Assembly: GCA_004294095.1 (NCBI GenBank)
Contig: RDZR01000050.1
Coordinates: 1 to 40,529, forward strand
DNA length: 40,529 nucleotides
Reading direction: 5' to 3'
From: Verrucomicrobiota bacterium
GTDB lineage: Bacteria; Verrucomicrobiota; Verrucomicrobiia; Verrucomicrobiales; Akkermansiaceae
The stretch's first letter is position 1. Each line of letters starts with the position of its first letter. Under the pieces are notes generated by a model, which made no database searches, was not told where the DNA came from, and was given only the letters and a program-made list of their open reading frames with translations. The translations under genes and the position numbers were made by a program. This document shows positions 1-40,529 of this stretch, piece after piece.

Positions 1-588
1 AACTTTCAAGGTTACGATGCAAAAATCGCATCCATGCGTGAGAAAACGCAGCTCGATGATGCACTCGTCTCCGGCCGCCTCACGATCCATGGCAACCCAG
101 CGGTGATTGCCGTGATGGATTTTAAGTTTTTCGCAGGATCGATGGGCTCGGTGGTTGGCGAGAAAATCACACGCGCCATCGAGCTTGCTATCGCCGAGCG
201 CCGCGGCGTGGTGATCGTCTCCGCCTCATCGGGCGCACGCATGCAAGAAGGCATGCTCTCGCTGATGCAAATGGCCAAAACCTGCGCGGCGCTTGCTCGC
301 CTTGGCCAGGCGAAATTGCCATACATCTCGCTGATGACTCATCCGACGACTGGCGGCGTGACCGCATCGTTCGCGACGATTGGCGATGTCAACCTCGCCG
401 AGCCAAAATGCATGATCGGCTTTGCTGGCCCGCGAGTAGTCAAGGAAACCACCCACCAATCATTGCCCGCCGGATTTCAGACTGCTGAATTTATGCTCGA
501 TCACGGGCTGGTCGATGCCATCGTCCCCCGCTGCGAACTGCGCGAACGCATCGGCCGCCTTCTGTCATTGATGATGCCCACAAAGTAA
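1..588 (+). CDS. accD: Acetyl-CoA carboxylase carboxyltransferase subunit beta, 5' truncated by window edge
   Basis: The frame is open from the first base, so the N-terminal zinc ribbon lies outside the window. The visible 195 residues are the carboxyltransferase (crotonase-like) core of AccD, which with AccA moves the carboxyl group from carboxybiotin to acetyl-CoA to make malonyl-CoA for fatty acid synthesis. Family features visible are the FFAGSMGSVVGEKI segment, the SSGARMQEG acyl-CoA-binding loop, LTHPTTGGVTASFA-like text (here LMTHPTTGGVTASFA) and GFAGPRVV. The C-terminus ends in the usual place for the family, shortly after the LVDAIVPR segment, with no sign of decay. It heads the plus-strand housekeeping run; accA is not in view. 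Confidence 0.95.
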   Translation, partial: NFQGYDAKIASMREKTQLDDALVSGRLTIHGNPAVIAVMDFKFFAGSMGSVVGEKITRAIELAIAERRGVVIVSASSGARMQEGMLSLMQMAKTCAALARLGQAKLPYISLMTHPTTGGVTASFATIGDVNLAEPKCMIGFAGPRVVKETTHQSLPAGFQTAEFMLDHGLVDAIVPRCELRERIGRLLSLMMPTK

Positions 589-655
589 GCCAAATATCTT
601 TTGAGAATTCAGCTTGATCGACCATGCGGAAACTCGTAAGCAAACGAACGCAATC

Positions 656-880
656 ATGGGACAACAACACAAAAAACTGATCAAACGCCGCCGCCGCACT
701 GATTATTTGAAGCGCAAAAAAGAGCTAATCAAACTCGGGGAAAGCGCTCCAAAGCTCGCAGTGAAATCTGCCACTCCAAAGACTGAGGCTGCGAAAAAAG
801 CACCTGCAAAAAAGACAGCTGCGAAGAAAGCGGCCAAGAAAGTCGCTAAAAAAACGACTGAAGAAGAGACTGAAGGTTGA
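656..880 (+). CDS. Small lysine/arginine-rich basic protein
   Basis: A 74-residue protein that begins MGQQHKKLIKRRRRTDYLKR and continues into an Ala/Lys-rich tail with repeated AAKK and PAKK units, ending in an acidic EEETEG. The tail resembles histone-H1-like or other nucleic-acid-binding C-termini, and the front half looks like small basic proteins found in Verrucomicrobiota. That relationship is from memory and not tested. The frame is also open from a TTG at 614, which would add 14 residues, but the ATG at 656 starts exactly at the basic core and is preferred. Function is unknown; binding to DNA or ribosomal RNA is an inference from charge alone. It sits 67 bases behind accD. Confidence 0.75.
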   Translation: MGQQHKKLIKRRRRTDYLKRKKELIKLGESAPKLAVKSATPKTEAAKKAPAKKTAAKKAAKKVAKKTTEEETEG

Positions 881-1004
881 TTTTCTAACAAAAATTAATC
901 GATCGATTCGATGAGTTATCCCTGCATGATTTGCCTAGCGAGTCCTGTGGGGATTGTTTTTCCAGAGGGATTGACTGGAAGCGTCTCGTGAGAGATAATG
1001 ATTC

Positions 1005-1367
1005 ATGCAAGCAGCTGTGAATTATAAAATCGGCAACGAAAAGCTGATCAAAATCATGGACAATGCGGCAAGCCATTTGAGCGGCCTCCTGACGCGTCAA
1101 GGTCGTCCACAAGGCGCATTGAGAATTGCCGTCGTAGGCGGTGGCTGCTCAGGCTTGCAGTATAAAATGGATCTAGTGGATGGTCCGCGCGATCGCGATA
1201 TTTTAATCCCAAGCAATGGCGTCAATGTGGTGGTTGATCCAAAGAGTGCTTTATTTGTGAGTGGCAGTGAATTGGATTTCTCAGACGACTTGCAGCAAGG
1301 AGGCTTCAAAGTAAGCAACCCGAATGCGGCGGTCACCTGCTCTTGTGGAGAAAGTTTTGCAGCTTAG
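1005..1367 (+). CDS. HesB/IscA/ErpA-family iron-sulfur cluster carrier
   Basis: 120 residues of the A-type Fe-S carrier family, which accepts clusters from a scaffold and hands them to apoproteins. The three ligand cysteines are all present: Cys48 in GGGCSGLQY and Cys112/Cys114 in the C-terminal CSCGESF, with the family's 63-residue spacing between the first and second. The ATG at 1005 gives a short N-terminal extension before the usual LxxxAASHLxxLL helix; an internal ATG at 1056 would cut into that helix. No isc or suf genes are adjacent, so the choice between IscA, ErpA and SufA cannot be made. It is followed after 15 bases by the secreted TPR gene. Confidence 0.9.
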   Translation: MQAAVNYKIGNEKLIKIMDNAASHLSGLLTRQGRPQGALRIAVVGGGCSGLQYKMDLVDGPRDRDILIPSNGVNVVVDPKSALFVSGSELDFSDDLQQGGFKVSNPNAAVTCSCGESFAA

Positions 1368-1382
1368 TTATTTCTTGAATTC

Positions 1383-4043
1383 ATGATGGCTTCGCTTCGC
1401 TCTTGCGCCTTGATTGCATGGATTGGGCTAACATGCCTGCACGCATTTGCGTCGCCCCAAGAGCAAATGGATGCGCTCCTTAGCGACCAATTTGAAGCTC
1501 GTGAAAAAGCGCAAGTCGAGTTGTGGGAAATGGGCAATCAAGCTGCCGATCTTTTACGCAAGGCAAGCACCACCAGCAAAGACCCAGAGCAGCGCGTCCG
1601 CGCCAGCCAGATCTTGCGAAAAGTCGAGTTGCGTCTCACTCCACAGACACCACCGGCTGTTCTCAAAGCAGTCGAAGAATACTCAGGCGCATCGAGCAGC
1701 CAAAAGATCACCTTGCTCCAACAGCTTGCCCAAACGAATGCATGGTATCAAGTCATCAAGCTCTACTCAGAAGAAACCAATCCTGAAGTGCTCACCGGAT
1801 TCAACCACCAAGTTGGGGATGTGACAATGCTCGCAGCTCGCAGTGCCATTGCACGCGAGGAAACGGACGAAGCACTCAAGATCCTCGAATTGATGCCGTC
1901 TAACATGCAATCGCTACAGACTCTAGCAGAATTCCATCGCAGCCATGGCACCCTGCAACAAGAAATCGAAAAAGCGGCGCGATCTAACCAACTCGCACCT
2001 GCCGCGTGGCGGCTTGCTCTTTACTGTTCTGCGGGCGATCTCACCGCAGCTCGTTTGGCAGCGCGAGAAGACAATCAAACCTACACCGATGCAGCTCTCG
2101 CCATTTTACAAGGTGACCCGCTGCCGTGGATCAATTACCAACTCAATCATCATTGCGAATCCGACATACAACGCCATTTCTTGCAAATGGCCAAAAAACG
2201 TTGGATGGGCGAATTCATCCGCCCGTCCGAAATTGAAGTCATCCGCCAAGCGACGGAGCAAGGAGATGATTATGCAAGGCACTATGCGACGACTCTGCTA
2301 TTTGCCGCCGGCGCTTCTCACCTCGGCGAGCAGGCACTCACTCGCGAGCGGCCACAAGAAGCGGCTTTGCACTTTGAAGCATTAGGCCGCTTTGATGAAG
2401 CACTGAAAATCTATCAGATCGATCCGCAACAACCTGCCGCAGGACTCACACGTTGGATCGAGGAACGCAGCCTGAAGCTGATCGATGAAGGGCGAGAGCT
2501 CCAGCGCGAAGATTCATCGATGGCTCTTCAAGAATTATTGCAGATGGCCTCCATGTTAGATATGCGCCACTTACACGAATTGTCAGCGCAATGCTATGGG
2601 CCCGCCATGATGAACCTTGCCGAAGAAAATGAGGAATTATTTCTCCAATTCATCGGCGAATTGAGCGAGCAAAACAATCGAGCAAGTCCGTCTGGCAAGC
2701 TCGCTCTTGAGCTAGCTACGCAATGGGCTGGAGTGGATCCTCTCCTGCAGGAAAAAGCAACATCTGCCATTTTAGGCGAGCAAAATCCATTCACCCAATC
2801 ATGGCAAGCGTGGATCATCGAAGAGCAGCCTGATCTGCCATGGCGTGCTCAACTCACCATTCTCATGGCACTTCAAGGTCACTTGGGTGACGAGCAAAAT
2901 CTAACAGATCAATGGGTGGAACGCGCATGGAAAAGCTACCGTCTAGCAGCCGATGACTCTGCGAAAAGCAAAGCACTCAACCTCATCAACCAATGGTTGT
3001 TTTACGGACGATCCAACTCAGATGCCCAGCAAACCCTCAAACTGTGGGATGCCCTCGATCCGAATAGCCGCGTCAATCTTTTCTGGGCGAGCCGACTTGA
3101 TTATTTTCTGTTAGAAAAGCGTTGGAAAGATGCACTCGAGTTAATCGATTTTTGCCTAGATCACTCAGAAAATTCCTCCACTTACACCAATTCAAGCGTC
3201 TATGGACATCGGGCATTTTTGCTTTCCAAACTCGGAAAAACAGCGGCTGCCAAACGTAATGCCCTTATCGCCGATCAGCTCTCATTGGGAAACCCAGCGA
3301 CTGCACAATCACTCATCTATGTCCATATGATGGCGGAAAATCCCCAACAGGTCAACGAATGGATCCAGCGCAGCGCATTGCTCGCTACTAGCGAAGAATA
3401 CGAGCAGACATTTCTAGATGTTTTGAAGATCTTTATCCGCCAAACTGCTTTTGAACAAGGCAATTGGCGCGTAGCCGCTGCGGTGACCGAGGTTCTTTCT
3501 TGCCAAGCTGCGAATGCAATACATCAAGACAAAAACCTCGGCATCTATGCCAGCTTGCGCGCGGAAGCAGATCTTGCCAAAGCACTTGCCGATCATGCCG
3601 CGGGAGCTGAGTTGGATCGTGCAAAAATCATTCAAGCACACGCCCAACAGCCGACATCCGGTGCCCTTGCCGATTATTTTTTCCCAGCTCTGCGCAAAGC
3701 CGGACAAGAGCCACTCTTGCGCGAAATTTTTGCGGATTCTTGGCAAAGGGTGACGGCAGAACTCAGCCGCTATCCCAAGCACTCTAGCGGACTCAATACG
3801 GCTGCTTGGCTGGCATCTCGCGCCAAATTGCAGCTCAAAGAAGCCGAAAAAATGAGCCTCACTTCCCTCAAACTCAGCCCGAATGAACCGGCATATCTCG
3901 ATACTCTAGCAGAAACATATTTCGCGCTGGGCGATCGCAAACGCGCCGTTCAATTCTCCGAGCAAGCACTCAATTTTAGCAAACAAGATCCGATGATTCG
4001 CTGGCAACATTTGCGTTTTCTAACGGAAAAAATCACGCCGTGA
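1383..4043 (+). CDS. Secreted helical-repeat (HEAT/TPR-like) protein, 886 residues
   Basis: A long protein with an N-terminal signal peptide (hydrophobic stretch about residues 8-20, likely cleavage after HAFA). The next 70 residues resemble a HEAT-type segment (EQMDALLSDQFEAREKAQVEL, then ASQILRKVELRL), as seen at the start of many planctomycete and verrucomicrobial secreted proteins. The remainder is almost wholly alpha-helical text with weak TPR character, clearest near residues 795-875 (AWLASRAKLQLKEAEKMSL, AYLDTLAETYFALGDRKRAV). A periplasmic or envelope scaffold role is plausible, but no enzymatic motif is visible and function is unknown. Its TGA stop overlaps the GTG start of dtd by four bases, suggesting translational coupling. 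Confidence 0.85.
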   Translation: MMASLRSCALIAWIGLTCLHAFASPQEQMDALLSDQFEAREKAQVELWEMGNQAADLLRKASTTSKDPEQRVRASQILRKVELRLTPQTPPAVLKAVEEYSGASSSQKITLLQQLAQTNAWYQVIKLYSEETNPEVLTGFNHQVGDVTMLAARSAIAREETDEALKILELMPSNMQSLQTLAEFHRSHGTLQQEIEKAARSNQLAPAAWRLALYCSAGDLTAARLAAREDNQTYTDAALAILQGDPLPWINYQLNHHCESDIQRHFLQMAKKRWMGEFIRPSEIEVIRQATEQGDDYARHYATTLLFAAGASHLGEQALTRERPQEAALHFEALGRFDEALKIYQIDPQQPAAGLTRWIEERSLKLIDEGRELQREDSSMALQELLQMASMLDMRHLHELSAQCYGPAMMNLAEENEELFLQFIGELSEQNNRASPSGKLALELATQWAGVDPLLQEKATSAILGEQNPFTQSWQAWIIEEQPDLPWRAQLTILMALQGHLGDEQNLTDQWVERAWKSYRLAADDSAKSKALNLINQWLFYGRSNSDAQQTLKLWDALDPNSRVNLFWASRLDYFLLEKRWKDALELIDFCLDHSENSSTYTNSSVYGHRAFLLSKLGKTAAAKRNALIADQLSLGNPATAQSLIYVHMMAENPQQVNEWIQRSALLATSEEYEQTFLDVLKIFIRQTAFEQGNWRVAAAVTEVLSCQAANAIHQDKNLGIYASLRAEADLAKALADHAAGAELDRAKIIQAHAQQPTSGALADYFFPALRKAGQEPLLREIFADSWQRVTAELSRYPKHSSGLNTAAWLASRAKLQLKEAEKMSLTSLKLSPNEPAYLDTLAETYFALGDRKRAVQFSEQALNFSKQDPMIRWQHLRFLTEKITP

Positions 4044-4492
4044 GAGCCTTGATTCAGCGCGTCATCCAAGCCGATGTGATGGTCACTGGAACCCGCATTG
4101 CGGAAATCAATCACGGCATGATGGTTCTGTTAGGAGTCGAGGCAGCGGATGATCCGTCCGATGTCGAGTGGCTGGCTGATAAAATTTTTCGCCTGCGAAT
4201 TTTTGCCGATGCCGATGGGAAAATGAATCGATCCGTTTCCCAAGTCGGAGGAAATATTCTCGTCGTCAGCCAATTCACGTTGCATGCCTCGACGCAACGA
4301 GGAAACCGGCCATCATTCCTGAAAGCCGCGCTGCCCGATCACGCTGAGCCGATGATCGCCGCCGTATGTGAGAAGCTCAGCCGCTTGCTTGGCAAGGATG
4401 TGGCTCAGGGGATTTTCGGTGCCGATATGAAAATTGGCCTCATCAATGATGGCCCAGTGACTATTTTCATCGATAGCCGCGCTCGCGAGTGA
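4040..4492 (+). CDS. dtd: D-aminoacyl-tRNA deacylase
   Basis: 150 residues, full length for Dtd, which removes D-amino acids (and glycine from tRNA-Ala) mistakenly attached to tRNA. Both signature motifs of the homodimer active site are present: SQFTL (residues about 76-80) and the trans Gly-Pro motif in NDGPVTI near residue 135. The start MRALIQRV is standard for the family. The GTG start at 4040 overlaps the previous gene's stop in a GTGA junction, so the two genes are probably translationally coupled. The link between a secreted repeat protein and tRNA proofreading is most likely just operon packing. Confidence 0.96.
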   Translation: MRALIQRVIQADVMVTGTRIAEINHGMMVLLGVEAADDPSDVEWLADKIFRLRIFADADGKMNRSVSQVGGNILVVSQFTLHASTQRGNRPSFLKAALPDHAEPMIAAVCEKLSRLLGKDVAQGIFGADMKIGLINDGPVTIFIDSRARE

Positions 4493-4538
4493 GCATTCTC
4501 TTGCATCCACTCAAATGCCAACTTAGCCTGCCGCCGCT

Positions 4539-5702
4539 GTGCCGATTACTGCAATTCTCGCTTTAGAAGATGGCCGTTGTTTTCATGGAACCGCTTTTGG
4601 TGCCATAGGAACGACGACTGGGGAAATTTGTTTCAACACCTCGATGTCCGGATACCAAGAGGTGATCACGGATCCATCGTATCGAGGCCAGATTGTGGCG
4701 ATGACTTATCCGCAAATCGGCAACTACGGAATCAATCCGCAAGACGCTGAATCCCACGGACCTCATATCCGCGGATTTGTGATTGGTGAACTTTGCGAAG
4801 TGCCATCTAACTGGCGCGCCAGCGAATCGTTAGATGCCTATTTGAAACGCCACCAGATCATCGGCATTGAGGAGATTGATACCCGCGCACTCACCAAGCA
4901 CCTGAGATCGCGCGGAGCCATGCGCGCCTGCTTGACCACCGAGCTGAATGCCGAGGCAGCCATCGCCGCCGCCAAAGCCTCGCCGCCGATGGAAGGCATG
5001 GACTACGTGCAGGAAGTCTCGACTCCAAAATCATTTTTCTGGACTGAAGAATCGCGGCAGTGGGCATTGCCCAATGAAATCACCAATGCGCCGCATCCTT
5101 ACTTGCCATTGCCAGAACCGCGCTACCGCATAGTGGCGTATGATTTTGGGCTAAAATTCAATATTTTACGCAGGCTCCGGCAGCAAGGATTCGAGGTGGA
5201 AGTGGTCAATTCCCGCACCAGTGCCGCCGAGATTTTGGCCAAGCAACCAGATGGATTGTTCCTTTCTAACGGCCCGGGAGATCCGGCATCTCTTGGCTAC
5301 ATCCACCAAGAAATTCGCGAAATGATCGGCAAATTGCCCATTTTCGGAATTTGCCTCGGCAACCAAATCCTCGCCCATGCCTTTGGCGGAAAAACCTTCA
5401 AACTGAAATTTGGCCACCGCGGAGGAAACCAACCCGTCAAAGATTTACGCACCGGAAAAATTTCCATCACCTCGCAAAATCACGGCTTTGCAGTGGATCC
5501 GGAGTCCTTACCGCCAGAAATCGAAGTGACCCATGTGAATTTGAATGACCTGACTGTGGAAGGCATGCGCCACACGCAGCATCCGATTTTCAGTGTGCAA
5601 TATCACCCGGAAGCAGCACCCGGGCCGAACGACGCGAGCTACCTATTTGAAGAATTTGCGGCAATGATTGATCAATATAAGGCAAATCTACCAAGCCGCT
5701 AA
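4539..5702 (+). CDS. carA: Carbamoyl-phosphate synthase small (glutaminase) chain
   Basis: 387 residues, the normal CarA length. The N-terminal domain (residues 1-150) carries GEICFNTSMSGYQEV, and the C-terminal class I glutamine amidotransferase domain carries FLSNGPGDP, the nucleophile Cys272 in GICLGNQ, and His356/Glu358 in QYHPEA. It hydrolyses glutamine and channels ammonia to CarB for carbamoyl phosphate, feeding pyrimidine and arginine synthesis. The start is a GTG at 4539 just before PITAILALEDG, the usual CarA N-terminus. carB is not in the window. Nine bases separate it from purA, so the two nucleotide-synthesis genes are probably cotranscribed. Confidence 0.97.
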   Translation: MPITAILALEDGRCFHGTAFGAIGTTTGEICFNTSMSGYQEVITDPSYRGQIVAMTYPQIGNYGINPQDAESHGPHIRGFVIGELCEVPSNWRASESLDAYLKRHQIIGIEEIDTRALTKHLRSRGAMRACLTTELNAEAAIAAAKASPPMEGMDYVQEVSTPKSFFWTEESRQWALPNEITNAPHPYLPLPEPRYRIVAYDFGLKFNILRRLRQQGFEVEVVNSRTSAAEILAKQPDGLFLSNGPGDPASLGYIHQEIREMIGKLPIFGICLGNQILAHAFGGKTFKLKFGHRGGNQPVKDLRTGKISITSQNHGFAVDPESLPPEIEVTHVNLNDLTVEGMRHTQHPIFSVQYHPEAAPGPNDASYLFEEFAAMIDQYKANLPSR

Positions 5703-5711
5703 AACTAACCC

Positions 5712-6983
5712 ATGAATACCATCATCATCGGTCTCCAATGGGGAGACGAAGGCAAAGGAAAAATTGTCGATTACCTCACCGAATCTGCCGATGTGGTGAT
5801 TCGCGGCCAAGGCGGCAACAACGCGGGCCACACGGTGATCGCACACGGCACAAAATACGTGCTGCACCTTTTGCCATCCGGAATTTTGTGGAATGATAAA
5901 CTCAACGTCATTGGCAATGGCGTGGTGTTAGATCCAATCGGCCTAGTGCAAGAAATCGAGCGCATCGAAGCCCAAGGCGTCTCGATCTCAGCAGAAAAGC
6001 TCCTCATTTCGGACCGCGCTCACATCGTCTTGCCGCTGCACAAAGAATTGGATGCCGCCCGCGAAGCCGCGCTTGGCGATCAAAAAATCGGCACCACCCG
6101 CCGCGGCATCGGCCCGGCATATGCGGATAAAGTGAACCGCTGCGGGCTGCGCGTGGTTGATTTGTTAGACCGCGCTTTTTCAGAAGCACAAATCACCCGC
6201 CGCGTGGCCGAAGCGAACGAAATTTTCCAACGCTTCGATCTCCACATCTTTGATGCAACGCAAGTGATCAAGGAAGTCTATCAGGCATTTGAGCGTCTGC
6301 GTCCTCATGTCTGCAATACGATTCCCGTGCTTCATCAGGCGTGGAAAAACGGCGAGCATCTTTTGTTTGAGGGCGCTCAAGGCACTTTGTTAGATATTGA
6401 TTTTGGAACCTATCCGTTCGTCACGTCATCAAACACGACGGCAGGCGGTTCGTGCACTGGCTCTGGTTTGCCACCGCACGCGATCCAAAGTGTGATTGGC
6501 GTTTGCAAGGCATACACCACGCGCGTTGGTTCCGGGCCATTTCCCACCGGCGATGAAGAACTATCCGATTATCTCCACCAGTTAGGACGAGAATTTGGCG
6601 CGACCACCGGCCGTCCTCGCGGCTGCGGCTGGCTCGATACCGTGTTACTGCGCTTTGCCTGCATGGTCAATGGCGTGACTGGCCTCGCCGTAACCAATCT
6701 CGACGGACTGGACGCTTACACCGAGCTAAAAATTTGCACCTGCTACCAAATTGGTGACGAGCTGCATGAGCTGCCGCCAGCCGATCGCCAGGCGTGGAAT
6801 CATGCGGTGCCGATTTACGAAACATGCCCTGGCTGGAAGTGCGATACGACGGCATGCCAGACTTACGACGAATTACCATTCGCTGCGCGAAAATACCTCT
6901 CACGCCTATCCGAGCTCTGTGGGGCACCCATCCAATTCGTCGGCGTAGGCCCCGACCGCCGCCAAACCATCGTGTTGGAGTAA
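5712..6983 (+). CDS. purA: Adenylosuccinate synthetase
   Basis: 423 residues, full length for PurA, which joins IMP and aspartate at the expense of GTP as the first committed step to AMP. The GTP-binding P-loop GLQWGDEGKGK contains the catalytic Asp12, and His40 lies in NNAGHTV. Other conserved segments are GTTRRGIGPAY, FEGAQGTLLDID, TSSNTTAGG, TRVGSGPFPTG and the base-contacting FGATTGRPRRCGW-type text (here TGRPRGCGW). The ATG at 5712 sits nine bases after carA. uppS begins 14 bases after its stop. Confidence 0.98.
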   Translation: MNTIIIGLQWGDEGKGKIVDYLTESADVVIRGQGGNNAGHTVIAHGTKYVLHLLPSGILWNDKLNVIGNGVVLDPIGLVQEIERIEAQGVSISAEKLLISDRAHIVLPLHKELDAAREAALGDQKIGTTRRGIGPAYADKVNRCGLRVVDLLDRAFSEAQITRRVAEANEIFQRFDLHIFDATQVIKEVYQAFERLRPHVCNTIPVLHQAWKNGEHLLFEGAQGTLLDIDFGTYPFVTSSNTTAGGSCTGSGLPPHAIQSVIGVCKAYTTRVGSGPFPTGDEELSDYLHQLGREFGATTGRPRGCGWLDTVLLRFACMVNGVTGLAVTNLDGLDAYTELKICTCYQIGDELHELPPADRQAWNHAVPIYETCPGWKCDTTACQTYDELPFAARKYLSRLSELCGAPIQFVGVGPDRRQTIVLE

Positions 6984-6997
6984 TTTTTTCGCAACGC

Positions 6998-7708
6998 ATG
7001 GAAAAAACTCGGGAGACACCCCAACACATCGCCATCATCATGGACGGCAATGGACGGTGGGCAAAACAACGCGGCCTGCCGCGATTAGCAGGCCATCGCG
7101 CGGGGGCGGATTCCGTGCGCGAGGTGATGAAGGCGTGCCTCGAACTCAATGTGAAATATCTCACGCTCTATGCTTTTTCTTCGGAAAATTGGAATCGCCC
7201 CGAAAAGGAGGTGACCGCCCTGATGTCACTTTTAGAGCAATTTTTAGCGAACAAGCTGGATGACTTGGTGCGCCTCAAGGTGAGACTGCGAGCCATCGGC
7301 CAAGTGGACCGCTTACCTAACAGCACACGCGAAAAAATCGCTGAAATCGAACAAGCTACTCAGCACCATCAAGCGATGACGCTAGTGCTCGCACTGTCCT
7401 ACGGCGGCCGCGAAGACATCATCAATGCCGCCAAACAACTTGCCGAAGATGCCCTGCGTGGAGAAATTCTGCCCAGTGCATTTGATGCCGAGCTCTTTGC
7501 CTCGAAGCTGCATACCGCTGGCATGCCAGATCCTGATTTACTGATCCGAACATCTGGGGAGATGCGCGTCTCGAATTTTTTACTTTGGCAGATCAGTTAC
7601 ACTGAAATGGTCATCGTCAAAAAGTTCTGGCCGGAATTCCGCGAAGGAGATTTATTCGCCGCTGTTGATGAGTATCGAAAAAGACACCGGAGATTCGGCT
7701 CACTTTGA
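6998..7708 (+). CDS. uppS: Isoprenyl transferase (undecaprenyl diphosphate synthase)
   Basis: 236 residues of the cis-prenyltransferase family that extends farnesyl diphosphate with isopentenyl units to make the lipid carrier for cell wall synthesis. Conserved motifs in order are the catalytic Asp16 in IIMDGNGRWA, HRAGADSV, YAFSSENWNRP, LSYGGREDI and PDLLIRTSGEMRVSNFLLWQ. The open frame extends upstream to 6794 inside purA, but the ATG at 6998 lies just before the family's usual N-terminus and 14 bases after the purA stop, so it is chosen. The C-terminal KKFWPEF segment replaces the common WPDF wording and is conservative. cdsA or dxr, frequent neighbours elsewhere, are absent. Confidence 0.96.
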   Translation: MEKTRETPQHIAIIMDGNGRWAKQRGLPRLAGHRAGADSVREVMKACLELNVKYLTLYAFSSENWNRPEKEVTALMSLLEQFLANKLDDLVRLKVRLRAIGQVDRLPNSTREKIAEIEQATQHHQAMTLVLALSYGGREDIINAAKQLAEDALRGEILPSAFDAELFASKLHTAGMPDPDLLIRTSGEMRVSNFLLWQISYTEMVIVKKFWPEFREGDLFAAVDEYRKRHRRFGSL

Positions 7709-7729
7709 CGTAGCGCATCTTACGATCCA

Positions 7730-8725
7730 TCATAACTTCGGCAATGTCACCATTCGACTGTATTGATAGCTATTTTGATTGATGAAGTTTGCTTTTGCAC
7801 CTGCATCAGGAAATGACCGTTGCTGGACTTGCTGAACTGCTCGATCACTCAGCACCGTCACGGAAATTTCTGCTGACATCAACCTTCCTGCTTTGATGAC
7901 ATCCGGATTGAAGCCACTGACTGAATCAGGAACAGTGATGCCTGATCCGTTAATACTGAAAGAATCCACCCCACTTGCAATATCAGATGAACTGATGATG
8001 ATAGGGATGACTTGTGGTGCTGGTGGAATCGTTCCAGATGGTGCGGGTGGTATGACCTCAACGTGGAACACTAAGGTAAATTGGTAGATGTTTTCAGCAA
8101 CGAAATTTGCAGGGTCTTGCAGTTGCCCAGCCAGCGGCTCGATGTTCAAGGCTGCTAGACCCATGTAACTCAAGGCTACATCTGGATTTTGCAAAAACCG
8201 ATTGAGAATCAGCGAATTTGATGCTCCCGCACCGGTGGCATTGGAAAAAGGGCTTCGATAATTAAGACGATAGGCTACCAGAGAGATGTTCCCGCCCCTG
8301 TCGTTATTATTGCCATTGTTAGTTTCGCCAATATTCCCATTGTATCGATCTGCCGCTGCCGAGAAAAAAACCAAATCGATTGCATTACTGCTTCTAAATG
8401 AAGCTGTTCCTGGAGGAGTGGCTATGGATGTTGCTCTAAACCATTCGGCAGGCTGAGGCGTAGCAGAACCTTGAGGTAGCGCGGTGGTCCCCCGGCGATA
8501 AACAATCGACTCCAAATCTTTGGCCATAGTGTCTATGATTGCCTTCGCCTGAGCAGCAGAGCGTAATTCTGAGCGGCCACGGTTCCAAGACTCCAAAGCA
8601 ATGGATGTGATCGAGACCAACACGCTCACGATCACCGTCGTGACTGCCATCGCGACGATGAGTTCCACGACAGTGAAGCCGCGGCTGCGAGAAATTTTTT
8701 GGGGAATGGAAAACATAACTTGCAT
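7730..8725 (-). CDS. Type II pseudopilin-like protein, third of three (GspJ-like)
   Basis: 331 residues with a prepilin-type N-terminus: a short basic leader, a peptidase site SRSRG|FTVVEL with Glu at +5, and a hydrophobic helix of about 20 residues ending in ESWNRGRSEL. A large soluble domain follows, containing low-complexity loops such as NNGNNNDRGG and a Pro-rich stretch near residue 230. The order behind a GspH-like and a GspI-like protein suggests the GspJ place in a type II pseudopilus. I believe it corresponds to the Verru_Chthon cassette families, but this was not tested. The start at 8725 leaves 16 bases after the preceding gene's stop; the longer frame from 8818 would overlap that gene. 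It converges on uppS with a 21-base gap. Confidence 0.8.
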   Translation of the reverse strand: MQVMFSIPQKISRSRGFTVVELIVAMAVTTVIVSVLVSITSIALESWNRGRSELRSAAQAKAIIDTMAKDLESIVYRRGTTALPQGSATPQPAEWFRATSIATPPGTASFRSSNAIDLVFFSAAADRYNGNIGETNNGNNNDRGGNISLVAYRLNYRSPFSNATGAGASNSLILNRFLQNPDVALSYMGLAALNIEPLAGQLQDPANFVAENIYQFTLVFHVEVIPPAPSGTIPPAPQVIPIIISSSDIASGVDSFSINGSGITVPDSVSGFNPDVIKAGRLMSAEISVTVLSDRAVQQVQQRSFPDAGAKANFINQNSYQYSRMVTLPKL

Positions 8726-8741
8726 GAAATCAGGTTGGTTT

Positions 8742-9509
8742 TTATCGACGGACTGCCATATTGCGGCTGAAGACTGGACGCTTTGCCAATTCAACAGCAG
8801 AATCGAATAGCTTGCCAAATGCTAGCCCACTGAAATAATTAGGATCGCGAGAAGGGGTGATATGAAAGTCCGTCACGAAGGCAAGCACTGATTCTGGATA
8901 TGAATCCGGACCAGAAATTTGGCCGGTTTCTGCTCTCCCATCAAAATTCGGATTGCGAATCTCCCCAGGTTTAGGGACTGGTGTAAGTTGGCTGTTTCGA
9001 AAAACTAATTGCCGACAAACCCCAAAAAAAACAGCCCCCTCCACCGCAGGTAGATCACTTCGAAATGCCGGATCGCTAGCGCGACGCATCATCGTCTTTA
9101 CCAGATAATCTTGCCCAGCAACCTGTCCGGTGATATTGACACGGGGTGGTAAACTACCATCAGCTCGCGGCACTCCTCTCAAGTCTGCTCGATATTGATA
9201 GACCACCAATGCATTAGCTTGATTTCCTTTAGTGCCTGAATTTTTAACGTAAACGAATGCTTTGTCGAAGGCCGACTTAATTTCATCGGCAGCACTTTGC
9301 TGACCCGGCCGGAGTTGCACCAATTCTTGCTCAAAGGTGCTGGCAAGCCGATCTGCAATTTGTGCATTGACTGAGGTGCGAATCCCTTCGGCAGCGGGGC
9401 CGAACACTAGCATAAATCCAGTGAGCAAAACGGCAAGCACGCCGATTGCAATCACAGTTTCAATGAGGGTGAATGCGCGTTTTGAGTATGATTGCTCTGA
9501 AGAATTCAT
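8742..9509 (-). CDS. Type II pseudopilin-like protein, second of three (GspI-like)
   Basis: 255 residues with a prepilin signal: KRA|FTLIETVIAI, Glu at +5, and a hydrophobic helix (AIGVLAVLLTGFMLVF). The residue before the cleavage site is Ala, not the commoner Gly. The soluble domain has no recognised enzymatic motif. The ATG at 9509 is four bases after the stop of the preceding pseudopilin gene; the longer frame from 9533 would overlap it. Tight spacing on both sides indicates one three-gene operon. Its likely role is assembly into a periplasmic pseudopilus or a pilus-like fibre after processing by a prepilin peptidase, which is not encoded in this window. Confidence 0.8.
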   Translation of the reverse strand: MNSSEQSYSKRAFTLIETVIAIGVLAVLLTGFMLVFGPAAEGIRTSVNAQIADRLASTFEQELVQLRPGQQSAADEIKSAFDKAFVYVKNSGTKGNQANALVVYQYRADLRGVPRADGSLPPRVNITGQVAGQDYLVKTMMRRASDPAFRSDLPAVEGAVFFGVCRQLVFRNSQLTPVPKPGEIRNPNFDGRAETGQISGPDSYPESVLAFVTDFHITPSRDPNYFSGLAFGKLFDSAVELAKRPVFSRNMAVRR

Positions 9510-9513
9510 AAAA

Positions 9514-10227
9514 TTAAAATTGCTGGCCAGCATCCATCATGCTGATTGCTGGACTGATTTGCTCCGGTGAACGAAAGATGGATGTATTTCCATTACGCCA
9601 AATCACAAATCCTCCAAAATCGCGCTTGCCGGCTGCTGTTAATCTCGGAGGTGGTTGCGGCATCACCGAAGGGCGAGCACCAGTAGCGATGACGAATGAA
9701 GAGCCTGGATCTTTTGGAAGACCTTGTGCATTAAACTCATAGTAATAATAATTACCACGAAATAACTGCTTAATATCTGCGCCGTTTAGGCTCATCGTTT
9801 CCAAGGCCGTTGGCGTGCCAGTGTGATTTTTTTTACTAAATCTAACGCTAAAAAAAGTTTGATCAGGCAGTGTCACTCCACGGCTTGCAAGCTGCCATCT
9901 TTCAGTTTCTTCCGGACTACCGTCAGCTTTGCGTGTTCTCGTCACGATCACGATTTTGCGTAGATTGTCTGCTGGGGTGCTGGTAAGAGTTTGCGCTACG
10001 AGCAATCTTGACTCAGTGCCTTGGCTAACCGCCAGCCCTCTTGCCTCATTGACCAATGCCTCAACCGTGGCGACTCCACTGGTCACACCTTTTCCATCCA
10101 TGCCGCCAAGACCGATGGCGCCAGCAGTCATTAAAATGGACATGATGGCAATGACCACGAGCATTTCAACCAAAGTAAAGGCGGAACGACAGCGATGAGC
10201 GATAAGAGAGCGATGAGGATTTTTCAT
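9514..10227 (-). CDS. Type II pseudopilin-like protein, first of three (GspH-like; Verru_Chthon cassette D type)
   Basis: 237 residues. The leader is unusually long and basic (about 15 residues) before the cleavage site RSA|FTLVEMLVVIAIMSIL, with Glu at +5. The soluble part contains EALVNEARGLAVSQG after the helix, as in GspH-like pseudopilins of Verrucomicrobiota, and a late GGFVIWRNGN segment. The length and layout fit the Verru_Chthon cassette protein D family, an identification made from memory. It is the promoter-proximal gene of the trio. A 79-base gap separates it from galE upstream, and that gap contains a weak terminator, so the trio probably has its own promoter. Confidence 0.8.
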   Translation of the reverse strand: MKNPHRSLIAHRCRSAFTLVEMLVVIAIMSILMTAGAIGLGGMDGKGVTSGVATVEALVNEARGLAVSQGTESRLLVAQTLTSTPADNLRKIVIVTRTRKADGSPEETERWQLASRGVTLPDQTFFSVRFSKKNHTGTPTALETMSLNGADIKQLFRGNYYYYEFNAQGLPKDPGSSFVIATGARPSVMPQPPPRLTAAGKRDFGGFVIWRNGNTSIFRSPEQISPAISMMDAGQQF

Positions 10228-10263
10228 CAGTTTGTTGGGTTGAGAATAATATTGGATGAGTTT

Positions 10264-10302
10264 TGGAAAAAAAGCAAATTAAAATGTGATTACATCGCAT
10301 TT
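10264..10302 (-). terminator. Candidate intrinsic terminator of galE
   Basis: On the minus strand, directly after the galE stop, AAATGCGAT and ATCACATTT form a 9-pair stem (one G-T pair) around a 3-base loop. A T-rich tail ending in seven T follows about seven bases later. The stem is AT-rich and therefore weak. It would separate galE from the pseudopilin operon. Confidence 0.45.
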
Positions 10303-10306
10303 ACTT

Positions 10307-11326
10307 TTAAAGGTCATTTTTGGAGTATCTTCCTCCATGCTGAGAGCTGATCCATCGCCAGGCAGGGCGGACCATCTCCCGCACATCGAGATGCCTGGCA
10401 CGCCAACCCAACAAGGTTGCAGCAAGTGAAGGATCTGCGACAAGACTCGGGGGATCTCCCTCGCGGCGGGATGCGATGCGCACCGGGACTTTCAGTCCTG
10501 TCACCTCCTCCGCTGCGGCAATGATTTCTTTCACAGAAACACCCACTCCGGTGCCTAGGTTACAGGAAATGGATTCCCCGCCACTTGCCAGATGCTCGAG
10601 GGCGCGCAAGTGAGCTTCTGCTAAATCATCCACATGAATGTAATCACGAATGCAAGTGCCATCTGGCGTTTCATAATCCGTGCCAAATAAATCAACGTGC
10701 TCGATTTCACCTGTTAGAGCCATCAGCACCCGCGGGATTAAATGCGTTTCAGGATCGTGATCCTCGCCAATCAAGCCATCCTCAGAGCCGCCGCTCGCAT
10801 TGAAATAACGCAAGCACGCACTGCGCAGCCCCCACGCCACTGCACAATCTGCTAGAATTTTTTCCACCATCAACTTGCTCTGGCCATAGGGATTGATCGG
10901 CTGTTGAGGATTGGCTTCCGTGATCGGCAGGGCGACTGGCACACCATAGGTTGCGCACGTCGATGAGAAAACAAAACAACGGCAGCCAAATTCTTGCATG
11001 ATTGCTAACAAACGAATCGGCTCGGAAGTATTATTTTCATAGTATTTCAGCGGATTGGTGACTGACTCACCGACGTAGGCAAATGCGGCAAAATGAACGA
11101 CCGCATCAAATGAGTGCTCTTTGAAAAGCGAGCGGACCAATGCTTGATCTCCCACATCGCCAACCACCAATCGGACACTTTCATCCACAATCGCCTGCCG
11201 GTGACCATAGACAAGATTGTCCAAAACGACAACACGATGACCTTGGCTGACGAGCAAGCGCACGGTATGCGAACCGATGTAACCAGCGCCACCGGTCACA
11301 AGAATGGACAATGGAGAATTAGGCAT
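10307..11326 (-). CDS. galE: UDP-glucose 4-epimerase
   Basis: 339 residues of the extended short-chain dehydrogenase family. The NAD-binding motif is VTGGAGYIGSH at the N-terminus. VVHFAAFAYVGESV, SSTCATYG and the catalytic YGQSK (Tyr-x-x-x-Lys) follow, then LRYFNASG and DGTCIRDYIHVDDLA. It interconverts UDP-glucose and UDP-galactose for galactose use and for glycan precursors. The ATG at 11326 (MPNSPLSILVTGG) gives a normal N-terminus; one at 11347 would add seven residues. galM lies 6 kb away, not adjacent, so this is not a classical gal operon. Confidence 0.96.
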   Translation of the reverse strand: MPNSPLSILVTGGAGYIGSHTVRLLVSQGHRVVVLDNLVYGHRQAIVDESVRLVVGDVGDQALVRSLFKEHSFDAVVHFAAFAYVGESVTNPLKYYENNTSEPIRLLAIMQEFGCRCFVFSSTCATYGVPVALPITEANPQQPINPYGQSKLMVEKILADCAVAWGLRSACLRYFNASGGSEDGLIGEDHDPETHLIPRVLMALTGEIEHVDLFGTDYETPDGTCIRDYIHVDDLAEAHLRALEHLASGGESISCNLGTGVGVSVKEIIAAAEEVTGLKVPVRIASRREGDPPSLVADPSLAATLLGWRARHLDVREMVRPAWRWISSQHGGRYSKNDL

Positions 11327-11459
11327 GAAATGTGGGTTAGAAATCAAACGTCAATCTGGGCCCTGCTGTCAACCCATCCAAATGGCGCGTATGAAATAAT
11401 TTTATCACCTGCCTTAAAAAAGTGTCGAATAATTCGCGAGCTGATCTTGTCTTAATCCC

Positions 11460-12422
11460 ATGAAGAAAAATCCTTCTCTTTTGTTGGCAGTGGTTTCCTT
11501 GGGCTCGCTGATTGGATTTAGCTCCTGCGCGTATGACGATGCTTATACGACATCGAGCCGCAGTGCATCCTTTGGCTATGGCCACGGCTACGGTGGCAGC
11601 AGTTTTAATACATCCGTGTTCGTTGGCACCGGAGATTCACGCTGGGGTTACGATCCATACACCCGGAGCTACTATGATTACCGTCGCCGCGCTTTCTATG
11701 ATCCTTATCTTTACGGCTACTATCCAGTTGGCTATCGGCCACCGGTAATTTACGGAGTGCCACATCCTTACAACTGGCGTCCTGGTGCTCGCTATTGTCC
11801 GCCGCCTAGGCGTATCAATACTGTGATCATTCGCGATTATCGTGACCGCGAATCCGCTTACCGCCGCAGTGATTATGAATGGGCACGCCATCTCCGGCGC
11901 GAGGAAAATCGCCGCGATCGCGACCGCCAAGAATGGAGAAATCGTGACGAGGATAGACGCTGGGAAGAACGCCGCAGAGACGAAAATCGCAATGAACTGC
12001 GCTGGGAAGAACAACGCCGCGATCAACAACGCCGCGAAGAACGCAGCCGCGATAACGAGCGCGAACAACGCCAATACATTCGCGACGAACAATTGCGCAA
12101 CCGCGAATCACAACGCGAACAAGAGCGCCGCAACCGCTTTGAAATCGAACAGCAACGCAATCAGCGTCAGCAACGTGAATCCATCCGCGAGGACGTGCGC
12201 GAGCAACAGCAGCAACGCGAGGCCATGCGTGAGAACGTGCGCGAGCAACGCCAAGAACGTGAATCGAGACGTGAAGAAATTCGCGAGCAACGCCAAGAAA
12301 TGCCGCGCATCGAGCGCCAAGAACGCCAAGAAGCCCCGCGTGAAGAGAGGCAAGAACGTCGAGAGCAGCGCGAAGCTCCCCGTGAAGATCCACCCGCAGA
12401 ATTCATCAGCACTGAGAATTAA
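11460..12422 (+). CDS. Putative lipoprotein with Tyr/Gly-rich head and Arg/Glu/Gln-rich charged tail
   Basis: 320 residues. The N-terminus is a lipoprotein-type signal (MKKNPSLLLAVVSLGSLIGF, then SSC, lipidation proposed at that Cys). Residues about 25-115 are rich in Tyr, Gly and Pro. From about residue 120 to the end the protein is almost only Arg, Glu, Gln, Asp and Asn, in imperfect repeats of the REQRQERE kind, ending PREDPPAEFISTEN. This should form a long charged helix or a disordered brush, perhaps contacting peptidoglycan, polysaccharide or nucleic acid; that is inference. The repeats keep long open frames alive in other frames and on the other strand, which are shadows. Its terminator lies inside the converging rhomboid gene. 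Confidence 0.75.
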   Translation: MKKNPSLLLAVVSLGSLIGFSSCAYDDAYTTSSRSASFGYGHGYGGSSFNTSVFVGTGDSRWGYDPYTRSYYDYRRRAFYDPYLYGYYPVGYRPPVIYGVPHPYNWRPGARYCPPPRRINTVIIRDYRDRESAYRRSDYEWARHLRREENRRDRDRQEWRNRDEDRRWEERRRDENRNELRWEEQRRDQQRREERSRDNEREQRQYIRDEQLRNRESQREQERRNRFEIEQQRNQRQQRESIREDVREQQQQREAMRENVREQRQERESRREEIREQRQEMPRIERQERQEAPREERQERREQREAPREDPPAEFISTEN

Positions 12423-12442
12423 TTTGCAGAGCTGAGATTCAT

Positions 12443-13225
12443 CTAAGAATCCAAAAATCGATCAGCAGCGCGTTGTTCAGCAGCAACGCGCTGTTTTTTT
12501 AAACGGTGGAGTGAAACTCTAGGACGCAACATCCAGCGAGCTAAAATCCAACCGCTCACAGCGCCACCCAAATGGCACGCGTGGCTCATTTGGAACCAAG
12601 ATCCGAGTCCGCGTTTCACCAACCAATCGCCAAAGGATGCAAACACCGGAATGCCCACATCTGGATTGGCCATTGCTAACAATAATGACGAAATCAAAAT
12701 GCCTAAGCCCACATTGCGCGCGGACAGCCCAAGCGGCATCATGCGTGAATCCGGAGATAGCGTGGTGAGCATTAACATCAGCGCCATGCAGCCACCTGAG
12801 CAACCGACCAGCACCGTCGCCGGATCCATCATGCCGCCTAACAAAAGATAAGCAACACCGCCGGCCAAAATCCCACTGAAGAACGAGATGAGCATCATTC
12901 GATGGCCAGCAATCGCGCTGATCCGAGAGCCGATGGCAAGCAGAAGAAGCCCATTCAAAATCGCGTGCGCAAATGAACCATGAAGGGCTCCGTAACTCAG
13001 CAATTGCCACCATTTCAAATCTGCCATCCCCCGCCCAGAAAGACCCAGCTCACGAAACCATGGCAGCGATCGATCATCGCCCAAGGAATCCATCAAAAAA
13101 TGGATTGTAAAAAATCCACATGCGATCATCCATGCCAGCGGCGAGCTGATCCATGACTTCAAGGTCCAACGCCAATCCAATTTGTGCATGGCCTTGAGCA
13201 AACAATCCAAGCTGGCGTCTAACAA
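12443..13225 (-). CDS. Rhomboid-family intramembrane serine protease
   Basis: 260 residues with about six or seven membrane segments. The complete rhomboid active site is visible: the nucleophile Ser143 in GCSGG (GxSG), the catalytic His218 in HACHLGG, and the oxyanion residues His82, His87 and Asn91 in HGSFAHAILNG, which have the same 5+4 spacing as in E. coli GlpG. It cleaves membrane proteins within or next to the bilayer; the substrate is unknown. An internal ATG (MHKLDWRW, 13189) is an alternative start. The last 25 residues are basic and cytoplasmic, and their codons contain the terminator of the converging gene. It ends the minus-strand run after nuoC, eight bases downstream of that gene's stop, so it may share the nuo transcript. 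Confidence 0.92.
   Translation of the reverse strand: MLDASLDCLLKAMHKLDWRWTLKSWISSPLAWMIACGFFTIHFLMDSLGDDRSLPWFRELGLSGRGMADLKWWQLLSYGALHGSFAHAILNGLLLLAIGSRISAIAGHRMMLISFFSGILAGGVAYLLLGGMMDPATVLVGCSGGCMALMLMLTTLSPDSRMMPLGLSARNVGLGILISSLLLAMANPDVGIPVFASFGDWLVKRGLGSWFQMSHACHLGGAVSGWILARWMLRPRVSLHRLKKQRVAAEQRAADRFLDS
12466..12500 (+). terminator. Intrinsic terminator of the charged lipoprotein gene
   Basis: A perfect 10-pair stem (CAGCGCGTTG and CAACGCGCTG) with an 8-base loop is followed at once by seven T. It starts 44 bases after the lipoprotein gene stop. It lies within the last codons of the convergent rhomboid gene. Confidence 0.85.
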
Positions 13226-13233
13226 GCCTCAGC

Positions 13234-13800
13234 TCATTCCACCACATGAGCGCGCGGCTCGCGGCGAGCCACATCGTCTGTGCCAGAACTCGTGACAAAT
13301 GGACCGCCCTCGAGCGGTGCCACTCCAGTGAATGCCACATCTGGCATTTCGGATGGACGTCCCGCAAGCGGGAAATCTTTGCGCAGCGGGAAAAATGGAT
13401 AACCCTCCCACATCAAAATCCGTTTCAAATTGGGATGCCCTGCAAAACGGATGCCCATCATGTCCCAAACTTCGCGCTCATGCCAATCTGCGCCCGCCCA
13501 TAAATCAGTGGCCGTCGGCACCGATTCATCTTCTGAGACGGCGGCCTTGATTCTCAAGTGCCGCCGATCATCAAGCGAAGCCAATTCATAGACGACCTCA
13601 AATCGTGGATCATCGCCAAAATGATCGAGGCTCGAAATATCTAACAAAAGTTGGTAATCCAACGCCAAACATTTTTCTAACACCTCGTGCAACGAACTCA
13701 AAGCCACCTTCAGTGTGTGCTCACCACGGAATTCCGTCGTTTGTAAAATGGCATCTGGAAATGCTTGCTTGAGTTGCTCCAAATCAGCAGTGACGGACAT
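13234..13800 (-). CDS. nuoC: NADH-quinone oxidoreductase subunit C
   Basis: 188 residues of the 30-kDa subunit of respiratory complex I, part of the peripheral arm on the cytoplasmic side. The signature WHEREVWDMMGIRFAGHPNLKR is followed by WEGYPFFPLRKDFPL. It is a stand-alone NuoC and not fused to NuoD. A short Arg-rich C-terminus follows. It lies 22 bases behind nuoB. nuoD, expected next, is missing: the following gene is a rhomboid protease. Confidence 0.95.
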   Translation of the reverse strand: MSVTADLEQLKQAFPDAILQTTEFRGEHTLKVALSSLHEVLEKCLALDYQLLLDISSLDHFGDDPRFEVVYELASLDDRRHLRIKAAVSEDESVPTATDLWAGADWHEREVWDMMGIRFAGHPNLKRILMWEGYPFFPLRKDFPLAGRPSEMPDVAFTGVAPLEGGPFVTSSGTDDVARREPRAHVVE

Positions 13801-13822
13801 ACAAAAAATCGGTTAGAATGTG

Positions 13823-14359
13823 TTAGGCAACTTCGTCAATGAAGGTGCGTTTTTGATCGAGCGTGGAATTTTCCGTCTCAATTTTTTTCTGCAATTTCAT
13901 GAGCCCTTCGATCAATGCCTCGGGCCGCGGTGGGCAGCCGGAAATGTAAACATCCACCGGGATGAGACGATCGATGCCTTGCAGCACCGCGTAGCTGCGA
14001 TACATGCCGCCGCTCGATGCGCAAGCACCCATGGCGATGCACCACTTTGGCTCGGGCATTTGGTCCCAAATGCGCTTGACGGCGAGAGCCATTTTGTAGG
14101 TGACCGTTCCAGAAACGATCAGCACGTCACTTTGGCGCGGAGAAAAACGCATCACTTCCATGCCGAAGCGTGAAATATCAAAACGGCTGGATGCCGTGGC
14201 CATCAATTCAATCGCGCAACAAGCAAGTCCCATCGGCATCGGCCACAGAGAATTTTTGCGCATCCAATTGATCGCAGCGTCCACGCGAGTGATGATGATG
14301 TTGCCCTCGATTTTGGAATCGTAAGCAGTGTGCAGAGTGGATGGATCAAGAGCGGCCAT
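13823..14359 (-). CDS. nuoB: NADH-quinone oxidoreductase subunit B
   Basis: 178 residues of the complex I subunit that carries Fe-S cluster N2, the last electron carrier before quinone. All four ligands are present: Cys47-Cys48 in GLACCAIE, Cys113 in GACASSGG and Cys142 in GCPPRP. The start at 14359 ([10 protein letters not shown]) is preferred over one at 14407, which adds a non-conserved 16 residues. nuoA, normally just upstream, is absent. The upstream neighbour is icd, 72 bases away on the same strand. Confidence 0.96.
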
Positions 14360-14431
14360 GGCAAAAAGCAGGTTGTTGGCAGAAAGTGGTCCTAGACTGG
14401 CTCCCACTCAAGTGCTTAATGAAAATTTTCT

Positions 14432-16672
<2,241 letters not shown>

Positions 16673-16774
16673 TTAAATAAGTGAAATCGCAGCCTATCAA
16701 CCGCGCGGCGACCGTTTAGGGATTCTCGGCTCTTGGGTCAAAACCAATCGTTCTGAAAAATAAAAAAAAACGAT

Positions 16775-16783
16775 TGTGAATAA
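16775..16783 (-). promoter_or_regulatory. DnaA-box match 1
   Basis: TTATTCACA on the minus strand matches TTATNCACA at all positions. It is within the first copy of the direct repeat. Confidence 0.5.
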
Positions 16784-16912
16784 CTTGGGGAAAAACGCCA
16801 AAAGCATCGATTTCTTCTGGATTCGCAGACGCTGGTCACCCCCCTTTTCAACGAGTAACCCAAACGATGAAAGCGACTCGCCACCGATAAGAATTTTCCT
16901 ATATTCGCAGAG

Positions 16913-16921
16913 TTATTCACC
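16913..16921 (+). promoter_or_regulatory. DnaA-box-like site 2
   Basis: TTATTCACC on the plus strand has one mismatch to TTATNCACA at the last base. It is in the opposite orientation to the two flanking sites and about midway between them. Confidence 0.35.
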
Positions 16922-17045
16922 GCGAACGACTTATTCTATCAGCTTTTTGACAAAATCGTCACTTCGGCCTTTATCCTGCGAGGATCAGAGCGATTTAAGT
17001 CATCTGCCTCAATCAGCGGATGCTCAAAATAGGTTGCAAGTGCAA

Positions 17046-17054
17046 TGTGAATAA
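17046..17054 (-). promoter_or_regulatory. DnaA-box match 3
   Basis: TTATTCACA on the minus strand matches the consensus at all positions. It is within the second copy of the direct repeat, 37 bases from the end of galM. Confidence 0.5.
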
Positions 17055-17090
17055 CTTGGGAAAAAACCCCAATGAGGTAATCACATCTGA

Positions 17091-18149
17091 CTATTTCACC
17101 GAAAAACGGTGGACCAACGTGTGCTGATATTGCTCGCCTGGGTGCAGCACGGTGGAGGGAAATTGCGGATGATTCGGCGCATCGGGATAGGCCTGCGTCT
17201 CTAGGCAGATTGCCGAGCGGAACGGATAGGCCACCGCATTTTTACCGATGATCGTGCCATCCAAACAATTTCCCGTGTAGCATTGCAACGCCGGTTGATC
17301 GGTGAGCACCTCGAGCATCCGGCCCGATTTAGGATCATGCAAACGGGCAGCTAATTTCACACCGACGGCATCATCAAGCAGCCATGCGTGATCGTAGCCG
17401 CCGCCAAATTTCAGTGCGGTAAAATCAGCATCGATGTCCGCGCCGATTATTTTTCCCTGAGTGAAATCCATCGGCGTGCCAGCCACAGATGCGCGCTCTC
17501 CGGTGGGGATTTGCCCAGCATCGGTTGGCAAAAAAGCATCTCCGGCGATGAGCAAGTGATGATCGAGAATCGATGAGGTTGGATTTCCTGCTAGATTCCA
17601 ATACGAGTGATGCACGAGATTGACCACCGTCGTCGCATCCGTCGTCGCGCTCGCTTGCCAGATGAGTTCATCATCGTCATTGAGCGTGTAAATGATGCTA
17701 CAGGATAAATTTCCTGGATAGCCTTCTTCGCCCGCGGGTGACTGATAAGTGAGCTCGACACTCGCCTCGCTCAGCCAACGGGCCTGCCACAATTTTTGAT
17801 GGAAGCCGATCTTTCCACCGTGCAAGTGGCATGGAATGTTTGCCGAGCTGCTATTGAGTGCAAGCGTGACTAACTTGCCATCTAACAAAAATTTTCCAGC
17901 GGCGATGCGATTTCCAAATCGCCCGATCGAGGCACCGAAATACGCGGGATTATGAAGCCATCCATCTAACAAATCAAAGCCATGTGTTAGATCTGCTAGA
18001 TTTCCCTCGCGGTCCGGAGTTTCCATGGAAACTAACAGCGCACCAAAATCACAAATGCGGGCGCGCAATCCATGCGCATTGACGAGCGTGTAGAGTGTGA
18101 CTTCACGTCCATCAGGAAGCGTGCCGTAAGGTTGTTGAGTGCCAGTCAT
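17091..18149 (-). CDS. galM: Aldose 1-epimerase (mutarotase)
   Basis: 352 residues of the GalM family, which interconverts the alpha and beta anomers of galactose and other aldoses. Family text includes FGASIGRFGNRIAAGKF, the substrate/catalytic HLHGGKIGFHQKLW and VHHSYWNLAG histidines, and the C-terminal CLETQAYPDAPNHPQFPST with the catalytic Glu. The ATG at 18149 (MTGTQQPYG) is chosen; an upstream start at 18197 would overlap the argS stop and adds a non-conserved basic tail. It lies 28 bases behind argS on the same strand and may be cotranscribed with it. Confidence 0.95.
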   Translation of the reverse strand: MTGTQQPYGTLPDGREVTLYTLVNAHGLRARICDFGALLVSMETPDREGNLADLTHGFDLLDGWLHNPAYFGASIGRFGNRIAAGKFLLDGKLVTLALNSSSANIPCHLHGGKIGFHQKLWQARWLSEASVELTYQSPAGEEGYPGNLSCSIIYTLNDDDELIWQASATTDATTVVNLVHHSYWNLAGNPTSSILDHHLLIAGDAFLPTDAGQIPTGERASVAGTPMDFTQGKIIGADIDADFTALKFGGGYDHAWLLDDAVGVKLAARLHDPKSGRMLEVLTDQPALQCYTGNCLDGTIIGKNAVAYPFRSAICLETQAYPDAPNHPQFPSTVLHPGEQYQHTLVHRFSVK

Positions 18150-18177
18150 CGTTGTAGGTGTTGAACTTGATTTTTTC

Positions 18178-19923
18178 TCACATCGCCTCGGGCACATGAA
18201 TACCTAACAAATCGAGGCCTTTTTCCAAAGTGCGGGAAGTCAACTCGCACAATGCCAGCCGCGAGCTGCGTGTCGGTTCCTCCGCCTTGAGAACTGGGCA
18301 TGCTTCAAAAAATGCGTGGAAAGCGCGGGCCAATTCTAACACATAATTTGCTAATAAATTCGGGCGGAAATCTTCCAACACCGTCGGCACCAATTCGCCA
18401 AACCGAGCCAGCAGCCGAGCGAGATGCAATTCCTGCTCCGTGCCCAAATGAAGTTGTGCCGTTGACGAATCAAATGCCTCGTTGAGCTTCCGGAAAATCG
18501 AACGAATCCGCACATGCGAGTATTGCAAATACGGCGCAGTATCTCCTTGCAACGCCAGCATGCGATCCCACGAAAAAACGTAATCTGTTAGACGATTTTG
18601 CGAGAGCTCCGCAAATTTCACCGAGCCGATGCCGACGATCTCCGCAATCGCCGCTCGTTGCTCAGCGGGCATCTGTGGATTTTTCTCCGCGAGGGTGGCT
18701 GCGGCGCGTTGCACCGCTTCTTCTAACACATCGACGAGTTGCACATTCTCGCCCGAACGAGTCTTCATCAGCTTGCGATCATCACCTAAAATCGAACCAA
18801 AGCCAACATGCGTGCAGTGCGCTTTTTTCCCCCACCGCTCCGCCGCGGCAAAGATCTGGCGGAAATGAAGTTGCTGCGGCACGCCGACGACATACCAAAT
18901 TTCATCCGCCTGTAATTCATCAATGCGGTATTCAAGAGTGGCGAGATCCGTGGTGGCGTAAAGAAAGCCGCCGTCCGCTTTGCGAATGATCGCCGGATTG
19001 TCATGCCACGCTTGATCGCGTTGGACCATGAATGGATCTTGCTCAGGCGGCATCTTGCCATCGGAAAAAATGCAGACTGCGCCGTTGCTTTCGCGGGCAA
19101 TGTTGCGGGCTAGCATGTCATCCACCAAAGGCGCCAAGCGGTCGTTGTAAAAACTTTCACCAAGCCAATCGTCAAATCTAACATCTAACCGATCGTAAAT
19201 TTGATTTAAGCCCGCTTTGGAGTGCTCGATGCATTGTTGCCAGATCTCCACATTTTCCACATCCCCGGCTTGCAGCTTGACCAGCTCCGCTTTGCATTGA
19301 TCTAACAGCAATGGATCGCCTTTGATCGCGGCATTGACTTCGCGGTAAATGCGCACCAGCTCCGCGATGGGATTGGCTGCGAGCGCGTCCCGATCTAACA
19401 GATTTTTCCAACCGTGGAGAATCATGCCAAACTGCGTGCCCCAATCGCCAAGGTGATTATCCGCAATCACGCGGTAGCCGAGAAAACGAGCAACGCGAGC
19501 CAGCGAATCACCAATGATGGTCGAGCGAATGTGGCCGACGTGCATCGGCTTGGCTACGTTCGGTCCAGAAAAATCGATAATCACGCGGCGGCCATCGCCA
19601 CTTGCGGGAACGCCCAGCCGCTCATCTGCAAGCAAGCTGGTGGTCTTGCGTGCATAGGCCTCTGGAGTGATCCGGAAATTGAGAAATCCTGGCCCAGCAA
19701 TTTCCGCAGTCGCCAAGCCACTGACGTCCATTTGGGCGATGATGGATTCAGCCAAGGCGCGCGGCGCTTGCTTGAGAGATTTGGCATGAATCATCGCCAC
19801 GTTTGATTGGTAATCACCAAAACGCAAATCCGCGGCGGAGGTGACTTGCACCGGTGCCGATGGCTCGAATATTTTTCCCACCGCGATGGCCAAGCGCACT
19901 TCAAGTTCTTCTAACAGAGTCAT
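18178..19923 (-). CDS. argS: Arginyl-tRNA synthetase
   Basis: 581 residues, a class I aminoacyl-tRNA synthetase that charges tRNA-Arg. The N-terminal Arg-tRNA-synthetase domain is followed by the HIGH-type motif in AKPMHVGHIRSTIIGDSLARV (HVGH), and LMKTRSGE stands at the KMSKS position. The C-terminal DALR-type anticodon-binding domain ends TLEKGLDLLGIHVPEAM, as usual. The open frame runs up to 20037, but MTLLEELEVRL at 19923 is the family-like N-terminus. Its start overlaps the end of the upstream EIIA-like gene by 23 bases. Confidence 0.97.
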   Translation of the reverse strand: MTLLEELEVRLAIAVGKIFEPSAPVQVTSAADLRFGDYQSNVAMIHAKSLKQAPRALAESIIAQMDVSGLATAEIAGPGFLNFRITPEAYARKTTSLLADERLGVPASGDGRRVIIDFSGPNVAKPMHVGHIRSTIIGDSLARVARFLGYRVIADNHLGDWGTQFGMILHGWKNLLDRDALAANPIAELVRIYREVNAAIKGDPLLLDQCKAELVKLQAGDVENVEIWQQCIEHSKAGLNQIYDRLDVRFDDWLGESFYNDRLAPLVDDMLARNIARESNGAVCIFSDGKMPPEQDPFMVQRDQAWHDNPAIIRKADGGFLYATTDLATLEYRIDELQADEIWYVVGVPQQLHFRQIFAAAERWGKKAHCTHVGFGSILGDDRKLMKTRSGENVQLVDVLEEAVQRAAATLAEKNPQMPAEQRAAIAEIVGIGSVKFAELSQNRLTDYVFSWDRMLALQGDTAPYLQYSHVRIRSIFRKLNEAFDSSTAQLHLGTEQELHLARLLARFGELVPTVLEDFRPNLLANYVLELARAFHAFFEACPVLKAEEPTRSSRLALCELTSRTLEKGLDLLGIHVPEAM

Positions 19924-20401
19924 GCGATGATTCTTGGGTCTTGGTTGCCTTAGGATCAAGAATTTGATGAATTTCTTGATCCGTTTCCGCAGCGAGCAGG
20001 CAGCGGCATACTTCGCGATTGGTAAACATTTTCGCAATTGCTGCCAACGTGGCTAGGTGAAGATGGTAATCTTTTTTGGGGACAATGAATAAAATGATCA
20101 AATGCACTGGTTGTTGATCGTGCGCATCGAAATTAATGCCATGGCGCGAGCGGCCAAAAACGGCGAGAACATGCTCAAGCTCATCCAAAAAAGCGTGGGG
20201 AATGGCCACACCACCGCCAATGCCCGTGCTGTTATTCGCTTCGCGTTTCTGCAAGGCATCGATAATCTCTGGGTGATGCTGCGCGGCAAACTGCGATGCG
20301 GCACATAAATGATCCACCAACTCAAGAATTGCTGGCCAATGCTCGATGGCCACCATGTCTGAAACGATGTGACGGGGATTTAACAGCTTGGCTAACTTCA
20401 T
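19901..20401 (-). CDS. PTS EIIA (nitrogen-PTS/PtsN-like) domain protein
   Basis: 166 residues matching the EIIA-fructose/EIIA-Ntr fold. The phosphorylatable histidine is His69 in GIGGGVAIPHAFLDEL, the family's signature, and VHLIILFIVPKKDYHLHLATLAAIAKMF follows as expected. Such proteins receive phosphate from HPr/NPr and usually regulate rather than transport. No EI, HPr or rpoN gene is adjacent. The start at 20401 (MKLAKLLNP) is the family-like one. It overlaps argS by 23 bases at its 3' end, so the two are very likely cotranscribed and coupled. Stand-alone EIIA is often nitrogen-related, which is suggestive beside the amide island, but the strand and spacing do not link them. Confidence 0.88.
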   Translation of the reverse strand: MKLAKLLNPRHIVSDMVAIEHWPAILELVDHLCAASQFAAQHHPEIIDALQKREANNSTGIGGGVAIPHAFLDELEHVLAVFGRSRHGINFDAHDQQPVHLIILFIVPKKDYHLHLATLAAIAKMFTNREVCRCLLAAETDQEIHQILDPKATKTQESSHDSVRRT

Positions 20402-20535
20402 GGGACTCAACTAATGCCGTGCTTAAGATTGCGTAAATTGGAGAGCGTTCGTAGAAACGCATGAGATCGATGACAAGAACATTCTAAGGAGTTGAACATC
20501 CGCAAGATCTATTTATCCTCTAGGAGAGATAACGC

Positions 20536-20559
20536 ATGGGACTATTTTATGTCGGATAA
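20536..20559 (+). other. Possible 7-codon leader ORF overlapping the PocR-AraC start
   Basis: ATG at 20536 follows TAGGAGAG (20521-20528) at good ribosome-binding distance and encodes MGLFYVG before a TAA at 20557. It overlaps the likely ATG (20549) of the regulator in another frame. The regulator's own ATG lacks a well-spaced ribosome-binding site, so coupling through this mini-ORF is possible. Confidence 0.3.
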
Positions 20560-21460
20560 ATCTGTAAATTTCGATCACGCGCTTTTTGAAAAAGTCCTGA
20601 AGTCTGATCTTCTCGCCACTTACCAACACGCATTTCGCAGTGCGACCGGCTTGCCTCTCCGCCTCGTCAACGCGGATGTCGAGCACTGGTGTTTAGACGA
20701 TGATGATACCAACCGCAGCCCGTTCTGTGTGCGCTTAAATTTGTGCAAAACAGCCTGCCAGAGCTGCGTCGATGTGAATACGAGTTTGATGAAAGAAGCC
20801 GCGGTGAGTGGCCCGACGAGTTGTCACTGCTTCGCGGGCCTCAAATCGACAACCGTTCCAGTGCGCTATGGCAACGTCTTGGTTGGATTTTTAAAAACGG
20901 GTCAAATTTTCAATCAAATTCCGGCACCTTCGACGTTTGACCAAGTTGCTAAAACACTCAAGCGCCAAGGACTCACCCCAAAAAATGTGGAGGCACTGCG
21001 CGAGGCCTATTTTCAAACCCGAGTGCTGCAACCAGAACGCTACCAAAGCATGGTCACCTTGCTCGCGACCTTTGCCGAGCAACTAGGCACCCAAGCGGAA
21101 AAAATTTCCACCGCCCACCTCAGTGGCGAGCCTGCGGCAATTGCCAAGGCCAAACAATTTATTGAGGAAAATCTAACAGAACCACTGCCGCTCGCCAAAG
21201 TCGCCCGCACCGCAGGATTGAGCGAATCTCACTTTTGCCGCGTCTTTCGCGACGTCACCGGCCTCACCCTAACAGATTTCATCAATCGCCGCCGCATCCA
21301 ATGGGCACAGCACGAGCTGCTTAAGCGCGATGCCCGCATCTCTGAAATCGCTTTCATGATTGGCTACCAATCGCTTTCTCAATTCAATCGCAGCTTCGCC
21401 CGCGTCACCGGCCGCTCGCCCACACAATTTCGCAACGAGGAATTGATGCGGATTGCTTAA
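20549..21460 (+). CDS. PocR-domain AraC/XylS-family transcriptional regulator
   Basis: 303 residues from the ATG at 20549. The first two thirds form a PocR-type sensory domain with a cysteine cluster (CVRLNLCKTACQSCVDVN, then SCHCFAGL) and GNVLVGFLKTGQIF. The last 100 residues are a double helix-turn-helix of the AraC family (LAKVARTAGLSESHFCRVF and RISEIAFMIGYQSLSQFNRSF). The frame is also open from a TTG at 20492, but an AAGGAG directly abuts that TTG, too close to serve it. PocR domains bind small ligands such as hydrocarbon derivatives. It lies 260 bases upstream of the porin gene and could regulate it or the amide island, but no binding site was identified. Confidence 0.88.
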   Translation: MSDKSVNFDHALFEKVLKSDLLATYQHAFRSATGLPLRLVNADVEHWCLDDDDTNRSPFCVRLNLCKTACQSCVDVNTSLMKEAAVSGPTSCHCFAGLKSTTVPVRYGNVLVGFLKTGQIFNQIPAPSTFDQVAKTLKRQGLTPKNVEALREAYFQTRVLQPERYQSMVTLLATFAEQLGTQAEKISTAHLSGEPAAIAKAKQFIEENLTEPLPLAKVARTAGLSESHFCRVFRDVTGLTLTDFINRRRIQWAQHELLKRDARISEIAFMIGYQSLSQFNRSFARVTGRSPTQFRNEELMRIA

Positions 21461-21651
21461 TTATCAGTTATGTTAGAGCATTCACGCTGAGGTGGTGCGC
21501 TAGAGTCGAAGCTCTTGCAGATATGGCGAATGAGGTAAATCCATCTTTGAGGCCATCGACTGGCGAGAGTGGATCTAAGCTGATAGTCATGCGCGGAACT
21601 AATCTCTAAAATATGAAGCATGAATGAAACTCATGAATTAATTTCTTATCT

Positions 21652-21667
21652 TGGCACAAAGTAAGCT
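21652..21667 (+). promoter_or_regulatory. Sigma-54 (-24/-12) promoter match before the porin gene
   Basis: TGGCAC AAAGT AAGCT: the -24 element is perfect, the -12 element keeps the essential GC with two mismatches before it, and the GG-to-GC spacing is exact. Transcription would start near 21678, about 43 bases before the porin ATG. Confidence 0.55.
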
Positions 21668-21685
21668 GATGTTTACACTGCAATT

Positions 21686-21701
21686 ATTGCGATATCACAA
21701 T
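21686..21701. promoter_or_regulatory. Operator-like palindrome in the porin leader
   Basis: ATTGCGATATCACAAT is a 16-base dyad around GATATC with a single mismatched pair. It lies between the predicted sigma-54 start and the porin ATG. It could be a repressor site or an RNA hairpin. No second copy was found in the island. Confidence 0.35.
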
Positions 21702-21720
21702 ATCAATTATCCATCAAAAT

Positions 21721-22668
21721 ATGAAAATTAAGAACTACACTCAATTTCTTTGGCAACAGCTCGGCTTGCTCGCGCTCACCGCAGGAGTTGCCACCGCTGG
21801 TGCTGAAACGACTACGACGATGTCAACGACATCTGCTCCGATCAGCGCACCCTCCGACGATGTCGTCTCCGGCATGTTGAAATTAGATTTCAATACGCAC
21901 TTCATTTCCTACGGTGCCGATGTTTGGGGCGATGGCAGCAGCATGAGTGACCCCGGATTCAACCCAAACTTGGAGTTGTATTTCGCACTTCCTGGTGATT
22001 TGACTCTGACTCTTGGCACATGGTGGGATGTGAACTCGAAAGGAGATTCTCCAATCGGTGGACGGCTGCAGGAAGTCGATGTGTATGCAGGACTATCCTA
22101 CTCTATCGATAAGTTAACGATCGGGCTTACCTATCAAGCATGGATGTATGCTAATGCTGAAGGTAGTAATACTGAAGACATTCTTGATTTGAAATTCTCA
22201 TACGACACATTTTTGTCTCCCTCCTTGACCATTCACCAACGTCTCGATCAAGGTGCAGCAAATGGTGATGAGGGAACAGTCATTGTTCTAGGCCTCAGCC
22301 ACAGTATCGAAGCCGGTCCTGCAACGATTTCATTTCCTCTGAATATTGCATACTTCCCTACGGGCGGTTTCCACCAAAACTTTGTGGCTGCAGACCCAGG
22401 AAAGCCAGCTATCCCAGCTAGTTTTGGAGTGGCTGCGGAAGACGCTGTTGATCCTACACCTCAAATCGATGAAGCGGACACCGGATTTGGCTACGCCTCT
22501 CTGGGCGTAGCAGCCTCTCTTCCTCTATCACCCTTGATTGGGGACTCGTTTGGGGACTGGAGCTTGAATGCTGGCCTCACCTATTTCGTTACCAATAGTG
22601 ATATCATCCCAAATAACCCGTCCGACAGCTTCCTCACAGCAAGCCTCGGTGTTGCTTTGAGCTTCTAA
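21721..22668 (+). CDS. Outer-membrane porin-like beta-barrel protein
   Basis: 315 residues with a signal peptide (hydrophobic LGLLALTAGVATAGA; cleavage likely after AGA) and then a Thr/Ser-rich linker. The body has alternating beta-strand patterns ending in aromatic residues (LTLTLGTWWDV, LTIGLTYQAWMY, WSLNAGLTYFV), and the protein ends in Phe (LGVALSF), the usual mark of an outer-membrane barrel. I do not recognise a named family. Position next to amide genes and a sigma-54 promoter suggest a role in amide uptake, comparable in role to FmdC, the amide-induced porin of Methylophilus; homology to FmdC is not claimed. A strong terminator follows. Confidence 0.78.
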   Translation: MKIKNYTQFLWQQLGLLALTAGVATAGAETTTTMSTTSAPISAPSDDVVSGMLKLDFNTHFISYGADVWGDGSSMSDPGFNPNLELYFALPGDLTLTLGTWWDVNSKGDSPIGGRLQEVDVYAGLSYSIDKLTIGLTYQAWMYANAEGSNTEDILDLKFSYDTFLSPSLTIHQRLDQGAANGDEGTVIVLGLSHSIEAGPATISFPLNIAYFPTGGFHQNFVAADPGKPAIPASFGVAAEDAVDPTPQIDEADTGFGYASLGVAASLPLSPLIGDSFGDWSLNAGLTYFVTNSDIIPNNPSDSFLTASLGVALSF

Positions 22669-22698
22669 TTTGCTGAATATCGCCTAACATAACTACCT

Positions 22699-22731
22699 GC
22701 GGGCTTGATTCCTTATTGGAGTCAGGCCCGC
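22699..22731 (+). terminator. Intrinsic terminator of the porin gene
   Basis: A 14-pair stem beginning GCGGGC (two G-T pairs) with a TTATT loop lies 31 bases after the porin stop and is followed by TTGGTTT. The T tail is short, but the stem is strong. It makes the porin gene a single-gene unit. Confidence 0.75.
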
Positions 22732-22913
22732 TTGGTTTAAACCATCGGTAAGATGCGAGAATCATGAATAGATCAAGCGATCGACAACTCAATCGATAGA
22801 TCACCCGCTTATATTATTGTAACCGGCTTGGCAGTGGATCGCGGCCAATGATCAGATATCTTTAAGAGAAAAAACATGACATAATCGTAGTCCTCATGTG
22901 CCAATTTGATCCA

Positions 22914-23834
22914 TTACTCACCACACAACCAGCCAGCTGTGACCTCATTGGCTTTGAGCGATCGAGGCAGGGAACGCACCTTTTCTAACTCAAGCAGCGC
23001 TTCGACCAGCAGCGATCGATTTGCCACAGTATCACATGCCGCCGCACCTTGAGAATGAATAACTTGGCATTTGAGATACTCTGCGCTTCTAAGATTCGGC
23101 TTGCCCAATGAGTTCATGGTCTCAACTGCGAGCTTCAATTGATCTTCTTCCTCTAACAGCATGCGTGCGAACTTCAAATGCATCGGCACTTTTTCGATGT
23201 TTGGAAAACTATTCTCCGCACCGCGCCTTCTGACCATGATCAACTTCTGCGGATATGGCTCGGAGTTGAAATCTTCATCAACATGGGCAATTCCCAAAAA
23301 ACTTGCATGCGCTGCCCAAGGGGTAGGGGCAATAAAAGCATCAATCTTCCCAGCCTTGGCACCATGCAACATCAAATCCATCGGCAACATTGAGAACTGA
23401 ACAGCGATGTTTTGAGGATCGGGGGCATTCCGGTGCAGCCATGCAAAAAACTGATGCCGAGTGAGCGACTTTTGGCTCTCAATCCCGATATTCAGCTTAG
23501 TCGGCCATCGTGGGGATGTGTGACGACGCGCTGCAGGCTGAATGACTTTCCACAGTGCGTCAGTCACCCCCATTTCCATCGCACCCGGGTGGATGAAAAG
23601 TTCAATCTGCCAATTCTGCCTCTCCCCGGGAAGCGCAAAAATTTCTGCGATAAAAATCTCCATCGGCACCAAGCCAGCAGTTAGATTCCCCTTTAATAAA
23701 TCTCTGACAATTCTGCCACAACTTAAAAATGGAACCATTTTCCCACGCCGCTCAGTCAACATCGGCTCTGCAAAAAATGGCAACGCTTCAAACGATGGCA
23801 CGAATCCAAATGTTGGAGAAGATTGATTCAGCAT
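22914..23834 (-). CDS. NasS/NrtA/CmpA-like substrate-binding protein without signal peptide
   Basis: 306 residues resembling the nitrate/bicarbonate ABC-transporter binding-protein superfamily: FGFVPSFEALPFFAEPML at the start, LLKGNLTAGLVPMEIFIAEIFALPG, and a later FFAWLHRNAPDP segment with DAFIAPTPWAAHASFLG. It has no signal peptide or lipobox, so it should be cytoplasmic. This matches NasS-type sensors, which bind a nitrogen compound and control an ANTAR antiterminator (NasT). No ANTAR partner or nitrate genes lie in the window. The ATG at 23834 is chosen because it directly precedes the conserved region. It has its own perfect sigma-54 promoter match and is divergent from amiE. A role as an amide or nitrogen sensor is inferred. 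Confidence 0.72.
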   Translation of the reverse strand: MLNQSSPTFGFVPSFEALPFFAEPMLTERRGKMVPFLSCGRIVRDLLKGNLTAGLVPMEIFIAEIFALPGERQNWQIELFIHPGAMEMGVTDALWKVIQPAARRHTSPRWPTKLNIGIESQKSLTRHQFFAWLHRNAPDPQNIAVQFSMLPMDLMLHGAKAGKIDAFIAPTPWAAHASFLGIAHVDEDFNSEPYPQKLIMVRRRGAENSFPNIEKVPMHLKFARMLLEEEDQLKLAVETMNSLGKPNLRSAEYLKCQVIHSQGAAACDTVANRSLLVEALLELEKVRSLPRSLKANEVTAGWLCGE

Positions 23835-23890
23835 GTAAAAATTATTGCGGTAGAATCCCAATAGCCATCTTAGGCAGGGAGACAATCATA

Positions 23891-23906
23891 AGCAAACGAC
23901 ATGCCA
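23891..23906 (-). promoter_or_regulatory. Sigma-54 (-24/-12) promoter match before the NasS-like gene
   Basis: On the minus strand TGGCAT GTCGT TTGCT matches the consensus TGGCAYRNNNNTTGCW at every defined position. Predicted start near 23880, about 46 bases before the ATG at 23834. Confidence 0.7.
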
Positions 23907-24039
23907 TCACCTCGCAGTTAGATGAGCGCCCATTTGCTTCTAGCTTCAAACTGAGCGGCTTGAGCAAAATCACGAATCATGGCCTTGTCACCTTAAATCG
24001 CAGTATTCTAAAGGTTCGTTTTTAGGTGCATTGCGCTTT

Positions 24040-24096
24040 GCAGGCCAGTTAGCTAGAAAATAAGACTATTTTGAGATCTCTTGGCATGTGGCCTGC
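24040..24096. repeat. Inverted repeat upstream of amiE
   Basis: GCAGGCCA (24040-24047) and TGGCCTGC (24089-24096) are perfect 8-base inverted arms 41 bases apart. The right arm overlaps the sigma-54 site, so a protein bound to both arms could affect promoter use. It could equally be chance. Confidence 0.3.
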
Positions 24097-24097
24097 T
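24082..24097 (+). promoter_or_regulatory. Sigma-54 (-24/-12) promoter match before amiE
   Basis: TGGCAT GTGGC CTGCT matches TGGCAYRNNNNTTGCW with one mismatch (C for T) and exact GG-to-GC spacing. Predicted start near 24108, leaving a leader of only about 14 bases that contains AAAGGG before the ATG. Confidence 0.6.
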
Positions 24098-24121
24098 GCC
24101 CCGAGACAAAGGGATTAAGAC

Positions 24122-25162
24122 ATGAGACACGGCGATATTTCAAGCAGTAAGGACACCGTTGGAGTGGCAGTGGTTAATTACAAGATGCCGCGTCTTCACA
24201 CCCGAGATGATGTTCTCGAAAATGCGAAGAAGATCGCAGACATGATCAAGGGCATGAAAATCGGGCTACCTGGGATGGATCTCGTCATTTTTCCCGAATA
24301 CAGCACGATGGGAATCATGTATGACCGGGATGAAATGATGGCGACTGCTGCGACGATTCCCGGCGATGAAACACGAATTTTCAGCGAAGCCTGCAAAGCG
24401 GCAAATACGTGGGGAGTTTTCTCGCTCACTGGTGAGCGCCACGAGGACCATCCGAATAAAGCTCCTTACAACACCTTGGTGCTTATCAATCACCTTGGTG
24501 AAATAGTCCAGAAATACCGCAAATGTATCCCTTGGTGCCCAATCGAAGGATGGTATCCCGGAGACCGAACTTATGTCTCAGAAGGACCGAAGGGGCTAAA
24601 AATCAGCCTGATCATTTGTGATGATGGAAACTATCCGGAAATTTGGCGTGACTGCGCGATGAAAGGTGCCGAGCTGATCGTCCGCTGCCAAGGCTACATG
24701 TATCCCGCGAAGGACCAGCAAGTGATGATGGCCAAGAGCATGGCATGGGCAAATAATTGTTATGTCGCTGTAGCCAACGCCTCCGGCTTCGACGGAGTTT
24801 ACTCGTATTTCGGCCATTCCGCGATCATCGGCTTCGACGGACGGACATTGGGAGAATGTGGCGAGGAGGACATGGGTATTCAGTATGCGCAGCTTTCCGT
24901 GAGCCAGATCCGCGATGCGCGGGCGAACGACCAATCCCAGAACCATCTCTTCAAACTCCTTCACCGAGGTTACACTGGAGTCCACAATTCCGGCGATGGC
25001 GATAAGGGCGTGGCGACTTGCCCATTTGATTTCTATCGCAGCTGGGTCCTTGATGCTGAGAAGACCCAAGCGGATGTGGAGGCGTTCACTCGCAGCACCA
25101 TCGGAGTGGCAGATTGCCCAGTAGGAACGCTGCCCTTCGAAGGCAAGGAAACCACCGCCTGA
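24122..25162 (+). CDS. amiE: Aliphatic amidase (acylamide amidohydrolase)
   Basis: 346 residues, the same length as Pseudomonas aeruginosa AmiE and, from memory, aligned with it without gaps over most of its length ([20 protein letters not shown] and onward). It is a nitrilase-superfamily amidase hydrolysing short aliphatic amides such as acetamide to ammonia and the acid. The active site is intact: Glu59 in FPEYS, Lys134 in KYRK, Glu142 in PIEGW and Cys166 in IICDDG. Cytoplasmic; no signal. The very high similarity to a proteobacterial enzyme in a verrucomicrobial context suggests horizontal transfer. It is followed 21 bases later by amiB. Formamidase AmiF is the closest alternative, but the N-terminus matches AmiE. 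Confidence 0.97.
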
Positions 25163-25183
25163 TTTTCCAACCGAGAGCTTGCC

Positions 25184-26227
25184 GTGCCATTCATCAACGA
25201 CGTCATCGAGGATAACAAAAAGCTCAATGACGAATCGAAATCAATGCTCGACGGCTCACGAGCCACGCGCTTTCGCTTCGATCCGGATCAAGCCATCGCA
25301 TTGCTGAAGACTCGAATTATCGGGCAAGCGGACATGCACGATTCCATCGCGGACATGCTCCACGTGGTCAAGGCGGACTTCGGATCAGGTGAGCGTCCGC
25401 TCGCAGTTTTTTTGTTTGTGGGGTCCACCGGCGTGGGAAAAACAGAAACGGTGAAAGTTCTAACAGAAGCCATTCTCGGCAGTGCAAGCCAGATGTGCCG
25501 CATCGATATGAACACACTCGCGCAGGAGCATTACACTGCTGCACTCACCGGTGCACCGCCAGGCTATGTGGGCAGCAAGGAAAATCACACGCTCTTCGAC
25601 TTCGAAAAAATAGAGGGGACCTATAGCAAACCGGGCATTGTGCTTTTCGACGAAATCGAAAAATCCAGCAAGGAGGTTGCCCGAGCACTGCTGAATGTGT
25701 TAGATTCTGGGAGACTCGAGCTTTCCGCTGGGACCAAGCGGCTGAACTTCAACAACTGCCTCATTTTCATGACCAGCAATGAAGGCGCAAGAGAGCTCGA
25801 CGGCTACCGCCGGAAGTTCGAAAGCGGGTGGAGAAAGTATTTGGGCCACAGACCGTGCAGGACAAAGGAACAAGAAATTTTGAATCATGCCTTGCAAAAA
25901 AAATTCGATCTAGAGTTCATTAACCGCATTGATCGAATCGTATTTTTCGAGGAACTAGGTCACCATTTTCTCGATGATATTCTCTCTGTGGAATTAGTGA
26001 TGCTAAATAAGCGGCTCGCGCGGCATCAGGTTTCAATCAAGTTAGACGACACTGCTCGGCAATACTTGGTAGGAAGGCATGACCCGCGCTTTGGAGCGCG
26101 ACATTTACGGCGCAGAATCCGCGCCCATCTGGAGCCGGAGCTGGCGCGCGCGCTTAACGCTGACCCTGGCTGTAGTTCCTTCCTCGCAACTTGCCATTCA
26201 GAAAAACTCATTGTTTGCCCAGATTGA
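25184..26227 (+). CDS. amiB: AmiB-type AAA+ ATPase (Clp-like)
   Basis: 347 residues from a GTG at 25184. One Clp-type AAA+ module: Walker A GSTGVGKT (residues 80-87), Walker B VLFDEIE (about 153-159), sensor 1 Asn in FMTSNEG (about 199) and a C-terminal sensor-2 segment PRFGARHLRRRI, as in the second domain of ClpB. The N-domain and first AAA+ domain of ClpB are missing. In P. aeruginosa the gene after amiE is amiB, a ClpB-like ATPase of unclear duty, and this gene holds the same position. It may help fold or assemble the amidase hexamer; that is inference. P. aeruginosa continues with amiC, amiR and amiS, none of which follows here. Confidence 0.85.
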   Translation: MPFINDVIEDNKKLNDESKSMLDGSRATRFRFDPDQAIALLKTRIIGQADMHDSIADMLHVVKADFGSGERPLAVFLFVGSTGVGKTETVKVLTEAILGSASQMCRIDMNTLAQEHYTAALTGAPPGYVGSKENHTLFDFEKIEGTYSKPGIVLFDEIEKSSKEVARALLNVLDSGRLELSAGTKRLNFNNCLIFMTSNEGARELDGYRRKFESGWRKYLGHRPCRTKEQEILNHALQKKFDLEFINRIDRIVFFEELGHHFLDDILSVELVMLNKRLARHQVSIKLDDTARQYLVGRHDPRFGARHLRRRIRAHLEPELARALNADPGCSSFLATCHSEKLIVCPD

Positions 26228-26286
26228 GCATGAACCCCACCTTTAGGAAACTCTTGTTGTTGGTTTTCAATCTAACTGATTGGGGA

Positions 26287-27222
26287 TTACCTAAACTTTT
26301 CAAGATCTCCATCTAACAGACTCAAGAACACCTCGGCAATCCAACTTAACGGGCGTTCTGCTGGCCACCACGCCGAGATCGTCCTCGTAGGGGCTTCTAA
26401 AAACGGATTGAGACGGATGAGTGCTGGTTCCACGGGATGAACTGATGTGCACCAATCAGGCAGGCAGAGCACACCTTGGCCTTCTGTTGCAAGATCGATT
26501 GCACCACGAACATCGGGTAAATTCCAAACCCTCTGCTCAATGTGAATTCCTTTTAAAAATGTGCTCTTTAGCGTTTCGAGGATCCCTTTCTCTGGCAAAA
26601 TCCACCATAAATCCGAGAAGTCTTCAACTTTGAGGCGTCCGTGTTGTCCTAGTGGATGAAAGGGAGCAACATATAGATGCAGTGTTTCCTTGATTAAATC
26701 ACGACGCACGACTCCAGCAGGCACTTCAGCTTCATACTGAATGGTGAAATCAACCAGATGCTCCTTCTGCTCGCAGCTAACAGGCACTCCCATTTCTAAC
26801 AACGCCGCTGGAAAACACTCGCGAAAAGAACCTAACATGCTTGAGCCCATCAATGACTGAAGCACTTGCGGAAGTGCAATTCTCAACTGATCGCTGCGAG
26901 AATCGAGCAATGCCATTTCCTGACGGATCTTTTTCATGCATTGCATCAGCTCCTCAATAATCGGCAAAAGACGCAATCCAGCACCTGTGAGAGTGACATG
27001 TGGCCCATTTCTCCGAAACAACGCCAATCCTAACTCTTCCTCCAAACTTCGCATGGAATGACTTACAGCTGAGGGACTTAACCCTAGCTGAGCGGCCGTC
27101 ATTGCAAAGCTGCCATCTCGCGCAGCCAAATAAAACATCAGTAGCCGCTTCGAATCAAACACTTCAGGGGGGCATAAAGCTGTCACATTTTCTATATCGT
27201 GAATAGAATTCAACTTAGGCAT
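26287..27222 (-). CDS. LysR-family transcriptional regulator
   Basis: About 311 residues. The winged helix-turn-helix is LLMFYLAARDGSFAMTAAQLGLSPSAVSHSMRSLEEELGLALFRR, followed by an effector-binding domain of periplasmic-protein type. It is divergent from the importer genes and probably regulates them or amiE-amiB in response to an amide or nitrogen signal. The start is uncertain: the frame is open to 27306, the ATG at 27222 is the default, and an in-frame GTG at 27186 is still ahead of the helix-turn-helix. The last choice fits the predicted sigma-54 start near 27227 better, because the ATG at 27222 would have only a five-base leader. Confidence 0.88.
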   Translation of the reverse strand: MPKLNSIHDIENVTALCPPEVFDSKRLLMFYLAARDGSFAMTAAQLGLSPSAVSHSMRSLEEELGLALFRRNGPHVTLTGAGLRLLPIIEELMQCMKKIRQEMALLDSRSDQLRIALPQVLQSLMGSSMLGSFRECFPAALLEMGVPVSCEQKEHLVDFTIQYEAEVPAGVVRRDLIKETLHLYVAPFHPLGQHGRLKVEDFSDLWWILPEKGILETLKSTFLKGIHIEQRVWNLPDVRGAIDLATEGQGVLCLPDWCTSVHPVEPALIRLNPFLEAPTRTISAWWPAERPLSWIAEVFLSLLDGDLEKFR

Positions 27223-27237
27223 GAGTTTGAGACCAAT

Positions 27238-27253
27238 AGCAATGTATGTGCCA
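27238..27253 (-). promoter_or_regulatory. Sigma-54 (-24/-12) promoter match before the LysR gene
   Basis: On the minus strand TGGCAC ATACA TTGCT matches TGGCACRNNNNTTGCW at every defined position. Predicted start near 27227. A regulator gene of LysR type with a perfect -24/-12 element is unusual. Confidence 0.65.
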
Positions 27254-27386
27254 AGCCGTGCAGGAATCAAATTGAGAGAACGCAAACCGCTCGCGAGCCT
27301 TAGCACTGCGCTTTTATCGCCCTCTTAACCTAACAATTCCTAGAAATGGCGATATTGAATGAATTTCAACTACTAGAAAGAAGCAT

Positions 27387-27402
27387 TGGCACATCGGGTG
27401 CT
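27387..27402 (+). promoter_or_regulatory. Sigma-54 (-24/-12) promoter match before the ABC importer genes
   Basis: TGGCAC ATCGG GTGCT: one mismatch (G for T) to TGGCACRNNNNTTGCW and exact spacing. Predicted start near 27414. The roughly 59-base leader contains a short hairpin (AGTGCG 27413-27418 with CGCACT 27436-27441). Confidence 0.65.
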
Positions 27403-27471
27403 CAATGTGGGAAGTGCGTGCGCGAAGATGTTTCCCGCACTCATTGATTCCTCTAATAATTACCATACCAT

Positions 27472-28692
27472 ATGAAAGTATCATCCCGATTCCTTCACTT
27501 TGCGGCGGCTGTTAGCCTTGCGTTGGCCTTTAATACGGCCCATGCAAAACCGCCCACCGCTGAAGTTAATACCACTGGTCTCGCCGTCACTGACGACACT
27601 GTCACCGTCGGCCAGCTCCATTCCGCCACTGGCACGATGGCCATCAGTGAGACTGGCTCCATCCAAGCTGAGCAACTTGCAATCGATCAAATCAATGCTG
27701 CGGGCGGAGTGCTCGGGCGACAGATTAAGGTCATCCAAGAAGACGGCGCAAGCGATTGGCCAACTTTTGCGGAAAAAGCCAAAAAACTATTAGTGAGCGA
27801 CAAGGTCGGCACGGTTTTTGGATGCTGGACATCAGCCTCGCGCAAAGCAGTTCTGCCAGTGTTTGAAAAAGAAAATGGAATGCTTTATTACCCGACTTTC
27901 TATGAAGGTCTTGAGCAGTCACCAAATGTCATTTACACCGGCCAAGAAGCAACTCAGCAAATCATTGCTGGCTTGGACTGGATCGCCAAAGAGAAAAAGG
28001 CAAAAACTTTTTATCTGATTGGTTCAGACTACATTTGGCCGCGGACCTCGAACAAAATTGCTCGTAAGCACATCGAGAATGTGCTCAAGGGCAAAGTGGT
28101 AGGCGAGGAATATTACGCTCTTGGCCATACTCAGTTCGGTTCGCTGATCAATAAAATCAAACTCAAAAAACCGGATGTGATCTACGCAGCTGTGGTCGGT
28201 GGATCGAATGTTTCTTTCTATAAGCAGCTTAAAGCGGCCGGTATCACGAGCGAAAAACAAACTTTGCTCACCATTTCGGTTACCGAGGACGAAGTGCTCG
28301 GCATTGGCGGGGAAAACTTGGTTGGATTTTACTCATCCATGAAGTATTTCCAAAGCTTGGACAACCCTGCGAACAAAGCTTTCGTAGCTGCCTTCAAAGA
28401 AAAGTATGGCGCGGACTCTGTCATCGGTGACGTGACTCAAGCGGCCTACCTAGGCCCATGGTTGTGGAAAAAAGCTGTCGAAAAAGCAAATAGCTTTGAC
28501 ATCGATAAAATAAGAGCCGCTTCCCCAGGCATCGAAATGGACAATGCACCAGAAGGGTATGTTAAAGTGCACGAAAATCATCACCTCTGGAGCAAGTTAC
28601 GGATTGGCCAATGGCAAACTGACGGCCAAGCAAAGGTGCTTTATGAGTCAGAACTCATCGAACCAGATCCATTCCCAGAAGGTTACCAATAA
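27472..28692 (+). CDS. urtA: Urea/short-chain amide ABC transporter substrate-binding protein (UrtA/FmdD family)
   Basis: 406 residues with a Sec signal peptide (MKVSSRFLHFAAAVSLALAF, cleavage near AHA). The mature protein is a type I periplasmic binding protein: VTVGQLHSATGTMAISE, INAAGGVLGRQIKVI and FGCWTSASRKAVLPVFE are characteristic of the UrtA/FmdD group, which binds urea and short amides; the cytoplasmic amide sensor AmiC is a relative. Its context with amiE and fmdA favours amides, or both amides and urea. It is the first gene of the importer, 141 bases before the first permease; a large hairpin in that gap probably sets higher expression of this gene than of the rest. Confidence 0.92.
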   Translation: MKVSSRFLHFAAAVSLALAFNTAHAKPPTAEVNTTGLAVTDDTVTVGQLHSATGTMAISETGSIQAEQLAIDQINAAGGVLGRQIKVIQEDGASDWPTFAEKAKKLLVSDKVGTVFGCWTSASRKAVLPVFEKENGMLYYPTFYEGLEQSPNVIYTGQEATQQIIAGLDWIAKEKKAKTFYLIGSDYIWPRTSNKIARKHIENVLKGKVVGEEYYALGHTQFGSLINKIKLKKPDVIYAAVVGGSNVSFYKQLKAAGITSEKQTLLTISVTEDEVLGIGGENLVGFYSSMKYFQSLDNPANKAFVAAFKEKYGADSVIGDVTQAAYLGPWLWKKAVEKANSFDIDKIRAASPGIEMDNAPEGYVKVHENHHLWSKLRIGQWQTDGQAKVLYESELIEPDPFPEGYQ

Positions 28693-28718
28693 GATATAGT
28701 ATTTTTTGTTTGCTGCTG

Positions 28719-28770
28719 TAGGTGCGGGTGATTCTCATATATTCTATATTTTGGGCAGATCCCGCACCTA
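28719..28770 (+). terminator. Hairpin between urtA and urtB, likely partial terminator
   Basis: TAGGTGCGGG (28719-28728) and CCCGCACCTA (28761-28770) form a perfect 10-pair stem around a 32-base AU-rich loop, followed by TTTGTTTTAATTT. It could lower transcription into the permease genes or protect the 3' end of urtA mRNA. Confidence 0.5.
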
Positions 28771-28833
28771 TTTGTTTTAATTTCGCCTCATTTTGAATCG
28801 TTGAAAAGCCCGTAATTTTTAATAAACCAATCT

Positions 28834-29763
28834 ATGTTTGAAGGATATACCGCAGAAGAACTTCAGAGCATCTTTATCATGCAGGGCTTCTCTGGCCTCA
28901 GTTTGTTTAGTGTGCTACTACTCATGGGACTGGGCTTAGCCTTAATTTTTGGACAAATGGGTGTCATCAATATGGCCCACGGTGAGTTCATGGCACTGGG
29001 TGCCTACACCGTTTTCCTTTGTTCCAACCTTACTCATAAATACGCGCCTGCCTTTGGCCCGTATTATTTCATTTGCGCCATCATATTTGCATTCTTTATA
29101 TGCGCGCTCGTCGGCGCTTTAGTAGAGTGGTTAATGATTAGGCATTTGTATCACAGGCCACTGGACACCTTACTTGCTACATGGGGCTTAAGTTTGATTT
29201 TACAACAAGGGTATCGTTCGATCTTCGGTGCACGTGAAGTGACGCCGACCCTCCCTGACTGGCTCATGGGATCCTACACTTTAAAAGAAGGGTTAGACAT
29301 CCCAATCAACGGGGTTTTTGTTCTAGGATTATCAATCATCGTCACTGCTGCGCTGATGCTCTTTATGTATCGCTCAAAGTTTGGTTTACGCTTAAGAGCG
29401 ACCGTCCAAAACCGTAAAATGAGTGGCGCAGTGGGAATTCATACCCAACAAGTCGATCGTTTGGCCTTTGCCATCGGTTGTGGCATCGCAGGCATTGCAG
29501 GTGCTGCTTTTACCACGATTGGTTCCACTGGACCGGATAGTGGCAGCCGTTACATTGTCGATGCTTTCTTGGTTGTCGTAGGTGGGGGAACCGCGAGTTT
29601 GCTAGGATGCATTGCATCCGCCTTCGGTATCGCTCAAGCGCAGTCGGTTTTGGAATTTTTCTTAGACGGCACCAAAGGCAAAGTGGCGACGCTCCTCGTG
29701 ATTGTCATCGCGTTGATGATTCGCCCGCAGGGACTCTTCCCGAGCAAAGTCCGTGGCAACTGA
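28834..29763 (+). CDS. urtB: ABC transporter permease, UrtB/LivH type
   Basis: 309 residues, very hydrophobic, with about eight membrane segments. It belongs to the branched-chain amino acid/urea permease family; GLGLALIFGQMGVINMAHGEFMALGAY is typical of UrtB and FmdE, as are LRATVQNRKMSGAVGI and the C-terminal VIALMIRPQGLFP. It forms half of the inner-membrane channel with the next gene. It is 39 bases ahead of that gene on the same strand. UrtB proteins sometimes have a long periplasmic N-terminal domain; this one lacks it, as FmdE does. Confidence 0.92.
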   Translation: MFEGYTAEELQSIFIMQGFSGLSLFSVLLLMGLGLALIFGQMGVINMAHGEFMALGAYTVFLCSNLTHKYAPAFGPYYFICAIIFAFFICALVGALVEWLMIRHLYHRPLDTLLATWGLSLILQQGYRSIFGAREVTPTLPDWLMGSYTLKEGLDIPINGVFVLGLSIIVTAALMLFMYRSKFGLRLRATVQNRKMSGAVGIHTQQVDRLAFAIGCGIAGIAGAAFTTIGSTGPDSGSRYIVDAFLVVVGGGTASLLGCIASAFGIAQAQSVLEFFLDGTKGKVATLLVIVIALMIRPQGLFPSKVRGN

Positions 29764-29802
29764 GTGATCTAACACACTCCGAACATTCTATCCGATTATA
29801 CT

Positions 29803-30963
29803 ATGCAAACTTTGTTCCGCTCACTTTTCAAATCAAGAGCAGAGGCAATCGCCTTCGGGATTTTCATCCTCTTCATATTCGTCATTTTCCCTCTCACCAT
29901 GCCGATCTTCCGGCTGAATTTGGTAGGGAAATACCTCACTTACGGCTTTGTTGGCGTTGGCTTGGTGCTACTCTGGGGGCGCTGCGGCGTGCTCAGCTTG
30001 GGTCAAGGCGTCTTCTTTGGACTAGGCGGCTACTGCATGGCAATGTTTCTTAAATTAGAAGCATCCGATCCTGTAACCACCGCAATTCAGTCCACGCCCG
30101 GTATTCCTGACTTTATGGACTGGAATCAGCTCACCGAGCTGCCTTGGTTCTGGGAACCATTCAAGAGCTTACCTTTCACCATTTTTGCGATCTTTATAGT
30201 GCCAGGGATCATTGCTTTTTTCATTGGCTGGGCGCTTTTCCGCAGACGAGTAGGAGGGGTTTATTTCTCGATCATCACTCAAGCGATCGCGCTTATTTTC
30301 TCACTCGGCATCGATGGCAACCAAGGCTACACCGGCGGACGAAATGGCATCACGGACTTGCGCACTCTGCTCGGCTGGGACATCCGCTCTGATAATGCCC
30401 AATTTATCCTTTATTTCGTAAGTGCAACACTGCTTGTTCTAGTCGCTTTTTCTGCGAAATACATCATCAACACTCGTCTAGGTCGCGTGCTGGTTGCCAT
30501 ACGAGATCGCGAAGATCGAGTCCGATTTTCCGGATACGATGTGGCCATGGTGCGTTCATTCATTTTCGCCTTTGCGGCGATGGTCAGCGGTCTGGGAGGC
30601 GCAATGTTCGTGCTGCAGGTCGGCTTCATGTCACCTTCCATCGTCGGCATCGTTCCTTCGATTGAGATGGTCATCTTCACGGCAGTGGGGGGGCGCCTCT
30701 CAGTGCTCGGGGCCATTGTTGGATGCTTACTGGTCAATTATGGAAAAACGACATTCTCGGAAGATTTTCCAAATCTCTGGCTGTATCTGATGGGCGGCAC
30801 CTTCATCGCCGTCGTCATGTTCTTCCCAAATGGCCTTGCGGGCCTCGCTGACAAAATTCCGATGCTTAAGCCCTATGCCTCAAAATGGCTCAATCGCAAC
30901 AAGCAAGAACCCGCAAAAGCACCAAATACTCCTAGCTCCAACCCCGTTTCTGATGAGCCATAA
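29803..30963 (+). CDS. urtC: ABC transporter permease, UrtC/LivM type
   Basis: 386 residues with about nine to ten membrane segments. Family features: GVGLVLLWGRCGVLSLGQGVFFGLGGY, VYFSIITQAIAL, TGGRNGITDL, LVAIRDREDRVRFSGYDV and the GGRLSVLGAIVGCLLVN segment. It pairs with the preceding permease. The C-terminus is a Lys/Pro-rich cytoplasmic tail, and its final codons overlap the start of the ATPase gene by 11 bases, indicating coupled translation. Confidence 0.93.
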   Translation: MQTLFRSLFKSRAEAIAFGIFILFIFVIFPLTMPIFRLNLVGKYLTYGFVGVGLVLLWGRCGVLSLGQGVFFGLGGYCMAMFLKLEASDPVTTAIQSTPGIPDFMDWNQLTELPWFWEPFKSLPFTIFAIFIVPGIIAFFIGWALFRRRVGGVYFSIITQAIALIFSLGIDGNQGYTGGRNGITDLRTLLGWDIRSDNAQFILYFVSATLLVLVAFSAKYIINTRLGRVLVAIRDREDRVRFSGYDVAMVRSFIFAFAAMVSGLGGAMFVLQVGFMSPSIVGIVPSIEMVIFTAVGGRLSVLGAIVGCLLVNYGKTTFSEDFPNLWLYLMGGTFIAVVMFFPNGLAGLADKIPMLKPYASKWLNRNKQEPAKAPNTPSSNPVSDEP

Positions 30964-31699
30964 TAACGAAAATATTCTCGAAATCGAAGACCTCGGCGTG
31001 TCTTTCGATGGATTTAAAGCTGTCGATGGCTTCAATTTCTATCTCGCTCGCAATCACATTCATGTGATCATCGGGCCCAATGGCGCCGGAAAAACCACGG
31101 TGCTGGATCTAATTTGTGGCAAAACCAACGCCACTTCTGGCTCCATCAAATTCCATGGCAAAGAAATGCGTGGCAAACGTGAATATCGAATTGTTCGTGC
31201 CGGCATCGGGCGCAAATTCCAGAATCCATCGATTTACGAAAATCTAACTGTTTTCGAAAATCTTGAATTATCCCACCCGACAGGACGCGGCGTGCTGGGC
31301 TGCTTGTTGTTCCGCCGCACCGCAGAGATCCTCAATCAATGCAACTCGGTAGCTGAGCAAATTGGCCTTTCCGATCGGCTCGATACCGAGGCCGGCATTC
31401 TGAGCCACGGCCAAAAACAGTGGCTCGAAATTGGCATGCTGCTCATGCAAAACCCAGAGGTCATCATGCTTGATGAGCCCGTGGCCGGCATGAGTGTGCG
31501 CGAGCGAACTGCCACAGCCGAACTCATCCGCCGCATCGCTAAAAATCGCTCCGTGATCGTCATCGAGCACGATATGGAATTCGTCCGAGAAATTGCCGAC
31601 CGCGTGACGGTGATGCATCTTGGGAAAATTCTATCAGAAGGATCGATGGATAAAGTCAGCCAAGATCCCAAAGTCATCGATGTTTACATCGGCCATTAA
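30953..31699 (+). CDS. urtD: ABC transporter ATP-binding protein, UrtD/LivG type
   Basis: 248 residues. Walker A GPNGAGKTT, a Q-loop in GRKFQNPSIYENLTV, an ABC signature LSHGQKQWLEIGMLL (typical UrtD wording), Walker B VIMLDEPVAGMS and the switch His in VIVIEHDMEFV. It powers import with the next gene product. The open frame extends back to 30830, but the ATG at 30953 (MSHNNENILEIEDL) fits the family and overlaps the upstream permease by 11 bases. Confidence 0.94.
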   Translation: MSHNNENILEIEDLGVSFDGFKAVDGFNFYLARNHIHVIIGPNGAGKTTVLDLICGKTNATSGSIKFHGKEMRGKREYRIVRAGIGRKFQNPSIYENLTVFENLELSHPTGRGVLGCLLFRRTAEILNQCNSVAEQIGLSDRLDTEAGILSHGQKQWLEIGMLLMQNPEVIMLDEPVAGMSVRERTATAELIRRIAKNRSVIVIEHDMEFVREIADRVTVMHLGKILSEGSMDKVSQDPKVIDVYIGH

Positions 31700-31717
31700 T
31701 TTCTATCCCTATCTACG

Positions 31718-32407
31718 ATGATTTCAGTAAATAATCTTCAAGTCGCCTACGGCCAAAGCGTCGTTATTCCAGATATCACTTTCGAGACACCCAAAGCAGA
31801 AATTCTAGGCATTGTTGGCCGCAATGGCATGGGAAAGACGACCCTTTTTCGCGCGCTCATTGGCATGTTGCCCAGCAAATCTGGCACCATCACCGTGGAT
31901 GGCAAAGACATCACCACGATGCCATCTTATCGCAGAGTTGCCAATGGAGTGGCTTATGTTCCCCAGGGGCGCATGATTTTTCCTTACCTGACGGTCTATG
32001 AAAACTTGATTTCTGGAGTCAAAGGCAAAGTGAGTCCAGATGCCGTTTCTGAAATCTATTCGCTTTTCCCAGTGCTCCAGGAAATGCGCAAACGCCGCGG
32101 TGGCAATCTCTCGGGTGGCCAACAACAACAGCTCGCGATTGGCCGCGCCTTGATGACGAATCCATCCGTTCTCTTGTTAGATGAACCCACTGAAGGCATC
32201 CAACCTTCGATCATCAAAGACATCTCACGTAGCCTGCGGGAAATTCGCGACATGCGAAAACTCACCATCATCGTCAGCGAACAGCTGCTGAGTTTTGTGC
32301 TTGATACCTGCGATGCGCTCGCAGTCATCGATAAAGGCCACCTTATCCGCAGAGCACGGCGCGAAGATGTCGATGCTGAGGAAATCAAAACCATGCTTTC
32401 AGTCTAA
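31718..32407 (+). CDS. urtE: ABC transporter ATP-binding protein, UrtE/LivF type
   Basis: 229 residues. Walker A GRNGMGKTT, Q-loop in VPQGRMIFPYLTV, signature LSGGQQQQLAIGRAL, Walker B VLLLDEPTEGIQPSII and switch region TIIVSEQLL, where Gln replaces the usual His (EQ for EH), as is common in LivF/UrtE. It completes the five-gene importer and is 18 bases behind urtD. Confidence 0.94.
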   Translation: MISVNNLQVAYGQSVVIPDITFETPKAEILGIVGRNGMGKTTLFRALIGMLPSKSGTITVDGKDITTMPSYRRVANGVAYVPQGRMIFPYLTVYENLISGVKGKVSPDAVSEIYSLFPVLQEMRKRRGGNLSGGQQQQLAIGRALMTNPSVLLLDEPTEGIQPSIIKDISRSLREIRDMRKLTIIVSEQLLSFVLDTCDALAVIDKGHLIRRARREDVDAEEIKTMLSV

Positions 32408-32439
32408 AACACTCTCTCAATTGCCAAACCTAAATTACT

Positions 32440-33666
32440 ATGCCTATGAATACCCTGATCAAAGTTGATTTATCAGCAACCCCAGAGTCACAAGACTGCC
32501 TTCACAACCGCTGGCATCCCGATATCCCAATGGTCGCCATGGTGAAACCTGGCGACGAATTCCGCGTCGAGTGCATCGATTGGACCGGCGGCCAAATCAA
32601 AAATGATGACAACGCGATGGACATTCACGTGGTTGATTTATCCAAAGTGCACTACCTCAGCGGCCCGATCGGCGTCGAGGGCGCTGAACCTGGCGACCTG
32701 CTCGTGGTGGACATCTTAGACGTCGGCGTGCTTGATGAATACCAATGGGGTTTCACCGGATTGTTTGCAAAAACCAACGGCGGCGGCTTCTTGACCGATC
32801 ATTACCCAGATGCGCGCAAAGCATGCTGGGACTTTCACGGCATCTATGCCTCATCACGTCACATCCCGAATTGTGAATTTGCCGGCATCATGCACCCGGG
32901 ATTGATCGGCTGCTTGCCTTCGCGCGAGCTTCTCGATACTTGGAATACCCGCGAAAAAGAGCTTTTCGACACCGATCCTGATCGCGTGCCACCGCTATGC
33001 GCCCTTCCATACGCAGACACCGCACACATGGGGCGCTTATCAGGTGCAGCCCGCGATGCCGCTGCCGCCGAGGGTGCGCGCACCGTTCCACCGCGTGAGC
33101 ACGGAGGAAACTGCGATATTAAAAACTTAACGCGTGGCTCGAAAGTTTATTTCCCCGTTTATGTCAAAGGCGGAGGACTTTCGATGGGTGATATCCACTT
33201 CAGCCAAGGCGATGGTGAAATCACCTTCTGCGGCGCGATTGAAATGGCTGGATACCTTGATCTCCGCGTGGGACTGATCAAAGGTGGAATGGAAAAATAC
33301 GCCATCCGCAACCCGCTATTTTTACCAAGCCCTCTCACACCGGAATACAAGCGCCACATCATTTTCGAAGGCATTTCCGTCGATGAATCAGGTAAGCAAC
33401 ATTACCTCGATCCATTCGTCTCCTACAAAATGGCCTGCTTGAATGCCATCGAGTATATGAAAAAATTTGGCTACACCGGTGAGCAAGCATATGCGATTCT
33501 TGGCACCGCGCCTGTTGAAGGACACATCAGCGGCATCGTTGATATTCCGAACGCCTGCGCCACTCTTTGGTTGCCTACCGAAATCTTTGACTTCGATATC
33601 ATGCCAAATGCTCACGGCCCAACTGCAAGCGTTACGCCTGGCAAAGACCTAGCGACTGCATTCTGA
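32440..33666 (+). CDS. fmdA: Formamidase (acetamidase/formamidase family)
   Basis: 408 residues of the FmdA_AmdA family, unrelated to AmiE; it hydrolyses formamide and other short amides to ammonia and the acid. Conserved text: LHNRWHPDIPMVAMVKPGDEF, LSGPIGVEGAEPGDLLVVDI, GGFLTDHYPDA, FAGIMHPGLIGCLPSRELL, PPREHGGNCDIKNL, GGGLSMGDIHFSQGDGE and ACNAIEYM-like text near the end. The family is close in wording to FmdA of Methylophilus methylotrophus. It begins 32 bases after urtE, so it probably shares the importer transcript. The ATG at 32440 or one six bases later may be the start. The presence of two unrelated amidases in one island is notable. Confidence 0.95.
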   Translation: MPMNTLIKVDLSATPESQDCLHNRWHPDIPMVAMVKPGDEFRVECIDWTGGQIKNDDNAMDIHVVDLSKVHYLSGPIGVEGAEPGDLLVVDILDVGVLDEYQWGFTGLFAKTNGGGFLTDHYPDARKACWDFHGIYASSRHIPNCEFAGIMHPGLIGCLPSRELLDTWNTREKELFDTDPDRVPPLCALPYADTAHMGRLSGAARDAAAAEGARTVPPREHGGNCDIKNLTRGSKVYFPVYVKGGGLSMGDIHFSQGDGEITFCGAIEMAGYLDLRVGLIKGGMEKYAIRNPLFLPSPLTPEYKRHIIFEGISVDESGKQHYLDPFVSYKMACLNAIEYMKKFGYTGEQAYAILGTAPVEGHISGIVDIPNACATLWLPTEIFDFDIMPNAHGPTASVTPGKDLATAF

Positions 33667-33672
33667 ATTTCG

Positions 33673-33705
33673 TCCATGGGGTGCGCTCACGGTGCACCCC
33701 ATGGA
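33673..33705 (+). terminator. Hairpin terminator after fmdA
   Basis: TCCATGGGGTGC and GCACCCCATGGA are perfect 12-base arms around a 9-base loop, six bases after the fmdA stop, followed by TTATCTTTCT. The stem is strong and the tail is moderately T-rich. Confidence 0.7.
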
Positions 33706-33753
33706 TTATCTTTCTAAACTGCGCGTCTTCATCTCTTACGTCCTAAAAAAACC

Positions 33754-34095
33754 ATGCCTCTTTACAATTTTCACTGCAATGACTGTGGCGAATTTTACCT
33801 CTTCCGCAGCATTGATACCCGCAATGATCCTGCGGTTTGTCCTGAATGCTCGGCTGATGCCAGCCGCCTCATCTTAGCCCCTAATCTCTCCATCATGAGT
33901 CCATCGGTGCGCCGCGCCCATAGCGTGAACGAGCGCAGCCGCCACGAGCCGAAAATCAGTGGCACTCACACGTGCAGCAGCAGTTGCGGTTGTGGAACGG
34001 GAAAAAAAGTGAAACCCACCCTCACCCGTGAAACCAAACTTGGCAAACTCAATGCCTCACGCGCCACTTCTCGGCCATGGATGTTAGGCCACTAA
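33754..34095 (+). CDS. fmdB: FmdB-type zinc-ribbon protein
   Basis: 113 residues. The N-terminal zinc ribbon is MPLYNFHCNDCGEF followed by CPECSADASRLI (two CxxC pairs), the FmdB family signature. The C-terminal half holds a second cysteine cluster (CSSSCGCG) and a basic tail. In Methylophilus, FmdB is a putative regulator next to formamidase; the gene order fmdA-fmdB is kept here. It lies beyond the fmdA terminator, so its expression may be lower. Function of the family is not firmly known. Many genomes have similar proteins away from amidases, so the functional link rests on position. Confidence 0.9.
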   Translation: MPLYNFHCNDCGEFYLFRSIDTRNDPAVCPECSADASRLILAPNLSIMSPSVRRAHSVNERSRHEPKISGTHTCSSSCGCGTGKKVKPTLTRETKLGKLNASRATSRPWMLGH

Positions 34096-34429
34096 ACGCA
34101 TAGGAGTTTATCCTCCGAAAGCGTCCTTAGAATTTGCTGTTGAAATGGATCCATTAGGCTTGCACGCCTGCATTGGACGACTTTCGCTGCCTAAAAAATT
34201 TTGCATCGCCGCAGCCCTCGAAATGACGAGCTCGGGATCAAAAAAAATCAGCAACACCAGCAAAAAATCACATCCTCCACTCATCGCGGCATAGATTTGG
34301 CAATCACCGGTGAAAACTTCCTCAGCTGAGCAATTGAGCTTTACGCGGAGGCGAGATCTCTTCAACAACAAGGCCGCGCTCAGTTGAATTGGGCCGATTA
34401 ACCTACGATTTAGAAACTCACTTATTTTT
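34096..34429. other. 334-base region without a supported gene
   Basis: An 87-codon frame on the minus strand (34108-34371) has no recognisable family features and no good ribosome-binding site, so it is not called. No strong hairpin or promoter was identified. This marks the downstream edge of the amide island. Confidence 0.5.
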
Positions 34430-34861
34430 ATGGATATTCAAATTGCCACTCTCTGCGATTTCGCCGCTGATTATAACGGGAAACTCGTCATCACTGGAAC
34501 CTTCGATACTTTGGCAGCTCGGGCTTTGCCTGTCGTGCATCCTGCGTGCGCTTTGGCCATGCGTTTTTGCTTCACCCCAGAGGATGCCGGAAAACACAAA
34601 CTTTCGATCAATATCATCAACGAGGATGGCGAGCCTCTCGATCCTAACAACATGCCTATCGAGCCTGAATTCGAGGTGCAACTTCCGAAAAATGTGCCAT
34701 TCGTTACGCGCAATATCGTGATGAATTTGCAAGGCCTTCGCTTCCAAGAAACCGGTCTGTTTTCAATCGATATCGGCTGTGATGGGGAGATCCTGATTCG
34801 CTTGCCACTGCGCGTGGTGCAGGTGACTCAAGGAGCCAATGGCGAAACTCAGATCATGTGA
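34430..34861 (+). CDS. DUF6941-type conserved hypothetical protein
   Basis: 143 residues, probably soluble and cytoplasmic. The N-terminal pattern DIQIATLCDFAADYNGKLVI, then GTFDTLAARALPVVHP, followed by a run of beta strands, is what I recall for the DUF6941 family, whose function is unknown. No catalytic motif, signal peptide or membrane segment is visible. The gene precedes a short-chain dehydrogenase by 12 bases. The identification is from recall and not checked. Confidence 0.7.
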   Translation: MDIQIATLCDFAADYNGKLVITGTFDTLAARALPVVHPACALAMRFCFTPEDAGKHKLSINIINEDGEPLDPNNMPIEPEFEVQLPKNVPFVTRNIVMNLQGLRFQETGLFSIDIGCDGEILIRLPLRVVQVTQGANGETQIM

Positions 34862-34873
34862 TCTAACAGAATC

Positions 34874-35677
34874 ATGAGCAGTCCACGCACTTATTCATGC
34901 GCGCTCATCACCGGTGCCTCATCGGGCCTCGGTGAAGAGTATGCGCGCCAACTGGCAGGTCGCGTGGACAAGCTGATCCTCGTCGCCCGTCGCGAATCTC
35001 ATCTAACAGCCTTGGCTGAAAGTATTCGTAACGAGTTCCCGCGCGTGGCGGTAGCGACTTATCCAGCAGATCTTTCACAGGCCATCGAGCGGCAGCAACT
35101 GATCGAAGCAGTGCACCGCTCGGGCTTCGTGCCGGATCTGTTAATCAACAACGCGGGCTTGGGTGATTATGGCGAATTTTCCACTTCAGATTGGGAAAAA
35201 ATTGAAGCCATTCTGCATGTGAACATTGAAGCACTGACCCATCTCACCCACGCATTTGTGCCAGAGATGATTCATCGTGGCGGCGGCGCGATCATGCAAG
35301 TTAGTTCCATCGCGAGCTTGGTGCCGATTCCAGACTTGGCCGTTTATGCTGCCAGCAAGGCGTATGTGACGAGCTTCTCAGAAGCACTGCGCATTGAGTT
35401 GTTAGATTACAACATTCCCGTTCTCGCAGTATGCCCGGGGCCAGTGCACACTGGATTTGGCAAAGCGGCACAAAGGACCAGCGCAGCATCCGAAATGAGC
35501 GCGCGGGAATTTTTTTACGTGCCGAAAGAACAAGTCGTCGCCGAATCCATTTCTGCGTTAGATCGCCAATCCGCACGCGTTTATCCGGGCTGGAAAACAG
35601 CCGCATTGGCCATGGTGCTGGCTGCGATGCCCATCGTCTTAGCACGGCTGGTGATGGAGCGTCGGCCTAGGCGCTAA
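34874..35677 (+). CDS. Short-chain dehydrogenase/reductase
   Basis: 267 residues. Classical SDR features: the cofactor motif TGASSGLG (residues about 14-21), an Arg-rich second strand VARRES that favours NADP, the NNAGLGDYGEF segment, the catalytic Ser in VSSIASL and YAASK (Tyr-x-x-x-Lys). The C-terminus ends with a hydrophobic helix and a basic tail (LAMVLAAMPIVLARLVMERRPRR), which may anchor it to the membrane. Substrate is unknown; DltE/YqjQ-like SDRs are the nearest class by wording. The 12-base gap before its ATG is mostly the recurrent TCTAACA motif. Confidence 0.9.
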   Translation: MSSPRTYSCALITGASSGLGEEYARQLAGRVDKLILVARRESHLTALAESIRNEFPRVAVATYPADLSQAIERQQLIEAVHRSGFVPDLLINNAGLGDYGEFSTSDWEKIEAILHVNIEALTHLTHAFVPEMIHRGGGAIMQVSSIASLVPIPDLAVYAASKAYVTSFSEALRIELLDYNIPVLAVCPGPVHTGFGKAAQRTSAASEMSAREFFYVPKEQVVAESISALDRQSARVYPGWKTAALAMVLAAMPIVLARLVMERRPRR

Positions 35678-35810
35678 TTGGTCACGCATTTCGGCTTGCC
35701 ACCGCCTCACCCAAGCCCCACAAAGGCCGCCCGCGCATTCCGGCGAGACCCAAACCACTGATGGTGACGAGCCCCGGATCTGCCGGATAACCTCAATCAT
35801 CCAGCCCATC

Positions 35811-36977
35811 ATGGAAAGCATCTCATCTCGTATCGCCCAAGTTAATCCATCACTCACTCTTGCCATCACCGCTCAAGCTAAGGCCATGGTCGCGAGAGGT
35901 GAAGAAGTCTATGCACTCGCAGGTGGCGAGCCAGAAGTGGATACTCCATCGTTCATCAAAGACGCTGCGATTGCAGCTTTGCTTGCTGGTAAAACCAAAT
36001 ACACACCGGCCGGCGGCATTCCTGAGTTGCGCGAAGCACTCGTCGAAAAATTTTCCAAAGACAACCAACTCACCTACCAGCCAAACCAAATCTGCGTCAC
36101 TGGCGGTGCCAAAATGGCCTGCTACAACGCAATTTTGGCCGTGGTGGAAGAAGGTGATGAAGTGATCATTCCATCGCCCTATTGGGTTTCTTATCCAGAA
36201 ATGGTGAGACTCGCCGGCGGTGTGCCAGTCATCGTGGAGACTCAAGAATCCACAGGCTGGAAGATGACTCCTGAGCAATTTGAAGACGCGATGACACCTG
36301 CCACCAAAATGGTCATCATCAACTCACCGGGAAATCCGACCGGAGCAGTTTATTCTGAGCAAGAACTTCTCGCACTGGGTGAAATTGCGCTCGGCGAAGA
36401 CATCGTCATTCTATCAGATGAGATCTATGAAAAACTCGTGTATGGCGAATCCAAGCACGTTTCGATTGCCTCGCTCAGCAAGGAATTGTTCGATCTCACC
36501 ATCACCGTCAACGGCTTCTCCAAGGCGTATTCGATGACAGGCTGGCGTCTCGGCTACACCGCCGCACCAAAGCACTTTGCCGATGCCATTGATAAAATCC
36601 AAAATCACACCATTTCCAACGCCAATACCTTTTCGCAATACGGTGCGCTGGCTGCGCTGCAAGGCGATCAATCATTCATCGAAGACTTGCGCGGCGAGTA
36701 TGATGTCAAGCGCCAATTCATGTTTGCTCGCTTGAAGGCGATTCCTAACATCCGCGTCGTCGAGCCTCAAGGTGCCTTTTACTTCTTTGTTTACACTGGA
36801 AAAACTGGCCTGAAATCAATCAATCTATGCGATAAATTGTTAGCGCGTTACAAGGTGGCCGCCGTGCCAGGAGTGGCATTTGGTTATGACGATGGCCTGC
36901 GCTTGAGTTACTGCACCACCTTGGACGTGCTCAATGAAGGATTGACTCGCTTCGAGCAATTCTGCCGCGAGCATTGA
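35811..36977 (+). CDS. aspC: Class I aminotransferase, aspartate aminotransferase type (subgroup Ib)
   Basis: 388 residues. The PLP-binding lysine is Lys238 in NGFSKAYSMTGWRLGY. Other family segments are GEPEVDTPSFIK, YTPAGGIPELREA, GGAKMACYNAI, PSPYWVSYPEMV, NSPGNPTGAVY and LSDEIYEKLVY. It transfers amino groups between aspartate or related amino acids and 2-oxoglutarate; related enzymes also take prephenate or aromatic substrates, so specificity is not certain. The ATG at 35811 directly precedes the conserved N-terminus. Its stop faces trmO, three bases away. Confidence 0.93.
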   Translation: MESISSRIAQVNPSLTLAITAQAKAMVARGEEVYALAGGEPEVDTPSFIKDAAIAALLAGKTKYTPAGGIPELREALVEKFSKDNQLTYQPNQICVTGGAKMACYNAILAVVEEGDEVIIPSPYWVSYPEMVRLAGGVPVIVETQESTGWKMTPEQFEDAMTPATKMVIINSPGNPTGAVYSEQELLALGEIALGEDIVILSDEIYEKLVYGESKHVSIASLSKELFDLTITVNGFSKAYSMTGWRLGYTAAPKHFADAIDKIQNHTISNANTFSQYGALAALQGDQSFIEDLRGEYDVKRQFMFARLKAIPNIRVVEPQGAFYFFVYTGKTGLKSINLCDKLLARYKVAAVPGVAFGYDDGLRLSYCTTLDVLNEGLTRFEQFCREH

Positions 36978-36978
36978 T

Positions 36979-36994
36979 TGTTAGATATCTAACA
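36979..36994. repeat. Perfect palindrome between convergent aspC and trmO
   Basis: TGTTAGATATCTAACA is a 16-base perfect dyad formed by two facing copies of the heptamer that recurs through the window. It overlaps the trmO stop codon and begins two bases after the aspC stop. It could be a short bidirectional hairpin. Confidence 0.7.
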
Positions 36995-37694
36995 GCCCAG
37001 CATCATCACTCGGCCTGAGTTGTAAAATGCGGCAGGTGCCGTCCAGAAAATCGAAGGATACATCGTGCCCGCAAAGCTTGGCAGCGTAAACCCGAGGTGA
37101 TTCATCCTCGGCGCGGATCGCAGGCCGCGGGTCCAGCGCGAATGCCTCTTGGATCGTGCGCTGCGCACGCACTGGCAATGCCGCGAATGCTGGCTGGGCT
37201 GCCGTCTCCACCTGCACCGGAAGGCATGCGGGCTGCTGCTTGGCGTATCCTCCATCGGCATCTGACACGAAATCCGCGTAAGGCAAGTAAGGTTTGATAT
37301 CGTAAATCGGCGTTCCATCTGTTAGATCGATGCCACCTAACAGAAGTGTGCTGCCATTTTTGGAATCCCAATCGATGCCCTCCAAGCGCACCACTGAAAG
37401 ACCCAATCCATTCGGACGAAAGGTGGAACGGCTGGCAAAAACCCCGACTCGCTGATTTCCCCCAAGCCGCGGCGGCCGCACCGTCGGATGCCACGCTTTG
37501 TCTTGATGACGGTGGAAGCCAAAAATGAGCCAAAGGTGGGAGAATTGCTCGATGCCGCGCAGCGATTCATGCGGCATCAACGAGGCATCTAACAAAAGCC
37601 GACCCCACGCGCTAGGACACAGTCCTGGCTGGCGTGGGATCGCAAATTTCTCGCCAAAGCAGGAACGAATGATCCCGATCGGCTCGATGTTCAT
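36981..37694 (-). CDS. trmO: tRNA (N6-threonylcarbamoyladenosine37-N6)-methyltransferase TrmO
   Basis: 237 residues of the TsaA/UPF0066 family. The start MNIEPIGIIRSCFGEKFAIPRQPGL, the RSTFRPNGLGLSVVRLEGI motif and DLTDGTPIYDIKPYLPYADF are characteristic. TrmO methylates N6 of t6A37 in some tRNAs using SAM. The C-terminal domain (about residues 160-237) is present. The start codon shares one base with the stop of the upstream lipoprotein gene (TAATG), which implies translational coupling. Confidence 0.92.
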   Translation of the reverse strand: MNIEPIGIIRSCFGEKFAIPRQPGLCPSAWGRLLLDASLMPHESLRGIEQFSHLWLIFGFHRHQDKAWHPTVRPPRLGGNQRVGVFASRSTFRPNGLGLSVVRLEGIDWDSKNGSTLLLGGIDLTDGTPIYDIKPYLPYADFVSDADGGYAKQQPACLPVQVETAAQPAFAALPVRAQRTIQEAFALDPRPAIRAEDESPRVYAAKLCGHDVSFDFLDGTCRILQLRPSDDAGLLDI

Positions 37695-39982
37695 TACTTC
37701 GTTTTGAAATGAATACGAACCATGCCTTTACCATCTACCACATAACTGTGAGCTTTGATCGATTGCAAATCACGCGTGGCCTCGATCCATGATTTTGTAT
37801 CCGCGAGCATTTCCTCATCGACGGGTTGGCCCGTCATTGCCTCCGCATGCTTGCGGTAAAGCTCCAAACACTCATCAGCGTAGGTTTGCAGCAGCGTCAT
37901 GTTCATGGAAAACTGAAGACCACTCGCCTCGACTGGCTCCGCAGCAGCGGCTTTTCCTAACAGATCAACCGCACGATTTTTGGAAGTTGATGCGGCGAAC
38001 CACTGATCGCTCAAAGTAACCGATGGAAGGAAATCATCATTGAAAAATGGCAGTGGGAAAAACCAAGTCGTGAAGGCATCTTTTTCCGAGCTCAAGGGTT
38101 TTTGCATTGGAATGTCTTGGCCTACCATTTGACTTATTTTGCCAAGCATGGAGGTCGTCGTTTCATTCATCTGAGTCCATGACGCGGAAATTTTTGCCCG
38201 ATCAGTGACCGGAGAGATCAATGAAATCCGTGGCACTTTCCCTTCATCAATCAACGCCTGCGGCAGCCCTGGCACAGCTGGAGCGGAACCATTGAGATCG
38301 ATGACCAATGCGGATTCCTGGCCGAGGCCTGCGCCGAAGTTGTCTGAATAGGCCTGCCAAAGAGCAATCGCGTCCGTGCGGAACTGGGTATCGAAAAGCT
38401 GCGTCATGTTTTTGAATTGCATCATCTCCGGCATCTCACTCGGCACTTCTGCAATTTTGGTGGCAAGTTCGTAAGCAGTATGAACCAGAGCTTCTAACAT
38501 CTCACTGGATTTTTGATCGTATTCTGTTAGAGTGCTGTAGTTCATGAAAAGAAGCACATCCTCGGCATCGCCTAACTTAGCCATTTGGTTTTTCGTTTTG
38601 TAATCGATCATGCCGAAGTCCGAATTCCCATGGAAATCAATTTTGAGGCCTTCTTCAAAGTAGGCAGCCATCCCGCTCCAGTCATAAGTCGCCAAGGCAG
38701 TCACCGCTTTTTCTCGATCTTCAAAAATTTGCACGAGCTCTAACAAATCGCGTGAATCCGAAATGCCTTCAACGGACGTGATTCCATTGACCAAGCCCTT
38801 GAGGTAAGTGTAAAGCCCGGCAGCATTTTCAATCGTTTGCACACTCAGATCTTTTTCTGCATAAAGCCATGCAGCGAGTGGTTTTTTCTCATAAGCATCG
38901 ATGAAGGCGAGCTCATCGCTTGCGGCAAGAGAAGTCGCCACATCAGTTGTTAGATTTAGCCCTTCTGCGGTGCCACCTAAGTAAATGACGACATAGTCAC
39001 CGATCGTTCCGGTAGCGAGCAGTAGGTCTTTTTTGGCAATGCTGGCGATCAAAGCATCTGTGGTTTCGGCACCGAGAGAAGCATCCATCTCGGCTCGGCC
39101 TTGGCTCATTTGCTCAGATAATTTTGCGCCTAACATTTTGTAGCCTTGGAAAGATTGCCCCGCCGTCTCAAGGGTGACTGGCTCGATCATATCCCCTGCC
39201 ATCATCGTCATCCCCGCGATCGGTCCGGTGATGAACTGCAAAACTTCTTGTTTTTTGGCTTCTTCCACTTTGAAGGAAATCAAAATAGGAGGCATCTGAA
39301 GTTGATCAATCAATGCCATGCCGGATGCCGGATCCTTGAGCAGCTTGGTGTATGGCTCGAATGGGGAAGCATTCATGATGTTTGAAAGGTCCGCCGAGCT
39401 GCCGGCTTTGATCGCATTCATGATGGCAGCGCCCCACACTTCAGCTTGGAAATAGGCGACGCGTGCATTCGCCTTGGAAAAAAGTCCAAGTTGCTCAGAT
39501 GTTGGCTGCAGCAGCGCCAGCGTGAATTCTTTTTCGAATAACATCGCCGGACCGATTGGCTCAGGTGCGGCATCTTCACCCGCTTCTGCTTCGGCATCCT
39601 CGGCAAATTCATCATTCGCGGCTGGCTCGGGGCTCATGCCCAGCTCGGAACTGATGAGTTTCCATAATTGGGTGCCTTTGAGGCGAGTCGCGGTGTCTTT
39701 GCCATTCTGGTAACTAAGAACCATGTCAGCATTTTTTGGCAAATAACGCGCAAACCCAAGCACCGCCGCGCGTTGCTCAGGTGCCAGTGCAGGGATGGCT
39801 GGCTTTTCAACCGGCGGCGGAGTTACTGGCTTTTCCGTAGGTGTTCCTGGCGTGGCTGGGGTTTCGTTGGCCGCAGCTTCCGCTGGGACGCCCGGCTTTT
39901 CAGGTGCTTTTTCCGCTTTGTCACAGGCGGCAAGGCCGAACAACGCGATCATGGAGGGAATCCAGAGGATGGTTTTTTTCAT
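37694..39982 (-). CDS. Large putative lipoprotein of unknown function, 762 residues
   Basis: A lipoprotein signal with a good lipobox (MKKTILWIPSMIALFGLAAC; lipidated at Cys20) is followed by a Pro/Glu/Ala/Thr-rich linker to about residue 65. Acidic insertions (EFAEDAEAEAGEDAAPEP) lie near residue 125. The rest is a large soluble domain with alternating helices and strands, including ADMVLSYQNG and LAAWLYAEKDLSVQTIENA. It resembles verrucomicrobial surface or periplasmic lipoproteins of unknown role, and I cannot name a family. Its stop overlaps the trmO start by one base. No neighbour explains its function. Confidence 0.82.
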   Translation of the reverse strand: MKKTILWIPSMIALFGLAACDKAEKAPEKPGVPAEAAANETPATPGTPTEKPVTPPPVEKPAIPALAPEQRAAVLGFARYLPKNADMVLSYQNGKDTATRLKGTQLWKLISSELGMSPEPAANDEFAEDAEAEAGEDAAPEPIGPAMLFEKEFTLALLQPTSEQLGLFSKANARVAYFQAEVWGAAIMNAIKAGSSADLSNIMNASPFEPYTKLLKDPASGMALIDQLQMPPILISFKVEEAKKQEVLQFITGPIAGMTMMAGDMIEPVTLETAGQSFQGYKMLGAKLSEQMSQGRAEMDASLGAETTDALIASIAKKDLLLATGTIGDYVVIYLGGTAEGLNLTTDVATSLAASDELAFIDAYEKKPLAAWLYAEKDLSVQTIENAAGLYTYLKGLVNGITSVEGISDSRDLLELVQIFEDREKAVTALATYDWSGMAAYFEEGLKIDFHGNSDFGMIDYKTKNQMAKLGDAEDVLLFMNYSTLTEYDQKSSEMLEALVHTAYELATKIAEVPSEMPEMMQFKNMTQLFDTQFRTDAIALWQAYSDNFGAGLGQESALVIDLNGSAPAVPGLPQALIDEGKVPRISLISPVTDRAKISASWTQMNETTTSMLGKISQMVGQDIPMQKPLSSEKDAFTTWFFPLPFFNDDFLPSVTLSDQWFAASTSKNRAVDLLGKAAAAEPVEASGLQFSMNMTLLQTYADECLELYRKHAEAMTGQPVDEEMLADTKSWIEATRDLQSIKAHSYVVDGKGMVRIHFKTK

Positions 39983-40051
39983 GGTGGGTATAAATAAAAA
40001 AAGATTGAGCGTTCGAGCAAGTAGAATGAAGAAATTTTTATTAAAAAACCA

Positions 40052-40529
40052 CTATTTGGCAGTATCACGCTCGCCAAGTGGCCTCACCCACATATTGCGA
40101 AACTCGACAGGATCTCCATGAAATTGAAAACTCAATGGGCCTTTTTCTGGATGGCTGTCTGGATACTCAGCTAGCTTTTGATGTTGGGTGGGGCCGATCA
40201 ATTCCTCGGCGTTTTGCACCACCACGCCATTATGAATCACGGTGACGATGGCCGGCTTCACGCATTTTCTCCCTCGATAAACGGGCGGCACAAAGGTGAT
40301 ATCGAAACTTTGCCACTCGCCTTGCGGAGCGGTCGCGTTGACCAATGGCGGCAATTGCCCATAAATTGCGGCAGCTTGGCCATCGGGATACGTCGGGTTT
40401 TCATGGCTTTGTAAAATTTGCACCTCATACAAGCCCATCAAAAACACGCCGCTATTTCCGCCTTGCTGGCCATTGACAGCGCGGGACTCTGGCAAGCGCC
40501 ACTCGAAGTGAAGTTGCAACGCACCGAAT
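40052..40529 (-). CDS. 3-keto-disaccharide hydrolase (DUF1080) family protein, N-terminus outside window
   Basis: The frame is open to the right window edge, so the 5' part is missing. The visible 159 residues show the concanavalin-like fold wording of DUF1080: LHFEWRLPESRAVNGQQGGNSGVFLMGLYEVQIL, then GEWQSFDITF and a C-terminal GPLSFQFHGDPVEFRNMWVRPL. These proteins are secreted or periplasmic and are abundant in Verrucomicrobiota and Planctomycetota; some act on 3-ketoglycosides. The final residues GERDTAK are the true C-terminus. Confidence 0.9.
   Translation of the reverse strand, partial: FGALQLHFEWRLPESRAVNGQQGGNSGVFLMGLYEVQILQSHENPTYPDGQAAAIYGQLPPLVNATAPQGEWQSFDITFVPPVYRGRKCVKPAIVTVIHNGVVVQNAEELIGPTQHQKLAEYPDSHPEKGPLSFQFHGDPVEFRNMWVRPLGERDTAK

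Follow-up and report, generated by a model that had tools for sequence, protein, structure and literature searches.

A cytosolic NrtA-fold protein as the putative sensor partner of a LysR-type regulator at a urea/amide locus of Verrucomicrobiales

The product of the open reading frame at positions 22914-23834 (here called the binder), within a 40,529-nt stretch of Verrucomicrobiales DNA (the window, from genome G000), seems somewhat likely to be a stand-alone cytosolic sensor of the NrtA fold that forms a two-protein regulator with a nearby LysR protein of an amide/urea regulon. The evidence comes from the fold of the binder, the recurrence of a related LysR gene at its homologous loci, and sigma-54-type promoter sites and a TGAA-N5-TTCA dyad shared by these loci; from this evidence we infer that the two proteins make contact, and likewise the ligand and the direction of control. 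A broader and more tentative proposal is that the cytosolic NrtA-fold proteins of Verrucomicrobiales are dedicated LysR sensor subunits, which would make them the third case, after NasS-NasT and the NrtC/CmpC domain, of this fold serving as a sensor in the cytosol. Such sensors would fall into a nitrate branch, made up of a NasS-like protein and its LysR, and an amide/urea branch, made up of the binder and its LysR, both with sigma-54-like promoters and a shared TGAA-N5-TTCA operator. Features of the window are collected in Table 1.

Table 1. Predicted genes and sites around the binder (window coordinates)
Feature	Position	Strand	Remarks
Binder, cytosolic NrtA-fold (NMT1_2) protein	22914..23834	(-)	ATG start, 306 aa
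Perfect -24/-12 (sigma-54-type) site before binder, TGGCATGTCGTTTGCT	23891..23906	(-)	no mismatch
-24/-12-like site before amiE	24082..24097	(+)	1 mismatch
amiE, aliphatic amidase	24122..25162	(+)	NF009802, 709 bits, cut-off 427
ClpB-D2-like AAA ATPase adjoining amiE	25184..26227	(+)	profile match
LysR-family regulator, proposed partner	26287..27222	(-)	start moved from 27306 to 27222 by homology
Dyad TGAA-N5-TTCA near lysR start	27200..27212		codons 4-8
-24/-12-like site before lysR	27238..27253	(-)	1 mismatch
Dyad TGAA-N5-TTCA, LysR-box-like	27356..27368		18 bp ahead of urtA -24 element
-24/-12-like site before urtA	27387..27402	(+)	2 mismatches
urtA	27472..28692	(+)	TIGR03407, 533 bits, cut-off 493
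urtB	28834..29763	(+)	profile match
urtC	29803..30963	(+)	profile match
urtD	30830..31699	(+)	longest ORF
urtE	31718..32407	(+)	profile match
fmdA, formamidase	32440..33666	(+)	NF045496, 764 bits, cut-off 500
FmdB-type zinc-ribbon protein	33754..34095	(+)	profile match

The binder and its fold

The binder matches the Pfam family NMT1_2 with 32.4 bits (cut-off 24.7), and this is the sole Pfam match in all seven aligned members of its family at E<=0.001; no NCBIfam model comes close to its cut-off. The structure predicted by AlphaFold (mean pLDDT 87.7, with values from 49.9 to 87.7 among five models) superimposes on NrtA (PDB 2g29) with Z 21.2 over 288 residues at an rmsd of 4.0. Pfam and fold together place the binder in the NMT1_2/NrtA-type superfamily, as the initial annotation had it. 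The structural comparison also gave CmpA (Z 20.3-20.4), a Staphylococcus binding protein (22.3), SsuA (20.5), TauA (19.9) and the cytosolic regulatory domain of NrtC/CmpC (19.3-20.6). Most of the top matches are tied, and since SsuA and TauA tie with the NrtA group, NrtA cannot be told apart by its fold alone. By sequence, the NrtC/CmpC regulatory domains are the first PDB matches, at weak E values of 0.012 and 0.0011, and a profile of the binder matches the NasS-like proteins of related genomes over 284 columns (E 6.7e-8).

No signal peptide was seen by eye at the seven aligned starts, which lie about 9 residues ahead of a conserved G(F/I)(V/L)PS motif; the start codons in this alignment were picked by hand. 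Longer in-frame starts are present in three of the homologues (L022, L023 and L024), and in the window a longer TTG start (23885) would fall ahead of the transcription start predicted from the -12 element. The cytosolic, NasS/NrtA-like character first proposed for the binder is thus upheld by the lack of a visible signal peptide, the NasS-like profile match and the fold.

The residues that coordinate nitrate in NrtA, which we take to be W102, Q155, G240 and K269, were mapped onto the binder through alignments, the W and Q positions being uncertain by 1-3 residues. At the mapped positions the binder has no W and no Q, the glycine ahead of E-P-W is an invariant proline (P170) in the binder family, and the lysine is kept in the window's binder but varies among K, R, Q and E in the family. 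Because these residues are not conserved as a set, nitrate is an unlikely ligand; the neighbouring genes suggest a cue from the amide/urea pathway instead.

The urea/amide locus and its homologues

The setting in nitrogen and amide metabolism that had been suggested for the binder is borne out by its surroundings. The binder gene is indeed divergent from amiE, which is followed by an ATPase that we presume from its position to be AmiB-like. This ATPase consists of the ClpB-D2 part of the AAA family only, and on a Halomonas plasmid a 56% identical protein is encoded next to fmdA. The lysR gene, separated from the binder gene by 2.4 kb that hold amiE and the ATPase gene, encodes both domains expected of a LysR-type regulator (HTH_1, 4.9e-16; LysR_substrate, 4.3e-18). 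The next-best models for the Urt proteins are LivG, LivF, LivH and LivM, which makes Urt an importer of the branched-chain-amino-acid type; the true start of urtD is probably later than that of the longest ORF, since its profile match begins at residue 49. On the far side of the binder (21721-22668) lies a gene for an outer-membrane porin-like protein. A 39% identical protein precedes urtA in G038 (L089 7576-8523), so the one in the window may be a urea/amide porin.

The reported absence of a nitrate transporter holds for the window and fails for the genome, where contig C34 carries an nrtA-like gene (best PDB match NrtA, 1.8e-77) followed by a transport permease gene. ANTAR genes, reported as absent from the window, gave zero matches in the whole genome too. 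Among 58 relatives three had matches at E<=0.001, one of them over the cut-off, so the search can detect such proteins; none of 14 control genomes matched, and the sensitivity of the search was not established.

Homologues of the binder, about 29-37% identical, occur in eight Verrucomicrobiales genomes including its own, two of which (BvORR034, a cultured environmental strain of Verrucomicrobium sp. that has both binder and LysR, and BvORR106) are near-copies of each other. A LysR gene related to that of the window is found at seven of the eight loci, two of the seven copies being partial (G020 and G010), and the eighth locus (L025) stops at a contig end. Binder and lysR are convergent and adjacent at five of the seven (L015, L016, L017, L018 and L024); at L023 they flank urt-fmdA. 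The description of the binder as an orphan with a partner elsewhere is therefore not sustained: a LysR gene is present at every locus whose contig reaches far enough. Complete urtABCDE-fmdA operons are present at five binder loci (the window, L015, L017, L023/L093 and L024). In G010 urtA to urtD lie on a separate short contig (L019), in the L025 genome only the urtA promoter sequence was seen, and on the short contig of G020 urt-fmdA was not seen. The binder gene lies inside the urt operon at none of the loci. Outside the window, the stretches fetched for the loci yielded no amiE.

Two of these loci have peculiarities of their own. The G010 binder gene is split over two frames (L005/L018 707-1740), whether in reality or through a sequencing error. 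In the genome of L023, urease genes directly follow lysR behind a perfect -24/-12 site (L093 9798-15030); ureA, ureB, ureC and ureG score above their cut-offs and ureE below its own, and ureF and ureD were named by position and eye only.

Among 59 genomes (the window's own and 58 relatives), the binder was found in five at E<=1e-20. The LysR was found at E<=1e-30 in four of these five, the G020 copy being cut by a contig end, versus none of the other 54. Weak binder matches (E above 1e-7) went uncounted; they come from the NasS-like loci of G032, G058 and G021 and from G010, whose split gene gives such a match in its second half. A UrtA with 89-100% identity occurs in the same four genomes that have both binder and LysR and nowhere else among the 59, other UrtA proteins at E<=1e-80 being 44-48% identical. 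Between loci, the binder is 29-37% and the LysR 36-49% identical, so that the two have diverged to a similar extent, versus 73-92% for UrtA-E and FmdA. In a LysR tree that left out four duplicate rows and the L016 and L018 fragments, the five binder-linked rows long enough form one clade (98/93). Two alphaproteobacterial LysR rows join this group (95/91); one of these has no binding-protein gene within 5 kb, and the record of the other is unannotated. The binder was found in 2 of 384 genomes sampled from the class (E<=1e-20) and in 2 of 387 from the phylum (E<=1e-10), both samples yielding the same two genomes; distant relatives may be missed in these samples because scoring covered just the top 5-6 preliminary candidates of each genome. 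A scan of contigs gave no match with a single-protein query and six loci with an alignment query, and there was no match on plasmids.

Sigma-54-type sites, the TGAA-N5-TTCA dyad and a NasS-like parallel

The perfect -24/-12 match first reported before the binder was found again, and only about 0.07 such matches are expected by chance per window. With one mismatch allowed, the window holds four sites versus 1.77 expected, and 13 shuffles reach four, so that the sites of the window alone are weak evidence. Their conservation in relatives is the stronger evidence. In a scan that allowed up to 2 mismatches and kept GG and GC, -24/-12-like sites lie before the binder at seven of eight loci (no more than 90 bp away in five, 138 and 201 bp away in the other two), the exception being L017. 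They also precede lysR at six of six loci, at a distance of 15-19 bp from the start in four of them and of 36-40 bp in the others, and urtA at six of six; such sites occur at a background rate of about 0.018 per 150 bp, a figure that includes the true ones. These sites are presumably used by sigma-54. RpoN domains were not found in the window's own genome, a 97%-complete draft of 113 contigs, nor in G005 and G020. An assembly gap is the likely reason in the own genome, since 56 of 58 relatives have RpoN.

The TGAA-N5-TTCA dyad precedes urtA at six of six loci, with 17-18 bp between it and the -24 element at four of them and 28 bp, about one helical turn more, at the other two. LysR boxes have the T-N11-A form with dyad symmetry, and the dyad may be bound by the LysR of these loci. 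It is also present at the lysR start in the binder-linked group, perfect at three of six loci, with one mismatch at two and absent at one. Here it could reflect conservation of the protein, since it reads as the motif LNxIHD in the window, L015 and L023. A role at the DNA level is favoured because the dyads at NasS-linked lysR genes (see below) begin 9-16 bp ahead of the start (one at 49), these starts being taken from alignments and a few not being start codons. Searches that tolerated one mismatch did not find the dyad ahead of amiE, nor ahead of the binder in the window and six further loci, so that the binder gene itself is not tied to it.

A search of the own genome for the dyad followed by GGCAC gave three matches (control, one), and the dyad with GGCAY and the -12 GC gave two (control, none). 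These two are urtA and a second formamidase gene, at 4623-5909 of L067 (G000 contig C55), which was not an input to the pattern and whose product belongs to the FmdA_AmdA (acetamidase/formamidase) family and is 54% identical to FmdA. Across 22 genomes, eight with the binder and 14 without, the latter pattern gave 28 matches in 17 genomes versus four in a backward control, and seven of the 28 are urtA promoters of binder genomes. Dyad and -24/-12 site also precede genes for an ammonium transporter (G038) and a PII protein (G058); another such pair lies ahead of rpoN in G032 (L091 4864-4970). The pattern is thus not confined to genomes with the binder-linked LysR, and since the G038 and G058 matches occur without that LysR group, a general nitrogen activator may bind the dyad.

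A parallel arrangement exists around NasS-like genes. With a NasS-like protein of G032 as the query, matches were obtained in 28 of 58 relatives and, through NrtA, in the own genome; 30 loci were fetched, of which 29 are NasS-like, the NrtA locus L122 being excluded. Six further NasS-like places and one fragment lie outside this count. A divergent LysR gene adjoins the NasS-like gene at 26 of the 29 loci (set L006, L007, L008, L094-L123); L101, L112 and L123 have no such neighbour. The same is true of L092, one of the places outside the count, where a second NasS-like gene is preceded by a dyad and a -24/-12 site and followed by a gene for an MFS transporter; L123, too, is a second copy. The NasS-LysR intergenic regions contain -24/-12-like sites in 25 of 26 cases, with up to 3 mismatches and thus looser than at binder loci. 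The dyad at the lysR start is perfect in 15 of 26 versus 1.2% of random 80-mers, and within one mismatch in 18 of 26 versus 4.4%, counts that are not independent because many of the loci are close relatives. The NasS-linked LysR clade is weak (69/50), and many of the outgroup branches are long. Descent of the binder and its LysR from a duplicated NasS-LysR pair was considered; the LysR tree neither shows the binder-linked and NasS-linked groups as sisters nor rejects a common clade of the two (p-AU 0.26).

The proposed regulator, its rivals and known systems

In the proposed mechanism, nitrogen limitation would switch on the binder, lysR, amiE and urtABCDE-fmdA through sigma-54 promoters. LysR would bind TGAA-N5-TTCA just upstream of the urtA promoter, and its binding to the dyad at its own start would make it autoregulated. 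The binder would sense a cytosolic cue from the amide/urea pathway and would set the activity of LysR through direct contact, in the way NasS acts on NasT. LysR proteins usually bind an effector of their own, which counts against such a pairing.

The dyad could instead be the site of an NtrC-like sigma-54 activator, with LysR and binder acting elsewhere or independently. Sigma-54 promoters need an activator of this kind, and the dyad with its -24/-12 site before the genes for the G038 ammonium transporter and the G058 PII protein, where the binder-linked LysR is missing, and before G032 rpoN speaks for it. However, lysR genes of two groups have the dyad close to their 5' ends, its symmetric T-N11-A form is that of a LysR box, and G038, G058 and G032 all carry NasS-linked LysR genes whose products might bind it, so that we regard this explanation as rather unlikely. 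Less probable still is a role of the binder as a separate regulatory subunit for an ABC transporter, shutting the Urt importer when product builds up and leaving transcription to LysR alone. The NrtC/CmpC domains, as its best PDB sequence matches with an agreeing fold, and the urt operons that are complete at five of eight loci and partial at a sixth are in keeping with such a role. Against it, Urt is not of the NrtBCD type, UrtD and UrtE are 76-87% identical between loci while the binder has diverged far more, and the binder gene adjoins lysR at five loci and keeps outside the urt operon at all of them.

Two further identities are very improbable. For a NasS proper with an ANTAR partner elsewhere, fold and cytosolic location would fit, but the genome has no ANTAR match, the NrtA set of nitrate residues is not conserved, and no Rfam family reaches its threshold in the window between 20000 and 34500; the ANTAR partner suggested at the outset is thus unlikely. 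The same fold superfamily also includes biosynthetic enzymes of the Thi5, MqnA/D and DszB kind, a grouping the initial annotation had kept in view. The binder model matches these less well (Thi5, Z 16.1; MqnD, 15.8; DszB, 13.1). Thi5/HMP synthase has a Cys-rich active-site motif, the seven-row alignment of the binder family has no invariant Cys, and no thiamine or menaquinone gene is among the identified neighbours, all of which disfavours an enzyme to a like degree.

In the known cases, NasS-like proteins serve as sensors of an antiterminator that binds RNA. Should the binder indeed be a sensor for LysR, the module would be coupled to transcription initiation rather than termination in bacteria where ANTAR partners are not found, and a LysR protein would respond to a signal relayed by another protein, not solely through its own ligand pocket. 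This would explain genes beside LysR genes that have the look of stray transporter binding proteins, and it outlines a compact urea/amide regulon with a predicted operator that is open to test.

A close known counterpart is NasS of the NasS-NasT system of Paracoccus denitrificans, described as a cytosolic NrtA-like protein without a signal peptide that acts in nitrogen assimilation (PMC3795266). The binder shares the cytosolic location, the NrtA likeness, the lack of a visible signal peptide and the nitrogen setting; it differs in its linked regulator, which is a LysR and not an ANTAR protein, in nitrate residues that are not conserved as a set, and in its linkage to urea and amide genes. The C-terminal domain of NrtC/CmpC (PDB 8wm7, 9uak) is likewise a cytosolic NrtA-like regulatory module and the best PDB sequence match, whereas the binder stands alone with no ATPase fusion and lies near a transporter of another class. 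Plasmid pBN4 has a substrate-binding-domain gene and a regulator gene beside amiE, urtABCDE and fmdA, an AmiC/AmiR-like pair. The pBN4 regulator is an ANTAR protein, whereas the window has an NMT1_2 protein and a LysR in that place. AmiC has a binding-protein fold different from the NrtA type, and the binder shows only NMT1_2 matches and an NrtA-type fold.

Among LysR proteins, AtzR, which regulates the use of cyanuric acid, is expressed from a sigma-54 promoter and autoregulated, as is proposed for the regulator of the window; we know of no dedicated NrtA-fold sensor for it. NtcB is a cyanobacterial LysR needed for nitrate/nitrite induction and so is likewise a regulator of nitrogen assimilation, but the part of its description consulted mentions no separate NrtA-fold sensor (PMC5424462). 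A pairing of NasS with LysR was not found in the portions of the literature searched, which included those of PMC3795266, PMC5424462, PMC9311074 and PMC12112638. In five proteobacterial plasmid records with fmdA, one of them without urt, the regulators vary. Three have a response-regulator gene together with an ATP-binding or second regulator gene at urtA, probably kinase pairs, and one of these three also has an ANTAR/binding-protein pair beside amiE. One urt-fmdA plasmid has a LysR that is only 21-25% identical to the binder-linked group. Since the urt-fmdA operons of plasmids adjoin other regulators and those described here a NasS-fold/LysR pair, the regulatory slot beside these operons seems to be exchangeable.
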